Source: Streptomyces sp. NBC_01233
GTDB taxonomy: Bacteria; Actinomycetota; Actinomycetes; Streptomycetales; Streptomycetaceae
Length of the DNA: 64,000 nucleotides
Direction of reading: 5' to 3'
NCBI RefSeq assembly: GCF_035989305.1
Contig: NZ_CP108514.1
Coordinates: 2,161,501 to 2,225,500, forward strand
Numbering within the stretch: the stretch's first letter is position 1; every line of letters begins with the position of its first letter. This document shows positions 1 through 64,000 of this stretch, piece by piece. The translations under genes were made by a program, and so were the position numbers. The notes beneath the pieces are model-generated. The model was not told where the DNA came from. It did not search any database and saw only the letters and a list, made by a program, of their open reading frames with translations.

Positions 1-1
1 C

Positions 2-2788
2 GCCGCCCGGACGGTGGTGCTGCTCTCCACGGCCTACCTGAAGTCCGCCCGGGCCGTGGACGTGTGGGAGCGGGCCGCGGCCGAGGACCCGACCGGGGGC
101 CGCCGCCAGCTGGTGCCGCTGAGGGTGGGCGACGTACGGCTCTCCACGCCCTACATCGACCGCAACCCGGTGGACCTCTTCCGGCTCGACGAGGTGCACG
201 CCACCGCCGCCCTGCTGCGCGCGGTGGAACGGCCGATGGCGCTGCCCGACAGCGTCGCCAGCGCCTCCCAGCCCGGCCCCCGCTTCCCGGGCACCGTCCC
301 GAAGATCTGGAACGCGCCGCCGCGCAATCCCGGGTTCACCGGGCGCAGCATCGTGCTGGAGCGGATGCGCGACCAGCTCGGCGGCGGCATGGCCGTGGTG
401 CTGCCGCAGCCGCAGACCCTGTTCGGGCTCGGCGGCGTCGGCAAGACCCAGGTGGCGCTGGAGTACGTGCACCGGTTCATGGCCGACTACGACCTGGTGT
501 GGTGGATCTCCTCGGAGCAGACCGACGACGTGGTCGCGGCCCTCGCCGAGCTGGCCGTACGCCTGGGTGCACAGACCGGCGAGGACATGGCGGCCGCCTC
601 CCAGGAGGCGATCGACCTGCTGCGGCGCGGGGTGCCCTCCTCGCGCTGGCTGCTGGTCTTCGACAACGCGGACGATCCCGAGACGCTCAAGCGGTTCTTC
701 CCGCCGGGCGGCCCGGGCCACGTGCTGGTGACCTCCCGCAACCAGTCCTGGTCGCAGTACGGGGACGCGCTCCCGGTGGACGTGTTCCTGCGCGAGGAGT
801 CCATCGAGCACCTCCAGCGCCGGGCCCCGGGGCTCAGCAAGGACGACGCCGAGCAGGTGGCGGTGGCGGTGGGCGACCTGCCGCTGGCCGTCGAGCAGGC
901 GGGCGCCTGGATCGCGGAGACCGCGACGCCGGTGGCCGCGTACATCGAGCAGCTGGCCCAGCAGGCCGCGAGCGTACTGGCCCTGAACCAGCCGCCCGGC
1001 TATCCGGAGCCGGTGGCCGCCACCTGGAACATCTCGATAGAACGGCTGCAGTCCCGCTCCCCGGCCGCGGTCCGGCTGCTCCAGCTGTGCGCCTTCCTCG
1101 CGCCCGAGCCGATCTCCGCGAACCTGCTCTACAGCAAGGAGATGATCGACGCCCTCAAGCCCTACGACTCCTCCCTGCAGGAGAAGCTGGTGCTCGGCCG
1201 GGTGATCCGGGAGATCGGCCGGTTCGCGCTGGCCAAGGTCGACCAGGTCAGCAACAGCATCCAGGTGCACCGGCTGGTCCAGGCGGTGATCCGGGCCCAG
1301 CTGACCGAGGAGGAGCAGCGGGAGGCCCGGCACGCCGTCCACCGGATCCTGGCGGGCGCCCGGCCGGACGACGACGAGCCGATCGACAACCCGGAGACGT
1401 GGCCGCGGTTCAACACCATCTGGTCGCACCTGACCCCGTCCGAGGCCCGGTACTGCAAGGAGCCGGAGACCCGCCGACTGCTGATCGACCGCGTCCGCTA
1501 CCTGTGGAAGCGCGGCGACTTCAAGGCCGCGTACGCGCTCGGCGAGGAGCTGCGCGAAGCCTGGAAGGAGATGCTGGGCAACGACGACCTGCAGTACCTG
1601 TACCTGCGCTTCCACCTGTCGAACATCCTGCGCTCGCAGGGGCGGTTCGTGGAGGCGAAGGAGCTGGACGAGGTCACCCTGGAGCGCCAGCGGGCCGTGC
1701 TGGGCCCCTCGCACCCGCACACGTACATGACCATGAGCGGTCTCGCCAACACCCTGGGCGCGCTCGGCCAGTACGCGGAGGCGATGGAGCTGGCGACCGA
1801 CGCCCACGAGGGCTTCAGCCAGATCTTCCACGAGGCGCACCCGCGCACGCTGGCCGCCGCGAACAACCTGGCGCTGAACCTGCGGCTGGTGGGCCAGTAC
1901 ACCAGAGCCCGTGAGATCGACCAGGAGGTGCACGACCTGCGCACGGAGGTGCTCGGGCCCGAGCACCCGTACACCCTGTCCTCCGCGCAGAACCTCGCCC
2001 GCGACCTGCGCGAGGTGGGCCGGTACGAGGACTCGGTGCAACTGCTCAGCCGGACCTACGAGACCTACAAGCGGACGCTGGGGCGGGCCTTCCCCGGCAC
2101 CCTGTCGGCCGCGAAGAACCTGGCGGTGTCGCTGCGCCGGGCGGGCCAGCTGGAGGACGCGCTCCGGCTGACCACGGCCACCCGGGCCCGCTACCGGGCC
2201 AAGTACACCTCGGTCAACCCGGACCTGCTGTCCTGCGAGCTGAACCTGGCCTCGGACCTCTTCGCGACCGGGGACCCGGGCGGGGCGCGGGACCTGGCGC
2301 AGGAGGTGGTGGACGAGTACATGAAGGTGCCGGGCGAGCGGCACCCGTACACGCTGGCGGCCGTCAACAACCTGGCGGTCTTCCACTGGGGCACGGGCGC
2401 GGCGGAGACGGCGGCGACGATGCTGCGGCAGACGATCCGGCTGATGCGGGACGTCCTCGGCGACAACCATCCGCACACGGTCTTCGCCCACCTCAACCTG
2501 GCCAACACCCTGGCCGATCTGGGCGATCCGGAAGGCGCCCTGGAGCTGGAGCGGCTCGCCGTGATACGGCTGCGCGAGGCTCTCGGGGGGCACCATCCCG
2601 AGACCCTGGCGGCCGGCTCCAACATGGCGGTCAGCCTGGACTCGCTGGGCCGCAAGGAAGAGGCGGCCCGGCTGCGGGCGGAGGCGGTGTCCGAACTGAG
2701 CCGACTCCTCGGCGAGGACCACAGCCTGACCCGGTACGCCCGTGACGAGCGGCGCATCCACCGCGATCTGGAGCCTCTCGCCGTGTGA
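2..2788 (+). CDS. TIR / NB-ARC / TPR STAND protein (FxsT-like), 5' truncated
   Basis: The reading frame is open to the left edge, so the true start lies outside; 928 residues are visible. Residues 1-75 look like the end of a TIR-like domain (LLSTAYL followed by a W-E motif). A conserved linker (PKIWNAPPRNPGFTGR) leads to an NB-ARC P-loop GLGGVGKTQ near residue 145, a WWISSEQ strand and LLVFDNADD (Walker B). From about residue 530 the protein is tetratricopeptide repeats with recurring H-P-x-T and NNLA motifs. This layout matches actinobacterial FxsT-type proteins and other STAND ATPases that sense a signal and oligomerise. Ligand and output are unknown. A strong hairpin follows the stop, then a SLATT gene on the same strand. 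Confidence 0.85.
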   Translation, partial: AARTVVLLSTAYLKSARAVDVWERAAAEDPTGGRRQLVPLRVGDVRLSTPYIDRNPVDLFRLDEVHATAALLRAVERPMALPDSVASASQPGPRFPGTVPKIWNAPPRNPGFTGRSIVLERMRDQLGGGMAVVLPQPQTLFGLGGVGKTQVALEYVHRFMADYDLVWWISSEQTDDVVAALAELAVRLGAQTGEDMAAASQEAIDLLRRGVPSSRWLLVFDNADDPETLKRFFPPGGPGHVLVTSRNQSWSQYGDALPVDVFLREESIEHLQRRAPGLSKDDAEQVAVAVGDLPLAVEQAGAWIAETATPVAAYIEQLAQQAASVLALNQPPGYPEPVAATWNISIERLQSRSPAAVRLLQLCAFLAPEPISANLLYSKEMIDALKPYDSSLQEKLVLGRVIREIGRFALAKVDQVSNSIQVHRLVQAVIRAQLTEEEQREARHAVHRILAGARPDDDEPIDNPETWPRFNTIWSHLTPSEARYCKEPETRRLLIDRVRYLWKRGDFKAAYALGEELREAWKEMLGNDDLQYLYLRFHLSNILRSQGRFVEAKELDEVTLERQRAVLGPSHPHTYMTMSGLANTLGALGQYAEAMELATDAHEGFSQIFHEAHPRTLAAANNLALNLRLVGQYTRAREIDQEVHDLRTEVLGPEHPYTLSSAQNLARDLREVGRYEDSVQLLSRTYETYKRTLGRAFPGTLSAAKNLAVSLRRAGQLEDALRLTTATRARYRAKYTSVNPDLLSCELNLASDLFATGDPGGARDLAQEVVDEYMKVPGERHPYTLAAVNNLAVFHWGTGAAETAATMLRQTIRLMRDVLGDNHPHTVFAHLNLANTLADLGDPEGALELERLAVIRLREALGGHHPETLAAGSNMAVSLDSLGRKEEAARLRAEAVSELSRLLGEDHSLTRYARDERRIHRDLEPLAV

Positions 2789-2797
2789 TTCCACGGA

Positions 2798-2836
2798 GGG
2801 CGGCGGGGCCCCGCGACCGCGGGGCTCCCGCCGCCC
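2798..2836 (+). terminator. Strong hairpin between the STAND and SLATT genes
   Basis: GGGCGGCGGG at 2798-2807 pairs exactly with 2827-2836, and an inner GCCCCG pairs with CGGGGC at 2820-2825, leaving one bulged base. It starts 10 bases after the stop. It lacks a clear U tract, so it may terminate partly or stabilise the 3' end. Confidence 0.55.
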
Positions 2837-2860
2837 GCCACCCGACAGCAGGGGGGCGCT

Positions 2861-3769
2861 GTGACCGACAGCATGACTTTCCGAAACGAGGACCTGCCGG
2901 CCCTCTTCCACCACACCGACCAGGCGGCCGTCTCCCGGCAGCGGGAGTCCACCCAGGCCACCCGCACCCAGCTGGTGCTGCTCGTGGCCGCCGCGGGGGC
3001 CGCGGCACTGCCCTCGGGGCCGAAGCTGGGCTCGCTGTACCTCCTCGGGCTGCTGAGCGTGCTCGCGTACGCGGGGGTGCTGGGCGTGGGCATGCGGGCG
3101 ACCAGGCGCCGGGCGCGCCCGCAGTGGCAGCTCAACCGCAGCGCGGCGGAGTTCATCAAGTCCCTGGCCTGGCGGTACGCCGTGCACGGGGCGCCGTTCG
3201 GCAGCGAGGTCGGCGCGCCCGAGGAGACGTACCGGACCCGGCTGGAGGCGGGCCTGGCCGAGCTGCGGAAGATGGGCTGGGAGGATCCGCGGACGGCCGG
3301 GACGGTACCGGAGGGCGGGGAGATCACCGGCGCCATGCAGCGGCTGCGCGGGATGGGCTACCAGGTGCGGCGGGAGACGTACGTCCGGGACCGGCTGATC
3401 GAGCAGCGCAACTGGTACCGGCGGCGGACGGAGGTGTCCCGGCGGGCGACGAACCTGTGGTCGTGGACGATCGTGCTGCTGACCTGCCTGGCCCTGCTGT
3501 TCGCGCTGCTGGGGTCGTTCGGGTCGGGGCCCGGGCCGAAGCTGACCGCACTGCTGAGCGCGGCGGCCGCGGCCGGCATCGCCTGGAACGAGGTCCGCCG
3601 CCATCATCCGCTCATCGAGGCGCACTCCCTGATCGAGCAGGACCTGGCGGCGATGATGGTCGTGATGCAGACGACGATCACCGAGTCGCAGTGGCCCTCG
3701 TCGGTGTACGAGACCGAGCGGTACGTCTCCCCGCAGCACACCGACTGGCTTGCCCGGCACAGTAGTTGA
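2861..3769 (+). CDS. SLATT/DUF4231-type membrane protein
   Basis: 302 residues. There are two hydrophobic segments at about 38-54 and 58-76, a central soluble part, and a second pair near 205-226 and 232-247, followed by a helix rich in H, E and Q (HHPLIEAHSLIEQDLAAM). This arrangement is that of DUF4231 / SLATT proteins (SMODS- and SLOG-associating two-TM effectors), proposed from comparative genomics to be membrane effectors of nucleotide-activated conflict systems. The GTG start has a G-rich ribosome site (GGGGGG) a few bases upstream. The upstream neighbour is a TIR/NB-ARC protein and the convergent downstream neighbour is SLOG-like, which supports the family call. No activity has been shown from sequence. 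Confidence 0.72.
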   Translation: MTDSMTFRNEDLPALFHHTDQAAVSRQRESTQATRTQLVLLVAAAGAAALPSGPKLGSLYLLGLLSVLAYAGVLGVGMRATRRRARPQWQLNRSAAEFIKSLAWRYAVHGAPFGSEVGAPEETYRTRLEAGLAELRKMGWEDPRTAGTVPEGGEITGAMQRLRGMGYQVRRETYVRDRLIEQRNWYRRRTEVSRRATNLWSWTIVLLTCLALLFALLGSFGSGPGPKLTALLSAAAAAGIAWNEVRRHHPLIEAHSLIEQDLAAMMVVMQTTITESQWPSSVYETERYVSPQHTDWLARHSS

Positions 3770-3824
3770 GGCCCGGTCGAACCGTCACCCCGGTGGACCG
3801 CCGACCCGACGGCGGGGGCGTGGC

Positions 3825-4304
3825 TCAGTCCCTGGACACGCCCTCGCACCAGATGACGGTGACCGGCTTGCCGAGCGCCCGCGCGTAGGCGACGATCTCG
3901 CCGGTGCCTCCGTGCCCGCGCGCGGGCTGCCCGTCCCAGACGGCGACGAGGCGGTCGCAGGAGTCGGCGATGTAGGTGCCGGCGGCGTAGTAGGCCTCGT
4001 CCGTGGAGCGGGCGAAGTCCATCCGGATCTCCTGCGTGGCTCGGCGCTTGAGCCGTCGGTAGCGGGCCAGGGCCTCGGTGCCCTCGAAGCCGTCCTCGTA
4101 GTCCCCGCTGGGGATCACCACGGTCAGTCCCGCGCCGCATTCGAGCGCGATGGCGGCGAACAGCTGGTCCGCCCCCTCGGCGAGACTGGAGAACGCCTCC
4201 AACGGCCCTTCGTGGCCGCCCAGTACGGCGCGCAGGCCGTTCTCCACATGCCCGAGCACCGCATCCGGAATGGACCGGTGTCCGGTCACGCCGATACGTT
4301 TCAT
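3825..4304 (-). CDS. SLOG-fold (DprA/LOG-like) nucleotide-binding protein
   Basis: 159 residues from the ATG at 4304, preceded by GGGGGAGG; a GTG at 4331 would add nine residues but falls in a terminator stem. The N-terminus KRIGVTGHRSIPD is the G-x-T-G-H-R strand-loop seen in SLOG-superfamily Rossmann-like proteins. It is followed by SSLAEGADQLFA (the A-E-G-A-D loop), a VVIPSGDYEDGF strand and a C-terminal ALGKPVTVIWCEG strand. SLOG proteins bind or cleave nucleotides, or sense nucleotide signals. Here it faces a SLATT gene tail to tail, a pairing described for conflict systems, although convergent genes need not be co-regulated. Substrate unknown. Confidence 0.65.
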   Translation of the reverse strand: MKRIGVTGHRSIPDAVLGHVENGLRAVLGGHEGPLEAFSSLAEGADQLFAAIALECGAGLTVVIPSGDYEDGFEGTEALARYRRLKRRATQEIRMDFARSTDEAYYAAGTYIADSCDRLVAVWDGQPARGHGGTGEIVAYARALGKPVTVIWCEGVSRD

Positions 4305-4330
4305 GCAGAAACCTGCCTCCCCCGCGGACA

Positions 4331-4379
4331 CGCACCCCTGGACATCCTCCCAGAAGGCGGGAGGACGTCCAGGGGTGCG
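4331..4379 (-). terminator. 21-bp hairpin downstream of the protease gene
   Basis: Arms 4331-4351 and 4359-4379 pair with one mismatch around the loop AGAAGGC. It lies 20 bases after the protease stop and ends 27 bases before the SLOG ATG, so it probably ends protease transcription and insulates, or attenuates, the SLOG gene. Confidence 0.8.
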
Positions 4380-4398
4380 ACGGGGGCGTGAGGCACCG

Positions 4399-5286
4399 TC
4401 AGTAGACGCTGACCCCGTAGGCGTTCAGGGCCTCGACCACGGGCTGGAAGAAGGTCGTGCCGCCCGAGGAGCAGTTCCCGCTGCCGCCGGAGGTGAGGCC
4501 GACGGCGCGGGTGCCCGAGTAGAGCGGGCCGCCGCTGTCGCCGGGCTCGGCGCAGACGTTGGTGCGGATCATGCCGTAGACGATGTCGCCGCCGCCGTAG
4601 TTCACGGTGGCGTTGAGGCCGGTGACCCGGCCGCTGTGGATGCCGGTGGTGGAGCCGCGCCGGGTCACGGACATGTTGACCGTGGCGTTCACGGCGCTGG
4701 TGATGTCCTGGCTGCCGACGGTCCCCGGGGGCACCGGCGTGTTGCTCGCGTACTTGATGAGACCGTAGTCGTTGGTCGGGAAGCTGGAGCCGGTGGTGGT
4801 GCCGAGCACGGTGGTGCGGGCGGAGTTGGTCCACCAGGTGCCCGCGCCGTCGGTGCAGTGCCCGGCGGTCAGGGCGTAGTAGTTGCTGCCGCTGCGCACG
4901 TTGAAGCCCAGCGAGCAGCGCCAGCTGTTGGCATAGATCGCGTCGCCGCCGGAGGCCAGTTTGGTGAGCTTGCCGGGGGTGCGCTCGATGCGCAGCGCCC
5001 CGGCGTCCGCTCCGGCCTCGCGCTTGATTCTGTCGATGGCGGCGGCGGAGACGGTGGAGTCGGCGGTGACCACGAGGGTTCCGGTGGCGGGGTCGGTGTG
5101 CCAGGCGGTGCCTCCGACGTTGGCGCGCAGCACGGATGCGCTGGCCGACGCGAGCCGGTCGGCGCTGAATCCGCCGCCGTCCTGGGGGTCCGCGGTCGCC
5201 GCCGTGGGGACGGCGAACGCTGCGGCGGCGGCCAGGCCGGTGGCCGCCGCGAGCAGCCTGGTACGGGTCATGCGCTTGATCCTCAC
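4399..5286 (-). CDS. Streptogrisin-type secreted serine protease (S1)
   Basis: 295 residues. The GTG start has AGGAGG seven bases upstream. A signal peptide (residues 1-32, ending ATADP) is followed by a short pro-segment and a mature chymotrypsin-fold protease. The triad is visible: His in TAGHC, Asp in TNDYGLI, Ser in EPGDSGGP. Cysteine pairs (WRC/GHC, NVCAEP/GNC) fit the disulphides of streptogrisins A/B. The pro-segment (residues about 38-115, with [22 protein letters not shown]) is of the alpha-lytic protease pro-domain type that assists folding. It is expected to be exported and self-processed. It ends in a strong terminator. No chitin- or cellulose-binding domain is present. Confidence 0.93.
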
Positions 5287-5421
5287 TTCTCGTCCTCCTG
5301 GAGAGGGTCGGGGGCCCGGCGGATGTGGGGGTGCCTGAGCCCGTGAGGCGCAGCCGGGGGCACGGCGGGCGCATGAACTTTGGCCGTGCCCCTGACAAGC
5401 GCTGTCGGGAGTGTCCTGTCG

Positions 5422-6260
5422 TCAGATACCGGTCGCAAGAGCGGCTTTCAGCCTCGGCTCGCCCACCGCCACCTCGAAGGGGAGCGTGTTCCCCGGGGGC
5501 GGAAACGGGCGGAGGAAGTGGTCCGCGAAGGCGCAGGGGGGCAGCAGCGGCCGGTGGGAATCCACGGTGATCGCCCCGCCTGCGTCCGGTATGCCGGGCT
5601 GCAGGAAGCGGAAGCGGGAGCTGGACCGCCCGCCGGTGGCATCGCCGAACACGGCCCTGAGGCTGCCGCCGTCCTCGTCCACGGCGACCTGGAGGGTGTG
5701 CTCGGCGCCCTGGAAGGGGAAGGTCGGCTCCCCGGCGAGGCCGAGTCCGCGGGCCCGCCCGTCGGCGGTCTCCACCTGGACCCTTCGGTCCTCGGGATAC
5801 GGCCGGAAACGGCCCTGCGGCGCGAAGGCGGGGTCGTACGGGGCGGCCTCGACGCCCGTGCGGGCCCGGCGGACCTCGGAGGCGGGGCCGAAGACGCTTA
5901 CCGCCCACTCCCCTTCGCGGCGGATCACCACGATCCGCACCTCCCCGGCGGAGAGCCGGGAGGGCGCGGGCGGGGCCTCGTCGGCGGCCGGTACGGCGTC
6001 ACCCTCCCCCAGACTGCGTCGGGGGGACCCCCTGGTTCGCCGTCGAGGCGCAGGGCGTCGTGGGCGGTGGCGGTGAGCGCCACACCGCCGTCGGTCGCGC
6101 GCCAGAGCCCCGGGACGGCCGGAATTCGACCTTCCGGGTAGTCGGCGATCCCGTACGTGCCCGTCAGCGCGAGGGGACCGTAGGGGGCGGACACGGCCGC
6201 GGCCCCACCCTCGTGCCATGTCCGCCGGGCGGCATGCGGATCGTCTGCGTCGTCGCTCAT
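5422..6260 (-). pseudogene. DUF1684 protein gene with a frameshift
   Basis: The N-terminal half (ATG 6260, MSDDADDPHAARRTWHEGG...GTYGIADYPEG) and the C-terminal half (SAGEVRIVVIRREGEWAVSVFGP... to TGA at 5422) both match the usual DUF1684 pattern but lie in different frames. The frame changes across 6002-6032, which is a copy of the dispersed GGGGGTCCCCCC...GGGGGAGGG repeat. The full span is 839 bp; removing 32 bp would leave 807 bp and 268 residues, a normal size for the family. So insertion of the repeat, with net change of 2 modulo 3, probably broke the gene. A sequencing error in the G runs is the main alternative. DUF1684 has no established function. Confidence 0.75.
6002..6032 (-). repeat. 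Dispersed palindromic repeat inside the DUF1684 gene
   Basis: Read on the minus strand it begins GGGGGTCCCCCC and ends TGGGGGAGGG with GACGCAGTC between. The same ends and a similar centre occur at 29139, 40566, 52142, 57905 and, inverted, at 52017. Confidence 0.8.
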
Positions 6261-6337
6261 CCCGCTCACCCCTTCCACACGGGTCCGGACGGGAATCCCC
6301 TCGTACGCCGTCCGGACCTGTGAAACCTGAAGGAGCC

Positions 6338-7657
6338 TCAGCAGTCGCAGCCGCAGCAGTCACAGCTGCAGCAGCCGTCGCCACCGCCGCCACCGCTCCC
6401 GCCGCCACCACCGCTGGAACCATTGGTGCCGTTGCAGCAGTCGCAGCACTCACAGGCGTCGCACCACGGGTCCCGCTTCTTCCGTGACCATGGGCCCTCG
6501 TGTTCGGTGCAGCACATCTGGCAGGTGCAGAACAGCCCGAGGGCGACCGCGCAGCCGGCGAGCAGTCCGCGGCGGGGCCGCTGCGGCGGCGGCGCACCGC
6601 CGAATCCGCCCGGGCCCGTGGGCGGCATCCCGGGCCCGCCGGCTCCGCCGCCGTACGGGGCCCCGCCGTACGGAGCCCCGCCGTACGGGGCCCCGCCGTA
6701 CGGGTTCTGGCCGTACGGGTTCCCGCCCTGGCCGCCGTACGGCTGGCCCCCGTAGGGGTTGCCGCCCTGCCCGGCGGAGGCGGTCGCCGTGTGGGCGCAA
6801 CTGCCGGTCCCGAAGGCCCGGTCCACCGAGGTGCGCAGCTCGTGCACGAGCAGCCGGTGGGCGAGCCCCGCGTCCGCGAACTCGACCTCGCTCAGCGCGA
6901 GCCTGATGCCGTGCAGGGCGTCGTCGCAGAGCCGGCGGGCCTCGGTGAGCGAGGTCCCGGTGGCGGTGAGCGGGTTCCAGGCGCCCGCCGCGGCGTCGGC
7001 GCCCTGGTCCTCCACCGCGTCCAGCAGGTGCGCGAGCCGCCCGAAGTACCGGCCCGCCTCGGCCAGGGCCGGTGCGTTGCCTGGCCGTCCGGCCAGCTGC
7101 GCGGTATGGGCGAAGGCGGCGGCCGTCGCGGTCTCCGTCGGCTCGGTCACCACGAGCACCGGCGTGCCGGGGCCCGCCAGCGTCTCGATGCCCGCCTGCC
7201 GGTCCACGGCGTCGACGAGCACCGCCGTGTCGAAGCCGAGCGAGGCCCCGGTGCGGGCGCCGGCGCGGTCCCAGCCCCGGGCCACCTTGCGCGCGGCCGC
7301 GGCGATGGGTGCGCGGGCCAACAGCCCGTCCCGGTCCGCCACGTGGTCGCGCACCTTCGCGGAGGCGAGGACGAGCGAGACCGCGGCCGCGAGCCGCGCA
7401 CCCTCGCCCTGGGCGACCGGGGCGGTGCGCATCCCGCGCAGTGGGCAGGGCCCCGCGGTGCGTCGGGCGTCGGGCGCGGGACCCGACTGAGCCTCCGTCA
7501 GAACGGAGACGAGCAAGCCGTCATAGTTCGTGACGATCCGGGCGAACTGCCCGTGGTCTCCCCGAAGTGCCAGGCACAGCCCGCACAGATGGGCCATCCA
7601 CTCCGCTTTGAACCGCTCCCCCAGCCGGTGCGTGCAAGGTCTGACGATGCCGAACAA
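6338..7657 (-). CDS. DUF5685 protein with Gly/Tyr repeats and a Cys-rich tail
   Basis: 439 residues, apparently from a TTG start (FGIVRPCTHRL...), with a GGGGGAAG ribosome site. Residues 1-270 form the conserved DUF5685 part, with an early Cys cluster (C in VRPC, MAHLCGLC) that could bind metal. A repeat region follows (NPYGGQPYGGQGG, then four APYGG-like units), then a short hydrophobic stretch (GLLAGCAVALGLFCTCQMCC) and a tail with more than 15 cysteines ending CCSCDCCGCDC. The tail recalls metal-binding or palmitoyl/lasso-type Cys clusters, but no function is known. It is divergent from sepF across a 285-bp gap. The repeats are also visible at DNA level near 6655-6715. Confidence 0.8.
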   Translation of the reverse strand: MFGIVRPCTHRLGERFKAEWMAHLCGLCLALRGDHGQFARIVTNYDGLLVSVLTEAQSGPAPDARRTAGPCPLRGMRTAPVAQGEGARLAAAVSLVLASAKVRDHVADRDGLLARAPIAAAARKVARGWDRAGARTGASLGFDTAVLVDAVDRQAGIETLAGPGTPVLVVTEPTETATAAAFAHTAQLAGRPGNAPALAEAGRYFGRLAHLLDAVEDQGADAAAGAWNPLTATGTSLTEARRLCDDALHGIRLALSEVEFADAGLAHRLLVHELRTSVDRAFGTGSCAHTATASAGQGGNPYGGQPYGGQGGNPYGQNPYGGAPYGGAPYGGAPYGGGAGGPGMPPTGPGGFGGAPPPQRPRRGLLAGCAVALGLFCTCQMCCTEHEGPWSRKKRDPWCDACECCDCCNGTNGSSGGGGGSGGGGGDGCCSCDCCGCDC

Positions 7658-7942
7658 GCTGCTTCCCCCGTGTGTCGTACGCGTACCTGCCGGGCATCGT
7701 AGCGAGCCGTGTCGTTCACTCGAACGTCCCCATCGCTCACCCGCACGGCGGCAGTGGTCGTATTTTCACTCAGTCAGCAGTGGTAGCCATCAGGATCCTT
7801 GACCGTGCAACGGATGTTCTGCACCAGTACCGTCACGAAACCTCTGCGCGGCGGCTATCCACTTGGCGCGTTGTCAGCATCATGGACGAGCATAGGGGCA
7901 GCGGAGAGAAGACAGACTGACCGCGGTGAAAGGAGGCAGTCC

Positions 7943-8392
7943 ATGGGTTCGGTGCGCAAGGCGAGTGCCTGGCTGGGTCTCGTGGAGGACAGCGACGACG
8001 AGCGCTACTACGACGACGACTACGCGGAGGCCGCCCAGGGTTCGGTGGCCGGCCCCGGTGAGCAGTGGGTCACCGACCCGCGGGTGAAGGTGGCCTCCGA
8101 GTCGGCCGTGGAGCACGGCCGCCGGATCGCGACGGTCACCCCGGACGGCTTCCGTGACGCACGCGGCATCGGCGAGCTGTTCCGCGACGGGGTCCCGGTC
8201 ATCGTGAACCTGTCCTCGATGGACCCCGGCGACGCGAAGCGCGTGGTCGACTTCGCGGCCGGCCTGACCTTCGGGCTGCGCGGTTCGATCGAGCGGGTGG
8301 CGACCAGGGTCTTCCTGCTGACCCCGGCCGACACCCAGATCGTGAGCGGCGAGCCCGGCGGCCGCTCGCGCGACTTCTTCAACCAGAGCTGA
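7943..8392 (+). CDS. sepF: SepF-family cell-division protein
   Basis: 149 residues with a strong ribosome site (AAAGGAGG, seven bases before the ATG). The N-terminus [12 protein letters not shown] is the membrane-targeting amphipathic helix type; an acidic linker ([15 protein letters not shown]) follows. The C-terminal SepF domain (about 58-145) contains [43 protein letters not shown], the FtsZ-binding dimer core. SepF anchors FtsZ to the membrane in actinobacteria, which lack FtsA. The gene is not in the dcw cluster, so this is likely one of the paralogous SepF-like proteins of Streptomyces rather than the main one. Confidence 0.9.
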
Positions 8393-8401
8393 GCAGGGCC
8401 C

Positions 8402-9574
8402 TCACCGGAAGGCGTCGAGACCGGTGAGCGCCTTGCCCAGCACCAGCTGGTGCATCTCGACGGTGCCCTCGTAGGTGAGGACCGATTCGAGGTTGGTGGC
8501 GTGCCGCATGACGGGGTATTCGAGCGAGATCCCGTTGGCACCGAGGATGGTCCGCGCGGTACGGCAGATGTCGATGGCCTCGCGGACGTTGTTGAGCTTG
8601 CCGAAGCTGATCTGCTCCGGCCGCAGGGTGCCCGCGTCCATCCGCCGGCCCAGGTGGTGGGCGAGCAGGATGCCCTTGTGGAGTTCGAGGGCCATGTCCG
8701 CCAGTTTGGCCTGGGTGAGCTGGAAGCCGCCGATCGGCTTGCCGAACTGCTCCCGCGTCCTCGCGTAGTCGAGCGCCGCCTCGAAACTGGCGCGGGCCGC
8801 GCCCATGGACCCCCAGATGATCCCGTACCGCGCGTGGCTGAGACAGCCGAGCGGCCCCTTGAGCCCCTTCACCGACGGCAGCACGGCATCGGCGGGCAGC
8901 CTCACGTCGTCCATGACGAGTTCACTGGTCACGCTGGCCCGCAGCGACCACTTGTGCTTGATCTCCGGCGCGGAGAACCCTGCGGTGTCCGTCGGGACCG
9001 CGAATCCGCGGATCCCCTCGTCGGTCTGCGCCCACACCACGGCCACGGCGGCCACCGACCCGTTGGTGATCCACATCTTGCGCCCGTTGAGCACCCAGTC
9101 CGTGCCGTCGCGCTTGGCGTACGTGCGCATCGCGGCGGGGTCCGAGCCCACGTCGGGCTCGGTCAGCCCGAAGCAGCCGATCAGCTCGCCGGCGGCCATG
9201 CCGGGCAGCCAGCGCTGCTTCTGCTCCTCGGAGCCGTACTTCCAGATCGCGTACATGGCCAGCGAGCCCTGCACGGAGACCAGCGAGCGGATGCCGGAGT
9301 CGGCGGCCTCCAGCTCCAGACAGGCGAGGCCGTACTGCACGGCACTGGCCCCGGCGCAGCCGTAGCCCTCGAGGGACATCCCGAGCGCCCCGATGGCCCC
9401 GAGCTCCCGGGCCAGCTCCCGGATCCCGGGCAGCTCACCGCTCTCGTACCACTGGGCGATGTTCGGCAGCACCCGGTCGGCGGCCCAGCTCCGGACGGTG
9501 TCGCGGACGGCGAGGTCATCGGGCCCGAGGAGCTCGTCGAGCCCGAGCGGATCATGGGGCAGGAACGCGGACAC
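8402..9574 (-). CDS. Acyl-CoA dehydrogenase, glutaryl-CoA dehydrogenase-like
   Basis: 390 residues from the GTG at 9574 (GGAGG just upstream). It has the three acyl-CoA dehydrogenase regions: an N-terminal helical domain, a FAD/substrate beta domain (GCFGLTEPDVGSDPAAM, WITNGS) and a C-terminal helical domain (REQFGKPIGGFQLTQAKLADM). The closing MRHATNLESVLTYEGTVEMHQLVLGKALTGLDAF is close to the glutaryl-CoA dehydrogenase signature, with Glu in TYEGT the likely catalytic base. The probable role is FAD-dependent oxidation, perhaps with decarboxylation, in lysine/tryptophan breakdown. The exact substrate is not fixed by sequence. It is convergent with sepF, 9 bp apart. Confidence 0.85.
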   Translation of the reverse strand: MSAFLPHDPLGLDELLGPDDLAVRDTVRSWAADRVLPNIAQWYESGELPGIRELARELGAIGALGMSLEGYGCAGASAVQYGLACLELEAADSGIRSLVSVQGSLAMYAIWKYGSEEQKQRWLPGMAAGELIGCFGLTEPDVGSDPAAMRTYAKRDGTDWVLNGRKMWITNGSVAAVAVVWAQTDEGIRGFAVPTDTAGFSAPEIKHKWSLRASVTSELVMDDVRLPADAVLPSVKGLKGPLGCLSHARYGIIWGSMGAARASFEAALDYARTREQFGKPIGGFQLTQAKLADMALELHKGILLAHHLGRRMDAGTLRPEQISFGKLNNVREAIDICRTARTILGANGISLEYPVMRHATNLESVLTYEGTVEMHQLVLGKALTGLDAFR

Positions 9575-9655
9575 GGGGCCTCCCGGCGGCCTGAATACAA
9601 AACCCGGCAACGCAAGTTTTTGCGCCCGCCCGACGCTATTAGCCCTCGCCGCCCA

Positions 9656-9745
9656 AATCCAGCCCCGCCATGACAGCGGCCCCGCCCGCACCATCCAGCC
9701 CCGCCGGCGTTTGAGGCGCGGGGGCTCGGGGGCAGCGCCCCCGCA
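9656..9745. repeat. Intergenic repeat with GCCGGCGTTTGAGGCG module
   Basis: It holds CCAGCCCCGCC fragments, one copy of the GCCGGCGTTTGAGGCG module ending at 9718, and a GC hairpin (GGGGGC...GCCCCC) at about 9720-9740. It lies between the MFS stop and the start of the acyl-CoA dehydrogenase, and may double as a terminator. Confidence 0.7.
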
Positions 9746-9752
9746 ACGGCGA

Positions 9753-11402
9753 TCAGCCCGCGTGCTCGACCGGCGCAGGAGCCACGCACGGCTCACCGCT
9801 CGCCTGCGCGGGCAACCGCACCGGCTCGGCCACACCCTCGGCGGCCCCGCACTCCATGGCCCGCGGCAGCTTCAGCGCCATCACCGCCCCCGCGAACAAC
9901 AGTCCGGCACTCACCAGCAGGGTCACGTGCAGCCCGTGCACGAACGAGTGCCGCGCCGCCGCGTACAGCGCGGCCCCCGCCGGCCCTCCGAGGTGCGCGG
10001 CGATCTGATAGGCCTCGCCGAGAGAGTTCGCCGCGCCCGCCGCGTCCGCCTTCGAGACCCCCGGCACTCCCACGAGCCCCGGCCGGTACGCCGCGTTCAT
10101 CACGCTGCCCAGCAGCGCGATGCCGATGCCCGCGCCCAGCTGGTACGAGGTCTCGCCGATCGAGGCCGCGCCGCCCGCGGTGGCCGCCGGGGCCTCGCTG
10201 AGCATCGACTCGTACGCGGCGAAGAGCGTGGTCTGCAGTCCGAAGCCGAGCAGGATGAAGCCGACGGTCAGCAGCAGCGGCCGGTCCTGCTGGCCCATCA
10301 GCGTCAGCAGCAGCACGGCGAAGGCGGTCAGCAGGAAGCCCAGCGAGACCATCGTGCGCGGCCCGACCCGGCCCAGCGTGTACGACCCGGTGGCGCCCGC
10401 GGCCATGGCGGCGAAGGTCAGCGGCAGCAGCCGCAGGCCCGTCTCCAGCGGGCTGAGTTCCAGCACCAGCTGGAGGTACTGGACGGCGATCAGCTCCAGG
10501 CCGACGAGGGCCAGCATGGCGAGCACGATGCAGGCCACCGAGGTGGAGAAGGCGGCGCGGGAGAACATCCGCATGTCGATCAGCGGGTGCGTCCGCCGCT
10601 TCTGCCGCCGTACGAACAGCACGAGCAGCACCGCGCCGAGCAGCAGCGGGACCACGGCCTGTGCGTCCAGGAGGTGGCGTTCGGCGCCGAGCCGCTTGAT
10701 GCCGAGCACCGAGACGAGTACGCCGGCGGCGGCCATGAGCGCGCCGACCACGTCCCACGGTCCGTCCGCGGCGCCGCGCGACTCGGGCAGCAGCCAGCGT
10801 CCGAGCGGAAGGATCAGTGCCATCAGCGGGATGTTGATGAGGAAGACCGAGCCCCACCAGAAGTGCTGGACCAGGAAGCCGCCGAGCACCGGCCCGCTCG
10901 CGGCGCCGACCGCGGCGACGGCGGTCCAGATGCCGATGGCCAGGGCCCGCTCGCGCCGGTCGGGGAAGACCTGGCGCAGGATCGACAGGGTGGCGGGCAT
11001 GATCATCGCGCCGCCGATGCCCAGCAGGGCGCGCGCGGCGATGAGGACCTGGGCGTTGTCGGCGAGGGCCGCTATCGCGGAGGCGACGCCGAAGAGTCCG
11101 TAGCCGAGGAGGAGGATGCGGCGGCGGCCGACCCGGTCACCGAGGGTGCCGAAGAGGATGAGCAGGGAGGCGCAGACCAGCGGGTAGGCGTCGACGATCC
11201 AGAGGAGTTCGATCGGGCCGGGGCGCAGGTCCTCGGTGATGGAGGGGACGGCGACGTGCAGGATGGTCGCGTCGAGTGCGACGAGGACCAGGCTGACGCA
11301 GAGAACCGCCAGGACGACCCAGCGGTTGGCTCCGCCGGAGGCCGCGCTGAGCCGCTGCCAGGGGGAAGGGGTCCTGGCCCCGGCCGCGTTCGTCCCCGAC
11401 AT
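9753..11402 (-). CDS. MFS drug-efflux permease (DHA2, 14-TM)
   Basis: 549 residues. The ATG at 11402 has GGGAGG seven bases upstream. It has about 14 hydrophobic segments. Motif A is visible in the loop after TM2 (FGTLGDRVGRRRILLLG), motif C-like glycines and prolines are in TM5 (GPVLGGFLVQHFWWGSVFLINIP), and VALDATILHVAVPSI in TM1 is typical of EmrB/QacA-type DHA2 transporters. It is expected to be a proton-driven exporter of hydrophobic cationic drugs or of a product. It is divergent from the mannosyltransferase gene. No TetR/MarR regulator is adjacent. Confidence 0.9.
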   Translation of the reverse strand: MSGTNAAGARTPSPWQRLSAASGGANRWVVLAVLCVSLVLVALDATILHVAVPSITEDLRPGPIELLWIVDAYPLVCASLLILFGTLGDRVGRRRILLLGYGLFGVASAIAALADNAQVLIAARALLGIGGAMIMPATLSILRQVFPDRRERALAIGIWTAVAAVGAASGPVLGGFLVQHFWWGSVFLINIPLMALILPLGRWLLPESRGAADGPWDVVGALMAAAGVLVSVLGIKRLGAERHLLDAQAVVPLLLGAVLLVLFVRRQKRRTHPLIDMRMFSRAAFSTSVACIVLAMLALVGLELIAVQYLQLVLELSPLETGLRLLPLTFAAMAAGATGSYTLGRVGPRTMVSLGFLLTAFAVLLLTLMGQQDRPLLLTVGFILLGFGLQTTLFAAYESMLSEAPAATAGGAASIGETSYQLGAGIGIALLGSVMNAAYRPGLVGVPGVSKADAAGAANSLGEAYQIAAHLGGPAGAALYAAARHSFVHGLHVTLLVSAGLLFAGAVMALKLPRAMECGAAEGVAEPVRLPAQASGEPCVAPAPVEHAG

Positions 11403-11684
11403 GCATGTACCTCCCAGGTGATCCCTCGCGCTCGGCGGACCAGCGTCTTGTGGAGCCACGGGGGGTGGTGCGCTGTGCGGCGTCCAACGGGGTCCGGCAT
11501 CGACACGCGAGTGAACGGTCAGCGTACGCGAGTTCGTCCGTCCGACACGTGGCCAAGCTCTCATCCCGGCGACGGCCCCGGTGTGGTGTGCGCCACTCCC
11601 GCGCCCCCGATCCTCCCCCGCGTACACGCGCGCTCACGGCCGGTGGTTCTCGGACCCGGGCAGGGCCCGGCGCCACCGATAATC

Positions 11685-12800
11685 ATGCCCGTGAAAGATC
11701 TTGGATTTCGCCGGGCCGCGCCCGCGCTGGCCGTCTTCGCGGCGGTCCGGCTGCTGGGGCTGACCGTGCTCGCGGTGTGGGGCGCGGCGGCGGGCAGCAG
11801 CCCGCACACGCTGCTGTCGGCCCGCTGGGACTCGCTCTGGTACGCCCGCATCGCCGCGGAGGGGTACGGGTACGAGGTGGTCCTCCCGAACGGGGACGTC
11901 CACTCGAACCTGGCGTTCTTCCCGCTGCTGCCGTGGCTGGAGCGGCTGGTTTCGGCGGCGACCGGACTGTCGTACGGCTCCGCCGGCCTGGTGGTGTCGG
12001 CGGTCGCGGGGCTCGCCGCGGCCTGGGGGATCTTCGCGGTGGCCGATCTGCTCCACGGCCGCCGGGCTGGGGTGTTCGCGGTCGGGGTCTGGGCGGCGCT
12101 GCCCGTCGGGATCGTGCAGTCGATGGCGTACAGCGAGTCGCTGTTCACGGCGCTGGCCGCCTGGGCGCTGTACGGGGCCCTGCGCGGCCGGTGGCTGACG
12201 GCGGGGCTGCTCGCGGCGGGTGCCGGGCTGACCCGCCCGGTCGGTGCGGCGGTGGTCGCGGCGGTGTGGGTGGCGGCCGTTCTGGGCTGGCGTCGCGGTG
12301 AGCGGTCCTGGCGGATGGCGGCGGGCGCGCTGCTGGCTCCGCTGGGAGCGGCGGCGTACGTGCTGTGGGTCGGCGCGCACACCGGGAGCGGGCTGCTCGG
12401 GTACCTGGAGGTGCAGGGCGGCTGGGGCAACGGCTTCGACGGGGGCTGGGCCTTCGCCCGGTTCGTCGGCGCGAAGCTGGCCTCGTCCGCCTTCCCCGCC
12501 GGGGTGGGGCTGATCGCGGGGGTGGTGCTGGTGCTGTGGCTGTACGCGACGTGCGTGCGGCAGCGGCAGCCGGCGCCGCTGCTCGTGTACTGCGGGATCG
12601 TCGTGGCGCTGGCGCTGTGCGCTTCCGGGTACTTCGGCTCCAAGCCCCGGCTGCTGCTGCCGGCCTTCCCGCTGATGCTGCCGCCGGCGCTGGCGCTGGC
12701 CGGGTGGCGGACCCGGCGGGCCGCCCTGGTGCTGGGCGCGGCGGCCCTGGTCTCGGCGCTCTACGGGGCGTTCTGGCTGAACGGGTCGGGGCCTCCCTAG
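11685..12800 (+). CDS. Gpi18/PIG-V-like membrane mannosyltransferase
   Basis: 371 residues (ATG 11685; a GTG at 11691 is a possible alternative). Multi-spanning. The first loop carries ARWDSLWYARIAAEGYGY, the W-D-x-x-W-Y signature of GT-C enzymes of the PIG-V/Gpi18 type, followed by SNLAFFPLLPWLERL, QSMAYSESLFTALAAWALYG and GLTRPVG. In bacteria such proteins use polyprenyl-phosphate sugars to modify extracytoplasmic glycans or proteins. Donor and acceptor are unknown. A PAP2 phosphatase 239 bp downstream on the same strand could act on the lipid carrier, but an AT-rich gap separates them. Confidence 0.8.
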   Translation: MPVKDLGFRRAAPALAVFAAVRLLGLTVLAVWGAAAGSSPHTLLSARWDSLWYARIAAEGYGYEVVLPNGDVHSNLAFFPLLPWLERLVSAATGLSYGSAGLVVSAVAGLAAAWGIFAVADLLHGRRAGVFAVGVWAALPVGIVQSMAYSESLFTALAAWALYGALRGRWLTAGLLAAGAGLTRPVGAAVVAAVWVAAVLGWRRGERSWRMAAGALLAPLGAAAYVLWVGAHTGSGLLGYLEVQGGWGNGFDGGWAFARFVGAKLASSAFPAGVGLIAGVVLVLWLYATCVRQRQPAPLLVYCGIVVALALCASGYFGSKPRLLLPAFPLMLPPALALAGWRTRRAALVLGAAALVSALYGAFWLNGSGPP

Positions 12801-12814
12801 AGTCCCCACATAAC

Positions 12815-12829
12815 GGAATGAATCATTCC
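12815..12829. promoter_or_regulatory. 15-bp perfect palindrome
   Basis: GGAATGA-A-TCATTCC lies 14 bp after the mannosyltransferase stop, in a notably AT-rich stretch (12801-13039) upstream of the PAP2 gene. It could be an operator of that gene or a weak terminator. Confidence 0.35.
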
Positions 12830-13039
12830 CATCCATCTTTCAGCAAAAGAAATGACCTGCGGCAATAAAGTTCGGGTAAGCGGCCGAAACAATTGCCGAG
12901 ACAGTGGATCACCCTGGTTCCAACCACTGCCGAAATACCGCGAATTAAGCACCGCGTGAGACCAACTCCACATCACATGGTCATCACAAAGCCCGCGATT
13001 CGCCCGGGCCGACCAGCGGCGCGCGGTAACGTCGATTGA

Positions 13040-14107
13040 GTGCGTACCGACCAAATCCTGACCCGTCTGGAGCGGGTGTTCGCCCGGCTGGACCGGGAAC
13101 CAGAGCGACCGGCTCATCTGCAAACCCCGCAGATGAGCCGGCACCGCGTCGTACTCCTGGGATCGACCCTCGTCTTCTATCTCGCAATCGTGGTGGCCGT
13201 ACTGACCACTTCGTGGCTGGTCCGCCTGGACTGGCAGATCATGTTCTTCCGGCCCTACGAACAGTGGCCGCAGGTACACGCCTTCCTCGACTACCTCGTC
13301 GTGCTCGGCCAGCGCGGACCCACCGCGGTCATGGTCGCCGCCTGGCTCGGCTGGCGCTGCTGGCGCCAGCACACCCTCCGCCCGCTGATCACCCTCGGCG
13401 TGGCACTGCTCCTGCTCAACGTCACCGTCGGGTCCGTCAAGCTCGGTCTCGGCCGGCTCGGCCCGCACTACGCCACGGAGATCGGATCCGCCGAACTCTT
13501 CGCGGGCGGCGATATATTTCCTTCCGGCCACACCGCCAACGCCGTCGTGACCTGGGGGATCCTGGCCTACCTGGCCTCCACCGTGGTCACCCGGCGGGTG
13601 CTGTCCGTGGTGTCCGCCGTCGTCTCGCTGAGCGTCGGCGCCACCACCGTGTACCTCGGCACGCACTGGGTCAGCGACGTTCTGCTCGGCTGGTCCGCGG
13701 GTCTGCTGATCCTGCTGGCCCTGCCCTGGTTCGAGCCGCTCATCGCCCGGAGCGAGGCCTACGTCTTCGACCTGCGCGAGCTGCTGCGCCGCCGCGCCGA
13801 GACCGGACGGATGCCCGCGCCGGTCGTCTCCGCGCTCACGCCGCTGCTCTCCGCGGGCGGCAAATGGCAGCTGCGGCGCGTCGACGGCCCCGTCGCCGAG
13901 GAGCCGGTTCCGGTCCCCGCCGCGGCCGTTGCCGGCGCGGCGCACTCCCCGGCTCCCCGGCCCGCCCCGCACCCGGCCGCGGCCCGGCCGCACCTGATCC
14001 GCTCCGAGCGGACCCCGGTCACCCCGGTCGGCAGCCGCCGCCCGGCCCACACCGAGCGGGCCGCCGCCACCCGGGGGGCGGCCGCCCGGCCGATCGCCGG
14101 CGGCTGA
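13040..14107 (+). CDS. PAP2-family membrane phosphatase
   Basis: 355 residues from GTG 13040. After a soluble N-terminal 35 residues there are six hydrophobic segments. The phosphatase motifs are in order: KLGLGRLGPHYATE (KxxxxxxRP-like), FPSGHTANAV (PSGH, catalytic His) and VYLGTHWVSDVLLGW (final His and Asp). A C-terminal tail of about 110 residues is rich in A, P and R and likely disordered in the cytoplasm. Family members dephosphorylate undecaprenyl-, phosphatidylglycerol- or diacylglycerol-pyrophosphates. The neighbouring GT-C enzyme fits recycling of a lipid carrier, as inference. It ends in a clear terminator. Confidence 0.88.
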   Translation: MRTDQILTRLERVFARLDREPERPAHLQTPQMSRHRVVLLGSTLVFYLAIVVAVLTTSWLVRLDWQIMFFRPYEQWPQVHAFLDYLVVLGQRGPTAVMVAAWLGWRCWRQHTLRPLITLGVALLLLNVTVGSVKLGLGRLGPHYATEIGSAELFAGGDIFPSGHTANAVVTWGILAYLASTVVTRRVLSVVSAVVSLSVGATTVYLGTHWVSDVLLGWSAGLLILLALPWFEPLIARSEAYVFDLRELLRRRAETGRMPAPVVSALTPLLSAGGKWQLRRVDGPVAEEPVPVPAAAVAGAAHSPAPRPAPHPAAARPHLIRSERTPVTPVGSRRPAHTERAAATRGAAARPIAGG

Positions 14108-14151
14108 CGGATCCACCGCGGGTCGGTACGCACCACCTCACCCGCGACACG

Positions 14152-14184
14152 AGGCGGGCCCGGTCTCACCGACCGGGCCCGCCT
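14152..14184 (+). terminator. Terminator after the PAP2 gene
   Basis: A perfect 14-bp stem, AGGCGGGCCCGGTC at 14152-14165 with 14171-14184 and a 5-base loop, 44 bases after the stop codon. T residues follow, interrupted by C and G. Confidence 0.85.
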
Positions 14185-14390
14185 TCGTCGTTCGTCAGCG
14201 CCGCGCCCGGACGTTCGTCCGTCCCGGGTCACGCTTGTGTCACAGAATATCAACAGCCGCACATTGTTTTCCGAACCGCGACACGCCCGACGTGCAAGGA
14301 CTTTGGAATTTCCCCCGAGCGGCCCGGAATTCGTGGCGGACATTGCCACGGTCCTCATGGACCAGACCAGCTGAATCCCCCTCAGGTCCG

Positions 14391-15371
14391 CTACATTTCC
14401 TTCACTTCTCCTGGATCCACGGCCCTCCCCAGGAGATCCCGCGCGACCCTGATCCGGTCCGTCAGCTCCGGCGGCTCGACCACTTCGAACTCACAGCCGA
14501 GCAGCATGATGTGAATCACCAGAACGTCCAGGCTCACCGCCCCGGTGCGCAGCAGACAGCTCTGCCCGTCCACCGGTTCCAGGACTCCGTCGCTCGGCCC
14601 GACGATCCGTCCCGCCTCCTGCGCCGAAACCTTCAGCCGCACCACCGCACGGGCGGCGTACACCCGCTGCGACACCCCCTCGGAGACGTGCGCGGCAAGG
14701 TCCTCGGCGGGCGGCGGACGCGGGGTGAACCGCGGTCCGTGCGGCGGTCTGGGCTCGATCCGGTCGGCTCGGAAGGTCCGCCACGCGTCCCGGTCCAGGT
14801 CCCAGGCGACCAGGTACCAGCGCCGCTCGGTGCAGACCAGCCGGTGTGGCTCGACGGTGCGGCGGCTGACGGTGTCCTCGTGGTCCCGGTAGCCGAAGCG
14901 AAGCCGCTCACCGTCACGGCAGACGGAGGCCAGCTCGGTCAGCACCGAGGCGTCCACGGTGGACCGCTCGGCCCCCCGCAGCATCGGCACGGTGAACTCG
15001 TTGAGCGCGGACACCCGGCGCCGCAGCCGCGAAGGCAACACCTGCTCCAGCTTCGCGAGGGCGCGTACGGAGGCCTCCCCGATCCCCTCCACCCCGTTCC
15101 CCGCGGCGGTCCGCAGCCCGACGGCGACGGCCACGGCCTCGTCGTCGTCCAGCAGCAGCGGGGGCAGCTCGGCCCCCGCCCCCAGCTGGTAGCCGCCGCC
15201 GGTCCCCGGGCTGGCGTTCACCGGGTACCCCAGCTCCCGCAACCGGTCCACGTCGCGCCGGACCGTGCGCGCGGTGACCCCGAGGCGCTCCGCGAGATCG
15301 GCCCCGGTCCATTCGCGGTGGGCCTGCAACAGGGACAGGAGGCGCAGGAGTCGTGCGGAGGTGTCGAGCAT
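14391..15371 (-). CDS. YafY-type HTH_11 / WYL-domain regulator
   Basis: 326 residues. The N-terminal winged helix (residues 5-60, LLSLLQAHREWTGADLAERLGVTARTVRRDVDRL) is of the DeoR/HTH_11 type. A WYL domain follows (about 140-205), where the usual W-Y-L appears as RRWYLVAWDLDRDAWRTFRADRI, and a WCX-like C-terminus (220-320). WYL regulators bind nucleic acid or nucleotide-like ligands; targets are usually local or related to stress. The two sides are a convergent PAP2 gene and, 66 bp upstream on the same strand, the Mtb12-like gene; neither is an obvious target. Confidence 0.88.
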   Translation of the reverse strand: MLDTSARLLRLLSLLQAHREWTGADLAERLGVTARTVRRDVDRLRELGYPVNASPGTGGGYQLGAGAELPPLLLDDDEAVAVAVGLRTAAGNGVEGIGEASVRALAKLEQVLPSRLRRRVSALNEFTVPMLRGAERSTVDASVLTELASVCRDGERLRFGYRDHEDTVSRRTVEPHRLVCTERRWYLVAWDLDRDAWRTFRADRIEPRPPHGPRFTPRPPPAEDLAAHVSEGVSQRVYAARAVVRLKVSAQEAGRIVGPSDGVLEPVDGQSCLLRTGAVSLDVLVIHIMLLGCEFEVVEPPELTDRIRVARDLLGRAVDPGEVKEM

Positions 15372-15437
15372 TCCCCGAGTCTGCCAGCGGAGCCCGGCGG
15401 CGCGGAGCCGCGCGGAATCCGGCCGGGCAGCGGGGTC

Positions 15438-15962
15438 TCAGCAGGGCGGCGCCGGCGCGTCGTGGCCGCTGAGCTCGATCAGCCCGCACAGGCTCTTCAG
15501 CGACACCTTCCAGACCCCGTCGTCCAGCACCGCGACCCCCTTGCCGTCCTCCAGCGCCGGGATGCCGCTGACCATCAGGTCGTACGTCACCTTGGCCTCG
15601 GTGGGCGAGGTGAAGGTGATGTCCGTGATCTCCACGGAGGTCTCGGGGGCGTTGGCGTCGGCCCCGAAGAGGCCCAGCAGCACGGCGAGCGTCTCACCGT
15701 GCTGCAGCAGCTCGGCCTTCTCCTTGACGGAGGTCTCGGGGTCGAAGAAGGTGGCCCAGTTCTTCTCGATCTGCGCCTTGGCGGCCTCGGGGTCCGCCGG
15801 GCCGTCCACGGCCGGCACGGCGGCGGCCACGGCCGCCGGCGGGCCCGGGGATCCCCGTTCTCCCGGCCCGGAGGCCGGGGACCATCCCGCGACGGCCGGT
15901 ACGGCCAGCAGGACTGCGGCCGCCGCGCAGGCCGCGGCCCGAGGGTGTCTGCTCTGGACCAT
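15438..15962 (-). CDS. Mtb12-like secreted low-molecular-weight protein
   Basis: 174 residues from ATG 15962; a GTG further up would add four residues. A signal sequence (MVQSRHPRAAACAAAAVLLAVPAVAG) and a P/A-rich spacer lead to a domain of about 105 residues: AQIEKNWATFFDPETSVKEKAELLQHGE, then VEITDITFTSPTEAKVTYDLMVSGIPAL and VAVLDDGVWKVSLKSLCGLIELSG. This is the fold of the mycobacterial low-molecular-weight antigen Mtb12 C-terminal domain (SnoaL/cystatin-like). The biochemical role is unknown. It lies between the Rpf-like gene and the WYL regulator on the same strand. Confidence 0.7.
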   Translation of the reverse strand: MVQSRHPRAAACAAAAVLLAVPAVAGWSPASGPGERGSPGPPAAVAAAVPAVDGPADPEAAKAQIEKNWATFFDPETSVKEKAELLQHGETLAVLLGLFGADANAPETSVEITDITFTSPTEAKVTYDLMVSGIPALEDGKGVAVLDDGVWKVSLKSLCGLIELSGHDAPAPPC

Positions 15963-16078
15963 CTGACTCACCACCGGCTCCGAGCGAGCCGTTCGGCTCG
16001 GTGCTTCCAGGGTCAGTGCCTTCAGGGCATCCCGCAACGCGCGGACCTGCCGTGCCGGGCCGCGGCGATGCGGTGCTC

Positions 16079-16909
<831 letters not shown>

Positions 16910-17198
16910 CTATGCAGCCCCTTGCGGCCCCCTCCGGCCCGCCACGCGGCGGGTCACCGCACCCCACCCGGTCGGCCGACCCGCCCCCCCCTGCCCCAAA
17001 CGGCCATACCCAGCCGCCAACTGACCACAACCAGAAAACAGTTGGCACGAAAACAACGCTCCAGTCGGACGGTTCACTCTTCCGGGGGCCCGGTTCGATT
17101 CCGTTCCCTCCAATGGCGTGACCCCCGCCGCCGCTCGTCCGTTGAGCCCGGCGAGCCGGGAGTCCCCCGGCCCCGCACCTATGCCGAGGAGCCACCCC

Positions 17199-18005
17199 GT
17201 GCCGCGCATGCTCGACGTCAGTGATGAGGTACGTGCCGAGATCGGTGACGAAGAAGCCGACAGGCTGCTCGTCGGCGAGGACGCGCCGCGCAGTTACGAC
17301 TGCACTTCCTGCCGCACTCCCGGCGACCCCGAGAACGACCGCACCAGCACGGTGCTGTTCGTCGGCGAGGAGACGGCCGTCCTCGCCTTCGCCCACGCCA
17401 CCTGCATCCCCTCGCAGGTCGTCTCCGTCTCGGAGGAGCAGCTCCAGGGTGCCGTCCGCAGCATCACCGGCGACAGCCCGGCGCCCGGCGCCGACGGCAA
17501 CGCCCCGCAGAACGTGCCCGGCGGCCAGGCGGTCCTCGGCATCACCAGCGGCCTGATCCTGATCGGCGGCGAGCTGCACCCGGCCCTGGTCGTCGAGCCG
17601 ACCGCGCCGATCGCCCGCCCCGGCAGCGACGGCCCGGGCGACGACTTCCTGCCGCTCCTCATCGAGCAGGGCTTCATCCCGGTCACCGACACCGCCGAGC
17701 TCCCCACCGTCCTGGGCGGCTGGTCGGTCCTGCTCGCCGGCGGCCAGCTGCACGCCGTGCTGCAGCCGGGCTCCGAGGGCGGCGGCCAGGTCGCCTGGTG
17801 GCAGGCGCACCAGGCGCTGTCGGTCACCGACGGCTGGCGCACCGCCGTCCAGAAGACCCAGCGCGTGCTCATCTACGCCGCCCCGGTCGGCTCCATCGGC
17901 CAGCAGCCCCGCGAGGACCTGCTGCGCGACGCGCTGGACAAGGCCGCCGCCGCGGGCAAGCTCGTGGCCGCCGCGATGCCCCTGGCGGGTTCGCCCGGCG
18001 CCTGA
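17199..18005 (+). CDS. Conserved actinobacterial protein of unknown function
   Basis: 268 residues from GTG 17199, with GAGGAG seven bases before it; an ATG three codons in is possible. The N-terminus LDVSDEVRAEIGDEEADRLLVGED is followed by one C-x-x-C (YDCTSCRTPG) and a lone C, not enough for a zinc finger on its own. The rest alternates hydrophobic strands (STVLFVGEETAVLAFAH, GGWSVLLAGGQLHAVLQP) and a helical end. There is no signal or membrane segment. I do not recognise a function. It is divergent from the Rpf-like gene, and a terminator follows. Confidence 0.7.
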   Translation: MPRMLDVSDEVRAEIGDEEADRLLVGEDAPRSYDCTSCRTPGDPENDRTSTVLFVGEETAVLAFAHATCIPSQVVSVSEEQLQGAVRSITGDSPAPGADGNAPQNVPGGQAVLGITSGLILIGGELHPALVVEPTAPIARPGSDGPGDDFLPLLIEQGFIPVTDTAELPTVLGGWSVLLAGGQLHAVLQPGSEGGGQVAWWQAHQALSVTDGWRTAVQKTQRVLIYAAPVGSIGQQPREDLLRDALDKAAAAGKLVAAAMPLAGSPGA

Positions 18006-18024
18006 CCGAGGCGGTACCGGAACG

Positions 18025-18057
18025 GCCGCCAGCCCCCTGACGAGGGGGCCCGGCGGC
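18025..18057 (+). terminator. Terminator after the 17199 gene
   Basis: GCCGCC(AG)CCCCCT pairs with AGGGGG(CCC)GGCGGC around the loop GACG, 20 bases after the stop. Confidence 0.7.
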
Positions 18058-18158
18058 GTGCGCCGGGGGTGTGCGGTCCGTCCCGCGCACCCCCGGCGAT
18101 CTGCGTTTCCTCCCCTGTCACCCCGCATCCGCAAGCCGTCGGTTTCGTTGGCTGATAC

Positions 18159-18578
18159 GTGCATTCATACGACTCCTCCCGCGCCCCGTCCTATCCGAGC
18201 ACCGTCCCCGCGATGCGCCCCGTACGCGACCGGGACAGCGCACCGGCCGTCTCGCACACCCCGATCTACGACACGCTGTACTCGGAGTACCTGCGTGCCT
18301 TCCGGGCCCTGCCGGGCGACCGTTCGGGCGAGGAGGACCTCGGGTTCACGGCCTTCTCCTACGGGAGCTCCTACACCGGCGGCGCCGGCTCGTACGGCAG
18401 CGGCTGGAGCGGTTCCGCGTGGCAGCGGACCGACGACTGGCAGCCCTCGTACACCCCCCAGCCGCAGCCGGCGTACGCGTACGCGGGCCCCTCCGGATAC
18501 GCCGGCGGGCGGCAGCACCAGACCGGGATGACGCACATCCCGGCGGCCCTGCCGCCCGCTCCTCGCCGGGGCTACTGA
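18159..18578 (+). CDS. Small Tyr/Ser-rich protein of unknown function
   Basis: 139 residues from GTG 18159 (HSYDSSRAPSYPSTV). The conserved-looking middle is PIYDTLYSEYLRAFRALPGDRSGEEDLGFTAFSYGS. The rest is low-complexity, rich in Y, S, G and P (GSYGSGWSGSAW, PQPQPAYAYAG). It has no signal peptide or membrane segment. No good Shine-Dalgarno lies before the GTG, so the start is uncertain. It is convergent with der, 37 bp apart. It is probably a genuine gene: the reading frame keeps actinomycete codon bias throughout. Confidence 0.6.
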   Translation: MHSYDSSRAPSYPSTVPAMRPVRDRDSAPAVSHTPIYDTLYSEYLRAFRALPGDRSGEEDLGFTAFSYGSSYTGGAGSYGSGWSGSAWQRTDDWQPSYTPQPQPAYAYAGPSGYAGGRQHQTGMTHIPAALPPAPRRGY

Positions 18579-18615
18579 CCCCGGACAGCGCTTCCGCGCA
18601 CCGCTGCTCGCGCTG

Positions 18616-20079
18616 CTACTTCTTCTTCTTGTACTGGGCGCCGCGCTTCTCGCGCACCCGCACCGAGATGTGGATCGGGGTGCCCTCGAAGCCGAACTCC
18701 TCGCGCAGACGTCGCTCGATGAAGCGGCGGTAGCCGTGCTCCAGGAAGCCGGAGGCGAAGAGGACGAACCGCGGCGGCTTGCTGCCCGCCTGGGTCCCGA
18801 ACAGGATGCGGGGCTGCTTGCCGCCGCGGATCGGGTGCGGGTGGGCGGCGACGACCTCGCCGAGGAAGGCGTTCAGCCGGCCGGTGGGGACGCGCGTCTC
18901 CCAGCCCGCGAGGGCGGTCTCGATCGCCGGGACCAGCTTCTCCATGTGGCGGCCGGTGAGCGCAGAGACGTTCACGCGAGGCGCCCAGGCGACCTGCTGC
19001 ATCTCGGTCTCGATCTCGCGCTCGAGGTAGTAGCGGCGCTCCTCGTCGAGCTCGTCCCACTTGTTGTACGCGATGACGATCGCGCGGCCGGCCTCGACGG
19101 CCATGGTGATGATGCGCTGGTCCTGGACGCTGATCGTCTCGGTGGTGTCGATCAGGATGACCGCCACCTCCGCCTTCTCGACGGCGGCGGCCGTGCGCAG
19201 GGAGGCGTAGTAGTCGGCGCCCTGCTGCAGGTGGACCTTCTTGCGGATGCCGGCGGTGTCGACGAACTTCCAGGTGATGCCGCCGAGCTCGATCAGCTCG
19301 TCGACCGGGTCGCGGGTGGTGCCGGCCAGCTCGTTGACGACGACACGGTCCTCCTTCGCGACCTTGTTGAGCAGCGAGGACTTGCCGACGTTCGGACGGC
19401 CGATCAGCGCGATCCGGCGCGGGCCGCCGGGGACGGCGCCGCCGAAGGTCTGCGCGGGAGCCTCGGGCAGGGCCTCCAGGACGGCGTCGAGCATGTCGCC
19501 GGTGCCGCGGCCGTGCAGCGAGGAGACCGGGTGCGGCATGCCGAGGCCGAGCGACCACAGGGAGGCCGCGTCGGCCTCGCCGCTCTGGCCGTCGACCTTG
19601 TTGGCGCACAGCACGACGGGCTTGCCCGCCTTGCGCAGCAGCCGTACGACGGCCTCGTCGGTGTCGGTGGCGCCGACCTTGGAGTCGACGACGAAGACGA
19701 CCGCGTCGGCGGCCTCGATGGCGTATTCGGCCTGGGCGGCGACGGAGGCGTCGATGCCGAGGACGTCCTGCTCCCAGCCGCCGGTGTCGACGACCTTGAA
19801 GCGGCGGCCGGCCCATTCGGCCTCGTACGTGACGCGGTCGCGGGTGACGCCGGGCTTGTCCTCGACGACCGCCTCGCGGCGGCCGATGATCCGGTTCACC
19901 AGGGTCGACTTGCCGACGTTCGGGCGGCCCACGACGGCGAGGACGGGCAGCGGGCCGTGGCCCGCCTCCTCGATGGCGCCTTCGACCTCCTCGATGTCGA
20001 AGCCCTCTTCCGCGGCGAGCTCCATGAACTCCGCGTACTCGGCATCGCCAAGTGCTCCGTGGTCGTGCTGGTCGTTCAT
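18616..20079 (-). CDS. der: Ribosome-assembly GTPase Der (EngA)
   Basis: 487 residues from ATG 20079 (GAGGAA eight bases upstream). An acidic N-terminal extension of about 45 residues precedes two tandem G domains: [12 protein letters not shown] with the DTGGWE G3 motif, and [12 protein letters not shown] with DTAGI; NKVD and NKWD are the two G4 motifs. A C-terminal KH-like domain ends in a lysine-rich KKKK tail. Der acts in 50S subunit maturation. It leads into no further gene; plsC and cmk lie 75 bp and more upstream in the same direction, so the three are likely co-transcribed. Confidence 0.97.
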
Positions 20080-20154
20080 GAAGTCCGTTCCTCGTCGTTC
20101 GTGGTGGTCGGTGGTACCCGCGCAGCGCGGTTCCACTACTGGTTCAAGTCTCGC

Positions 20155-20802
20155 TCAGCGCCCGGTGAGGCGCTTGGCGTCGGCCAGGTGGGCGGTCAGC
20201 CGGTCCTGGATGCGTGTGGTGGCCTCGTCCATCGCGGTACGGGTACGTCGGCCCGTGCCGTCGCCGGCGTCGAAGGCGGAGCCGAAGACGACGTCGACCC
20301 GGCTCTTGAAGGGCGGCAGCCCCGGGATCAGCTTTCCGCGGTTCTCGCTGCTGCCGAGGACGGCCACGGGCACGATGGGCGCTCCGCTGCGGACCGCGAA
20401 GTACGCGAGACCCGCGCGCAGCGAGGCGAAGTCCCCCTCGCCGCGGGTGCCCTCGGGGAAGATCCCCAGGGCCCCTCCGTTGTCGAGCACCTTCAGGGCG
20501 CGGCCTATCGCCGTCCGGTCGGCGCCGGTGCGGTCGACCTTGACCTGCCCGATCCCGTCGAGGAAGGGGCCGAGCGGGCCGACGTACGCTTCCTTCTTGA
20601 TCAGGAAGTGCAGGGGCCGCGGCGCGGTGCCCATGACCATCGGGCCGTCTATGTTGTGCGAGTGGTTCACGGCGAGGATCACGGGACCGGAGGCGGGCAC
20701 CTTCCAGGCGCCCAGTACGCGCGGCTTCCACAGCCCGTACATGAGCCCGATGCCGATGCGCCTGCCGACCGCCGCACCCGTGAGGGAGGGCGATTCGCTC
20801 AC
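20155..20802 (-). CDS. plsC: Lysophospholipid (1-acylglycerol-3-phosphate) acyltransferase
   Basis: 215 residues from GTG 20802, whose GTGA overlaps the cmk stop. PlsC motifs: NHSHNIDGP (HX4D catalytic pair), FLIKKEAYVGPLGPFLDGIGQVKVDR, GIFPEGTRGEGDF (EGTR, phosphate binding) and PIVPVAVLG. There is a weak hydrophobic segment near the N-terminus only. It transfers an acyl group to lysophosphatidic acid in phospholipid synthesis at the membrane. The place between cmk and der matches the usual Streptomyces order. Confidence 0.93.
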   Translation of the reverse strand: MSESPSLTGAAVGRRIGIGLMYGLWKPRVLGAWKVPASGPVILAVNHSHNIDGPMVMGTAPRPLHFLIKKEAYVGPLGPFLDGIGQVKVDRTGADRTAIGRALKVLDNGGALGIFPEGTRGEGDFASLRAGLAYFAVRSGAPIVPVAVLGSSENRGKLIPGLPPFKSRVDVVFGSAFDAGDGTGRRTRTAMDEATTRIQDRLTAHLADAKRLTGR

Positions 20803-21506
20803 TTGCGGCCCGCCCGCTTCTCTTCGACCAGGGTCACGACGCATTCGATCACCCGGTCGAGCGTGAGCTCGGTGGTGTCCACCTCGACGGCGTCGTCGGC
20901 CTTGGCCAGCGGGGAGGTCTTGCGGCCGGAGTCGGCCGCGTCGCGCTTGATCAGCGCCTCCTTGGTGGCCGCCAGGTCGGTGGCCTCCTTGCCGCGGAGC
21001 TCTCCGCTGCGCCGGGCGGCCCGCGCCCCGGCGGAGGCGGTCAGGAAGATCTTGAGGTCGGCGTCGGGCAGGACGGTGGTGCCGATGTCCCGGCCCTCGA
21101 CGACGATCCCGTCGGCCTCCAGGGCCGCCGCGGCGGCGATGGAGCGCTGCAGCTCGGTGATCAGGGTGCGCACCTCGGGGACCGCGCTGACGGCGCTGAC
21201 CTTGGAGGTGACCTCCTGGGTCCGGATCGGCCCGGCGGCGTCCAGCCCGTCGACGGTGATCGTGGGGCCGGCCGGATCGGTGCCGGACACGATGGACGGC
21301 TTGCCGGCGGCGACCGCGACGGCCTGCGGGTCGTCGGTGTCGACACCGTTGGTGATCATCCACCAGGTGATGGCCCGGTACTGGGCACCGGTGTCCAGGT
21401 AGCGCAGCCCGAGCTTGGCGGCCACGGCCTTGGAGGTGCTGGACTTGCCCGTGCCGGAGGGACCGTCGATGGCGACGATCACGGCGGACGGAGCTGCGGT
21501 TTCCAC
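20799..21506 (-). CDS. cmk: Cytidylate kinase
   Basis: 235 residues from a GTG (ETAAPSAVIVAIDG). P-loop GPSGTGKSSTSKAVA at 16-30; LDTGAQYRAITWW (the usual DTGAMYRA with Q in place of M) forms the CMP-binding region; VVEGRDIGTTVLPDADLKIFLTAS and the LID region RAARR are present. It phosphorylates CMP/dCMP. The start codon follows a gap that holds a palindromic repeat; the stop overlaps plsC, indicating translational coupling. Confidence 0.96.
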   Translation of the reverse strand: METAAPSAVIVAIDGPSGTGKSSTSKAVAAKLGLRYLDTGAQYRAITWWMITNGVDTDDPQAVAVAAGKPSIVSGTDPAGPTITVDGLDAAGPIRTQEVTSKVSAVSAVPEVRTLITELQRSIAAAAALEADGIVVEGRDIGTTVLPDADLKIFLTASAGARAARRSGELRGKEATDLAATKEALIKRDAADSGRKTSPLAKADDAVEVDTTELTLDRVIECVVTLVEEKRAGRK

Positions 21507-21589
21507 GGTGCGGGCACCTTCCTGGTTGCGCGTACGTGTCCGGGCGCGGCAAAACGCCCCTCCCCAAGGTTACCGGCCCCCCGACAGCT

Positions 21590-21760
21590 CCCGGCCCCGC
21601 CCTGCATTTCGGCTTCGCCGCACCGTCCGGCCCCGCGGGCGTTCGAGGCGTGGGGGATCCTCCCCGGACGGAGTCCGGGGAGGATCCCGGGCCGAGCCCC
21701 GATCCTCGTCCGCGGCGAAACCCTGGCCCTGATAAGGGCAGAGCCCCCGGCGGCGGCACC
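21590..21760. repeat. Intergenic repeat with a 16-bp perfect hairpin
   Basis: A variant of the repeat family (GGGCGTTCGAGGCG near 21637-21650) runs into the stem 21654-21669 / 21673-21688 with a GGA loop. The stem is downstream of tyrA and probably acts as its terminator. The rest of the gap to 21760 is GC-rich filler with a further GGGCCGAGCCCC half-site. Confidence 0.75.
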
Positions 21761-21766
21761 GCACCG

Positions 21767-22855
21767 CTACTGCTGCCGCAGCGCCCAGCCCCGTTCCCGC
21801 AGCTCGGCCGTCAGGCCGGCCACCGCCCGCGGCTCCACCATCAGCTGCACGAGCCCCGCCTGCTGCCCCGTCGCGTGCTCGATCCGCACGTCCTCGATGT
21901 TGACCCCCGCCCGCCCCGCATCGGCGAAGATCCGCGCCAGCTCCCCCGGCTGGTCGCTGATGAGCACGGCCACCATCTCGTAGACCGTCGGCGCCGCGCC
22001 GTGCTTGCCCGGCACCCGCACCCGGCCCGCGTTCCCGCGCCGCAGCACGTCCTCGATGCCCGCCGCGCCGCCGCGCCGCTTCTCCACGTCGGCCGACTGG
22101 AGGCCCCGCAGCGCCTCCACGGTCTCCTCCAGGTCGGCCGCGATCCCGGCGAGGACGTCGGCCACCGGTCCCGGGTTGGCCGAGAGGATCTCGACCCACA
22201 TCCGGGGGTCGGAGGCCGCGATCCGGGTCACGTCCCTTATGCCCTGCCCGCACAGCCGGACCGCCGTCTCGTCGGCCTCCTCCAGCCGGGCCGCGACCAT
22301 GCTGGAGACCAGCTGCGGGGTGTGCGAGACGAGCGCCACCGCCCGGTCGTGCGCGTCCGCGTCCATCACCACGGGGACGGCCCGGCACAGGGCCACCAGC
22401 TCCAGCGCGAGGTTCAGCACCTCGTGTTCGGTGTCCCGGGTCGGGGTCAGCACCCACGGGCGGCCCTCGAAGAGGTCCGCGGTGGCGGCGAGCGGTCCCG
22501 ACTGCTCCTTGCCCGCCATCGGGTGCGTCCCGATGTACGCGGCGAGGTCGACGCCGAGCGCCGCCAGCTCCCGCCGCGGACCGCCCTTGACGCTGGCCAC
22601 GTCCACGTAGGCCCGCGCCGCCTTGCGTCCGATCAGGTCGGCCAGGGTCGCCGCCACGTGGGCCGGCGGTACGGCGACGATCGCGAGGTCGACCTGGCCC
22701 TGGGGCGCCTCGTCGGTGCCGGCCCCGAGGGCGGCCGCCGTGCGGGCCCGGTCCGGGTCGTGGTCGGCGAGGTGCACGGTGATCCCGCGCGCCGCCAGGG
22801 CGAGCGCCGCGGAGGTGCCGATCAGTCCGGTTCCGATGACGACGGCAGTTCTCAC
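21767..22855 (-). CDS. tyrA: Prephenate dehydrogenase with ACT domain
   Basis: 362 residues from GTG 22855 (GGAG six bases upstream). An N-terminal Rossmann fold (VVIGTGLIGTSAALALAARG) is followed by the catalytic helical domain (THPMAGKEQSGP, with the conserved H and G, then LTPTRDTEHEVLNLA). A C-terminal ACT domain (about 285-350, VLISDQPGELARIFADAGRAGVNIEDVRIE) probably gives feedback control by tyrosine. It converts prephenate to 4-hydroxyphenylpyruvate with NAD(P). There are 260 bp between it and cmk, with a strong hairpin between them, so it is probably a separate unit. Confidence 0.94.
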   Translation of the reverse strand: MRTAVVIGTGLIGTSAALALAARGITVHLADHDPDRARTAAALGAGTDEAPQGQVDLAIVAVPPAHVAATLADLIGRKAARAYVDVASVKGGPRRELAALGVDLAAYIGTHPMAGKEQSGPLAATADLFEGRPWVLTPTRDTEHEVLNLALELVALCRAVPVVMDADAHDRAVALVSHTPQLVSSMVAARLEEADETAVRLCGQGIRDVTRIAASDPRMWVEILSANPGPVADVLAGIAADLEETVEALRGLQSADVEKRRGGAAGIEDVLRRGNAGRVRVPGKHGAAPTVYEMVAVLISDQPGELARIFADAGRAGVNIEDVRIEHATGQQAGLVQLMVEPRAVAGLTAELRERGWALRQQ

Positions 22856-22926
22856 GGGCGCTCCAGGGTTGCGTACGGCACGGTGACGGGACTGCCTGGC
22901 CAGGGTAGCCAGAGCGGACGCGCGAA

Positions 22927-22963
22927 GGCCCGGCGGTCCGTCCGGTGGGACGGCGGCCGGGCC
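22927..22963 (-). terminator. Terminator after the DUF937 gene
   Basis: GGCCCGGC at 22927-22934 pairs with 22956-22963, with an inner GTCC...GGAC stem. It lies 25 bases beyond the stop of the DUF937 gene. Confidence 0.6.
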
Positions 22964-22987
22964 CTGACGGACCGTCGTCCGCGACGG

Positions 22988-23428
22988 TCAGAGCACCTGC
23001 GCCTTGATGATGTCCTCCAGCGAGCCGGACGGGACCTGTCCCTGCGGCGTCAGCTTGTCGACCGCCTGCGGCAGGACCTGCGCGATCTGGTCGGCGGCCT
23101 GCTCCGGCGAGATGCCGGCCTGTTCCGCGGCCTTCTGCAGGGCCCCGTCCGGCAGCGCCTCCTTGATCTGGTCGGCGCTGACGGGCTTGTTCTCCCCGGT
23201 GCCGATCCAGGACTGCGCCTGGTCGGCGAGGCCGGACTTGGTCAGCATGTCCAGCAGGCCGCCGAGCGGATTGTTCGCGCCGTTGCCGCCGGCCGCCTGG
23301 CCGGCGCCGCCGCCCGTCAGCGCGCCGAGCAGCGAGCCGAGGATGTCGGCCCCGCCGCCGCTCCCGCCCTGGCCGCCGCCGCCCCCGAGGAGGCCGCCGA
23401 GAAGGGAGCCGAGGTCGTTACCCGCCAT
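22988..23428 (-). CDS. YidB/DUF937 family protein
   Basis: 146 residues from ATG 23428. The N-terminal 60 residues are Gly-rich (LGSLLGGLLGGGGGQGG). The family core follows: NPLGGLLDMLTKSGLADQAQSWIGTGENKPVSADQIKEALPDGALQKAAEQAGISPEQAADQIAQVLPQAVDKLTPQG. DUF937/YidB proteins are widespread and uncharacterised. There is no signal peptide or transmembrane segment. Single gene between its own terminator and a divergent DUF952 gene. Confidence 0.88.
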   Translation of the reverse strand: MAGNDLGSLLGGLLGGGGGQGGSGGGADILGSLLGALTGGGAGQAAGGNGANNPLGGLLDMLTKSGLADQAQSWIGTGENKPVSADQIKEALPDGALQKAAEQAGISPEQAADQIAQVLPQAVDKLTPQGQVPSGSLEDIIKAQVL

Positions 23429-23564
23429 GGTCCTGCCTTTCGAAGAGGGGCCGGGCCGCGCGGCAGCGCCGTACCCGGCTTCGAGTCACGGACAATGTCA
23501 CCCGTACCGCCTCATGTCGCCACCTGATGCGCGGGCCTCCGGCCGCTGCGGTAGAACGATCGGC

Positions 23565-23906
23565 ATGATCTTCCACATCGTCCCGCTCGCCGACTGGGCC
23601 GCCGCGCCCGGGCTCCCGTTCGCCCCGCCCTCGCTGGACTCGGAGGGTTTCGTGCACTGTTCGGCCGATCGCCCCACGGCGCTCGCGATCGCCGACGCGC
23701 ACTACCGCGGGGTGCCGGGTACGTTGCTCGCGGTGGAGCTCGACGAGGACGCCCTGACCGCGGAGGTCCGCCGGGAGGGTGAATCGGGCGTCCGCTACCC
23801 ACATGTTCACGGCCCGCTGAACCGGGAGGCCGTGATCCACGTGTGGGAGGTCGTACGCACTCCTGGCAGTCCTGCCTCACTGGCCCCATGGGAACCGGTC
23901 CGGTGA
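23565..23906 (+). CDS. DUF952 family protein
   Basis: 113 residues from ATG 23565. It carries the family pattern: MIFHIVPLADW at the start, then LDSEGFVHCSADRP (conserved F-x-H-x-S), LLAVELDEDAL, and YPHVHGPLNREAVIHVWEV. DUF952 proteins are small, with a fold related to ADP-ribosyltransferases or RNA 2'-phosphotransferases by structure comparison, but have no shown function. It is followed 83 bp later by the Rieske gene. Confidence 0.85.
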   Translation: MIFHIVPLADWAAAPGLPFAPPSLDSEGFVHCSADRPTALAIADAHYRGVPGTLLAVELDEDALTAEVRREGESGVRYPHVHGPLNREAVIHVWEVVRTPGSPASLAPWEPVR

Positions 23907-23989
23907 GACGGCGCGGCACGCTTCACCTGAGGCTCGCCGCAGGCCAGGATGCTGCACGCCCTTCCCGGCCACAACGCGAGGAGAGACTC

Positions 23990-24463
23990 ATGAGCGACCC
24001 CACGCACACCGCCCGGCGCACGGTACTGGCGGCGGGCGCGGCCGCCCTGGCAGGCGGTGCGCTCACCGCCTGCGGCAGCGACGGTGAGAAGTCCCCCGAG
24101 GGACAATCGAACGGCTCGGCGTCCGCACCCGCCGCCTCGACCGCCGCCACCCCGGAATCCGGTTCGGCGGGCGCGCAGGTCCTCGCCAAGACCGCCGACG
24201 TGCCCAAGGGCGGCGGCACGATCCTCAAGGAGGAGAAGCTCGTGGTCACCCAGCCCACGGCCGGGTCCTTCCGCTGCTTCACGGCGGTCTGCCCCCACCA
24301 GGGCTGCCTGGTGAACAAGGTGGAGAACGGGAGCATCGACTGCTCCTGCCACGGCAGCAAGTTCGCGATCGCGGACGGCGCGGTGACCAAGGGTCCGTCC
24401 ACCAAGGGACTGGCGGAGAAGAAGATCAAGGTCGCGGCGGACGGCAATATCTCGCTCGCATAG
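23990..24463 (+). CDS. Rieske [2Fe-2S] lipoprotein (Tat-exported)
   Basis: 157 residues from ATG 23990, with GAGGAG upstream. The twin-arginine signal TARRTVLAAGAAALAGGALTAC ends in a lipobox cysteine. A Ser/Ala-rich linker (to about residue 70) leads to the Rieske domain with CPHQGCLV...DCSCHGSKF: two Cys and two His ligands in C-x-H and C-x-x-H spacing. A membrane-anchored electron-transfer subunit is likely; partner unknown. The stop is 16 bp before the IS110 element. Removing the element would place the stop about 37 bp from the next gene. Confidence 0.92.
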   Translation: MSDPTHTARRTVLAAGAAALAGGALTACGSDGEKSPEGQSNGSASAPAASTAATPESGSAGAQVLAKTADVPKGGGTILKEEKLVVTQPTAGSFRCFTAVCPHQGCLVNKVENGSIDCSCHGSKFAIADGAVTKGPSTKGLAEKKIKVAADGNISLA

Positions 24464-24494
24464 CGGCAGGTCAGACACCCCATGTCGTTTGGTG

Positions 24495-25748
24495 TCAAGC
24501 GGCATGGGGGTGGGTGTGGTGGGACCAAGCGGTCGCTTCGTCGTAGCGGGTGCGGGTTTTGAGGCAGCCGTGGAGGATGCCGACGAGCCGGTTCCCGAGC
24601 TGGCGGAGGGCGGGGTTGTAGCCGGCCTCACGGGCGCGTTGCCTGTCGTAGTAGCCGCGGGCGCCGGGTGAGGACCGCAGGGCGGAGAACGCCTGGGTCT
24701 GAAGCGCGTCGGCGAGCCGGTTGTTGCGGACGTAGCGGGCCTGGACGGTGTGGCTCTTGCCGGAGGCCCTGGTGATGGGGCTCGTGCCGGCGTAGTTCTT
24801 GCGGGCCTTCGCGGACGTGTATCGGGTGGGGTCGTCTCCGAACTCGGCGAGCACCCGGGCGCCGACGATCTCACCGATGCCGGGCATCGAGAGGTAGATC
24901 TCAGCGTCCGGGTGCGCCAGAAAATGTGCCCTCACCTGCTCTTCCATCACGGCGATCTGCTCGTTCAACGCGATGATCAGACGGGCGTGAGCGGTGGCGG
25001 CGGCCGCGTAGGCGGCGGTGACCGGCTCGGGCAGGCCGAGCTGCCGCTCACGCAGCGCGCTCTGGACGGTGGCCGCTTTCGCGTCCCGGTTGTGGCGGCG
25101 GTGGCGGGTCAGGACGGCGGTGATCTGGGTGCGGGTCAGCTTCGCCGCCGTGGCCGGGGTGGGTGCCTTGATCAGCAGTTCCAGCGCGTCGGTGCTGGTC
25201 AGGGTCAGGTCCGAGTAGGCGTTCAGGGCGGCGGGGAAGTACTCGCGCAGTGTGGTGCGCAGCCGCTGGAAGGTGCGGGTGCGTTCCCAGATGAGGGTCT
25301 GGTGGGCGCGGGCGACGACCTTGACGGCCTGGGCCGCCTCGCTGTCGCCGGCCACCGGCCGCAGCTGGGCCCGGTCGATGCGGACCATGTCGGCGAGCGC
25401 GTGCGCGTCGCCCTTGTCGCTCTTGGCTCCGGAGGAGCCATACCGTTCCTTGAAGCGGTTGACCTGCCGGGGGTTGACCGCGAACACCTGGTAGCCGGAG
25501 GCGATCAGGGCCTGCACCCACGAGCCGCGGTCGGTCTCGATTGCGACCACGACGCCGGCCGGGTCCAGGTCCTCACCGCCGTGGCGGGCGACGAGTTCGT
25601 GCAGTTTCGCGATGCCCGCCACTCCTTCGGGCAGGTTCGCGGCGGCCAGTTTCCGGCCGGTCTCGTCCTGGACCTCGACATCATGGTGGTCCTCGGCCCA
25701 GTCATCACCGATCAGCAGCAACAGACCCTCCCCGGTCACGTACTTCAC
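24495..25748 (-). CDS. IS110-family transposase (DEDD + Tnp_20)
   Basis: 417 residues. The N-terminal RuvC-like DEDD domain shows IGDDWAEDHHDVEV (first Asp), VVVAIETDRGSW (Glu) and SDKGDAHALADMVR (last Asp pair). A long helical middle follows, and then the C-terminal Tnp_20 domain with the helix-hairpin-helix-like SMPGIGEIVGARVLAEFGD and the serine-containing NYAGTSPITRASGKS. The C-terminal serine (GTSP) and DEDD act together at a composite site in this family. The GTG at 25748 lacks a clear ribosome site and a GTG three codons on is possible. The gene looks intact, so the element may be active. Confidence 0.93.
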   Translation of the reverse strand: MKYVTGEGLLLLIGDDWAEDHHDVEVQDETGRKLAAANLPEGVAGIAKLHELVARHGGEDLDPAGVVVAIETDRGSWVQALIASGYQVFAVNPRQVNRFKERYGSSGAKSDKGDAHALADMVRIDRAQLRPVAGDSEAAQAVKVVARAHQTLIWERTRTFQRLRTTLREYFPAALNAYSDLTLTSTDALELLIKAPTPATAAKLTRTQITAVLTRHRRHNRDAKAATVQSALRERQLGLPEPVTAAYAAAATAHARLIIALNEQIAVMEEQVRAHFLAHPDAEIYLSMPGIGEIVGARVLAEFGDDPTRYTSAKARKNYAGTSPITRASGKSHTVQARYVRNNRLADALQTQAFSALRSSPGARGYYDRQRAREAGYNPALRQLGNRLVGILHGCLKTRTRYDEATAWSHHTHPHAA

Positions 25749-25961
25749 CCAGCGGTGCAGCCTGCGGAAGGCACGGCACGCGGCCTAATGGATCCAGTGC
25801 TCACGCCCCGTGGGGCGGGCACGCCACCCCATCAGCGGTCTGGCCTCCCGGCCGACCAGCAAGGGCACGGTCTGACCTCAGAGCTCGAAGGCTCCGGCGT
25901 CGAAAGTGCTCACCAGCTGGCGGCTACGGAACCGAGCATTCCCCGGTTCCGTAGCTCCCAT
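25749..25961 (-). ncRNA. Candidate bridge RNA region of the IS110 element
   Basis: From the left end inward on the minus strand there is an 11-bp stem-loop (25924-25934 with 25944-25954), then a GAGC/GCTC hairpin near 25885-25898, then a GGTC-GGCC / GGCC-AGACC hairpin near 25838-25861, and a CGCCCC/GGGGCG hairpin near 25806-25821. Flanking this last hairpin are CACCCCAT (25825-25832, + strand) and GCCTAATGG (25783-25791, + strand). They match the right and left insertion junctions, including the core. That is the arrangement of two guides around a stem in a target-binding loop. The strand of the RNA is not settled by the sequence. Confidence 0.5.
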
Positions 25962-25981
25962 TAGGCGTCTACCCTCCCCGG

Positions 25982-26662
25982 ATGGACGATCTGACGCTGG
26001 TACGGGACCACACGGTCTACCGGTGTGTGATGGGTTCCCGGGCGTTCGGGCTGGCGACGGAGGCGAGCGACACCGACCGGCGCGGTGTCTACCTCGCCCC
26101 GACGCCGCTGTTCTGGCGGTTCGAGAAGCCCCCCACGCACGTGGAGGGCCCGCGGGACGAGGAGTTCTCCTGGGAGCTGGAGCGCTTCTGCGCACTCGCG
26201 CTGCGGGCCAACCCGAACATCCTGGAGTGCCTGCACTCCCCCCTGGTGGACGAGCTCACGCCGGTGGGTGAGGAACTGCTCTCGCTGCGCGAGGCCTTCC
26301 TCTCCCGCCGGGCCCACACCACCTTCAGCCGGTACGCCGCCTCCCAGCACGGCAAACTCCTCGCCGACGTCCGCGTCCACGGCGCCCCGCGCTGGAAGCA
26401 CGCCATGCACCTGCTGCGCCTGCTGCTGTCCTGCCGCGACCTGCTGCGCACGGGCCGCCTGAGCATCGATGCCGGCCCGCACCGCGACCGCCTCCTCGCC
26501 GTCCGCCGCGGGGAGCTCGCCTGGGACGAGGTCGACGCCTGGATGGCCCGTCTCCAGGAGGAGACCGAGACCGCCCTGGCCACCACTCCCCTGCCCGCGG
26601 AGCCGGACCTCGCCCGTGTCGAGGACTTCCTGGTGCGGGCCCGCCGCGCGTCAGTCGCGTAG
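25982..26662 (+). CDS. Pol-beta-type nucleotidyltransferase (RlaP-like), copy A
   Basis: 226 residues from ATG 25982, only 20 bp from the IS end. YRCVMGSRAFGLATEASDTDRRGVYL is the G-S-x-x-x-G...S-D-x-D motif of the DNA-polymerase-beta nucleotidyltransferase superfamily. A helical C-terminal part follows (SWELERFCALALRANPNILECLHSP, AASQHGKLLADV). It resembles the RNA-repair-associated RlaP group. It faces its diverged relative (26651-27409) tail to tail, with the 3' ends overlapping by 12 bp. Substrate unknown; the neighbouring NAD/ADP-ribose operon suggests nucleotide or RNA-end chemistry, as inference. Confidence 0.78.
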   Translation: MDDLTLVRDHTVYRCVMGSRAFGLATEASDTDRRGVYLAPTPLFWRFEKPPTHVEGPRDEEFSWELERFCALALRANPNILECLHSPLVDELTPVGEELLSLREAFLSRRAHTTFSRYAASQHGKLLADVRVHGAPRWKHAMHLLRLLLSCRDLLRTGRLSIDAGPHRDRLLAVRRGELAWDEVDAWMARLQEETETALATTPLPAEPDLARVEDFLVRARRASVA

Positions 26663-27409
26663 CGCCCGGCGCCGTACGACGAACTCGTCGAGGGCGTCGT
26701 ACGCCGACCCGTGCTCGGGCAGCGCGGAGGCGGACCGCGCCCCGTCCAGGACCGCGTGCAGCGCCTCGAAGTCCGCGCGCACCCCGCCGACGGCCGGGCC
26801 CTCGTAGCCCCCGTGTTCGGCGGCGGCCTTCGCCTCGATCAGGGCGGCGAGGTACGGGGGCGCCTCGGGCACCTCGGCCAGCAGGGTCGGCAGGTGCGCC
26901 TGCACCGTGCCCGACCGCATCAGGTGGATGCCGGTCAGCAGCGCCCGGAACGCGTAGAGCAGCGGCTTGAGTTCGGCGGCCTTCTCGAAGAGCCGCCACT
27001 GCGTGTTGGCGAACCCCCGGTAGTGGTGGGCGTGGTGGGAGGTCAGCACGCCCGGGGCCAGCGCGATCAGCTCCTCGTGCGCCGGTGTCGTGTGGACCAC
27101 GAGCGGGGAGAGCAGCTGTTCCAGGACGTAGCCGTTGCGGTTCAGCATCAGGCGGACAAACTTGCGCAGGTCGTGCGTGACGAGGTCCATCTCCACGTCG
27201 TCCCGGTCCCACATGCGGGTGCGGGTCTCCTCCGGTTCGCGCAGGCCGAGGAGGGCCTGCGCCGGCAGGAGATGGGCGCCCCGCAGGTCGATGTCGGAGT
27301 CCCGGGACGGGAAGCCGTACAGGTGGGCGCCCGACACCGTGGCGAAGAGCAGCGGATCGGGCTGCTCCGCCACGACGGGGGTCAGGTCGATACTCAGTGC
27401 GTCCAGCAT
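26651..27409 (-). CDS. Pol-beta-type nucleotidyltransferase (RlaP-like), copy B
   Basis: 252 residues. The motif is ATVSGAHLYGFPSRDSDIDLRGAHLLP (G-A-x-x-x-G...S-D-I-D), then DVEMDLVTHDLRKFVRLMLNRNGYVLEQLLSPLVV and a helical half (HHYRGFANTQWRLFEK, RALLTGIHLMRSG). It shares the order of elements with the opposing copy A, but the two are clearly diverged. It starts 3 bp after the ADP-ribosylglycohydrolase gene ends, so it is the last gene of the NAD operon. The third catalytic carboxylate is probably the D-x-E-M-D segment (DDVEMDL). Product of the reaction unknown. Confidence 0.8.
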   Translation of the reverse strand: MLDALSIDLTPVVAEQPDPLLFATVSGAHLYGFPSRDSDIDLRGAHLLPAQALLGLREPEETRTRMWDRDDVEMDLVTHDLRKFVRLMLNRNGYVLEQLLSPLVVHTTPAHEELIALAPGVLTSHHAHHYRGFANTQWRLFEKAAELKPLLYAFRALLTGIHLMRSGTVQAHLPTLLAEVPEAPPYLAALIEAKAAAEHGGYEGPAVGGVRADFEALHAVLDGARSASALPEHGSAYDALDEFVVRRRALRD

Positions 27410-27412
27410 GGA

Positions 27413-28423
27413 TCAAGCATCCCAAAGGGTGCCGAAGGCCAGGAGTTCGTCCCGGTACTCGATGCGGCCCTCCCAGTCCCGGGGCCAGACGTCGGCGCCG
27501 AGGTGGGCTCCGGCGAAGGCGCCGGCGAGACAGGCTATGGAGTCCGAGTCGCCCCGCGTGCAGGCCGCCCGGCGCAGGGCCAGGAGGGGCTCGTCGGGGA
27601 AGAGGAGGAAGCACTGGAGGGCCGTGGCGAGGGCTTCCTCGGCGATCCAGCCGTCGCCGGTGGTCAGGCAGGGGTCGGTCTCCGGGGAGGGGGACCGCAG
27701 GGCGGCCGCCAGCCGGTCCAAGGCCGCCAGGCACTCGTCCCAGCCCCGCGCCATGAAGGACTCGGGCGAGGCGTCGCTGGCGGTCCGCATCCAGAGGTCG
27801 CCGAGCCAGCGCTCGTGGTAGCGGGTGCGGTTCTCCAGGGCGTACGAGCGCAGCCGTCCGACCAGGCCCGTCACCTCGGTGCCCGCGGCCAGCAGGTGCA
27901 CCGCCCGCGCCGTCAGGTCGGAGGCGGCGAGCGCCGTCGGGTGGCCGTGGGTGAGGGCCGACTGGAGCTGGGCGGCGCCCGCCCGCTCCTCGTCCGTCCA
28001 GCCCGGCACCAGCCCGACCGGGACCACGCGCATGTTCGCGCCGCAGCCCTTGGAGCCGACCTGGCTGGCCTCCCGCCAGTCCCGCTCGGGCAGGTTCAGG
28101 AGGCTGCAGGCCTTGAGGCAGGTGTTCCCGGGTGCCCGGTTGTTCTCCGGGGAGTGGTACCAGTCGACGAACTCCTCGCGGACCGGGCGGGCCAGGCGCA
28201 GCGGGCCGATCGGGCCGCGCTCCGCGGCGGTGCGCATCCCGCGCGCGAGGGCGAGGGTCATCTGGGTGTCGTCCGTGACGATCGCCGGGCGGGGGAGCTT
28301 CATCTCCCGCCACGGGCCCGTCTTGGCCAGGATCGAGGGCACGTCGTTGAACTCGGTCGGGAAGCCGAGGGCGTCGCCCAGGGCCAGGCCGATCAGGGCG
28401 CCCGTCGCGGCTCGCTTCGTCAT
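27413..28423 (-). CDS. ADP-ribosylglycohydrolase family protein
   Basis: 336 residues from ATG 28423, overlapping the upstream NUDIX stop as ATGA. Family motifs: ALIGLALGDALGFPTEF at the start, VTDDTQMTLALARGM (metal-binding T-D-D-T), and TRGDSDSIACLAGAFAGAHLGAD (the second metal site, G-D-S-D-S). Enzymes of this fold remove ADP-ribose from proteins, DNA or small molecules using two Mg ions. Its place with pnuC, nadR and nrtR links it to ADP-ribose/NAD turnover; protein or nucleic-acid targets cannot be told from the sequence. Confidence 0.9.
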   Translation of the reverse strand: MTKRAATGALIGLALGDALGFPTEFNDVPSILAKTGPWREMKLPRPAIVTDDTQMTLALARGMRTAAERGPIGPLRLARPVREEFVDWYHSPENNRAPGNTCLKACSLLNLPERDWREASQVGSKGCGANMRVVPVGLVPGWTDEERAGAAQLQSALTHGHPTALAASDLTARAVHLLAAGTEVTGLVGRLRSYALENRTRYHERWLGDLWMRTASDASPESFMARGWDECLAALDRLAAALRSPSPETDPCLTTGDGWIAEEALATALQCFLLFPDEPLLALRRAACTRGDSDSIACLAGAFAGAHLGADVWPRDWEGRIEYRDELLAFGTLWDA

Positions 28424-29187
28424 CGGGTAGGTCCTTCCGGTCGGAGCAGAGGGGGATGGAGGGCGGTCGCCGGGCCGGGCCGGTAGAGGGCGGCCGGTTT
28501 GCCGCGGCCGCCGGTCAGCCGGGCGGCGCCCGGCACGGCCTCGACGAACCCGGGCGTCGTCAGGACCTTGCGGCGGAAGTTGGGGCGGTCGAGGGCGGTG
28601 TCCCAGACGGTCTCGTAGACGGCCCGGAGCTCGCCCAGGGTGAACTCGGGCGGGCAGAAGGCGGTGGCCAGGCAGGTGTACTCCAGCTTCGAGCCGATCC
28701 GCTCCCGTGCGTCCGCCAGGATCACGGCGTGGTCGAAGGCGAGGTCGCAGACCTCCCCGACCGGCAGCCAGCGGGCGTGCGCCGCGTCCCCGCCGCCCTC
28801 CGCCGCCGGCTCGGGCATGTCCGGGACGAGGGCCGTGAAGGCCACCGAGACCACCCGCATCCGCGGATCCCGGTCCGGTTCGCTGTACGTGCGCAGCTGC
28901 TCCAGGTGGAGCGCCGCCACCACCCGCTCCGGCAGGCCGGTCTCCTCGGCCAGTTCGCGCCGGGCGGCGGCCTCCGCGGACTCCCGCGGCAGGACGAAGC
29001 CCCCGGGCAGCGCCCAGGCCCCCGCGTACGGCTCCTGGCCGCGCCGGATCAGCAGCACGTGCAGGGCCCCGTCGCGCACGGTGAACACGGCCAGGTCGAC
29101 CGTCACCGCGAACGGCTCGAAGGCGAGCGGAGCGAGATGGGGGTCCCCCCGGCCGGAGGCTGGGGGAGGGTCATAGCCGGCGGTCAT
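28420..29187 (-). CDS. NrtR-like NUDIX / winged-helix regulator
   Basis: 255 residues from ATG 29187 (ATGA overlap with the nadR-like stop). The NUDIX box reads GGFVLPRESAEAAARRELAEETGL. The C-terminal third (about 175-245: LDRPNFRRKVLTTPGFVEAVPGAARLTGGRGKPAALYRPG) matches the winged-helix part of NrtR, the ADP-ribose-sensing repressor of NAD genes. The first 20 residues are odd: DPPPASGRGDPHL is translated from a copy of the dispersed palindromic repeat (29139-29170), before the normal start of the domain at FAVTVDLAVFTV. Control of its own operon through the palindrome upstream of pnuC is likely. Confidence 0.82.
   Translation of the reverse strand: MTAGYDPPPASGRGDPHLAPLAFEPFAVTVDLAVFTVRDGALHVLLIRRGQEPYAGAWALPGGFVLPRESAEAAARRELAEETGLPERVVAALHLEQLRTYSEPDRDPRMRVVSVAFTALVPDMPEPAAEGGGDAAHARWLPVGEVCDLAFDHAVILADARERIGSKLEYTCLATAFCPPEFTLGELRAVYETVWDTALDRPNFRRKVLTTPGFVEAVPGAARLTGGRGKPAALYRPGPATALHPPLLRPEGPTR
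29139..29170 (+). repeat. Dispersed palindromic repeat within the nrtR-like gene
   Basis: GGGGGTCCCCCC-GGCCGGAGGC-TGGGGGAGGG: the same module as at 6002, 40566, 52142 and 57905. Here it is in frame and encodes residues about 6-17. Confidence 0.85.
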
Positions 29188-30263
29188 CGGTTCTCCGGAA
29201 GGGGGTCGGTGAAGTGCCAGCCCTCGGCCAGCAGCTCGTCCACGGCAGCGACGGCCGTCTCCAGCCGGGCCGCCCGGTCCCCGCGCACGACGAGGAAACG
29301 CCTCCCGGTGCGCTCCAGTTCCGCCCGGAACCGCCCGGTCATCCAGGGTCTGAGCTGCGGTCCGTCCCGCAGCCCGTCGTCCTCGAAGGGCACGTCGGCG
29401 TGGTCGGTCAGCAGGTACAGGTCCCGTCGGGTCAGGGCGGCGGCCCGCTCGACCTCGGGGTTGCGGTCGCCCATGTACCGCTCGTGCCAGATCCCGGTCG
29501 CGAAGGAGTCGGTGTCGCAGAACAGCACCGGGGAGCCGAGCCGGGCGGCCCGCTCCTCGTCCGCGTCCTGGTGGCGCGCGATGACCGGGAACTCCTCCGA
29601 GGTGAAGGACACGTCCGCCCAGGACGCCGCCGGGTCGGCCGCGCGGGCCGCCGCCAGCTTCTCCTCGCTGTACCGGCGGCCGTACTCGGCGACCCAGCCG
29701 GTCTTGGCCCAGACGCCGCCGAGCCGCCGGTAGTGGTCCGCCAGGGCGCGCGACAGCGTGGTGGTCCCGGTGGACTCCGCGCCCAGGACGACGACCCGCC
29801 GGGTCAGCGCGGCGCGCACGGCCGGCCCGAGGAACTCCCAGGAGCCGACCGGGTCCCTGCGGACCGCCGTCCCGGACACCGGGAACAGCGTCCGCTCCCG
29901 GTCCACCAGGACCTCCTCGGCGCCGAACCGCCGGGCGAGCTCGCTCCCGTACTCCTCCGAGGTGAACACGGCGTCCACCCGTCCGGGGACCGCGCCGCGG
30001 AAGACGGCCATGTGCGCCTCCCAGATCTCCGGGTCGTGCAGGTCGACCGGGATGTCGTCGACCGCGCCGACGACCTCGGCCCCGGGGTGCGCCTCGCGCA
30101 TCCAGGCGATCCGGTCTGCGAGCGGGACCGACTCCACCGAGGCCGCGCACACCAGCACCGTCAGCCGCTCGCACTGGTCCTGGGCGGTGCGCACGAGGTG
30201 GTGGTGCCCGGCGTGCGGCGGGTAGAACTTGCCGAGGACCAGGCCGTGCCCGTGGCGTCTCAT
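29184..30263 (-). CDS. NadR-like NMN adenylyltransferase / NR kinase
   Basis: 359 residues from ATG 30263 (ATGA overlap with pnuC). The N-terminal nucleotidyltransferase shows GLVLGKFYPPHAGHHHLV (H-x-G-H) and VSGTAVRRDPVGSW (S-x-T-x-x-R). The C-terminal half is a P-loop kinase domain like ribosylnicotinamide kinase, with LGAESTGTTTLSRALADHY, VAEYGRRYSEE and LFCDTDSFATGIW. The usual Walker A lysine (GKS/T) is replaced by Thr, which is unusual, so kinase activity is not assured. There is no N-terminal helix-turn-helix, so it is not a NadR repressor. Role: nicotinamide riboside salvage after PnuC uptake. Confidence 0.88.
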   Translation of the reverse strand: MRRHGHGLVLGKFYPPHAGHHHLVRTAQDQCERLTVLVCAASVESVPLADRIAWMREAHPGAEVVGAVDDIPVDLHDPEIWEAHMAVFRGAVPGRVDAVFTSEEYGSELARRFGAEEVLVDRERTLFPVSGTAVRRDPVGSWEFLGPAVRAALTRRVVVLGAESTGTTTLSRALADHYRRLGGVWAKTGWVAEYGRRYSEEKLAAARAADPAASWADVSFTSEEFPVIARHQDADEERAARLGSPVLFCDTDSFATGIWHERYMGDRNPEVERAAALTRRDLYLLTDHADVPFEDDGLRDGPQLRPWMTGRFRAELERTGRRFLVVRGDRAARLETAVAAVDELLAEGWHFTDPLPENR

Positions 30264-30868
30264 GCCGTCGTCTCCACAGCCGTACGGGCGTCCGCCGCGC
30301 GCAGCGTGCGCCGCCAGCCTAGGAGTCCGGCCACGCACAGGACGAGGAAGCCGACGTAGAGCGCCGAGGTCAGGTAGAGCCCCTTGTGCGCGTAGAGCGG
30401 GATGTAGACGAGGTCGGCGGCGATCCACAGCCACCAGGACTCCACGAGCTTGCGGCACTGCCCGTAGGTGGCGACGAGCGAGAGCCCGGTGGTCAGCGCG
30501 TCCCAGAACGGGACGGTGGAGTCGGTGGCCCGGCTCAGCAGCAGCGTGAGCCCGAGCACCGCCACCGCCCCCGCCGCGGCGAGCCCGGCCCATTCGGTGC
30601 GCGTGGTGCGGCGCACCGGCAGGGCCTCGGCGGATCCTGGTCCACCCCCGTGGGTCCAGGACCACCAGCCGTAGGCGGCGAGGGCGATGAAGACGATCTG
30701 GAGCCCGGCATCGGCGTAGAGGCCGGCCTGGGCGAAGAGCACGATGAAGAAGACGTTGTTGGCGATGCCGATCGGCCAGTTGGCGACGTGCTGCCGGGCG
30801 ACCAGCCAGACGCACAGGGCGCCGGTGGCGAAGCCGAGCACCTCGGTCCAGCTCAAAGTCCAGTTCAT
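30260..30868 (-). CDS. pnuC: PnuC-type nicotinamide riboside transporter
   Basis: 202 residues from ATG 30868 (GGGAG five bases before); a GTG four codons earlier is poorly placed for its ribosome site. About seven hydrophobic segments. Typical PnuC features: NWPIGIANNVFFIVLFAQAGLYADAGLQIVFIALAAYGWWSWTHGG and the later ESWWLWIAADLVYIPLYAHKGLYLTSALY. It moves nicotinamide riboside by facilitated diffusion; trapping is by the kinase encoded next. It is the first gene of a five-gene operon with overlapping stops and starts. Confidence 0.93.
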   Translation of the reverse strand: MNWTLSWTEVLGFATGALCVWLVARQHVANWPIGIANNVFFIVLFAQAGLYADAGLQIVFIALAAYGWWSWTHGGGPGSAEALPVRRTTRTEWAGLAAAGAVAVLGLTLLLSRATDSTVPFWDALTTGLSLVATYGQCRKLVESWWLWIAADLVYIPLYAHKGLYLTSALYVGFLVLCVAGLLGWRRTLRAADARTAVETTA

Positions 30869-30886
30869 GCCGGCTCCCACTCCCTT

Positions 30887-30907
30887 TAATAGTCATAGCG
30901 ACTATAA
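30887..30907. promoter_or_regulatory. Palindromic operator upstream of pnuC
   Basis: Inverted repeat ATAGTC-ATAGC-GACTAT (30889-30894 and 30900-30905), the only AT-rich stretch nearby, 19 bp upstream of the pnuC ATG. I infer that it is the binding site of the NrtR-like protein encoded in the operon. Confidence 0.6.
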
Positions 30908-30936
30908 ACAGGAGTGTGGGGTCGGGGCAAGCGAAA

Positions 30937-30965
30937 AGCCCGCAGTGCACGGGGCACTGCGGGCT
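30937..30965 (-). terminator. Terminator of the scpA-scpB-rluB operon
   Basis: Perfect 12-bp stem (AGCCCGCAGTGC, 30937-30948, with 30954-30965), followed on the minus strand by TTTT. It lies 21 bp beyond the rluB stop. Confidence 0.9.
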
Positions 30966-30986
30966 CTTCTCGGGGAGCGGGGGGGT

Positions 30987-32453
30987 CTACAGACCGACCT
31001 CGCGCATCAGCATGCCGACCTCGGTGTTGGTCAGGCGGCGCAGCCAGCCGGACTTCTGGTCGCCCAGCTCGATCGGCCCGAAGGAGGTCCGGACGAGCTT
31101 CTCGACCGGGAAGCCGGCCTCCGCCATCATGCGGCGGACGATGTGCTTGCGGCCCTCGTGGAGGGTCACCTCGACCAGGTAGTTCTTGCCGACCTGGTCG
31201 ACGACCCGGAAGTGGTCGGCGCGGGCGTAGCCGTCCTCCAGCTCGATGCCGTCCTTGAGGCGCTTGCCGATCTCACGCGGCAGCGGGCCGGTGATCGCGG
31301 CGACGTAGGTCTTCTTCACGCCGTACTTCGGGTGCGTGAGGCGGTGGGCCAGCTCACCGTGGTTGGTGAGCAGGATGATGCCCTCGGTCTCCGTGTCGAG
31401 CCGGCCGACGTGGAAGAGACGCGTCTCACGGTTGGTGACGTAGTCGCCCAGGCACTGGCGGCCGTCGGGGTCCTCCATGGTGGAGACGACACCGGCGGGC
31501 TTGTTCAGCGCGAAGAACAGGTACGACTGGGTGGCAACGGTCAGGCCGTCCACCTTGATCTCGTCCTTCGGCTGGACGCGCTTGCCCTGCTCCAGCACGA
31601 TCTCGCCGTTGACCTCGACGCGGGCCTGCTCGATGAGTTCCTCGCAGGCGCGGCGCGAGCCCATGCCGGCGCGGGCGAGCACCTTCTGCAGACGCTCACC
31701 CTCCTCCTCGGCGCCCGGGAAGGTCTTCGGGGTCTTGATCACGGGCTTGTCGGCGTACCGGTCGCGCACGCGCTCCTCGATGCGCGCGTCCAGCTCGCGC
31801 GGGCGGGACTGGCCGCTGCGGCTGCCCGGGCCGCTGCGCGGGCCGCCGGCCCCGCCGATGCCGGGGGTCTTGGAGGTCTTGGGGCCACCCTTGGCGCCAC
31901 CGCGCGCGGCCGCGCCACGGGCACCGCCGCCGCCGGCCTTGGGGCCGCTGCGACCGCTGCGCTCACCCTCGGGGCCCACGTCGTAGCGGCGCTCCTCGGG
32001 GCGCGGGTTGCGGATCCGCGGCGGCGGAGCCTGGTCGCGGTCGCGCGCGTCCGAGCCGCCGCCCTGGTAGCCGCCGCCGGAGCCGCCGCCCTGGTAGCCG
32101 CCGGAGCTGCCGCCGCGGTAACCGCCGCCGCCTCCGGTGGAGCCGCCGCCCTGGTAGCCGCCGGAGCTGCCGCCGCGGTAACCGCCGCCGCCTCCGGTGG
32201 AGCCGCCGCCCTGGTAGCCGCCGGAGCTGCCGCCGCGGGAGCCGCCGCTGCGGCCACCGCCGGAGGAGCCGCCGCGGGAGCTGCCACCGCCGGAGGAGCC
32301 GCCGCGGGAGCCGCCACCGCCGGAGGAGCCGCCGCCGCGGTAGTTGCCGCCGCCGGAGGAGGAGCCGCCGCGGGAGTTACCGCCGCGTCCGCCACCACCG
32401 CCGCCGCCGCTGTTCCTGTTGCCGCCACCGTTGCCGTTGCCGCTGCTTCGCAT
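30987..32453 (-). CDS. rluB: RluB-type rRNA pseudouridine synthase with long Gly/Ser extension
   Basis: 488 residues from ATG 32453, which overlaps the scpB stop by one base. The first 135 residues are almost all G, S, R, Y and Q (GGYQGGGSTGGGGGYRGGSS units). A basic P/G/R linker runs to about 250, followed by an S4 domain (RLQKVLARAGMGSRRACEELI) and the pseudouridine synthase domain with catalytic Asp in HVGRLDTETEGIILLTNHGEL. The family modifies 23S rRNA helix 89. The RGG-rich extension could bind RNA; I infer this from composition only. Position after scpB is the usual one. Confidence 0.92.
   Translation of the reverse strand: MRSSGNGNGGGNRNSGGGGGGGRGGNSRGGSSSGGGNYRGGGSSGGGGSRGGSSGGGSSRGGSSGGGRSGGSRGGSSGGYQGGGSTGGGGGYRGGSSGGYQGGGSTGGGGGYRGGSSGGYQGGGSGGGYQGGGSDARDRDQAPPPRIRNPRPEERRYDVGPEGERSGRSGPKAGGGGARGAAARGGAKGGPKTSKTPGIGGAGGPRSGPGSRSGQSRPRELDARIEERVRDRYADKPVIKTPKTFPGAEEEGERLQKVLARAGMGSRRACEELIEQARVEVNGEIVLEQGKRVQPKDEIKVDGLTVATQSYLFFALNKPAGVVSTMEDPDGRQCLGDYVTNRETRLFHVGRLDTETEGIILLTNHGELAHRLTHPKYGVKKTYVAAITGPLPREIGKRLKDGIELEDGYARADHFRVVDQVGKNYLVEVTLHEGRKHIVRRMMAEAGFPVEKLVRTSFGPIELGDQKSGWLRRLTNTEVGMLMREVGL
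32091..32240. repeat. 60-bp tandem repeat inside rluB
   Basis: The unit CTGGTAGCCGCCGGAGCTGC...GGTGGAGCCGCCGCC occurs twice in full and a third time in part, encoding 20-residue Gly/Ser/Tyr/Gln units. Copies are identical or nearly so, suggesting recent expansion. Confidence 0.85.
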
Positions 32454-33088
32454 CAAAGTTCCGTCGTCTTGTCGTCGTCTTCATCGGTATCCGGTGAGTC
32501 CGGATCGAACGACGGCACACCTTCTTGCGTCTCGGCTTCGATCGCGTCCGCCTCGGGGAGGAAGGGCGCGAGCTCCGGGAGCTCGTCCAGGCCTCGTAGG
32601 CCCATCCGCTCCAAAAAGTGGTTCGTCGTCCTGTACAGGATCGCACCTGTTTCGGGTTCCGTCCCCGCCTCCTCCACCAGACCGCGCTGGAGGAGGGTCC
32701 GCATGACCCCGTCGCAGTTGACTCCGCGCACCGCCGAGACCCGCGACCGGCTCACCGGCTGGCGGTACGCGACGACCGCCAGGGTCTCCAGGGCCGCCTG
32801 GGTGAGCCGGGCCTGCTGGCCGTCCAGTACGAAGCCCTCGACGGCCGGGGCGTACTCCGCCCGGCTGTAGAACCGCCAGCCGCCCGCGACCAGCCGCAGC
32901 TCGAATCCCCGGCGCGCGGCCGTGTACTCGTCGGCGAGCTCGCGCAGCGCGTGCGCGACCTCGCGCGGGGTGCGCTCCAGCACCTTCGCGAGGTGCGCCT
33001 CGGTCGCGGGCTCGTCCACGACCATGAGCACGGCCTCCAGGGCCGGCTTCAGCTCCAGCGCGGCCACCGCGCTCGCTTCGCTGCTCAA
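32453..33088 (-). CDS. scpB: Segregation and condensation protein B
   Basis: 211 residues from a TTG whose TTGA overlaps the scpA stop. The winged-helix pair typical of ScpB: LKPALEAVLMVVDEPATEAHLAKVL...VAHALRELADEY and QARLTQAALETLAVVAYRQPVSRSRVSAVRGVNCDGVMRTLLQRGLVEE, with the conserved LETLAVVAYRQP. The C-terminal 50 residues are acidic and probably disordered. Partner of ScpA and SMC in chromosome condensation. Confidence 0.95.
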   Translation of the reverse strand: MSSEASAVAALELKPALEAVLMVVDEPATEAHLAKVLERTPREVAHALRELADEYTAARRGFELRLVAGGWRFYSRAEYAPAVEGFVLDGQQARLTQAALETLAVVAYRQPVSRSRVSAVRGVNCDGVMRTLLQRGLVEEAGTEPETGAILYRTTNHFLERMGLRGLDELPELAPFLPEADAIEAETQEGVPSFDPDSPDTDEDDDKTTEL

Positions 33089-34494
33089 TCCTTCGCCTCC
33101 ACGATCTGGTCGAACTCGTCGGTCACGGTCGGCATGCCGTCGCCGTCCCCGCCGCTCCAGCGCACGGTGAGGGTCTGCAGTGCCTCCTCCTGGTCGAGGA
33201 CCACCGCCTTCTCCCGGTAGAGCTCCAAGAGGGCCAGGAAGCGCGCGACGACGGTGAGCGTGTCGTGGGCGTCCTCGGTGAGCTCCTGGAAGGTGGCCTC
33301 CCCGCGCGCCTTCAGCACCCGCACCACGAGCCCGGCCTGCTCGCGCACGCTGACGAGGGGCGCGTGGATGTGGTCCACGTACACCTGGGGCTTGGCCTTC
33401 GGCTGCATGGCCTTGACGGCGAGCCGGGCGAACCCTTCCGCTCCGATGCTGATGACGACCTCGGGCAGCAGGTCCGCGTGGTGCGGCTCCAGGCCCACGG
33501 TCCTCGGGTACCGCCTCCCCTCGGCCTCGGCCCGCCTCTCGAAGATCTCGGCGATCTGCTTGTACGCGCGGTACTGCAGCAGGCGCGCGAACAGCAGGTC
33601 CCTGGCCTCGAGGAGGGCCAGGTCCCCCTCGTCCTCGACCTCGGCGGCCGGCAGCAGCCGGGCGGCCTTCAGGTCGAGGAGGGTGGCGGCGACGACGAGG
33701 AACTCGGTGGTCTGGTCGAGATCCCAGTCCGGCCCCATGGCCCGGATGTGGGCCATGAACTCGTCGGTGACCTTGGACAGCGCCACCTCGGTGACGTCGA
33801 GCTTGTGCCGCGAGATCAGCTGGAGCAGCAGGTCGAAGGGCCCCTCGAAGTTGTCGAGCCGCAACGTGAACCGCCCGTCGCCTCCGGCGGGGCCGGCAGG
33901 CACTCCGGCCCGGGCCGAGCCGCCTGCGGCGGGGGCTGCGGCGGCGCCCCCGGCCGAGCCGGCAGCGTCCGCGCCCACGGCAGGGTCGCCTCCGGCCGAG
34001 GCGGGAGAGCCCTCGACCCCGGCCGGGCCGCCGCCCGCCGCCGCGTCGGCCTGCCTCGGCCCCGGCTGCTCCTGCTGCGGGCCTGTGGGCCCTCCGGAGG
34101 GCCCGGAGGTCTCCCGGGGCTCCGCCCCGCCGTCCACCACCGCGAGCCGCACAGCGGGCACATCAGGCTCGGCTTCGCCACCTGCGACCGGGGCTGCGGC
34201 GCCCCTGGCGGGGGCGGCAGCGGCCTCGGCGCCTGTGGCGGGGTTGCCGGCGGGGGTGTCGTCAGGCGCCGGGTCGGCCTGCTTCGGCCCACGTTGCTCC
34301 TGCTGGGGGTCTGCGGGCCCCTCCGGGGGGCCGGGGGCCGGGCGGGGCTCCGGGCCGCCCTCCGCCGCCGCGGGCCGCGCAGCGGGCTCGTCAGGGGCTT
34401 CGGGGCCCACTCCCCCGTCGGCCGCGTCGGGGTTGCCGGGGCCGCGCCCCAGCAGTCGCCGGGGCGGTCGGCCGGATTCGGCGGGGAAGGGCAT
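33085..34494 (-). CDS. scpA: Segregation and condensation protein A with long N-terminal extension
   Basis: 469 residues from ATG 34494. The ScpA core begins only at about residue 208 (RFTLRLDNFEGPFDLLLQLISRHKLDVTEVALSKVTDEFMAHI) and ends with a winged helix (TFQELTEDAHDTLTVVARFLALLELYREKAVVLDQ). The first 207 residues are P/A/G/E-rich and hold an imperfect internal duplication: 47-75 and 123-151 share EPR...GP...GP..PQQEQ.GP.QAD. ScpA bridges the SMC heads. The extension is not needed for the fold and may be disordered. The start could lie further in; the frame stays open without an obvious better ribosome site. Confidence 0.9.
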   Translation of the reverse strand: MPFPAESGRPPRRLLGRGPGNPDAADGGVGPEAPDEPAARPAAAEGGPEPRPAPGPPEGPADPQQEQRGPKQADPAPDDTPAGNPATGAEAAAAPARGAAAPVAGGEAEPDVPAVRLAVVDGGAEPRETSGPSGGPTGPQQEQPGPRQADAAAGGGPAGVEGSPASAGGDPAVGADAAGSAGGAAAAPAAGGSARAGVPAGPAGGDGRFTLRLDNFEGPFDLLLQLISRHKLDVTEVALSKVTDEFMAHIRAMGPDWDLDQTTEFLVVAATLLDLKAARLLPAAEVEDEGDLALLEARDLLFARLLQYRAYKQIAEIFERRAEAEGRRYPRTVGLEPHHADLLPEVVISIGAEGFARLAVKAMQPKAKPQVYVDHIHAPLVSVREQAGLVVRVLKARGEATFQELTEDAHDTLTVVARFLALLELYREKAVVLDQEEALQTLTVRWSGGDGDGMPTVTDEFDQIVEAKD

Positions 34495-34911
34495 TGCGGT
34501 CCAGGTGGTGCGCAGGGGCAGCGGCGGCGGGCTGGGTGACAGCCACGAGCAGCCTAGTGCTGCGGCCGGAAAGTCCCGCCGGGGCGCGGCGTCCGGTGCG
34601 GCGCATCGCACGGCACAGGGCGGCCGCACGGGACGTACGGCAGTACTTCGCCGTCCGGCAACGCCGCCGGTGTGGCCGGAAGGCCCCGCCGGGGCGCGGC
34701 CTCGCAGGGCGGAGGGCCGGCGCCCGCGCTGGGCGTACGGACGTACTGCGCCGTCCGGCAGCGCCGCGAGGTGCGGCCGCGTTCGCCCGGGCCGGGTGGT
34801 CCCGGCGGCGCGGCGAGGTGGGGTGCCGGGCCCGGCTGGGCCTCGGCGTCCGGGTGGGGCCCGGAACCCGGCGGGGGTGCCGGGGCTCCGGGAAGCCCGG
34901 CCGCAGGCCGG
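34495..34911. other. 417-bp gap with a duplicated 110-bp segment
   Basis: Two tandem, partly diverged copies: about 34563-34672 and 34673-34773. Each begins GGCCGGAA(A/G)G-CCCGCCGGGG and ends with a GTACGG...GTACT..GCCGTCCGGCA block. I see no convincing gene. The segment is upstream of scpA and downstream of the small gene at 34912. Confidence 0.65.
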
Positions 34912-35451
34912 TCAGCGGCCGCGCAGCCGCCGTACGAGGATGCTCGCGTCCCCGCGGGATTCGAGATCGGCGAGGACGACCGCCACCGCCTCACGGACGA
35001 TGCGGCCGCGGTCGACGGCGAGCCCGTGCTCCCCGCGCAGCACCAGCCGCGCGTGTTCCAGGTCCATGAGCTCCTCGGCGGAGACGTAGACCGTGATCTT
35101 CTCGTCGTGCCGTTCGCGGCCGCTGGGCCGCCGGTTCGCGCCGCGGCCCTGTCCCTTGCCCCGGCGGGTCGCGCCGGTCGGGGCGGTGACCGCCCCGCCG
35201 GCCGGGCCGGCGGGGCTGACAGAACCTTCCTGCGGTCGCCGCGGTTGCCCCACGACGGGCCCGCCGGACGCCGTACCGGCCTCAGCCTCCCGGCTGCGGC
35301 CCTCCCCCGCCGTGCCCTCGGCCGAACTGGCCGAGTGTTCCGCGACGGGTGCCTCCTCGACCCCGCGCCGCGGCGAGGACGACTGGAGCGCCATCCCCCC
35401 GGTCGTACGGAACAGTTCGTCGGCTCCGGGCAGACTCACTCGGCGTGACAC
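34912..35451 (-). CDS. ParA-linked small protein, possible ribbon-helix-helix type
   Basis: 179 residues from GTG 35451, with GGGAGG upstream; a GTG at 35439 forming GTGA with the parA stop is the alternative. The N-terminal 115 residues are low-complexity and basic. The C-terminal 65 residues are ordered: KITVYVSAEELMDLEHARLVLRGEHGLAVDRGRIVREAVAVVLADLESRG. This has a beta strand followed by two helices, as in ribbon-helix-helix DNA-binding proteins and ParB-like partners of plasmids. It overlaps parA, so translation is coupled. Function as a DNA-binding partner of ParA is inference. Confidence 0.7.
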   Translation of the reverse strand: MSRRVSLPGADELFRTTGGMALQSSSPRRGVEEAPVAEHSASSAEGTAGEGRSREAEAGTASGGPVVGQPRRPQEGSVSPAGPAGGAVTAPTGATRRGKGQGRGANRRPSGRERHDEKITVYVSAEELMDLEHARLVLRGEHGLAVDRGRIVREAVAVVLADLESRGDASILVRRLRGR

Positions 35452-36596
35452 CGGGCGAGCACCTCCCTGGCCAGCTGGCGGTAGGCGGCGGCGCCGACGG
35501 AGTTGGACGCGTACGTCGTGATCGGCTCACCGGCGACCGTGGTCTCCGGGAAGCGCACCGTACGGCCGATGACCGTGTGGTAGACGTGGTCGTCGAAGGC
35601 CTCGACGACGCGCGCCAGCACCTCACGGCTGTGCACCGTACGGGAGTCGTACATCGTGGCGAGGATGCCGTCGAGCTCCAGCTCGGGGTTGAGCCGCTCC
35701 TGCACCTTCTCGATGGTCTCGGTCAGCAGCGCCACGCCGCGCAGCGCGAAGAACTCGCACTCCAGCGGCACGATGACCTTGTGAGCCGCCGTCAGGGCGT
35801 TCACGGTCAGCAGACCGAGCGAGGGCTGACAGTCGATCACGATGTAGTCGTAGTCGGCCATCAGGGGCTTCAGGGCCCGCTGCAGGGTGGACTCGCGCGC
35901 GACCTCACTGACCAACTGCACTTCCGCAGCGGACAGGTCGATGTTGCTCGGCAGCAGGTCCATGTTGGGGACCGCCGTCTTGAGCAGCACCTCGTCGGCC
36001 GACATGCCCCGCTCCATGAGCAGGTTGTAGACCGTCAGGTCGAGTTCCATCGGGTTCACGCCGAGACCCACGGACAGTGCGCCCTGCGGGTCGAAGTCGA
36101 CGAGCAGCACGCGGCGCCCGTACTCGGCGAGCGCGGCACCCAGGTTGATGGTCGACGTGGTCTTGCCCACGCCGCCCTTCTGGTTGCACATCGCGATGAT
36201 CTTCGCCGGACCGTGGTCGGTCAGCGGACCCGGGATCGGGAAGTACGGGAGCGGGCGTCCGGTCGGGCCGATCCGCTCACGGCGCTGGCGGGCAGCGTCG
36301 GGGGCGAGGGTGGCCGCGTACTCGGGGTCCGGTTCGTACTCCGCGTCGGGGTCGTAGAAGTGCCCCTCGGGCACATTGTCGTAGTCGGCGAAACCAGTGG
36401 GCTTTTCGCCGCTCAGGTCGCCGGCCCTGGAGTTCACGTCTAGGCCGTCCATGCTCTTTTGGGGCGTCGTCATGTGCTGGTGGTTTGCGAAGGTGCGTAC
36501 CGCGACGGAGCCGACGGCTTCGAGCCCGGTGGGGCCTTGGCCCCGCTCGGGCATCCCTGCTCGACCACCCCCAGGGGCAAATGTCGACTCATTCAC
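35436..36596 (-). CDS. Orphan ParA-family ATPase
   Basis: 386 residues from GTG 36596 with AGGAGG upstream. About 130 residues of poorly conserved, acidic N-terminal sequence precede the ATPase: IIAMCNQKGGVGKTTSTINLGAAL (deviant Walker A, KGGVGKTT), LLVDFDPQGALSVGLG (A' and switch I), and YIVIDCQPSLGLLTVNALTAA (Walker B). The C-terminus RTVHSREVLARVVEAFDDHVYHTVIGRTVRFPE is typical of ParA. It is not next to parB or the origin genes; it is a second ParA of Streptomyces, linked with scpAB. Its partner may be the gene that overlaps its stop. Confidence 0.92.
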   Translation of the reverse strand: MNESTFAPGGGRAGMPERGQGPTGLEAVGSVAVRTFANHQHMTTPQKSMDGLDVNSRAGDLSGEKPTGFADYDNVPEGHFYDPDAEYEPDPEYAATLAPDAARQRRERIGPTGRPLPYFPIPGPLTDHGPAKIIAMCNQKGGVGKTTSTINLGAALAEYGRRVLLVDFDPQGALSVGLGVNPMELDLTVYNLLMERGMSADEVLLKTAVPNMDLLPSNIDLSAAEVQLVSEVARESTLQRALKPLMADYDYIVIDCQPSLGLLTVNALTAAHKVIVPLECEFFALRGVALLTETIEKVQERLNPELELDGILATMYDSRTVHSREVLARVVEAFDDHVYHTVIGRTVRFPETTVAGEPITTYASNSVGAAAYRQLAREVLARCHAE

Positions 36597-36922
36597 AAGT
36601 CGTCTTACCTCCTCGGACGTGACCAGGACACTTATCGATAGGTCAGCGTGGCACCATGCCGACGGTTGGCGACTCTATGGCGTGTCACCACTCAGCGGCA
36701 ACACAATCCGCCGGACCCGGCGCGATGTGTCGGCAACCGAACACCACTCTGTCAAGGGCGTGCGAGCTGTCGCTGCGAAGTTTCGCGGGTGCGCGAAAGG
36801 GTTAAAGGGTTACGTTCGAGGCGAGTTGAGCGGGGTCTCGGAACACGCCGCAAACGCGTCCGGCCGGACCTTGCGGGCAAGGTCCGGCCGGATACGTGAG
36901 ATTGACGTCAGTCGTTGACGCG
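36597..36922. other. Gap upstream of parA with a parS-like palindrome
   Basis: 326 bp. It holds GTTTCGCG-GGTG-CGCGAAAG (36780-36799), a 7-bp inverted repeat with parS-like ends, a GGGTTAAAGGGTTACG direct repeat just after it, and the ald terminator at 36859-36892. No gene is supported. Confidence 0.5.
36859..36892 (-). terminator. Terminator after ald
   Basis: Perfect 14-bp stem, TCCGGCCGGACCTT with AAGGTCCGGCCGGA, loop GCGGGC, 30 bp beyond the ald stop. Confidence 0.9.
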
Positions 36923-38038
<1,116 letters not shown>

Positions 38039-38190
38039 CGTCGATCACGGTCCTTGGCTCAGGGGATTTTTCGGGGCACTTCCATACATACCCGCCCACA
38101 AAAACGCGCAACGGGATGCACCACGGGATGTCGTGGTGAAGCCAGTCTAATGAAGGACGACGCGCTGTCTAGCCTTGCAAACAAATAATC

Positions 38191-40155
38191 TCAGTCGATA
38201 TCACTGCGGATTTCGCAGGCTGCGGGGTCGTCTCCCAGCAATCTGTCGGCTGCGGAGCGGTGCAGCCTTGCGGCTGCGGGGTCGCCCAGCCGGTCGAGCG
38301 TGTCGGCCAGCCGGACCTGCAGCGCGGCCTGAAGCCGCTGGTCGCCGGCCCTGCGCGCGAGCTCCACCGCCTCCCGGCAGGTGTGCAGCGATTCCTCGGG
38401 CCGTCCCGCGTACTCCTGGACCCGCGCCATCTCGCTCAACGCCTTTGCCTGACCCGGCACATCGGCCAGTTTCCGGTAGCCCGCGGCGGCGGCCCGCCAG
38501 CTGCGCAGCGCGTCCCCGTACCGGCCCGCATACGTGTGCACGTTCCCGAGCCGCCCGTACAGCCGGGCCTCGTCCGCGCGCTCCCCCCGCGCGAGGGCCT
38601 GGGAGAGCGCCCGGCCGAACCAGTCGGCGGCCCGGTGCCAGTCCGCCAGCTCCTGGTACGCGCCGCCTACGGATTCCATCGCCCGGCCGGTCGCGTACGG
38701 ATCGTTCGCCGCCCTTCCGGCGTCCAGCGCGGCCCGGTAGCGCTCCAGGGCCTCCTGGGTCCGGCCGGTCTCGGCGTCCAGGTCGGCCAGGTTCAGCAGC
38801 GCCGCGGCCTGCTCCCGGTGCAGGTCGCGGCGCTCCGCCACGTCCAGGACCAGCCGGTGCAGCCCGTACAGCTCGGGGGCGGCCCCGGCGGTGCCCCGGT
38901 GCTCCGCCAGGGCCCGTACGAGGGCCGCGACCAGCCGGCGGGCCAGGGTGTCCAGCTCCCCGTCGGCCACCGCCAGGGAGGCCGCCGCGTCGAGCGCGGG
39001 CAGCCGGGTGTCCAGCCAGGTGGCGGCGGCCCGCCGGTCCGGGAACCGCAGGGCGCGCGGCAGCCCGTCCAGCACCTCCCGCACGTCCTCCTCGCCGACC
39101 ACCGCCATGGCCCGGCAGGAGTGCAGCAGCCGTACGGTGCGCTCCAGCATCCGGGCACGGGCCAGCTGGACCTCGGCCGGCCGCTCCTTGGCCTCCAGCA
39201 GGGCCTGGAGCAGGGGGGCGAGGCAGCCGGGCAGCAGGAACAGCCCGTCGTGGGCCGGGTGTACGAGCCCCAGCCCGGCGAAATCGTCCAGCGTGGCCTG
39301 GGCCGCGGCCACGGAGCAGCCGGCGAGGGCGGAGGCGGTGTGCGAGTCGACGAGGCCGGCGGGGGCCAGCGGCAGCAGCCGCAGGGTCCGCTGGGCGGGC
39401 TGCGGCAGGGACTCGTAGGCGAGCCGGAAGCACCGGGCGAGCGGGCCGCCGGTACTGGCCGGCATCTCGTGCAGCTGCTTGGCCACGTCGGAGACCGAGG
39501 CCTTGGGGTGGGCGGCGAGCCATCCGCCGACGAGGCAGAGCGCGGCGGGCTGGCCCCCGCACTCCTCGGCGAGGGCCTCGGCGGCCCGGGGGTCGGCGGT
39601 GACGCGGGTGTCGCCGATGTGCTGGGCGAGCAGCTCCACGGCGGAAGGCGTGTCGAGCCCGCCGAGGGTGCAGGGCCGCACGTCGGGGATCCCCGTAAGC
39701 GGCCCCTCGGCGGTGACCACGACGAGGCACTCGGGGGTGTCCGGGAGCAGGGCGTCGACCTGATGCGGATCGGCGGCGTCGTCGACCAGGATGATCACCC
39801 GCCGCCCGTCGAGCGCGGTGCGCAGGGCGGAGCTCAGCTCGTCCTCGCCGGCCCCGGGCGGGGTGGGCCGCCCCAGCCCCTCCAGCAGGCCCCTGACGGC
39901 CCGCTCGGTGGCCACGGTCTCCCCTCCGGGGCGGGTGAGCCGGGTCCGGAGCACCCCGTCGGGATACTCCTCGGCGACCTCGCGGACGAACTCCTCGGCG
40001 AGGGCCGTCCGGCCGGAGCCCGGCCGCCCGGCGACGAGCAGCACCCTCGCCCGGGGCGCCTTGGCCTTCCGGCCGGAGAGGGTGTCGAGCCCGGTCCGCG
40101 CGATGTCCTCGCGCAGCTCCTTGAGCTCACGCCGCCGCCCGACGAAATCCGTCAC
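38191..40155 (-). CDS. STAND-type ATPase with C-terminal TPR
   Basis: 654 residues from GTG 40155 (AGGAG upstream). TDFVGRRRELKELREDIART opens an AAA/STAND ATPase with P-loop VAGRPGSGRTALAEEF (the Walker A Lys is Arg, so nucleotide hydrolysis is doubtful). RVIILVDDAADPHQVDALLP is the Walker B and TAEGPLTGIPDVR the sensor-like strand. A winged-helix-like segment (300-400) and TPRs from about residue 460 follow (AALLNLADLDAETGRTQEALERYRAAL; ARLYGRLGNVHTYAGRYGDALRSW). It is like the regulatory core of SARP/LuxR-type proteins but lacks a DNA-binding domain. Unknown signal. It lies between ald and the NUDIX gene. Confidence 0.85.
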   Translation of the reverse strand: MTDFVGRRRELKELREDIARTGLDTLSGRKAKAPRARVLLVAGRPGSGRTALAEEFVREVAEEYPDGVLRTRLTRPGGETVATERAVRGLLEGLGRPTPPGAGEDELSSALRTALDGRRVIILVDDAADPHQVDALLPDTPECLVVVTAEGPLTGIPDVRPCTLGGLDTPSAVELLAQHIGDTRVTADPRAAEALAEECGGQPAALCLVGGWLAAHPKASVSDVAKQLHEMPASTGGPLARCFRLAYESLPQPAQRTLRLLPLAPAGLVDSHTASALAGCSVAAAQATLDDFAGLGLVHPAHDGLFLLPGCLAPLLQALLEAKERPAEVQLARARMLERTVRLLHSCRAMAVVGEEDVREVLDGLPRALRFPDRRAAATWLDTRLPALDAAASLAVADGELDTLARRLVAALVRALAEHRGTAGAAPELYGLHRLVLDVAERRDLHREQAAALLNLADLDAETGRTQEALERYRAALDAGRAANDPYATGRAMESVGGAYQELADWHRAADWFGRALSQALARGERADEARLYGRLGNVHTYAGRYGDALRSWRAAAAGYRKLADVPGQAKALSEMARVQEYAGRPEESLHTCREAVELARRAGDQRLQAALQVRLADTLDRLGDPAAARLHRSAADRLLGDDPAACEIRSDID

Positions 40156-40635
40156 GGATCCGCTCCTCTCCCTGCCTTCGGATGGCGAGCGTAGTTCACG
40201 CAGAGCGACGACCCGTGTGGAGCGCGGCGGGCAAATCCCCCAATCGGACCAGCGGATGGTCCTCTTTTTCACGTGCCGCTCGCGCGGACTCCGCCCTGGC
40301 GGGCCTCCCCGGCTTCCCGCCGCTGCGCCGGACTCCGTCCGTCGTCCCCCGGGCGGGGCTTCGGGGCGTGCCCGGGCCGTCCGCCGGCTGCGGGCCCGCC
40401 GCTGCGCGGAGCCGCCCCCCACCCGCCCTTCCACCGTTCCGCGGGGCTCCGCCCCGGACCCCGGTCCTCAAACGCCGGACGGGCTGAATTTTCCAGCCCC
40501 GCCGCACCACCCAGCCCCGCCGGCGTTTGAGGCGATCTTTCAGCCCCGCCGGCGTTTGAGGCGCTGGGGTCCCCCCGGACGAAGTCCGGGGGAGGGGCCG
40601 GGGGCAGGGCCCCCGGCGGCGGCTCGGCCTGCGGG
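40156..40635. repeat. Long intergenic repeat block, copy 1
   Basis: 480 bp with no gene. It holds, in order: a CT-rich block with CGGACTCCGTCCGTCG and CACCCGCCCTTCCACC, the inverted CCTCAAACGCCGGACGGG (about 40467), two GCCGGCGTTTGAGGCG modules (ending 40534 and 40563) and the palindromic module 40566-40597, closing with a GGGGGCAGGGCCCCCGG hairpin. The same series, with changes, is at 51884-52212. Confidence 0.8.
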
Positions 40636-41289
40636 CTACGCCTCGTACGGGCGGGCCCGCCACGGGGCCAGGGCCGGGCGGAGGGCTTCGATGCCGCCCT
40701 CGGAAGCCAGGGCGGCTGACAGGGCCAGGACCCCCGTCACCAGCCCCGGGTTGCCCAGCTCGCCCGCGAGGATCCCGCGTACCAGGTCCCCGAGAGGCAC
40801 CCGCGCGAGTTCCATGTCCGCCTCCTCGTCGGAGACTTCGTACCGCGCCCCCTCCGCCTCCGCGAGGTTCCGCGCCAGGAAGACCCGTACCGCCTCGTCC
40901 GACCCTCCCGGGGACGTGTAGAAGTCGGCCAGGACGTGCCAGTCCTCCGCCTTGACGTGTGCCTCCTCGTACAGCTCCCGCTGGGCCGCGTGCAGCGGGT
41001 TCTCCCCCGCCACGTCCAGGAGCCCGGCCGGCAGCTCCCACAGCCGGTGCCGTACCGGGTGCCGGAACTGGCGCAGGACCAGTACCCGCTGCTGCTCGTC
41101 GAGGGCCAGCACGCACACCGAGCCGGGGTGCACCTGGTAGTCGCGGCGCACCACCGAACTGTCGGGCATCCGGACCTGGTCCGACTTGACGGACGTCTTC
41201 GCGCCCTCGAACGGGGTGCGCGAGGCGACGACCTCCCACGACTCCGGTGTGTCCACGATGTCGTTGCCGATGTCGTTGCCCATGGCCAT
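40636..41289 (-). CDS. NUDIX hydrolase, ADP-ribose pyrophosphatase-like
   Basis: 217 residues from ATG 41289 (GAAGG eight bases before). The N-terminal strand-rich part (SSVVRRDYQVHPGSVCVLALDEQQRVLVLRQFRHPV) leads to LWELPAGLLDVAGENPLHAAQRELYEEAHVKAEDW, the NUDIX box G-x5-E-x7-REL-x-EE-x with His where Gly is usual after EEA. Then comes FYTSPGGSDEAVRVFLARNL with an acidic end, as in ADP-ribose pyrophosphatases. It likely splits ADP-ribose to AMP and ribose-5-phosphate. It lies just downstream of pyrG in the usual order, separated by a strong terminator. Confidence 0.9.
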   Translation of the reverse strand: MAMGNDIGNDIVDTPESWEVVASRTPFEGAKTSVKSDQVRMPDSSVVRRDYQVHPGSVCVLALDEQQRVLVLRQFRHPVRHRLWELPAGLLDVAGENPLHAAQRELYEEAHVKAEDWHVLADFYTSPGGSDEAVRVFLARNLAEAEGARYEVSDEEADMELARVPLGDLVRGILAGELGNPGLVTGVLALSAALASEGGIEALRPALAPWRARPYEA

Positions 41290-41312
41290 GGCCGATACCT
41301 TCCCGAGAACGC

Positions 41313-41345
41313 GACAGCCGGGGCACGATCCGTGCCCCGGCTGTC
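41313..41345 (-). terminator. Terminator of pyrG
   Basis: Perfect 15-bp stem GACAGCCGGGGCACG / CGTGCCCCGGCTGTC with loop ATC, 20 bp beyond the pyrG stop. Confidence 0.9.
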
Positions 41346-41365
41346 TACGTTATGCGGTCAGGCGC

Positions 41366-43018
<1,653 letters not shown>

Positions 43019-43490
43019 CGCCAAGAGGGGGCTCCCGTGGTCGCGAGGTGAGGTGCGTCCGGCGCCGGCCTCCGTCGATCCGGAAGGGTCTCAGGGGGCG
43101 CCGAAGCTGCGGTTTCGGGGCTCCTGATTCGCACAGGCAGACCACCGGTCCACGGGGTACCAGCCTATCAGCGCCCGGGCCGGTCCGCCTCCGGCCACGC
43201 GGCGTCAGCGGCTGGTAGCAGGGCGCCGAAGTGCGCCGGGGCCGCGTGGCACATCCTCACCCGTTCGGCCCATCCGCATTCTTCCGCGGCTTAAGGAGAT
43301 CACTAGGGTGCCGTCATATCCTGCTCGGATATTGCACACATCACCGCCGGGCAGTCCGTCAGACGGCCTAACCGAGCCGATATGCGGAATCATGGGCTCA
43401 ACGCGGAGATCCCCACCCACAGGTGACCGCGCAACCGCGCAATGCAAGCGCCCTTCGGGGCGGACGTGGCCGTTCGACTGGAGATGCAAC
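43019..43490. other. 472-bp divergent gap upstream of pyrG and GH15
   Basis: It contains the inverted repeat ATATCC-TGCTC-GGATAT (43316-43332) in an AT-rich stretch, and AAGGAGATC at 43293 before a GTG (43308) in frame with the GH15 gene. The 61 codons from that GTG do not look like a GH15 start. No other gene is evident. Confidence 0.5.
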
Positions 43491-45296
43491 GTGTCCGGGC
43501 GCATCGAGGATTACGCACTGATCGGGGACATGCAGACCGCGGCGCTGGTCTGCCGGGACGGGGCGGTGGACTGGCTCTGCCTGCCACGCTTCGACTCCCA
43601 TGCCGTGTTCGCGAGCATTCTCGGCACCGAGGATCACGGGTTCTGGCGGATCGGCCCGGCGTATCCGGCCGGCTCCGAGGCCCCGCGTGCCGACCGCCGC
43701 CGCTACCGCGGTGACTCCCTGGTGCTGGAGTCGGAGTGGGACACGCCCCGCGGAAAGGTCCGCGTGATCGACTTCATGCCGCCCCGCGAGGACCACGCCC
43801 CGCAGCTCATCCGCATCGTGGAGGGCATCAGCGGGCGCGTCCCGATGCGCTCGGCGCTGCGGATGCGCTTCAGCTACGGGCGGGTCGTGCCCTGGGTGCA
43901 CAAGGTCGACGGGCGCACCGTCGCCGTCGCCGGCCCCGACTCGGTCTGGCTGGACACCGAGGCCCAGACGTACGGCAAGGACCTGACGACGTACTCCGAC
44001 TTCACCGTCGGACCCGGCGACCGGATGGCCTTCAGCATCAGCTGGCAGCCCTCGCACAAGGGCGCGCCGGAGCTCCCCGACGCCGGGGCGGCCCTGGAGT
44101 CGACCACCGACTTCTGGCGCGAGTGGGTCGACCAGTGCACGTACCACGGGCCGTACCGGGAGGCCGTGGTCCGCTCCCTGATCACCCTCAAGGCCCTCAC
44201 GTACGCCCCCACGGGCGGGATCGTCGCCGCGCCGACCACCTCCCTGCCCGAGGAGATCGGCGGGGTCCGCAACTGGGACTACCGCTACACCTGGCTGCGC
44301 GACGCGGCCATCACCCTCTCCTCGCTGCTGCGCACCGGCTACCGCGAGGAGGCCCGCGCCTGGCGCGAGTGGCTGCTGCGCGCGGTGGCCGGGGACCCGG
44401 AGAACCTGCAGATCATGTACGGGATCGCGGGCGAGCGGGAGCTCGGCGAGACCGAGCTGGACTGGCTGCCCGGCTACGAGAACTCCCGCCCGGTCCGCGT
44501 CGGCAACGGCGCCGCGGGCCAGCTCCAGCTCGACGTCTACGGCGAGGTCACCGAGGCCCTGCACCTGGGCCACATGACGGGCCTCGCCCGCAGCGACTAC
44601 GCCTCGCTGCTCCAGCTCAAGCTGATCCGCTACCTGGAGACCCACTGGGACCAGCCGGACGAGGGCATCTGGGAGGTGCGCGGCCCGCGCCGCCACTTCG
44701 TGCACTCGAAGGTGATGGCCTGGGTGGCCGTGGACCGCACGATCAAGCTGATCGAGAGCGGGGACGCGGACGGGCCGCTGGAGCGGTGGCGCGAGCTGCG
44801 CGACGAGATCCACCAGGACGTGTGCGAGAAGGGCTACGACAAGGAGCGCAACACCTTCACCCAGTCGTACGGGTCGAAGGAGCTGGACGCCTCCCTGCTG
44901 CTGATTCCGCAGATGGGCTTCCTGCCGCCGGACGACAAGCGGGTCATCGGCACCATCGAGGCGATCCAGCGCGAGCTGTCCACGCCCGACGGTTTCATCC
45001 TGCGCTACCCGACGGCGGGCGAGGAGGCCGGCGTGGACGGCCTGGAGGGCGACGAGGGGGCCTTCCTGGCCTGCTCGTTCTGGATGGCCGACGACCTGGC
45101 GATGATCGGCCGGGTGGACGAGGCGCGCCGGCTGTTCGAGCGGCTGCTGTCGCTCCGCAACGACCTGGGTCTGCTGGCGGAGGAGTGGGATCCGCGACTC
45201 CAGCGGCAGGTGGGGAACTTCCCGCAGGCCTTCAGCCACGTTCCGCTCATCGACACGGCGCTGCGGCTGACGGCGAGCGGGGCCTACGGGGGGTGA
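43491..45296 (+). CDS. GH15 glycoside hydrolase (glucoamylase/trehalase type)
   Basis: 601 residues from GTG 43491 (GGAG eight bases before), starting SGRIEDYALIGDMQTAALVCRDGAVDWLCLPRFDS, the standard start of cytosolic bacterial GH15 proteins. The N-terminal beta domain (to about 240) precedes the (alpha/alpha)6 barrel: GGVRNWDYRYTWLRDAAITL, DQPDEGIWEVRGPRRHFVHSKVMAWVAVDRTIKL (general acid Glu in DEGIWE) and LLAEEWDPRLQRQVGNFPQAFSHVPLI (general base Glu). No signal peptide, so it acts in the cytoplasm. Mycobacterial homologues are trehalases; glucan, maltose and trehalose are all possible substrates. Confidence 0.93.
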   Translation: MSGRIEDYALIGDMQTAALVCRDGAVDWLCLPRFDSHAVFASILGTEDHGFWRIGPAYPAGSEAPRADRRRYRGDSLVLESEWDTPRGKVRVIDFMPPREDHAPQLIRIVEGISGRVPMRSALRMRFSYGRVVPWVHKVDGRTVAVAGPDSVWLDTEAQTYGKDLTTYSDFTVGPGDRMAFSISWQPSHKGAPELPDAGAALESTTDFWREWVDQCTYHGPYREAVVRSLITLKALTYAPTGGIVAAPTTSLPEEIGGVRNWDYRYTWLRDAAITLSSLLRTGYREEARAWREWLLRAVAGDPENLQIMYGIAGERELGETELDWLPGYENSRPVRVGNGAAGQLQLDVYGEVTEALHLGHMTGLARSDYASLLQLKLIRYLETHWDQPDEGIWEVRGPRRHFVHSKVMAWVAVDRTIKLIESGDADGPLERWRELRDEIHQDVCEKGYDKERNTFTQSYGSKELDASLLLIPQMGFLPPDDKRVIGTIEAIQRELSTPDGFILRYPTAGEEAGVDGLEGDEGAFLACSFWMADDLAMIGRVDEARRLFERLLSLRNDLGLLAEEWDPRLQRQVGNFPQAFSHVPLIDTALRLTASGAYGG

Positions 45297-45477
45297 GCAC
45301 GCTCCCCGGGCGTACACGGGCCGGGCGCACGCGGGCCGGGCCACCTCGTGTACGGGGCCCCGGGCTTGCGGGCCGGCTCCCGTCCGGGCGTACGGGGCAC
45401 GGGGTGCTCACCGCGCCCCGCCGCTCCCCGCCCCCTACGCTGGAAGGGTCCTATGCCCTCCTGTGGAAGGGGCAGCC

Positions 45478-46860
45478 ATGGCTCCCCTCTCGAAGGCGGG
45501 CGCGGCCCTGACCGCGCTCCGCGAAGACCTGTCCGGCGCGGTGTTCACCCCGGAGGACCCGGGGTACGACGAGGCCCGGACGGTCTTCAACGCGATGATC
45601 GACCGCAGACCCGCCGTCATCGCCCAGTGCGAGAGCGCGGCGGACGTGGTGACCGCCGTGCGTTTCGCGAGAGACCTGGACCTGAACGTCGCCGTGCGCG
45701 GCGGCGGGCACAGCGTGGCCGGGATGTCCCTCAACGACGGCGGTCTCGTCGTGGACCTGCGGCGGATGCACGAGGTGACGGTCCACCCGGCGGCCAGGGC
45801 CGCGCACGTCGAGGGCGGGGCCACGATGAGCCACCTGGACCGGGCCTGCCAGCCGTACGACCTGGCGACCACCGGCGGCCGGGCCTCCACCACCGGAGTC
45901 GGCGGCTTCGTGCTGGGCGGCGGAACCGGCTGGCTGGACCGGAAGTTCGGCCTGGCGGTGGACAACCTGCTGGGCGTGGACCTGGTCACCGCGGACGGCG
46001 AGCTGCTGCACGCGACCGCCGAGGACCACCCCGAGCTGTTCTGGGGGCTGCACGGAGGCGGCGGGAACTTCGGCATCGCCACCTCGCTGACCCTGCGCCT
46101 GCACGAACTGCCGCACATGTCGATCGCGTTCGTCCTGTACCTGCCGGAGCGCGGGCCCGAGGTGGTCCGCGCGTTCCGGGAGGTCATCGAGGCCGGACCG
46201 CCGGAGGCCTCCGGCGCCGCCCTCTATGTGACCGGCCCGCCCGAGGAGTTCGTACCGCCGCACCTGGTCGGCCTGCTGCTGGCCGGCGCGCTGCTGACGT
46301 ACGCGGGCCCGGAGGGGGAGATGCGCGAGCTGGCGCGGCCGCTGCTGGCGATCCCCCACGAGTCCGAGATCGTCACGGCCATCCCGTACGCCGACCTCCA
46401 GTGCATGATCGACGACCCGCCCGGCATGCGGAACTACTGGTCGGCGGAGTACCTCACCGGTCTCCCGGACGCGTTCGTGGACGCCTTCTGCGCCCGCGCC
46501 GAGTCCATGCCGGTGCCGACCGGCACCCAGCACCTGGTCTTCCCGCAGGGCGGCGCGATCGCCTCCGGCCCGGCCGACTACCCGGTGCCGTACCGCGACG
46601 CGCCCTGGGCGGTGCACCCGTTCGGGATCTGGGAGGACGCGGCCGACGACGAGAGGTGCCGGCAGTGGGTCAAGGACGTCCGGGCCGACGCCGAGCCGTG
46701 GAGCACCGGCGCGGTGTACCTGAACTTCACCGGGGACGAGGGCGGAGACCGGGTGGTCTCCGGCCTCGGCAGCGCGAACATGCAGCGGCTGGGCGCGCTG
46801 AAGCGGCAGTACGACCCGGACAACGTCTTCCGCTTCAACCACAACATCCGGCCGGCCTGA
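45478..46860 (+). CDS. Berberine-bridge-type FAD oxidoreductase
   Basis: 460 residues from ATG 45478 (AAGGGG six bases before). FAD_binding_4 domain: VAVRGGGHSVAGMSLNDGGLVVDLRRM with the His that usually binds FAD covalently, then TTGGRASTTGVGGFVLGGGTGWLDRKFGLAVDNLLGVDLVTADGE. The second covalent position, usually Cys, is Ser/Thr here (GGRAST), so single linkage is expected. The C-terminal BBE motif is present as YLNFTGDEGGDRV and YDPDNVFRFNHNIRP. There is no signal peptide. The family oxidises sugars, alcohols or polyketides; substrate unknown. Convergent with the amine oxidase, 7 bp apart. Confidence 0.9.
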   Translation: MAPLSKAGAALTALREDLSGAVFTPEDPGYDEARTVFNAMIDRRPAVIAQCESAADVVTAVRFARDLDLNVAVRGGGHSVAGMSLNDGGLVVDLRRMHEVTVHPAARAAHVEGGATMSHLDRACQPYDLATTGGRASTTGVGGFVLGGGTGWLDRKFGLAVDNLLGVDLVTADGELLHATAEDHPELFWGLHGGGGNFGIATSLTLRLHELPHMSIAFVLYLPERGPEVVRAFREVIEAGPPEASGAALYVTGPPEEFVPPHLVGLLLAGALLTYAGPEGEMRELARPLLAIPHESEIVTAIPYADLQCMIDDPPGMRNYWSAEYLTGLPDAFVDAFCARAESMPVPTGTQHLVFPQGGAIASGPADYPVPYRDAPWAVHPFGIWEDAADDERCRQWVKDVRADAEPWSTGAVYLNFTGDEGGDRVVSGLGSANMQRLGALKRQYDPDNVFRFNHNIRPA

Positions 46861-46867
46861 CCCGGGA

Positions 46868-48502
46868 TCAGGTCAGGGCCTCGATCACCTCCCGCGCCGC
46901 GCGCTCGCCCTCGGTGGCGCCGCCCTCCATAAACCCCTGGTAGTCGTAGCTGCAGTGTTCGCCGCCGATGTGGACGTTGCCCTGCGCGGTGCCCTCGTAC
47001 TTGGCGTAACGGTGCAGGTAGCCGGTGGGCCAGTACGAGTACGCGCCGAGCGAGTACGGGTTGCGGTGCCAGGCGGAGAGCTGTGCCCTGCCGGTCCAGA
47101 CGGCCTTGGTGCCCGGGTAGAAGGCGTCGATGCCGGTCAGCATCCGGTCGGCGAGGGCGCGTACGTACGGGTCGGCCTCCGTGGCGAAGGGGGTCGCGGG
47201 GGTCAGCGATCCGGCGAGGGTGCCGCCGCCGTACTGCAGGAGGATCCCGCCGGTTCCGGGCTGCACCTTGGTGGTGTCCCAGGTCTGCTGGACGTCGGAG
47301 TCGGTGAAGCAGTCTCCCGCGGAGACGCCCGGCCAGGGACCGGTGCCGCGCCAGGGCCGCGCGGTGAACTGCATGTTCAGCTTGGTGCAGTGGCCCATCC
47401 GGGCGTCGCGCAGCAGGTTGCGCATCAGCGGGTCGAAACCGGCCTGCGAGGTGTCGATGCGCTGCAGGATCGGCAGCGGCAGGCACAGGACGGTGTGGTC
47501 GGCGACGGCGGTGCGTACGGACCCCGAGTCGTTGAAGGTCAGGGTCTGGGTGCCGTCGGCGTTGGCCCGCACGGCGACCAGCTCGCGGCCCATCACGATC
47601 GATCCGGCGGGCAGGGCCGCGGCGATGGCGTTCGGCAGCCGGTCGTTGCCTCCGGTGATGTGGTAGCGCTCGTTGGACAGGCCCCAGACGTTGAAGTTGC
47701 CGGGGTTCGTCTGGTAGCCCATCAGGAGGACCAGGGCGAGGGCGGACTGCCGGTCGGTGTCGGCGCCGTACTCGACGTTGTAGGCCACGTCGATGAAGCG
47801 GCCGAGCCGGGAGCCGTGGCCGCCCGGGACCCGGGTCTCGATCCACTCGTACAGGGTCATGTTGTCGAGGGCCGTGCCCGTCGGCGTGGTGCTGTTCCAG
47901 CCGACCTCGCCCGCTTCGGAGAGATCGCGGCGCAGCGCCTGGTAGACGGCCTTGAAGTCCTCGTCGGCCTGGTGGCGGGGGTAGTACTCGCCGTTGAACC
48001 AGAGCACCTCCTCGGCCCCGTTGGGGCCGCCGCCGAGGAAGTCCTCGACGGGCAGACCGAAGCGGCGGCACAGCTCCAGGATCTTCTTGTGGCTGGTGTC
48101 GATCAGCTCGCCGCCGATCTCGGAGGTCTGCCCGTACGCCCAGTGGTCGGCCCCGGTCCACATCCGGCCGCCGACCCGGTTCGGGTTGGCCTCGTAGAGG
48201 GTGCAGGCGACGCCCGCGTCCTTCAGGGTGAGGGCGGCGGTCAGGCCCGAGATGCCGGCGCCGATGACGGCGACGCGGGCCGGGCCGACGGGCTTCTTGT
48301 CGGGGGCGGTTCCGGTGGCGCGGGCGGTCGCGGCCCCCGCGGTGGAGGCGAGGGCGGTGCCGAGGCCGAGAGCGGCCGCGCGCCCGAGGAGTTCACGGCG
48401 GGTGGAGCCGCGGACCTCGGAGGCGGGCAGCGCGAGGCGCCGGGCGGCTGCGTGCTCGGCGGCGAGCCGGCGCAGCGCGTGCATGACGGGCGTACGGGCC
48501 AT
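46868..48502 (-). CDS. Flavin amine oxidase, Tat-exported
   Basis: 544 residues from ATG 48502. A Tat-like signal is preceded by an unusually long N-region of about 33 residues (STRRELLGRAAALGLGTALASTAGAATARA at 33-62). The FAD dinucleotide fold is VAVIGAGISGLTAALTLKDAGVACTLYEANPNRVGGRMWT. The C-terminal FAD segment is HIGGEHCSYDYQGFMEGGATEGERAAREV. It is related to monoamine oxidases and L-amino acid oxidases. It ends in the same operon as the APC permease (11 bp apart), consistent with uptake and oxidation of an amine or amino acid. Confidence 0.9.
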   Translation of the reverse strand: MARTPVMHALRRLAAEHAAARRLALPASEVRGSTRRELLGRAAALGLGTALASTAGAATARATGTAPDKKPVGPARVAVIGAGISGLTAALTLKDAGVACTLYEANPNRVGGRMWTGADHWAYGQTSEIGGELIDTSHKKILELCRRFGLPVEDFLGGGPNGAEEVLWFNGEYYPRHQADEDFKAVYQALRRDLSEAGEVGWNSTTPTGTALDNMTLYEWIETRVPGGHGSRLGRFIDVAYNVEYGADTDRQSALALVLLMGYQTNPGNFNVWGLSNERYHITGGNDRLPNAIAAALPAGSIVMGRELVAVRANADGTQTLTFNDSGSVRTAVADHTVLCLPLPILQRIDTSQAGFDPLMRNLLRDARMGHCTKLNMQFTARPWRGTGPWPGVSAGDCFTDSDVQQTWDTTKVQPGTGGILLQYGGGTLAGSLTPATPFATEADPYVRALADRMLTGIDAFYPGTKAVWTGRAQLSAWHRNPYSLGAYSYWPTGYLHRYAKYEGTAQGNVHIGGEHCSYDYQGFMEGGATEGERAAREVIEALT

Positions 48503-48513
48503 GGCGGGGCTCC

Positions 48514-50076
48514 TCAGAGGTTCGCGGCGGACGGGGCGGGCTCGGGGGCGGTCCGGGCCGGCGGGGCGGCGTCGCCCGGGCGCTCGGCGGCGTCCTCCAG
48601 GACGATCCGGCCGATGATCTCGTAGCGCCCGGGCGCCTTCGCCTTGAGCCACAGGCCGAGGCCGAGACCGCCGAGGAATACGGCGCCCACGATCCACGGG
48701 ATCAGCTTGAAGAAGACCGAGCCGGCCGCGCTGCCCGCCGCGGTCTCCATGTTGATCACCAGCAGGACCACGACGGCGATCATGCCGGCACCGCCGAGCA
48801 GCGGCGCGGTCAGCGTCCGGAACCAGTGCCGGTCCTCCGGGTGGTTCTTGCGGAAGTAGCCGACGACGGCGAAGGAGCACAGGGTCTGGACGATCAGGAT
48901 CGCCATCGTGCCGAGGATCGCGAGCAGCGTGTAGAGGTGCAGGTAGGGGTCCTGGCCGGTGAGCCAGAAGCCGGCGACGAGCGCGGTGGCGATGGCGGTC
49001 TGCACGACCGAGGCCACGTACGGCGAGCCGTGCTTGGTGTGGGTGCGGCCGAGCTTCGGTGACAGGAAGCCCTCCCGGCCGATGGCGTAGAGGTAGCGGG
49101 CGGCGCACTGGTGGAAGGCCATGCCGCAGGCGAAGGAGCCGGTGAGCAGCAGCCACTGGAAGGCGTCGACGGCCCAGGCGCCGATGAAGGCCTGGGTGGG
49201 GGCGAAGAAGAGGTCGAGGGGACTGGCGGAGGCGGACAGTTCCACGGACTTCGCCAGGCCGTTGCCCGCGATGGTCATCCAGGAGACGTAGATGTAGAAG
49301 AGGCCGACGCCGACCACGGAGATGAGGGTCGCCTTCGGGATGACCCGCTTGGGGTCGCGGGACTCCTCGCCGTACATGGCGGTGGACTCGAAGCCGACCC
49401 AGGACCAGAAGGCGAAGAAGAGCCCGAGGCCCGCGGAGGTACCGGTGAAGGCGTTCTTCGGGTTGACGGGTTCGAGCGGGATCCCCTCGGGGCCGCCGCC
49501 GGCGATCAGGACGGCGGTGGCGACGGCGAACAGCACGGCGATCTCTGCGATGAGCATCACGCCGAGGGCCTTGGCGGTGAGGTTGATGTCGAAGTGCGCG
49601 AGGGCGGCGGTGACGGCCAGCATGGCGACCGCGTAGAGGATCCAGGGCAGGTCGACGCCCAACTGGTCGTGGACGGTGGTCTTGGCGAAGTAGGAGAAAA
49701 CCCCGACGATCGAGGCTTCGAAGACGATGTACGCGAGGACGGCGAGCATCCCCGACGCCATTCCGGCGATGCGTCCGAGGCCGTGCGAGATGTATCCGTA
49801 GAAGGCGCCGGCGGCTGTGATCCGCTTGGCCATCGCGACGTAGCCGACCGAGAAGACCGTCAGCACCAGGGTGGCGAAGAGATAACCGGCGGGAGCGCCG
49901 GTGCCGTTCCCGAAGCCGACCGCGATGGGCAGGTTGCCCGTCATCGCGGTGATCGGGGCGGCGGTGGCGACGGCCATGAACACGACGCCGACCAGCCCGA
50001 CGGAGTTGGCTTTGAGCCGCTGGACCTGCGGGGCTGCGGATCCCTGCGGCGACTCGCCCGTGATGCCTCTGCTCAT
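48514..50076 (-). CDS. APC-superfamily amino acid/amine permease
   Basis: 520 residues from ATG 50076 (GAGG five bases before). Twelve to thirteen hydrophobic segments; TM1 begins SVGLVGVVFMAVATAAPITAMTGNLPIAV and TM6 carries GLGLFFAFWSWVGFESTAMYGEESRDPKRVIPKATLISV, the substrate-binding unwound helix pattern of the APC family. The C-terminal 35 residues are polar. It is transcribed away from a PucR regulator across 181 bp and precedes the amine oxidase gene. Substrate is likely an amino acid or an amine such as putrescine; not resolved. Confidence 0.92.
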   Translation of the reverse strand: MSRGITGESPQGSAAPQVQRLKANSVGLVGVVFMAVATAAPITAMTGNLPIAVGFGNGTGAPAGYLFATLVLTVFSVGYVAMAKRITAAGAFYGYISHGLGRIAGMASGMLAVLAYIVFEASIVGVFSYFAKTTVHDQLGVDLPWILYAVAMLAVTAALAHFDINLTAKALGVMLIAEIAVLFAVATAVLIAGGGPEGIPLEPVNPKNAFTGTSAGLGLFFAFWSWVGFESTAMYGEESRDPKRVIPKATLISVVGVGLFYIYVSWMTIAGNGLAKSVELSASASPLDLFFAPTQAFIGAWAVDAFQWLLLTGSFACGMAFHQCAARYLYAIGREGFLSPKLGRTHTKHGSPYVASVVQTAIATALVAGFWLTGQDPYLHLYTLLAILGTMAILIVQTLCSFAVVGYFRKNHPEDRHWFRTLTAPLLGGAGMIAVVVLLVINMETAAGSAAGSVFFKLIPWIVGAVFLGGLGLGLWLKAKAPGRYEIIGRIVLEDAAERPGDAAPPARTAPEPAPSAANL

Positions 50077-50257
50077 TGCGTCCTCTTCCGTGTGGAGGGC
50101 GCCCACTCTCTCCCTGGGTGACGCACGCCACAATCGGCACGTGGTCCGATAATCTCCTTGCCGGGGCGACGAGTTGTCGGGCCGGATGGGGGTACACGGG
50201 CCTCCTTAACCGGGGGGTGATGTGATCGGAACAAGGCGCCCGGTAGCGTCCCGCGAT

Positions 50258-51883
50258 ATGGACAACCAGGGCGGGATCACGGTTCAGCGGGCACTGGAGC
50301 TGCCGGGACTGCGCAGCGGGCTGCCCGAGGTGGTGGCCTGCGCCGACCGGCTGGGCCGGACCGTCCGCTGGGTCCACGCGGGCGAGGTCCCGAACATCGC
50401 CTCCCTGCTCAAGGGCGGCGAGCTGCTGCTGACCACGGGCCTCGGCCTGGGCACCCGGCCCGCCGAGCAGCGTGCCTTCGTACGCCGCCTCGCGGACCGC
50501 GGGATCGCCGCGCTGGTGGTCGAACTGGGACCGCGCTTCACCCGGCTGCCGGCGACGATCGTGGAGACCGCGCGCACGGCGGGGCTGCCCCTGGTCCAGC
50601 TCCACCGGGAGGTCCCCTTCGTCACCGTGACGGAGGAGGTCCACACCGAGATCGTCAACCACCACTACGCGCTCCTGCAGCGGGCCGAGGAGGTCCACCG
50701 GCGCTGCACGGAAGCCCTGTTGGGCGGCGGGGGCATCCCGCAGGTGCTGCGGATCCTGGCCGACTTCACCGGGAACCCGGTCTTCCTGGAGACCCCCGAC
50801 GGGCAGCTGCTGTACGCGGCGGGCAACGTGGCCGGGGACGCCGGCGCGGACCCGCTGCAGGTGTGGGAGGGCCTACGGGGCCAGCGCGAGGCCGAGCCGT
50901 CGGCGAACACCGTGGTGGTCGACGTACCGGGCGGGGGGCACGGCACGGGAACGGTCCGGGCCCGCGTCGTCCTCGTCGGGGTCTCGGCTCCGCTGCTGCC
51001 GGTGCACCGGATGGCGGCCGAGCGCACGGCCGGCGTGCTCGCCGTCGTGCTGATGCAGGCACGGCAGGAGGAGGAGCTGGCGGCGCGCGGCCGCGGCGAC
51101 TTCCTGACGGACCTGGCGGAGGGCCGCATCTCGGCGGAGGACGCCCCGGCGCAGGCCCGCGTCCTGGGCTTCAAGCCGGGCGCGGGGCCGCTGCTGCCGG
51201 TGGTCATGCGGCTCTCCTCGGACCTCGGCCCGTCCGGGAACTGGGCCGTCCTGGCCCGCGCGGTCCTGGAGGAGCTCTCGTCGGTCGGAGTGCCGGTCCT
51301 GCTGGGCGTCCGCCCGGTCGAGGGCCGGGTCCCCCTCCTCGTGTCCCTCCGGGCGGAGTCGGAGCGCACGGCGGTGGCGGACCGGGTCTCGGCCGCGCTG
51401 CGGGCGGGCGTCGAACGCGCGGGCCTGGACCGGGCCACCGCACCGCCGGCCGTGGTCGTCGGCGTCGCGGGCGGCTGGGCGGCCGCCTCGGCGGGCCTGC
51501 GCCACGCCGCGGAGACCGCCACCGCGGCCCACGGCCTGCCGGCCCGGCCCTGGTACGACGCGCGACGGCTGGACATCGACCTCCTCCTGTGGCGGCTGCG
51601 CGAACACCCCGACCTGGCGGCCTTCGTGGACCGGGCGATCGGCCCGCTCCGCACCCACGACACCACGTCCCGCCCCCCTCTCCTCCCCACCCTGGAGACC
51701 TACCTGGCCCATGCGGGCCGCAAGGCGGAGACGGCCCGCGAGCTCCACCTCAACCGCCAGACCCTCTACAACCGCCTGGCCCGCATCTCGGAACTCCTGG
51801 GAACGGACCTGGACGACCCGGAGACGGTCCTCTCCCTGAGCCTGGCCCTCCGCGCCCGCCGCCACACGCCGTCTCCTTCTTGA
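50258..51883 (+). CDS. PucR-family transcriptional regulator
   Basis: 541 residues from ATG 50258; a GTG at 50222 would add 12. The PucR N-terminal domain is ITVQRALELPGLRSGLPEVVACADRLGRTVRWVHAGEVPNIASLLKGGELLLTTG; a central GGDEF-like/regulatory part follows (about 150-420). The C-terminal HTH_30 is PTLETYLAHAGRKAETARELHLNRQTLYNRLARISELLGTDLDDPETVLSLSLALRA. Such regulators control purine, amine or amino-acid catabolism. Being divergent from the permease-amine-oxidase pair, it is their likely regulator. Confidence 0.92.
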   Translation: MDNQGGITVQRALELPGLRSGLPEVVACADRLGRTVRWVHAGEVPNIASLLKGGELLLTTGLGLGTRPAEQRAFVRRLADRGIAALVVELGPRFTRLPATIVETARTAGLPLVQLHREVPFVTVTEEVHTEIVNHHYALLQRAEEVHRRCTEALLGGGGIPQVLRILADFTGNPVFLETPDGQLLYAAGNVAGDAGADPLQVWEGLRGQREAEPSANTVVVDVPGGGHGTGTVRARVVLVGVSAPLLPVHRMAAERTAGVLAVVLMQARQEEELAARGRGDFLTDLAEGRISAEDAPAQARVLGFKPGAGPLLPVVMRLSSDLGPSGNWAVLARAVLEELSSVGVPVLLGVRPVEGRVPLLVSLRAESERTAVADRVSAALRAGVERAGLDRATAPPAVVVGVAGGWAAASAGLRHAAETATAAHGLPARPWYDARRLDIDLLLWRLREHPDLAAFVDRAIGPLRTHDTTSRPPLLPTLETYLAHAGRKAETARELHLNRQTLYNRLARISELLGTDLDDPETVLSLSLALRARRHTPSPS

Positions 51884-52212
51884 CGCCCTCCTCGCACCGC
51901 TCGGCGCCGGCGCGCCTCCCGGGCTTCGGACGGCTGCGCCGGACTCCGTCCGTCGGCCCCTGGGCGGCACGTGGAGGCGGCCCTGCGGGGCCGTCCCCCA
52001 CCCGCCCTTCCACCTCCCTCCCAGACTCCGTCTGGGAGGGACCCCCACCCGGGCCCTGCCCGGACCCGGTCCTCAAACGCCGGACCGGCTGAAAGATCCA
52101 GCCCCACCGGGCAGATCCAGCCCCGCCGGCGTTTGAGGCGCGGGGGTCCCCCCGGACGGAGCCTGGGGGAGGGTCCGGGGCGGAGCCCCGGTCTTTCAGC
52201 CCCGCCGGGAGG
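51884..52212. repeat. Long intergenic repeat block, copy 2
   Basis: 329 bp without a gene. It repeats the order of 40156-40635: CGGACTCCGTCCGTCG, CACCCGCCCTTCCACC, an inverted palindromic module (52017-52047), CCTCAAACGCCGGACCGG (about 52072), GCCGGCGTTTGAGGCG (ending 52140), the palindromic module 52142-52173, and a closing GGGGCGGAGCCCCGG hairpin. Confidence 0.8.
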
Positions 52213-53340
52213 CTACCGGCGGCGTTCCATCAGTTCGTCGTAGACGGACAGGACCTGCGCGACGGTGTCGTCCTCGGACGGCCACGTCGCCGCCTGCACC
52301 CGCCCCGCATCGGCGAGTGCCGCCCGCCGCGCAGGATCCGCCAGCAGGCCCGTCACGGCAGCGGCCAGCGCCTCCGCATCCCCCGGCGGGACCAGCACCG
52401 CACCCTCCCCCACCAGTTCCGGCACGCCCCCCACCGCCGTGGCCACCAGCGGCACGCCCACCCGCAGCGCCTCCTGCGCCAGCAGGGCCCGCGCCTCGCG
52501 CCGGCTCGGCAGCACCGCCAGGTCCGCCGCTGCCAGCAGCTGCGCCGCGTCCCGGCGGCGCCCCAGGAGCCGTACCGGGAGCCCCTCGGCCTCGATCCGC
52601 CGCGACAGTTCGGCCCGTAGCGGCCCTTCGCCCGCGACCACCAGCAGCGGGGCCGGGTCCAGCGTCCGCCACTCCCGTGCCGCGTCGAGCAGCAGGGAGT
52701 ACCCGCGGTGCGGGACCAGGCTCCCGACGGTGATCAGCAAAGGCCGCCCGACCGCCCCGAGTTCCGCCCGCACCTTGTCCGGGTCCGCCGCGCCCCGGCC
52801 GTCCGGGCCGTCCGGGCCCGCCGGTACCGCCACCGGCGCCAGCCGCGCGTCCCGGGCGCCCCGCAGCCGCGCGAGGTCCACCAGGTCCGAGGAAGCCCCG
52901 AGGACGACGGCCGCGGCCCGTGCCACGTGCCGTTCCAGCATCCGGCTCAGTCGTCCCAGCGCGCCCGCGGCCGTCGGCCCGTCGCCGTGCCAGCTCACCA
53001 CCAGCGGCACCCGGCGGCCCCGTATGGCCAGCGCGGCGCGCATCCCGGCGCGCACTCCGTGCGCGTGCACGACGTCCGCTCCGGCGCACGCGGCCCGCAG
53101 CACGCCCGCCGCGTCGGGCGCGAACTGCGCCCCGGCGCCGGTGAAGTCGTACTCCCCCTCCGCCTGGACGGGCGCGCACACCGTGACCCGTACGCCGCGT
53201 GCGGCGAGCCCGGTCGCGAGCGACCGTACGTGCGCGCAGCTGCCAGCGCCCGCGCCGTCGCCGAGGACCTGGACGGTGCGGAGCGGCTGGCGCCCGTAGG
53301 GCTGTGCCGGGAGGGAGGTGGAGACCGGGGAGCTGCTCAC
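52213..53340 (-). CDS. Glycosyltransferase family 4 protein
   Basis: 375 residues from GTG 53340; upstream in-frame codons exist to 53469 but the GTG has GGAG nine bases before it and gives the normal length. GT-B fold: VQVLGDGAGAGSCAHVRSLATGLAARGVRVTVCAP at the N-terminus; ADVVHAHGVRAGM; C-terminal ITVGSLVPHRGYSLLLDAAREW and SRREARALLAQEALRVGVPLVATAVGGVPELVGEGAVLVPPGD (the E-x7-E-like motif). No membrane segment. It transfers a sugar from an activated donor to an unknown acceptor in cell-envelope or natural-product glycosylation. Confidence 0.88.
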   Translation of the reverse strand: MSSSPVSTSLPAQPYGRQPLRTVQVLGDGAGAGSCAHVRSLATGLAARGVRVTVCAPVQAEGEYDFTGAGAQFAPDAAGVLRAACAGADVVHAHGVRAGMRAALAIRGRRVPLVVSWHGDGPTAAGALGRLSRMLERHVARAAAVVLGASSDLVDLARLRGARDARLAPVAVPAGPDGPDGRGAADPDKVRAELGAVGRPLLITVGSLVPHRGYSLLLDAAREWRTLDPAPLLVVAGEGPLRAELSRRIEAEGLPVRLLGRRRDAAQLLAAADLAVLPSRREARALLAQEALRVGVPLVATAVGGVPELVGEGAVLVPPGDAEALAAAVTGLLADPARRAALADAGRVQAATWPSEDDTVAQVLSVYDELMERRR

Positions 53341-53523
53341 GGGCCGAAGCTCCAGGGTGTGGGAGTCAGAGATGTCGCCAAGGATGCCAGTCCGCACGCG
53401 CGTTCCGGGACCATACGGGTGCGGATCCCGTACGAGATACCGCCGGACACCCCCCAGCCTCACCCACACGGCCTAGCATCGCGTCACCCCGGCGGCCCGC
53501 CCGCGAACGGCCGCTGACACGGC

Positions 53524-53557
53524 GGAGGGCCCCCGCGCGGTGCGCGCCGGGCCCTCC
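53524..53557 (-). terminator. Terminator of recN
   Basis: GGAGGGCC at 53524-53531 pairs with GGCCCTCC at 53550-53557, with inner CGCGC/GCGCG pairs, 26 bp beyond the recN stop. Confidence 0.7.
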
Positions 53558-53582
53558 TGAATCCGTGTCGCCGCGGGCCGGC

Positions 53583-55319
53583 TCACGCGTCCGCGCGCGC
53601 CGCCGCCAGCAGTTCCTCGGCGTGTGCCCGCGCGGAGACCGAGTCCTCGTGCCCCGCCAGCATGCGCGACAGCTCGCGGATCCGGTCCTCGCCCTCCAGG
53701 ACGGTGACCCCGCTCCTGGTGACGGACCCGTCGTTGGTCTTCTCGACGAGCAGCTGCCGGTCCGCGAAGGCCGCCACCTGCGGCAGGTGCGTGACGACCA
53801 CGACCTGCGCCGACCTGGCCAGCTTCGCCAGGCGCCGGCCCACCTCGACCGCCGCCTTGCCGCCGACCCCCGCGTCGACCTCGTCGAAGAGGTAGGTCGG
53901 CACCGGGTCGGAGCCGGCGAAGACGACCTCCACGGCGAGCATCACCCGGGACAGCTCACCGCCCGAGGCGCCCTTGGCGATCGGCCGCGGCTGGGCGCCG
54001 GGGTGCGGGGCCAGCAGCAGTTCGACCTCGTCCGCGCCGGAAGGTCCGTAGGCGACCGGGCGGCCGTCCACGTCCACCCCTTCGGGGTCCTCGGCCTGCC
54101 GGACGTCGATCGTCACCCGGGCGTGCGGCATCGCCAGCGAGGCCAGCTCCTCCGTCACGGCGGAGGCGAAGCGGGTCGCCGCCTCCACCCGGGCGTCCGT
54201 CAGCGCCTGGGCCAGCAGCGACAGTTCGGAGCGCAGCCCGTCGCGTTCGACGGTCAGCTCCGTGATCCGCTCGTCGTCGCCGTCCAGTTCCAGCAGCCGT
54301 GCCGCGCCCTGCTCGGCCCATTCCAGTACGGCCTCCACGGTGCCGTCGGAGCCGTACTTGCGGGTCAGCTGGGTCAGGGCCGCCCGCCGCTCCTCCACCG
54401 CGGCCAGCCGCAGCGGATCGGCGTCCAGGTCGTCGGCGTAGCCCGCCAGCTCTCCGGCCACGTCGGACAGCAGGATGCCCAGCTCCCCGATCCGCTCGGC
54501 GAGCGCGCCGAGCGCCCGGTCGTGCGACCGTACGGATTCCAGGGCCCGGTGGGCGCCCGCGACGAGCATGTTCGCGTCGATGGCCTCCGGGTCCTCGGGA
54601 TTGCCCGCGAGCGCGGCGTGCGCCAGCTGCGCCGCCGAGGCCAGCGATTCGGCGTGCCCGAGCCGCTCGGCCTCGGCCGCCAGCTCGGTGTCCTCGCCGG
54701 TCACCGGCTCCACGGCCGCGATCTCGTCCAGCCCGAAGCGCAGCAGGTCCGCCTCCTGGGCCCGCTCCCGGGCCCGGGTGGTGATCTCCTCCAGCTCGAC
54801 GGCGACGGCGCGCAGCCTGCGGTAGGCGGAGCCGTACTTCTCCAGCGGGACGGCGACGGCGTCCCCGGCGTACCGGTCGAGCGCCTGCCGCTGCCGGGCC
54901 GGGCGCAGCAGCCCCTGCTGGTCGGTCTGCCCGTGCACGGCGACCAGGTCGTCGGCGAGCTCGCCGAGCAGGCCGACGGGCACGGAGCGGCCGCCGACGT
55001 GGGCGCGCGAACGCCCCTCGGCGGACACGGTCCGGCTGATCAGCAGGGCGCCGTCGTCGAGCTCCGCCCCGGCCTCCTCGGCGCGTAGGGCGGCGGGCGC
55101 GCCGGGGCGCAGGACGATGCGGCCCTCGACCACCGCGGCCTTGGCCCCGATCCGCACCAGGGCCGGGTCGGCGCGACCGCCGAGCAGCAGCCCGAGGCTG
55201 GTGACGACCATCGTCTTGCCCGCGCCGGTCTCGCCGGTCACCGCGGTGAAACCGGGCGACAGCTCGACCACCGCGTCGTCGATGACCCCGAGCGACCGTA
55301 TCCGCATCTCCTCAAGCAC
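53583..55319 (-). CDS. recN: DNA repair protein RecN
   Basis: 578 residues, taken from GTG 55319 (LEEMRIRSLGVIDDAVVELSPG); an ATG four codons in is possible but its GAGGAG would touch the start codon. Walker A VTGETGAGKTMVVTSLGLLLGGRAD, a long coiled-coil middle (about 150-400), and the C-terminal signature/Walker B KGASGGELSRVMLAVEVVFAGSDPVPTYLFDEVDAGVGG. An SMC-like protein acting at double-strand breaks. It is 106 bp after the NAD kinase gene in the usual Streptomyces order and ends in a terminator. Confidence 0.96.
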   Translation of the reverse strand: MLEEMRIRSLGVIDDAVVELSPGFTAVTGETGAGKTMVVTSLGLLLGGRADPALVRIGAKAAVVEGRIVLRPGAPAALRAEEAGAELDDGALLISRTVSAEGRSRAHVGGRSVPVGLLGELADDLVAVHGQTDQQGLLRPARQRQALDRYAGDAVAVPLEKYGSAYRRLRAVAVELEEITTRARERAQEADLLRFGLDEIAAVEPVTGEDTELAAEAERLGHAESLASAAQLAHAALAGNPEDPEAIDANMLVAGAHRALESVRSHDRALGALAERIGELGILLSDVAGELAGYADDLDADPLRLAAVEERRAALTQLTRKYGSDGTVEAVLEWAEQGAARLLELDGDDERITELTVERDGLRSELSLLAQALTDARVEAATRFASAVTEELASLAMPHARVTIDVRQAEDPEGVDVDGRPVAYGPSGADEVELLLAPHPGAQPRPIAKGASGGELSRVMLAVEVVFAGSDPVPTYLFDEVDAGVGGKAAVEVGRRLAKLARSAQVVVVTHLPQVAAFADRQLLVEKTNDGSVTRSGVTVLEGEDRIRELSRMLAGHEDSVSARAHAEELLAAARADA

Positions 55320-55425
55320 GGGACGACGATACCGAGGTTTCACCGGTGCCATGTGACGTCACCCGCCCCGAGTTCTCCGAACGGATGTGCTATTAAGGGC
55401 GAAGGGCGACACGCCGGGACACCCG

Positions 55426-56330
55426 CTAGTGGGGCGCCCCGCGCCAACCGGACACGGGCAGTGCGAACTTCGCGACGAGCCGGTCCGTGAAGGACGCGTG
55501 GTGCAGCCGGGCGAGCCGCACGGGCACCGCCCCGCGCCGGACCTCCACTCGGGCCCCGGACGGCAGCTCCAGCATCCGCCGGCCGTCGCACCACAGCACG
55601 CCGTGCGGGGTGCCGCTCTGCACCTCCACCGCCAGCACCGAGGTGGGCGAGGTCACCAGCGGCTTCGCGAACAGCGCGTGCGCGCTGATCGGCACCATCA
55701 GCAGCGCCTCCACCTCCGGCCAGACCACCGGCCCGCCCGCGGAGAAGGCGTAGGCCGTCGAGCCCGTCGGAGTCGCACAGACGATCCCGTCACAGCCGAA
55801 GCCGGTCACCGGGCGCCCGTCGATCTCCAGGACCACCTCCAGCATCCGCTCCGGGGACACCTTCTGGACCGCGGCCTCGTTCAGTGCCCAGTCCCGGTGG
55901 ACCACGTCGCCGTTCGTGCGCACGACCACGTCGAGGGTCATCCGCTCCTCGACCTCGTACGAGCGCGACACCACCCGGTCCACGACCTTGTCCAGGTCGT
56001 CGCGCTCGGCTTCGGCGAGAAACCCCACCCGGCCCAGGTTGACGCCCAGCATCGGCACCCCCGAGGCGCGCGCGAACTCCGCGCCCCGCAGCAGGGTCCC
56101 GTCCCCGCCCAGCACGATCAGCAGCTCGCACCCGTCGAGCACCCCCGGGGTGGACTCGGTCACGAGCTCCACCTCGGGCGGCAGCGGCAGGTCCACCGCC
56201 TCGTGCGCGAAGACGCGTACGCCCAGCCCGCAGCGCAGCAACCCCTTGACCACCAGCTCCGCGCTGCGGATGGCCGCCGGCCGCCCGGTGTGCGCGAGCA
56301 GGAAGACGGTGCGTTCCCCCGTTGAATCTG

Positions 56331-56334
<4 letters not shown>
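55426..56334 (-). CDS. nadK: NAD kinase
   Basis: 302 residues from GTG 56334 (GTGA overlap with tlyA). Motifs: LIVLGGDGTLLRGAEFARASGVPMLGVNLGRVGFLAE (GGDGT, phosphate donor), DWALNEAAVQ (N-E for NAD binding) and GFGCDGIVCATPTGSTAYAFSAGGPVVWP. It makes NADP from NAD and ATP or polyphosphate. Together with the NAD-salvage operon at 26-31 kb the window covers several steps of pyridine nucleotide metabolism, though these loci are far apart and probably independent. Confidence 0.96.
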
Positions 56335-57146
<812 letters not shown>

Positions 57147-57153
57147 GTTCGGT

Positions 57154-57414
57154 TCAGCTCCTGTTTTCGTACGGACCGGGGACGGGCGGTGCGTCCAGCG
57201 CCGTCAGCGCCTCGCGCAGCCCCCGGTGGACATCCTCGTACACCTCGACGTGTCCGTCCGCAGCGAGGTGGTCCGCGTCCGCCAGGCGCGCCAGGCGCGC
57301 GTCCACGCCGGAGTGTCCGGTGGGAGTGCGTACAACGCCCAGCGCCACGGGCCCCGCGGGCCCGGCGGAGGCTTCGCGGTCGGCTTCTGCTGCGCCCTGG
57401 GCTTCGTCGGTCAT
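57154..57414 (-). CDS. Small conserved protein before tlyA
   Basis: 86 residues from ATG 57414. Ordered part VRTPTGHSGVDARLARLADADHLAADGHVEVYEDVHRGLREALTAL, with G-H-x-x-V-D-x-R-L and V-E-V-Y-E-D-V-H-x-x-L; the first 30 residues are A/E/G-rich. No signal or membrane segment. Short genes with this kind of sequence commonly precede tlyA in actinomycetes. Function unknown. It is divergent from the SCP2 gene by 64 bp and probably starts the tlyA-nadK-recN operon. Confidence 0.78.
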   Translation of the reverse strand: MTDEAQGAAEADREASAGPAGPVALGVVRTPTGHSGVDARLARLADADHLAADGHVEVYEDVHRGLREALTALDAPPVPGPYENRS

Positions 57415-57478
57415 GCCCCGACGCTACCCCGAAGCGCCCCGCGACCACGCATGGCTCTGCGGTACGGTCGTGATCACG

Positions 57479-57826
57479 ATGGCTACGATCCAGGAGTGCC
57501 GCGAAGCACTCGACACCCTCTCCGGCAATCTCGCCCGGGCCGACGGCGGCGTACGCGGCGCGGCCGCGCTCGACCGCTCCCTGAGCTGCCACATCACGGA
57601 CCTCGACGAGACGTTCACGGGCCGCCTCGACGGAGGCCGCATCCGCGTGGACGCGGTCGCCCCCGGCCCTCCGGCCGCCAAGGCCGAGATCCGCCTCGCG
57701 ATGACGGGCGACGACCTCGTCGCCCTGGTCGCGGGCGACCTCAAGTTCGCCAAGGCCTGGGCCTCCGGCCGAGTCAAACTGGAAGCCGGCTTCCGCGACC
57801 TCCTACGCCTCAAGAGCCTGCTGTAG
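57479..57826 (+). CDS. SCP2 sterol-carrier-domain protein
   Basis: 115 residues from ATG 57479: a single SCP2 fold, with LDRSLSCHITDLDETFTGRLDGGRIRVDAV, AEIRLAMTGDDLVALVAGDLKFAKAWASGRVKLEAGFRDLLRLKSL. The hydrophobic pocket of this fold binds lipids or fatty acyl chains; bacterial stand-alone forms are uncharacterised. It is monocistronic. Repeats follow the stop. Confidence 0.9.
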   Translation: MATIQECREALDTLSGNLARADGGVRGAAALDRSLSCHITDLDETFTGRLDGGRIRVDAVAPGPPAAKAEIRLAMTGDDLVALVAGDLKFAKAWASGRVKLEAGFRDLLRLKSLL

Positions 57827-57854
57827 GCAGTGTTCAAGGCGCGGAACCCCGAAC

Positions 57855-57955
57855 TTTCAGCCCCGCCCGCACCACTCCAGCCCCGCCGGCGTTTGAGGCG
57901 TGAAGGTCCCCCGGACGGAGTCTGGGGGAGGGTCCGGGGCGGCGCCCCAGCAGCC
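57855..57955. repeat. Intergenic repeat, GCCGGCGTTTGAGGCG + palindromic module
   Basis: CAGCCCCGCC half-site, then the GCCGGCGTTTGAGGCG module ending at 57900, the palindromic module at 57905-57932, and a GGTCCGGGGCGGCGCCCC tail. It sits between the SCP2 gene and the ABC ATPase stop. Confidence 0.8.
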
Positions 57956-57966
57956 GGCCCGCACCC

Positions 57967-58800
57967 CTACACCACCACGTGAGCCCCCGCACGCGAACGC
58001 CGCGCAGCCGGAATCACCAGCGGCGTCCCCGTCTCCGGATCGTCGATGATCTGGCACTTCAGGCCGAACACCTTCTCCACCAGCTCCGCCGTGACCACCT
58101 CCGCCGGCGGCCCCTCCGCCACGACCTTCCCGCCCCGCATCGCGATCAGGTGCGTCGCGTAGCGGGCCGCGTGGTTCAGGTCGTGCAGCACCGCGACCAG
58201 CGTCCGCCCCTGGTTCTCGTGCAGCTCCGCGCACAGGTCCAGCACGTCGATCTGGTGCTGGATGTCCAGGTACGTCGTCGGCTCGTCGAGCAGCAGCAGC
58301 GGCGTCTGCTGCGCCAGCGCCATCGCGATCCACACCCGCTGCCGCTGCCCGCCCGACAGCTCGTCGACGGCGCGGTCGGCGAGTTCGGCGACCCCGGTCG
58401 AGGCCATGGACTCGTTCACGACCCGCTCGTCCTCGGCCGACCACTGCCGCAGCAACCCCTGGTGCGGGTACCGGCCGCGCGCGACCAGGTCGGCCACCGT
58501 GATGCCGTCCGGCGCGATCGAGGACTGCGGGAGCAGCCCCAGAGTCTTGGCGACCTTCTTCGCCGGCATCGACCCGATCACCTGCCCGTCCAGCAGCACC
58601 CGCCCGGCGGCCGGCTTCAGCATCCGCGACAGGGCCCGCAGCAGCGTGGACTTGCCGCAGGCGTTGGGGCCGACGATCACCGTGAAGGAGTTGTCGGGGA
58701 TCTCCACCGACAGGTTCTCGGCGATGACCCGCTGGTCGTAGCCGAGCGTCACGTTCTCCGCGGTCAGCCGCTGCACTTGCGTACTCCTCATCAGGTTCAT
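57967..58800 (-). CDS. Fe-siderophore ABC importer, ATPase subunit
   Basis: 277 residues from ATG 58800, overlapping the permease stop as ATGA. Walker A VGPNACGKSTLLRALSRM, Q-loop LLPQSS, signature DELSGGQRQRVWIAMALAQ, Walker B LLLLDEPTTYLD and the H-loop VLHDLNHAARY. The set fits FecE/FepC-type importers of ferric siderophores. Third gene of a three-gene operon under an iron box. Confidence 0.95.
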   Translation of the reverse strand: MNLMRSTQVQRLTAENVTLGYDQRVIAENLSVEIPDNSFTVIVGPNACGKSTLLRALSRMLKPAAGRVLLDGQVIGSMPAKKVAKTLGLLPQSSIAPDGITVADLVARGRYPHQGLLRQWSAEDERVVNESMASTGVAELADRAVDELSGGQRQRVWIAMALAQQTPLLLLDEPTTYLDIQHQIDVLDLCAELHENQGRTLVAVLHDLNHAARYATHLIAMRGGKVVAEGPPAEVVTAELVEKVFGLKCQIIDDPETGTPLVIPAARRSRAGAHVVV

Positions 58801-59876
58801 ATACGTCCCGCCTTGCGCTCGGTGACGAGCAGCCAGAGCAGGTAGAGACCGCCGACCAGCCCGGTCACCACGCCCACCGGCAACTGGTCGGCGCCGAAGG
58901 CGCGCTGCGAGGCCCAGTCGGACACCATCAGCAGCACCGAGCCCATCAGTGCGGCCGTCAGCAGGTTCCCGCCGGGCGAGCGGGTGAGCCGCCGGGCCAG
59001 CTGCGGCGCGGCCAGCGCGACGAAGCTGATGGGCCCGGCCGCCGCGCTCGCCGCGGTGGTGAGCAGGATCGCCGCGAGCATCAGCAGCAGCCGCGTCCGC
59101 TCCACCCGTACCCCGAGGGCGTACGCGGCGTCGTCGCCCATCTCCATCATCCGCAGGGCCCTGCCCTGCCCGAGGACGAGCGGGAAGAGCACCGCGCAGA
59201 CCGCGAGCAGCGGCCACACCTGGGCCCAGTCGCGGCCGGCCAGCGAGCCGGTCAGCCAGACCATGGCGCGGGTGGCCTCGATCATCTGGGCCTTCGTGAT
59301 CAGGTACTGGATCAAGGCGATGAGCATGGCGGAGGCGCCGATGCCGACCAGCACCAGCCGGTAGCCCTGGATGCCCTGCTTGTACGCCAGCAGGTAGACG
59401 GCGGCTCCGGCCAGCAGGCCGCCGATCAGCGCGCCGACGGCCACCTCGGTGGCATCGCCCTTGAACAGGATGATGACGACGAGCGCGCCGACCACCGAGC
59501 CGTAGCCGAAGCCCAGCAGGTCCGGTGAGCCGAGCGGATTGCGGGAGACCGACTGGAAGACCGCTCCGGCCATCCCGAGGGAGGCGCCGACGAGCAGGGC
59601 GACCAGGACCCGCGGCAGCCGCAGGTCGTTGACGATGAAGTCGTTGGCGGGCGTGCCGTTGCCCAGCAGGGTCTGGACGACGTCCCACGGTGCGATCCGG
59701 AAGTCGCCGGTGCCGATGAGCACGACGGCCAGCGCGAGCGTCACGGCGGCGAGCAGGAGCCCGACGGCCAGCGCGCGCCCCTCGACGCGCAGCGAGATCC
59801 CGCCGGGCAGGTGCAGCGGACGGGGCCCGGACCGGCCCTTGCGAGAGGTGTCGTCCACGGTCGCGGTCACGGTCAC
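58797..59876 (-). CDS. Fe-siderophore ABC importer, permease 2
   Basis: 359 residues from GTG 59876 (GTGA overlap with permease 1). FecCD family: about nine to ten membrane segments; VVQTLLGNGTPANDFIVNDLRLPRVLVALLVGASLGMAGAVFQSVSRNPLGSPDLLGFGYGS and FVALAAPQLARRLTRSPGGNLL (the EAA-like coupling loop region). Forms a heterodimer with the neighbouring permease. Confidence 0.93.
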   Translation of the reverse strand: MTVTATVDDTSRKGRSGPRPLHLPGGISLRVEGRALAVGLLLAAVTLALAVVLIGTGDFRIAPWDVVQTLLGNGTPANDFIVNDLRLPRVLVALLVGASLGMAGAVFQSVSRNPLGSPDLLGFGYGSVVGALVVIILFKGDATEVAVGALIGGLLAGAAVYLLAYKQGIQGYRLVLVGIGASAMLIALIQYLITKAQMIEATRAMVWLTGSLAGRDWAQVWPLLAVCAVLFPLVLGQGRALRMMEMGDDAAYALGVRVERTRLLLMLAAILLTTAASAAAGPISFVALAAPQLARRLTRSPGGNLLTAALMGSVLLMVSDWASQRAFGADQLPVGVVTGLVGGLYLLWLLVTERKAGRI

Positions 59877-60931
59877 AGCTGGGCCATCCTCTTGCGCCGA
59901 ACCAGGTAGATGAAGACGGGGCCGCCGATGAGCGCGGTCACGACGCCGACCTGCAGTTCGGCGGGCCGGGTGACGACACGGCCGACGACGTCGGCGCCGA
60001 GCAGCAGGACGGGTGACAGGACGGCCGAGTACGCGAGCACCCAGCGCATGTCGGGACCGGTGAACGCCCGGACGAGGTGCGGGATCATCAGCCCGATGAA
60101 GACGATGGGCCCGCACGCGGCGGTCGCCGCACCGCACAGCAGGGTGATGGCGACCACGGCGCCGATCCGGGTCCGCGTCAGGTGCGCGCCGAGCGCCCGC
60201 GCCGTGTCGTCGCCCATGGCCATCGCGTTCAGCGGCCGGCCCAACGACAGCGCGAGCACCGCGCCGACGAGCAGGAAGGGGGCCACCTGCCGGACGGTGT
60301 CCATGTTGGCCGAGGCCAGCGAACCCACCGTCCAGAAGCGGAGCTTGTCGAGCGCCTTGCTGTCCATCAGCTGCACGGCGTTGATGTAGCCGACCAGGGC
60401 CGCGCTGGCCGCCGTACCGGCGAGCGCGAGGCGTACCGGGGTCGCACTGCGGCTGCCGCCGAGCACGTACACGACGACCGAGACGACGGCGGCGCCGAGG
60501 AAGGCCCACCACACGAACTCACGGATCGACGTCGCGCCGAAGAAGCTGATCGCGGAGACCACGGCGGCCGCGGCGCCGGCGTTGACGCCGAGAATGCCGG
60601 GCTCGGCCAGCGGGTTGCGGGTCAGCGCCTGCATCACGGCACCGGACAGACCGAGCCCGAGGCCGACCATCAGGCCGAGGAGCGTGCGCGGCACCCGCAG
60701 GTCCCGCACCACCACGTCGGAGGGCGTCCCCGCGTAGGCGAACAGGCCGTGCCAGACCTCGCCGAGTGGCATCTGCTTGGCGCCCACGGCGATGCTCACG
60801 ACGGCGATCAGCGCCAGCACCACGAGGGCGGCGAGCAGACCGGCGGCGCGGGCGGCATGGCGGGGGCGGGCGGCGGCGGCCCGTTCGGGCGCCGCGCTCG
60901 GTTCGGATTCGGGGGGACTCTCGACCAACAC
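59873..60931 (-). CDS. Fe-siderophore ABC importer, permease 1
   Basis: 352 residues from GTG 60931. FecCD family: DVVVRDLRVPRTLLGLMVGLGLGLSGAVMQALTRNPLAEPGILGVNAGAAAAVV, FIGLMIPHLVRAFTGPDMRWVLAYS. The GTG lies directly against the iron box, with no room for a leader, so the transcript is probably leaderless, or starts at a codon slightly further in. No binding protein gene is present in the window; it must be encoded elsewhere. Confidence 0.93.
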   Translation of the reverse strand: MLVESPPESEPSAAPERAAAARPRHAARAAGLLAALVVLALIAVVSIAVGAKQMPLGEVWHGLFAYAGTPSDVVVRDLRVPRTLLGLMVGLGLGLSGAVMQALTRNPLAEPGILGVNAGAAAAVVSAISFFGATSIREFVWWAFLGAAVVSVVVYVLGGSRSATPVRLALAGTAASAALVGYINAVQLMDSKALDKLRFWTVGSLASANMDTVRQVAPFLLVGAVLALSLGRPLNAMAMGDDTARALGAHLTRTRIGAVVAITLLCGAATAACGPIVFIGLMIPHLVRAFTGPDMRWVLAYSAVLSPVLLLGADVVGRVVTRPAELQVGVVTALIGGPVFIYLVRRKRMAQL

Positions 60932-60950
60932 GCAGGTTAGGCTAACCTAG
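60932..60950. promoter_or_regulatory. Iron box (DmdR/IdeR-type operator)
   Basis: GCAGGTTAGGCTAACCTAG matches the actinobacterial iron-box consensus TTAGGTTAGGCTAACCTAA at 16 of 19 positions. It abuts the GTG of the first permease gene, so bound repressor would block transcription when iron is plentiful. Confidence 0.88.
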
Positions 60951-60981
60951 CCTGCACCCCGGCCGGATCCCCCCTTGCGCC

Positions 60982-62019
60982 CTAAAGACCCAGCCTGGCC
61001 AGCGCCTTCGCCGCATCCAGCGTGCAGGCTCCGTCCCCGGCCGCCGTCCAGGCCGCCGCGCACAGCGCCCGCAGCCCGTCGACCGGATCCCCGCCGTCCC
61101 CGCGCAGCTCCAGCACGCCGCGGTTCAGCGCGACCGCGGTCCAGCCTCCGCAGCGGAACCCCTCCGCGACCGGTTCCACCTCCGGCTGCCCGGTCAGCAA
61201 CCCCCTCAGGTCCCGGTCCACGTACGTCGGCCGGTGCCTCGGCTCGGCCCGCACCAACTGCTCCGCGTCCGTCACCCCGGTCAGCACCAGCAGCGAGTCC
61301 ACCTCCCCGCTGAAGGCTCCCTCGATGTCGGTGTCGAGCCGGTCCCCGACCACCAGCGGCCGCTCCGCCCCGGTCCGCAGCACCGTCTCCCGGTGCATCG
61401 GGGGCAGCGGCTTGCCCGCCACCTGCGGCTCCGCGCCCGTGGCGATCCGTACGACCTCCACCGCGGCCCCGTTGCCCGGCCCGATCCCGCGCGCCCCGGG
61501 GATCGTCAGGTCGGTGTTCGACACGTACCATGGCACCCCGCGGTTGATCGCGTACGAGGCCTCCGCGAACCGCCCCCAGGGCAGATCGGGCCCTCCGTAC
61601 CCCTGCACCACCGCCGCCAGGCCCGCCTCCTCGGCCGAGTCCACCGGCACGAGCCCGCGCTCGCGCAGCGCGACCCGCAGCCCCTCCCCGCCGATCACCA
61701 GCACCTTCGACGCCGGCTCCACCTGCTCTGCGATCAGCCGGGCCACCGCCTGCGCCGAGGTGATCACCTCGGCGGCCTCCGTCGGGATGCCCAGCTCGCT
61801 CAGGTGCTCCGCGACGGCGTCCGGGGTCCGCAGCGCGTTGTTGGTGACGTAGGCGAGGTGCATCCCGTCGGCCCGGGCCGCGGCGAGGGACTCCACGGCG
61901 TACGCGATGGCCTCGCCGCCCGCGTACACCACCCCGTCGAGGTCCAGCAGGGCGGTGTCGTACGCCTGGTGCAGACTCTGCTCACTCGCCGCGGGACTGG
62001 TCCTGCTCTGCCGGGTCAT
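60982..62019 (-). CDS. HAD-IIA (NagD-like) phosphatase
   Basis: 345 residues from ATG 62019. HAD motif I YDTALLDLDGVVYAGGEAI, motif II in AYVTNNALRTP, motif III/IV KPLPPMHRETV... and VVGDRLDTDIEGAFSGEVDSLLVLTGVT; the C2B cap sits between. The last 75 residues (PVAEGFRCGGWTAVALNRGVLELRGDGGDPVDGLRALCAAAW) are an extension often seen in Streptomyces homologues. It dephosphorylates small sugar or nucleotide phosphates, substrate unresolved. Its stop is 31 bp from the iron box. Confidence 0.9.
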   Translation of the reverse strand: MTRQSRTSPAASEQSLHQAYDTALLDLDGVVYAGGEAIAYAVESLAAARADGMHLAYVTNNALRTPDAVAEHLSELGIPTEAAEVITSAQAVARLIAEQVEPASKVLVIGGEGLRVALRERGLVPVDSAEEAGLAAVVQGYGGPDLPWGRFAEASYAINRGVPWYVSNTDLTIPGARGIGPGNGAAVEVVRIATGAEPQVAGKPLPPMHRETVLRTGAERPLVVGDRLDTDIEGAFSGEVDSLLVLTGVTDAEQLVRAEPRHRPTYVDRDLRGLLTGQPEVEPVAEGFRCGGWTAVALNRGVLELRGDGGDPVDGLRALCAAAWTAAGDGACTLDAAKALARLGL

Positions 62020-62105
62020 CGCGTCCGCTCCTCATGGATCGATCTTGTCCGATTCTGCACTGCCCCGATCATCCCGCATGGCGAGACGCGACTTACCATG
62101 CAGCA

Positions 62106-63377
62106 ATGACCACACCTGGCACCGCGGACCAAGGGCTGCGACTGATCCCGTTCCATGGCCTGCGCTACGTCCCGGAGCGTGTCGGCAGCCTCGCGGCCGT
62201 CACCTCCCCGCCGTACGACGTGGTCGTGCGCCCCGACGGAGTCGACCACCTCGAATCCGCCGACCCGCACAACATCGTCCGCCTGATCCTCCCGCAGGCC
62301 GGCACCCCGGCCGCACGCAACGAACAGGCCGCCCGCACCCTGCACGACTGGCTCGCCGAGGGCATCCTCAGCGCCGACCCCGAGCCCGCGCTCTACGTGT
62401 ACGAGCAGCACAGGGCCGGCCTGCTCCAGCGCGGCGTCATCGGCGCCCTCGCCCTGTCCGCCGCGGACGCCGGCATCGTCCTCCCCCACGAGGACGTCAT
62501 GCCGGACGTGGTCACCGACCGGGCCGGCCTGATGCGGGCCACTTCCGCCAATCTCGAACCGCTCCTGCTCACCTACCGGGGCGACGACCCCGACACGGGC
62601 GCGGCCGCGGTCGTCGAGCGGACCGCCCGGCGCGCACCGCTGTTGTCCACCACCACCGAGGACGGCTTCCAGCACCGCCTCTGGGCCATCACGGACCCGG
62701 ACGAGCTGGCCACCGTCACGGCGGATCTCAGCCACCGCCAGGCCCTCATCGCCGACGGCCACCACCGCTGGGCGACCTACCTGCGCCTCCAGGAGGAGCA
62801 CGGCTCCCCCACGGCCTGGGACTTCGGCCTGGTCCTCCTCGTGGACACCGCCCGCTACCCGCTCCAGGTCCGCGCCATCCACCGGATGCTGCGCCGGCTC
62901 CCGGTCGCCGACGCCCTCGCCGCCCTCGGCGGCCACTTCCGCATCACTGCGGTCGACGGGCCGCTCCCGCTGGCACTGGACGCCCTCGCGGACGCCTCGG
63001 AACGGGGCAACGCCTTCCTCCTCACCGGCGACGGCACCTTCCACCTGGTCACCGATCCCGACCTGGCGCTCCTCGACCGCACGGTCCGCCACGACCGCCC
63101 GGAGGCCTGGCGCCGGCTGGACGCCACCGTCCTGCACGCCACCCTGCTCGACGCCCTCTGGCACGTTCCGGACGCCCCCGAGGAGATCACGTACATCCAC
63201 GACGCCGCGTCCACCGTGGCCATGGCCGAACGCCACGGGGGCACCGCCGTCCTGCTGCACCCCGTACGGGAAGAGGTCGTACGGGACCTGGCCCGCCAGG
63301 GCGTCACCATGCCCCGGAAGTCCACCTCCTTCGGACCGAAACCAGCCACCGGCTTGGTCCTGCGCGGCCTGGGCTGA
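62106..63377 (+). CDS. DUF1015 family protein
   Basis: 423 residues from ATG 62106. Family features: LIPFHGLRYVPERVGSLAAVTSPPYDVV at the start (SPPYDV), DPHNIVRLILP, LYVYEQHRAGLLQRGVIGAL, IADGHHRWATYLRLQEEH (D-G-H-H-R), and a C-terminal GTAVLLHPVREEVVRDLARQGVTMPRKSTSFGPKPATGLVLRGL (P-x-K-S-T-x-F-x-P-K). The strictly conserved DGHHR and the KSTSFGPKP tail suggest an enzyme, but no activity is established in the sequence. Divergent from the HAD gene by 86 bp. Confidence 0.92.
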   Translation: MTTPGTADQGLRLIPFHGLRYVPERVGSLAAVTSPPYDVVVRPDGVDHLESADPHNIVRLILPQAGTPAARNEQAARTLHDWLAEGILSADPEPALYVYEQHRAGLLQRGVIGALALSAADAGIVLPHEDVMPDVVTDRAGLMRATSANLEPLLLTYRGDDPDTGAAAVVERTARRAPLLSTTTEDGFQHRLWAITDPDELATVTADLSHRQALIADGHHRWATYLRLQEEHGSPTAWDFGLVLLVDTARYPLQVRAIHRMLRRLPVADALAALGGHFRITAVDGPLPLALDALADASERGNAFLLTGDGTFHLVTDPDLALLDRTVRHDRPEAWRRLDATVLHATLLDALWHVPDAPEEITYIHDAASTVAMAERHGGTAVLLHPVREEVVRDLARQGVTMPRKSTSFGPKPATGLVLRGLG

Positions 63378-63394
63378 ACGCCTCCGGACATGAA

Positions 63395-63428
63395 GAAGGG
63401 CGGTACCCCACCGGGGGTACCGCCCTTC
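63395..63428. terminator. Bidirectional terminator between convergent genes
   Basis: Perfect 15-bp stem GAAGGGCGGTACCCC / GGGGTACCGCCCTTC with loop ACCG, 17 bp after the DUF1015 stop and 18 bp beyond the TPR-gene stop. Confidence 0.93.
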
Positions 63429-63446
63429 TCATTCGTTCACCGTGCT

Positions 63447-64000
63447 TCAGGCCTTGTCGCGGCCCGAGTCCTGCGCGTCGGCGTCGGCGTCGGTCGCGGA
63501 CTGCTCCAGCGGCTCGTACTCCTCGTCGTCCTCGTCGTAGTACTCGGCGACGTCGGAGGCGCGCTCGGCCGCGGCGATCTCCGCCTCGTCCTCGATCTCG
63601 TCCTCGATCTCGTCCTCGATCTCGTCCTCGATCTCGACGTCGCTGTCGCTGTCGCCGTCGACATCGACATCGACGTCGGACAGGTCGATCGCAGCGTCGA
63701 CGAACTCGACACCGTCGAGCTCGGCGAGGCGGTCCGAGGCGTCGGTGGCCCCGTCCTTGTCCGCTTCGAGGGTCTTGCCGAACCACTCGCGCGCCTCGTC
63801 CTCACGACCGGCGGCCAGCAGGGCGTCGGCGTAGGCGTACCGCAGGCGCGCGGTCCACGGCTGGACGGAGCTGGAGGCCAGCTCCGGGCTCTGCAGCGTC
63901 ACGATGGCCGCTTCGAGCTGCCCCTGGTCCCGCCGGGCACCGGCCGCGACCAGACGCATCTCGACCTGGCCGGCCTTGTCCAGCTTCTGCACCTCGGGCT
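63447..64000 (-). CDS. TPR-repeat protein with acidic C-terminal tail, 5' truncated
   Basis: The frame is open to the right edge, so the N-terminal part is outside; 184 residues are visible. Two TPR-like helical pairs (GQVEMRLVAAGARRDQGQLEAAIVTLQSPEL; ARLRYAYADALLAAGREDEAREWFGKTLEAD) are followed by DASDRLAELDGVEFVD and a highly acidic tail, with IEDE repeated four times and DVDVDVDGDSDSD. The tail repeats come from 12-bp units at 63591-63636. Function unknown; the acidic tail suggests a cytoplasmic scaffold or a nucleic-acid mimic. Confidence 0.82.
   Translation of the reverse strand, partial: PEVQKLDKAGQVEMRLVAAGARRDQGQLEAAIVTLQSPELASSSVQPWTARLRYAYADALLAAGREDEAREWFGKTLEADKDGATDASDRLAELDGVEFVDAAIDLSDVDVDVDGDSDSDVEIEDEIEDEIEDEIEDEAEIAAAERASDVAEYYDEDDEEYEPLEQSATDADADAQDSGRDKA

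Follow-up and report, generated by a model that had tools for sequence, protein, structure and literature searches.

A streptomycete IS110-group element with a predicted bridge RNA whose target-binding loop covaries with the insertion site

Introduction

IS621 is the described system whose anatomy comes closest to the element studied here. In the part of the IS621 report that deals with the bridge RNA (Durrant et al. 2024, PMC11208160), the RNA is encoded in a long left end (LE) upstream of the recombinase gene, and its target-binding loop precedes its donor-binding loop. The guides include a CT core, and the promoter is rebuilt across the junction of the right end (RE) with LE. The same part of that report has each loop begin with a sense side (5') and end with an antisense side (3'), as read on the transposase strand. 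For the IS110/seekRNA elements, the relevant section of a second paper (Siddiquee et al. 2024, PMC11187229) describes an upstream non-coding region that matches both target strands. That paper gives 315-330 aa for recombinases of the IS621 type and 395-455 aa for the subgroup that contains IS110. It also cautions that recorded ends may be wrong in a number of cases, and its target logos are those of ISfinder entries. In the IS1111 group, a DEDD recombinase is likewise accompanied by a guide RNA, but there the RNA lies mostly downstream of tnp.

Here we describe an IS110-group element of a streptomycete. In the position of its predicted RNA, the order of the loops, the CT core within the guides and the promoter that would be rebuilt across RE-LE, it resembles IS621 as portrayed in the section cited above, and its non-coding region upstream of tnp matches both target strands as in the IS110/seekRNA elements. 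It shares the DEDD recombinase and guide RNA with the IS1111 group, although its RNA lies upstream. Unlike the IS621-type enzymes, the recombinase has 417 aa, and we liken it to IS621 by anatomy and not by alignment. The targets of its subfamily are often gene borders; IS621 is reported to insert in REP sequences. The mechanism is already known from IS621, and the element joins the IS110 bridge-RNA class. We found no description of it in the open-licence full texts searched, which is weak evidence of absence, and it may already have a name in ISfinder.

Results

The window, by which we mean the whole 64-kb stretch of DNA that was analysed, carries the element on the minus strand at 24475..25964. 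Core spacing and junctions delimit it to 1490 bp, counting the CT on the LE side and leaving out the core on the RE side. The recombinase gene (24495..25748, minus strand) has Pfam matches to DEDD_Tnp_IS110 (E 9.1e-36) and Transposase_20 (E 9.2e-14), and aligned relatives are 64-89% identical to its product. Residues D15, D111, D114 and S329-G330 are invariant and E71 is near-invariant among the 17 aligned sequences of A2; we take them to be the catalytic D-E-D-D and SG residues. A phmmer search of the recombinase against the PDB sequences found no relative. For RNA families, the search of the whole window with Rfam gave no match at the gathering score, and the region 25767-25848 gave only a miRNA model far below that score (E 0.25). 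The membership of the element therefore rests on Pfam, anatomy and covariation.

To define the ends we compared copies. The genome of the window (G000) holds six copies at 100% identity, including that of the window, and a seventh at 90%. In all seven the left end reads CCTAATGGG and the right end ATGGGGTGTCT, while their flanks are unlike one another, and the same ends were found in close relatives from other genomes. In distant relatives the end bases vary (ATGGGATGTCT in L096, CTAATCAG at the left of another subfamily) and CTAAT is kept. The most constant parts across subfamilies are the left CTAAT, which is invariant in the 36 aligned leaders, and a GGGRTGTCT-like right end with one-base variants in L137, L139, L167 and L178. 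This constancy indicates a CT core.

The crossover is the CT dinucleotide, LT-CT-AATGGG...GGGGTGT-CT-RT, where LT and RT are the left and right target flanks. On the minus strand, the left core lies at 25963..25964, as given by the guide/flank register and the empty site, and the right core at 24473..24474, as given by junction comparison and the empty site. Both flanks are host DNA. The left one, GGTAGACGC (25965..25973, minus strand), differs between copies, and the right one, GACCTGC (24466..24472, minus strand), starts with the GACC common to six copies with the same RNA and then diverges. The spacing from CT to CT is 1490 bp in four measured copies of G000 and in L112, and 1498 bp in L118. 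The initial annotation had instead removed the element at a duplicated CCCAT, which is no target duplication and cuts each end a few bases short of the CT.

Empty sites agree with this register. Since the region of the relative G012 that is syntenic with the window copy (L061) is too diverged to fix the junction, we used the L003 site, which is uninterrupted in G012; there ATCGACGC-CT-GACC runs through the junction in alignment with the joined flanks of copy L003. L180 lies within a tandem array whose intact units, CACCGCC-CT-AACCCATCC, equal both of its flanks with a single CT. In its upstream flank, three intact units of this 19-bp tandem repeat adjoin the element and display the empty target. 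The dinucleotide is thus present at both ends of the element and in a single copy in the empty site (L180 array, G012).

Some loci are not simple insertions. In the Streptomyces blattellae draft, contigs end at 18 loci (L119-L135, L146), which shows that the element is multi-copy there and breaks the assembly; a single insertion may be counted twice among these loci, once per contig end. In L187, the guide-bearing leader and the matched transposase are not together as they are elsewhere, and the locus looks like a nested or rearranged IS110 pair.

The long non-coding region of the element lies upstream of tnp, with 214 bp between the LE core and the tnp start compared with 20 bp between the tnp stop and the RE core. 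The alignment of 36 leaders and their consensus fold place the predicted bridge RNA at 25758..25956 on the minus strand, with approximate ends. The window leader folds better than 200 of 200 shuffles (MFE z-score -3.61). RNAalifold gave 41 consensus pairs for the 36 leaders, 17 of them with at least one double change, and the conserved predicted fold has two internal loops, of which the target loop comes first. Read in this order on the minus strand, a 5' stem-loop (25923..25956) appears in the fold of the window sequence and lies outside the RNAalifold consensus. It is followed by the target-binding stem and loop (25856..25920), whose consensus helices carry compensatory changes, and by the donor-binding stem and loop (25765..25850), assigned from the consensus fold and the guides. 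Between the donor guides stands an apical hairpin (25797..25822) with an inner stem conserved in the consensus. The consensus energy was -51.45 kcal/mol for the transposase strand and -37.86 kcal/mol for the opposite strand. G-U pairs outnumbered C-A pairs on the transposase strand (124 vs 19) as well as on the opposite one (65 vs 23), so this count does not decide the strand.

An IS110 element with a bridge RNA encoded in its leader had been proposed for this locus beforehand, and the Pfam domains, the conserved fold and the covariation of guides with flanks bear this out. The same annotation pointed to two segments, GCCTAATGG at 25783-25791 and CACCCCAT at 25825-25832 of the plus strand, with a hairpin between them, and read them as the guides of the target-binding loop that cover the whole insertion site. 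Both strings and the hairpin are present as described, and the two strings jointly cover the joined site that had been assumed. GCCTAATGG occurs once per strand in the window and is therefore no casual repeat.

However, both segments are unchanged in copies with different flanks, an outcome that the annotation itself had held to refute its reading. A search of the whole genome for the joined target, lengthened to GCCTAATGGGGTGTCTGACC, found no occurrence with three or fewer mismatches, and the target was not seen in the 800 bases inspected of the syntenic G012 region (L061). The GC that had been put before GCCTAATGG in this target is host flank and reads AC in copy L091. Moreover, on the transposase strand such target guides would have the wrong polarity, and the covariation with the flanks belongs to another loop. 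We therefore give the reading of these segments as target guides almost no chance.

Instead, the segments match the ends of the element itself. On the minus strand, the left donor guide (LDG) ATGGGGTGGC (25823..25832), which contains the former CACCCCAT, is sense to ATGGGGTGTC of RE with one mismatch. The right donor guide (RDG) GGATCCATTAGG (25784..25795), corresponding to GCCTAATGG, is antisense to CTAATGG of LE. The matching parts are ATGGGGTG for RE and CCATTAG for LE. Among the 34 elements with both ends (L142 and L145 have no RE and were left out), RDG is perfect over 7 bases in 31, the exceptions being L159, L163 and L175. It also tracks LE, as seen in the pairs CTAATGG/CCATTAG, CTAATCA/TGATTAG and CTAATGA/TCATTAG. 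LDG is perfect over 9 bases in 15 of the 34 and has one or two mismatches in the other 19, the window copy having one. Only 6 and 8 distinct pairs were available for a permutation test, and 352 and 571 of 20,000 permutations reached the observed match; this support is weak because the element ends hardly vary. The assignment as a donor loop thus draws mainly on complementarity, position and constancy, which point to it more than covariation does.

The strand follows from the same guides. In the circle, RE comes before LE. The transposase strand carries the donor guides in the matching order, with the 5' one in sense to RE and its 3' partner antisense to LE. The annotation had found an order antisense to the transposase, which arose from reading LE before RE; read as RE-CT-LE, the polarity is the canonical one.

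The guides that follow the insertion site lie in the neighbouring loop. The left target guide (LTG) TTTCGACGCC (25896..25905, minus strand) was recognised by covariation with the left flank and matches its own LT plus C at 7 of 10 positions. The right target guide (RTG) TGAGGTCAG (25872..25880, minus strand) was recognised by covariation with the right flank; its AG stands opposite the core CT, and 5 of its 7 non-core positions match its own RT. A further 9-base match to the right flank in the annotation overlaps this RTG and was correct to that extent, while its position was two bases off: AGGTCAGAC at 24468-24476 corresponds to the reverse complement GTCTGACCT at 25870-25878, not 25872-25880.

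Guides were read from the transposase-strand RNA, the left one as the 10 nucleotides that follow GAGCAC and the right one as the 7 that precede AGA. Their counterparts in the flanks were, respectively, the 9 bases adjoining the core on the left together with C and the 7 bases adjoining it on the right. Both guides could be read in 84 of 91 loci (the pattern missed L138, L147, L148, L149, L155, L156 and L164). After dropping L187 and duplicates, 81 distinct sites entered the test, L091-L094 among them; the left flank was available for 70 of the sites and the right flank likewise for 70. With each guide type weighted once, positions 4-9 of LTG gave 4.39 of 6 matches vs 2.56 when permuted (sd 0.157, z 11.6, 39 types), and RTG gave 5.02 of 7 vs 2.59 (sd 0.24, z 10.1, 23 types). 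None of 20,000 permutations reached the observed match for either guide, although guide types are related by descent and these figures overstate their independence. Covariation was also observed within subfamilies, where the observed match was reached by 2 of 20,000 permutations in the GAC group and by 13 of 20,000 in the TTC group.

The register is sharp: a shift by 1-2 bases lowered the mean match from 6.37 to at most 2.9 on the left and from 5.09 to at most 1.97 on the right. No other guide matched better than the own one in 24 of 39 left types (positions 4-9) and in 19 of 23 right types. By position, the right match was 0.96, 0.96, 0.96, 0.99, 0.74, 0.31 and 0.11; only the first four or five bases match strongly, and the last two are no better than non-cognate pairs. 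Guide and flank have changed jointly in L163 (CCGCT/AGCGG), L185 (TGTCGCA/TGCGA), L180 (AGGGTT/AACCC) and L136 (TGCTGTC/GACAGCA). Misfits are the RTG of L167 against its right flank and, on the left, the poor matches of L140 and L143. All these guides lie upstream of tnp, unlike the mostly downstream guide RNA of the IS1111 group. In Prauserella flavalba, three loci (L186, L188 and L189) have nearly the same left flank, which resembles a palindromic repeat, so REP-like repeats of the sort used by IS621 may be what this subfamily targets.

One could also suppose that the matches are subterminal DNA repeats bound by the recombinase, with no guide RNA involved. The segments do repeat the element ends, and their inverted arrangement could by itself make up a protein site. 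Variation matched to the flanks in a separate loop and compensatory base pairs in the consensus fold both speak against this, and the difference in consensus energy between the strands is a softer hint in the same direction. We regard such DNA repeats as very improbable, if slightly less so than target guides at the same place, and retain the guide RNA.

A promoter on this strand would form only in the circle. RE contains TTGACA (24493..24498, minus strand), a putative -35 half found by sequence match, and the -10 would consist of TCT from RE and AAT from LE. As a sequence match only, 34 of 35 elements show TTGACA with no more than one base changed, 16-18 bp upstream of the -10; the exception, L145, has no proper RE. 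In those 34 the -10 reads TCTAAT, except for CCTAAT in L139 and L178 and TCCAAT in L167. Once inserted, the element has TTGACA at its far end; of the flanks scored, that of L182 supplies 5 of the 6 bases and none of the rest more than 4.

Next, we looked at where the copies sit. The window copy is intergenic; it separates a Rieske-like protein gene (23843-24463) from a nucleotidyltransferase-like gene (25982-26662), both on the plus strand and identified by ORF reading. A stop-codon site was scored where an in-frame stop ends a reading frame that is open for 60 codons or more and has coding-like GC3, using thresholds of our own and independently of gene annotation. L187 was retained in this count, and L091-L094 were left out of its first set. 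Such sites made up 16 of the 39 whose guide spells GAC on the right vs 1 of 28 for all other guides (Fisher p 0.0003), and the sole non-GAC site, L167, has CTGA in its flank too. In a second set, 8 of 17 sites were at an in-frame TGA, 4 of these 17 being fragments that have no readable guide. Part of this set had been seen before (L250, L251, L255, L261 and L277, the last of which helped suggest the stop-codon idea), and minus these five places 5 of 12 were at stops (p 0.006 vs 1/28).

In G000, four of the seven copies are at in-frame stops (L003-L006). Judged from their translated tails, the genes that end at the G000 sites include a parE-like, an MMPL-like transporter and a sigma-factor-like gene, the first of them presumably essential. 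A parE-like gene end, GACGCC-TGA, was found in 8 of the 17 loci that were usable among 29. At each such insertion GCC-TGA becomes GCC-TAA because LE starts with AA, as it does in every aligned leader. A left-end fragment of the element in the genome of the window (L029, the same place as L277) is likewise at an in-frame stop codon.

Unoccupied CCTGAC motif sites of the same genome are at in-frame stops as often as occupied ones, 11 of 19 vs 24 of 56 (p 0.30). This control covered 30 of 154 motif places, 11 of the 30 being without CCTGAC. The guide motif alone can therefore explain the preference, and a preference for stop codons beyond what the motif predicts is unsupported by these counts. 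We give an even chance to the view that the placement is a by-product of a guide motif often found at gene ends when the GC content of the genome is high, and that harmless insertion has not been selected for. Against it stand the AA of LE, which turns TGA into TAA each time, and the sister group, which has settled on a different gene-border motif; neither proves selection.

This sister group targets TC-CT-TTC, a reversed Shine-Dalgarno sequence. A start codon of a coding-like ORF lies 6-11 bases from the core on the opposite strand at 7 of 16 sites with TTC guides, and at 4 of 7 sites in one further genome. Among the GAC-group sites, 6 of 39 have a start codon so placed, some farther away (p 0.007 for all TTC sites, 0.03 for the first TTC set). 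More copies of the Shine-Dalgarno type were present in 1 of 394 genomes searched.

Discussion

Ends, core, covariation of guides with flanks, donor match, conserved fold and one empty site in a relative were observed here, and they are best explained by an IS110-group bridge RNA element in which the initially annotated segments form the donor loop and the neighbouring target loop selects the site. We are highly confident in this explanation as a whole. In the mechanism that we propose, excision of the mobile element would join its ends as RE-CT-LE, and at this junction a TTGACA-17-TCTAAT promoter would arise from which the leader is transcribed on the transposase strand. The transcript would be the bridge RNA with its 5' stem-loop, target-binding loop and donor-binding loop. 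At the circle junction, the left donor (RE) would pair with ATGGGGTG(GC) of the donor loop and the right donor (LE) with its CCATTAG. The left target would pair with TCGACGCC of the target loop, and the right target, CT-GACC(TCA), with TGAGGTC-AG; the DEDD recombinase would then exchange strands at CT. Transcription, RNA binding and strand exchange are the steps that we infer. In the GAC-type subfamily, the target is xxGAC-GCC-TGA-C and inserted copies have GCC-TAA, so that the stop codon is kept at gene ends.

A wider idea, which we put forward tentatively and hold to be somewhat less probable than its opposite, is that actinobacterial IS110 bridge RNAs have specialised on translation signals. 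One subfamily would use stop codons (GCC-TGA-C), where the fixed CT|AATGG of LE makes an in-frame TAA from TGA and leaves intact even a likely essential parE-like topoisomerase. The other would use the reversed Shine-Dalgarno sequence (TC-CT-TTC) and leave AGGA with the gene. No account of IS110 elements that aim at stop codons or Shine-Dalgarno sequences turned up in the open-licence full texts searched, which is weak evidence of absence.

The present work corrects the roles of the two loops and maps the exact ends, the core and the two pairs of guides in a bridge-RNA element that is multi-copy in a streptomycete. The element is a candidate for a programmable recombinase of high-GC origin. 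The work also points to a possible and testable link between the choice of guide RNA and harmless insertion at gene borders. If the specialisation on translation signals is true, the RNA guides of these elements would amount to a transferable programme for harmless landing.
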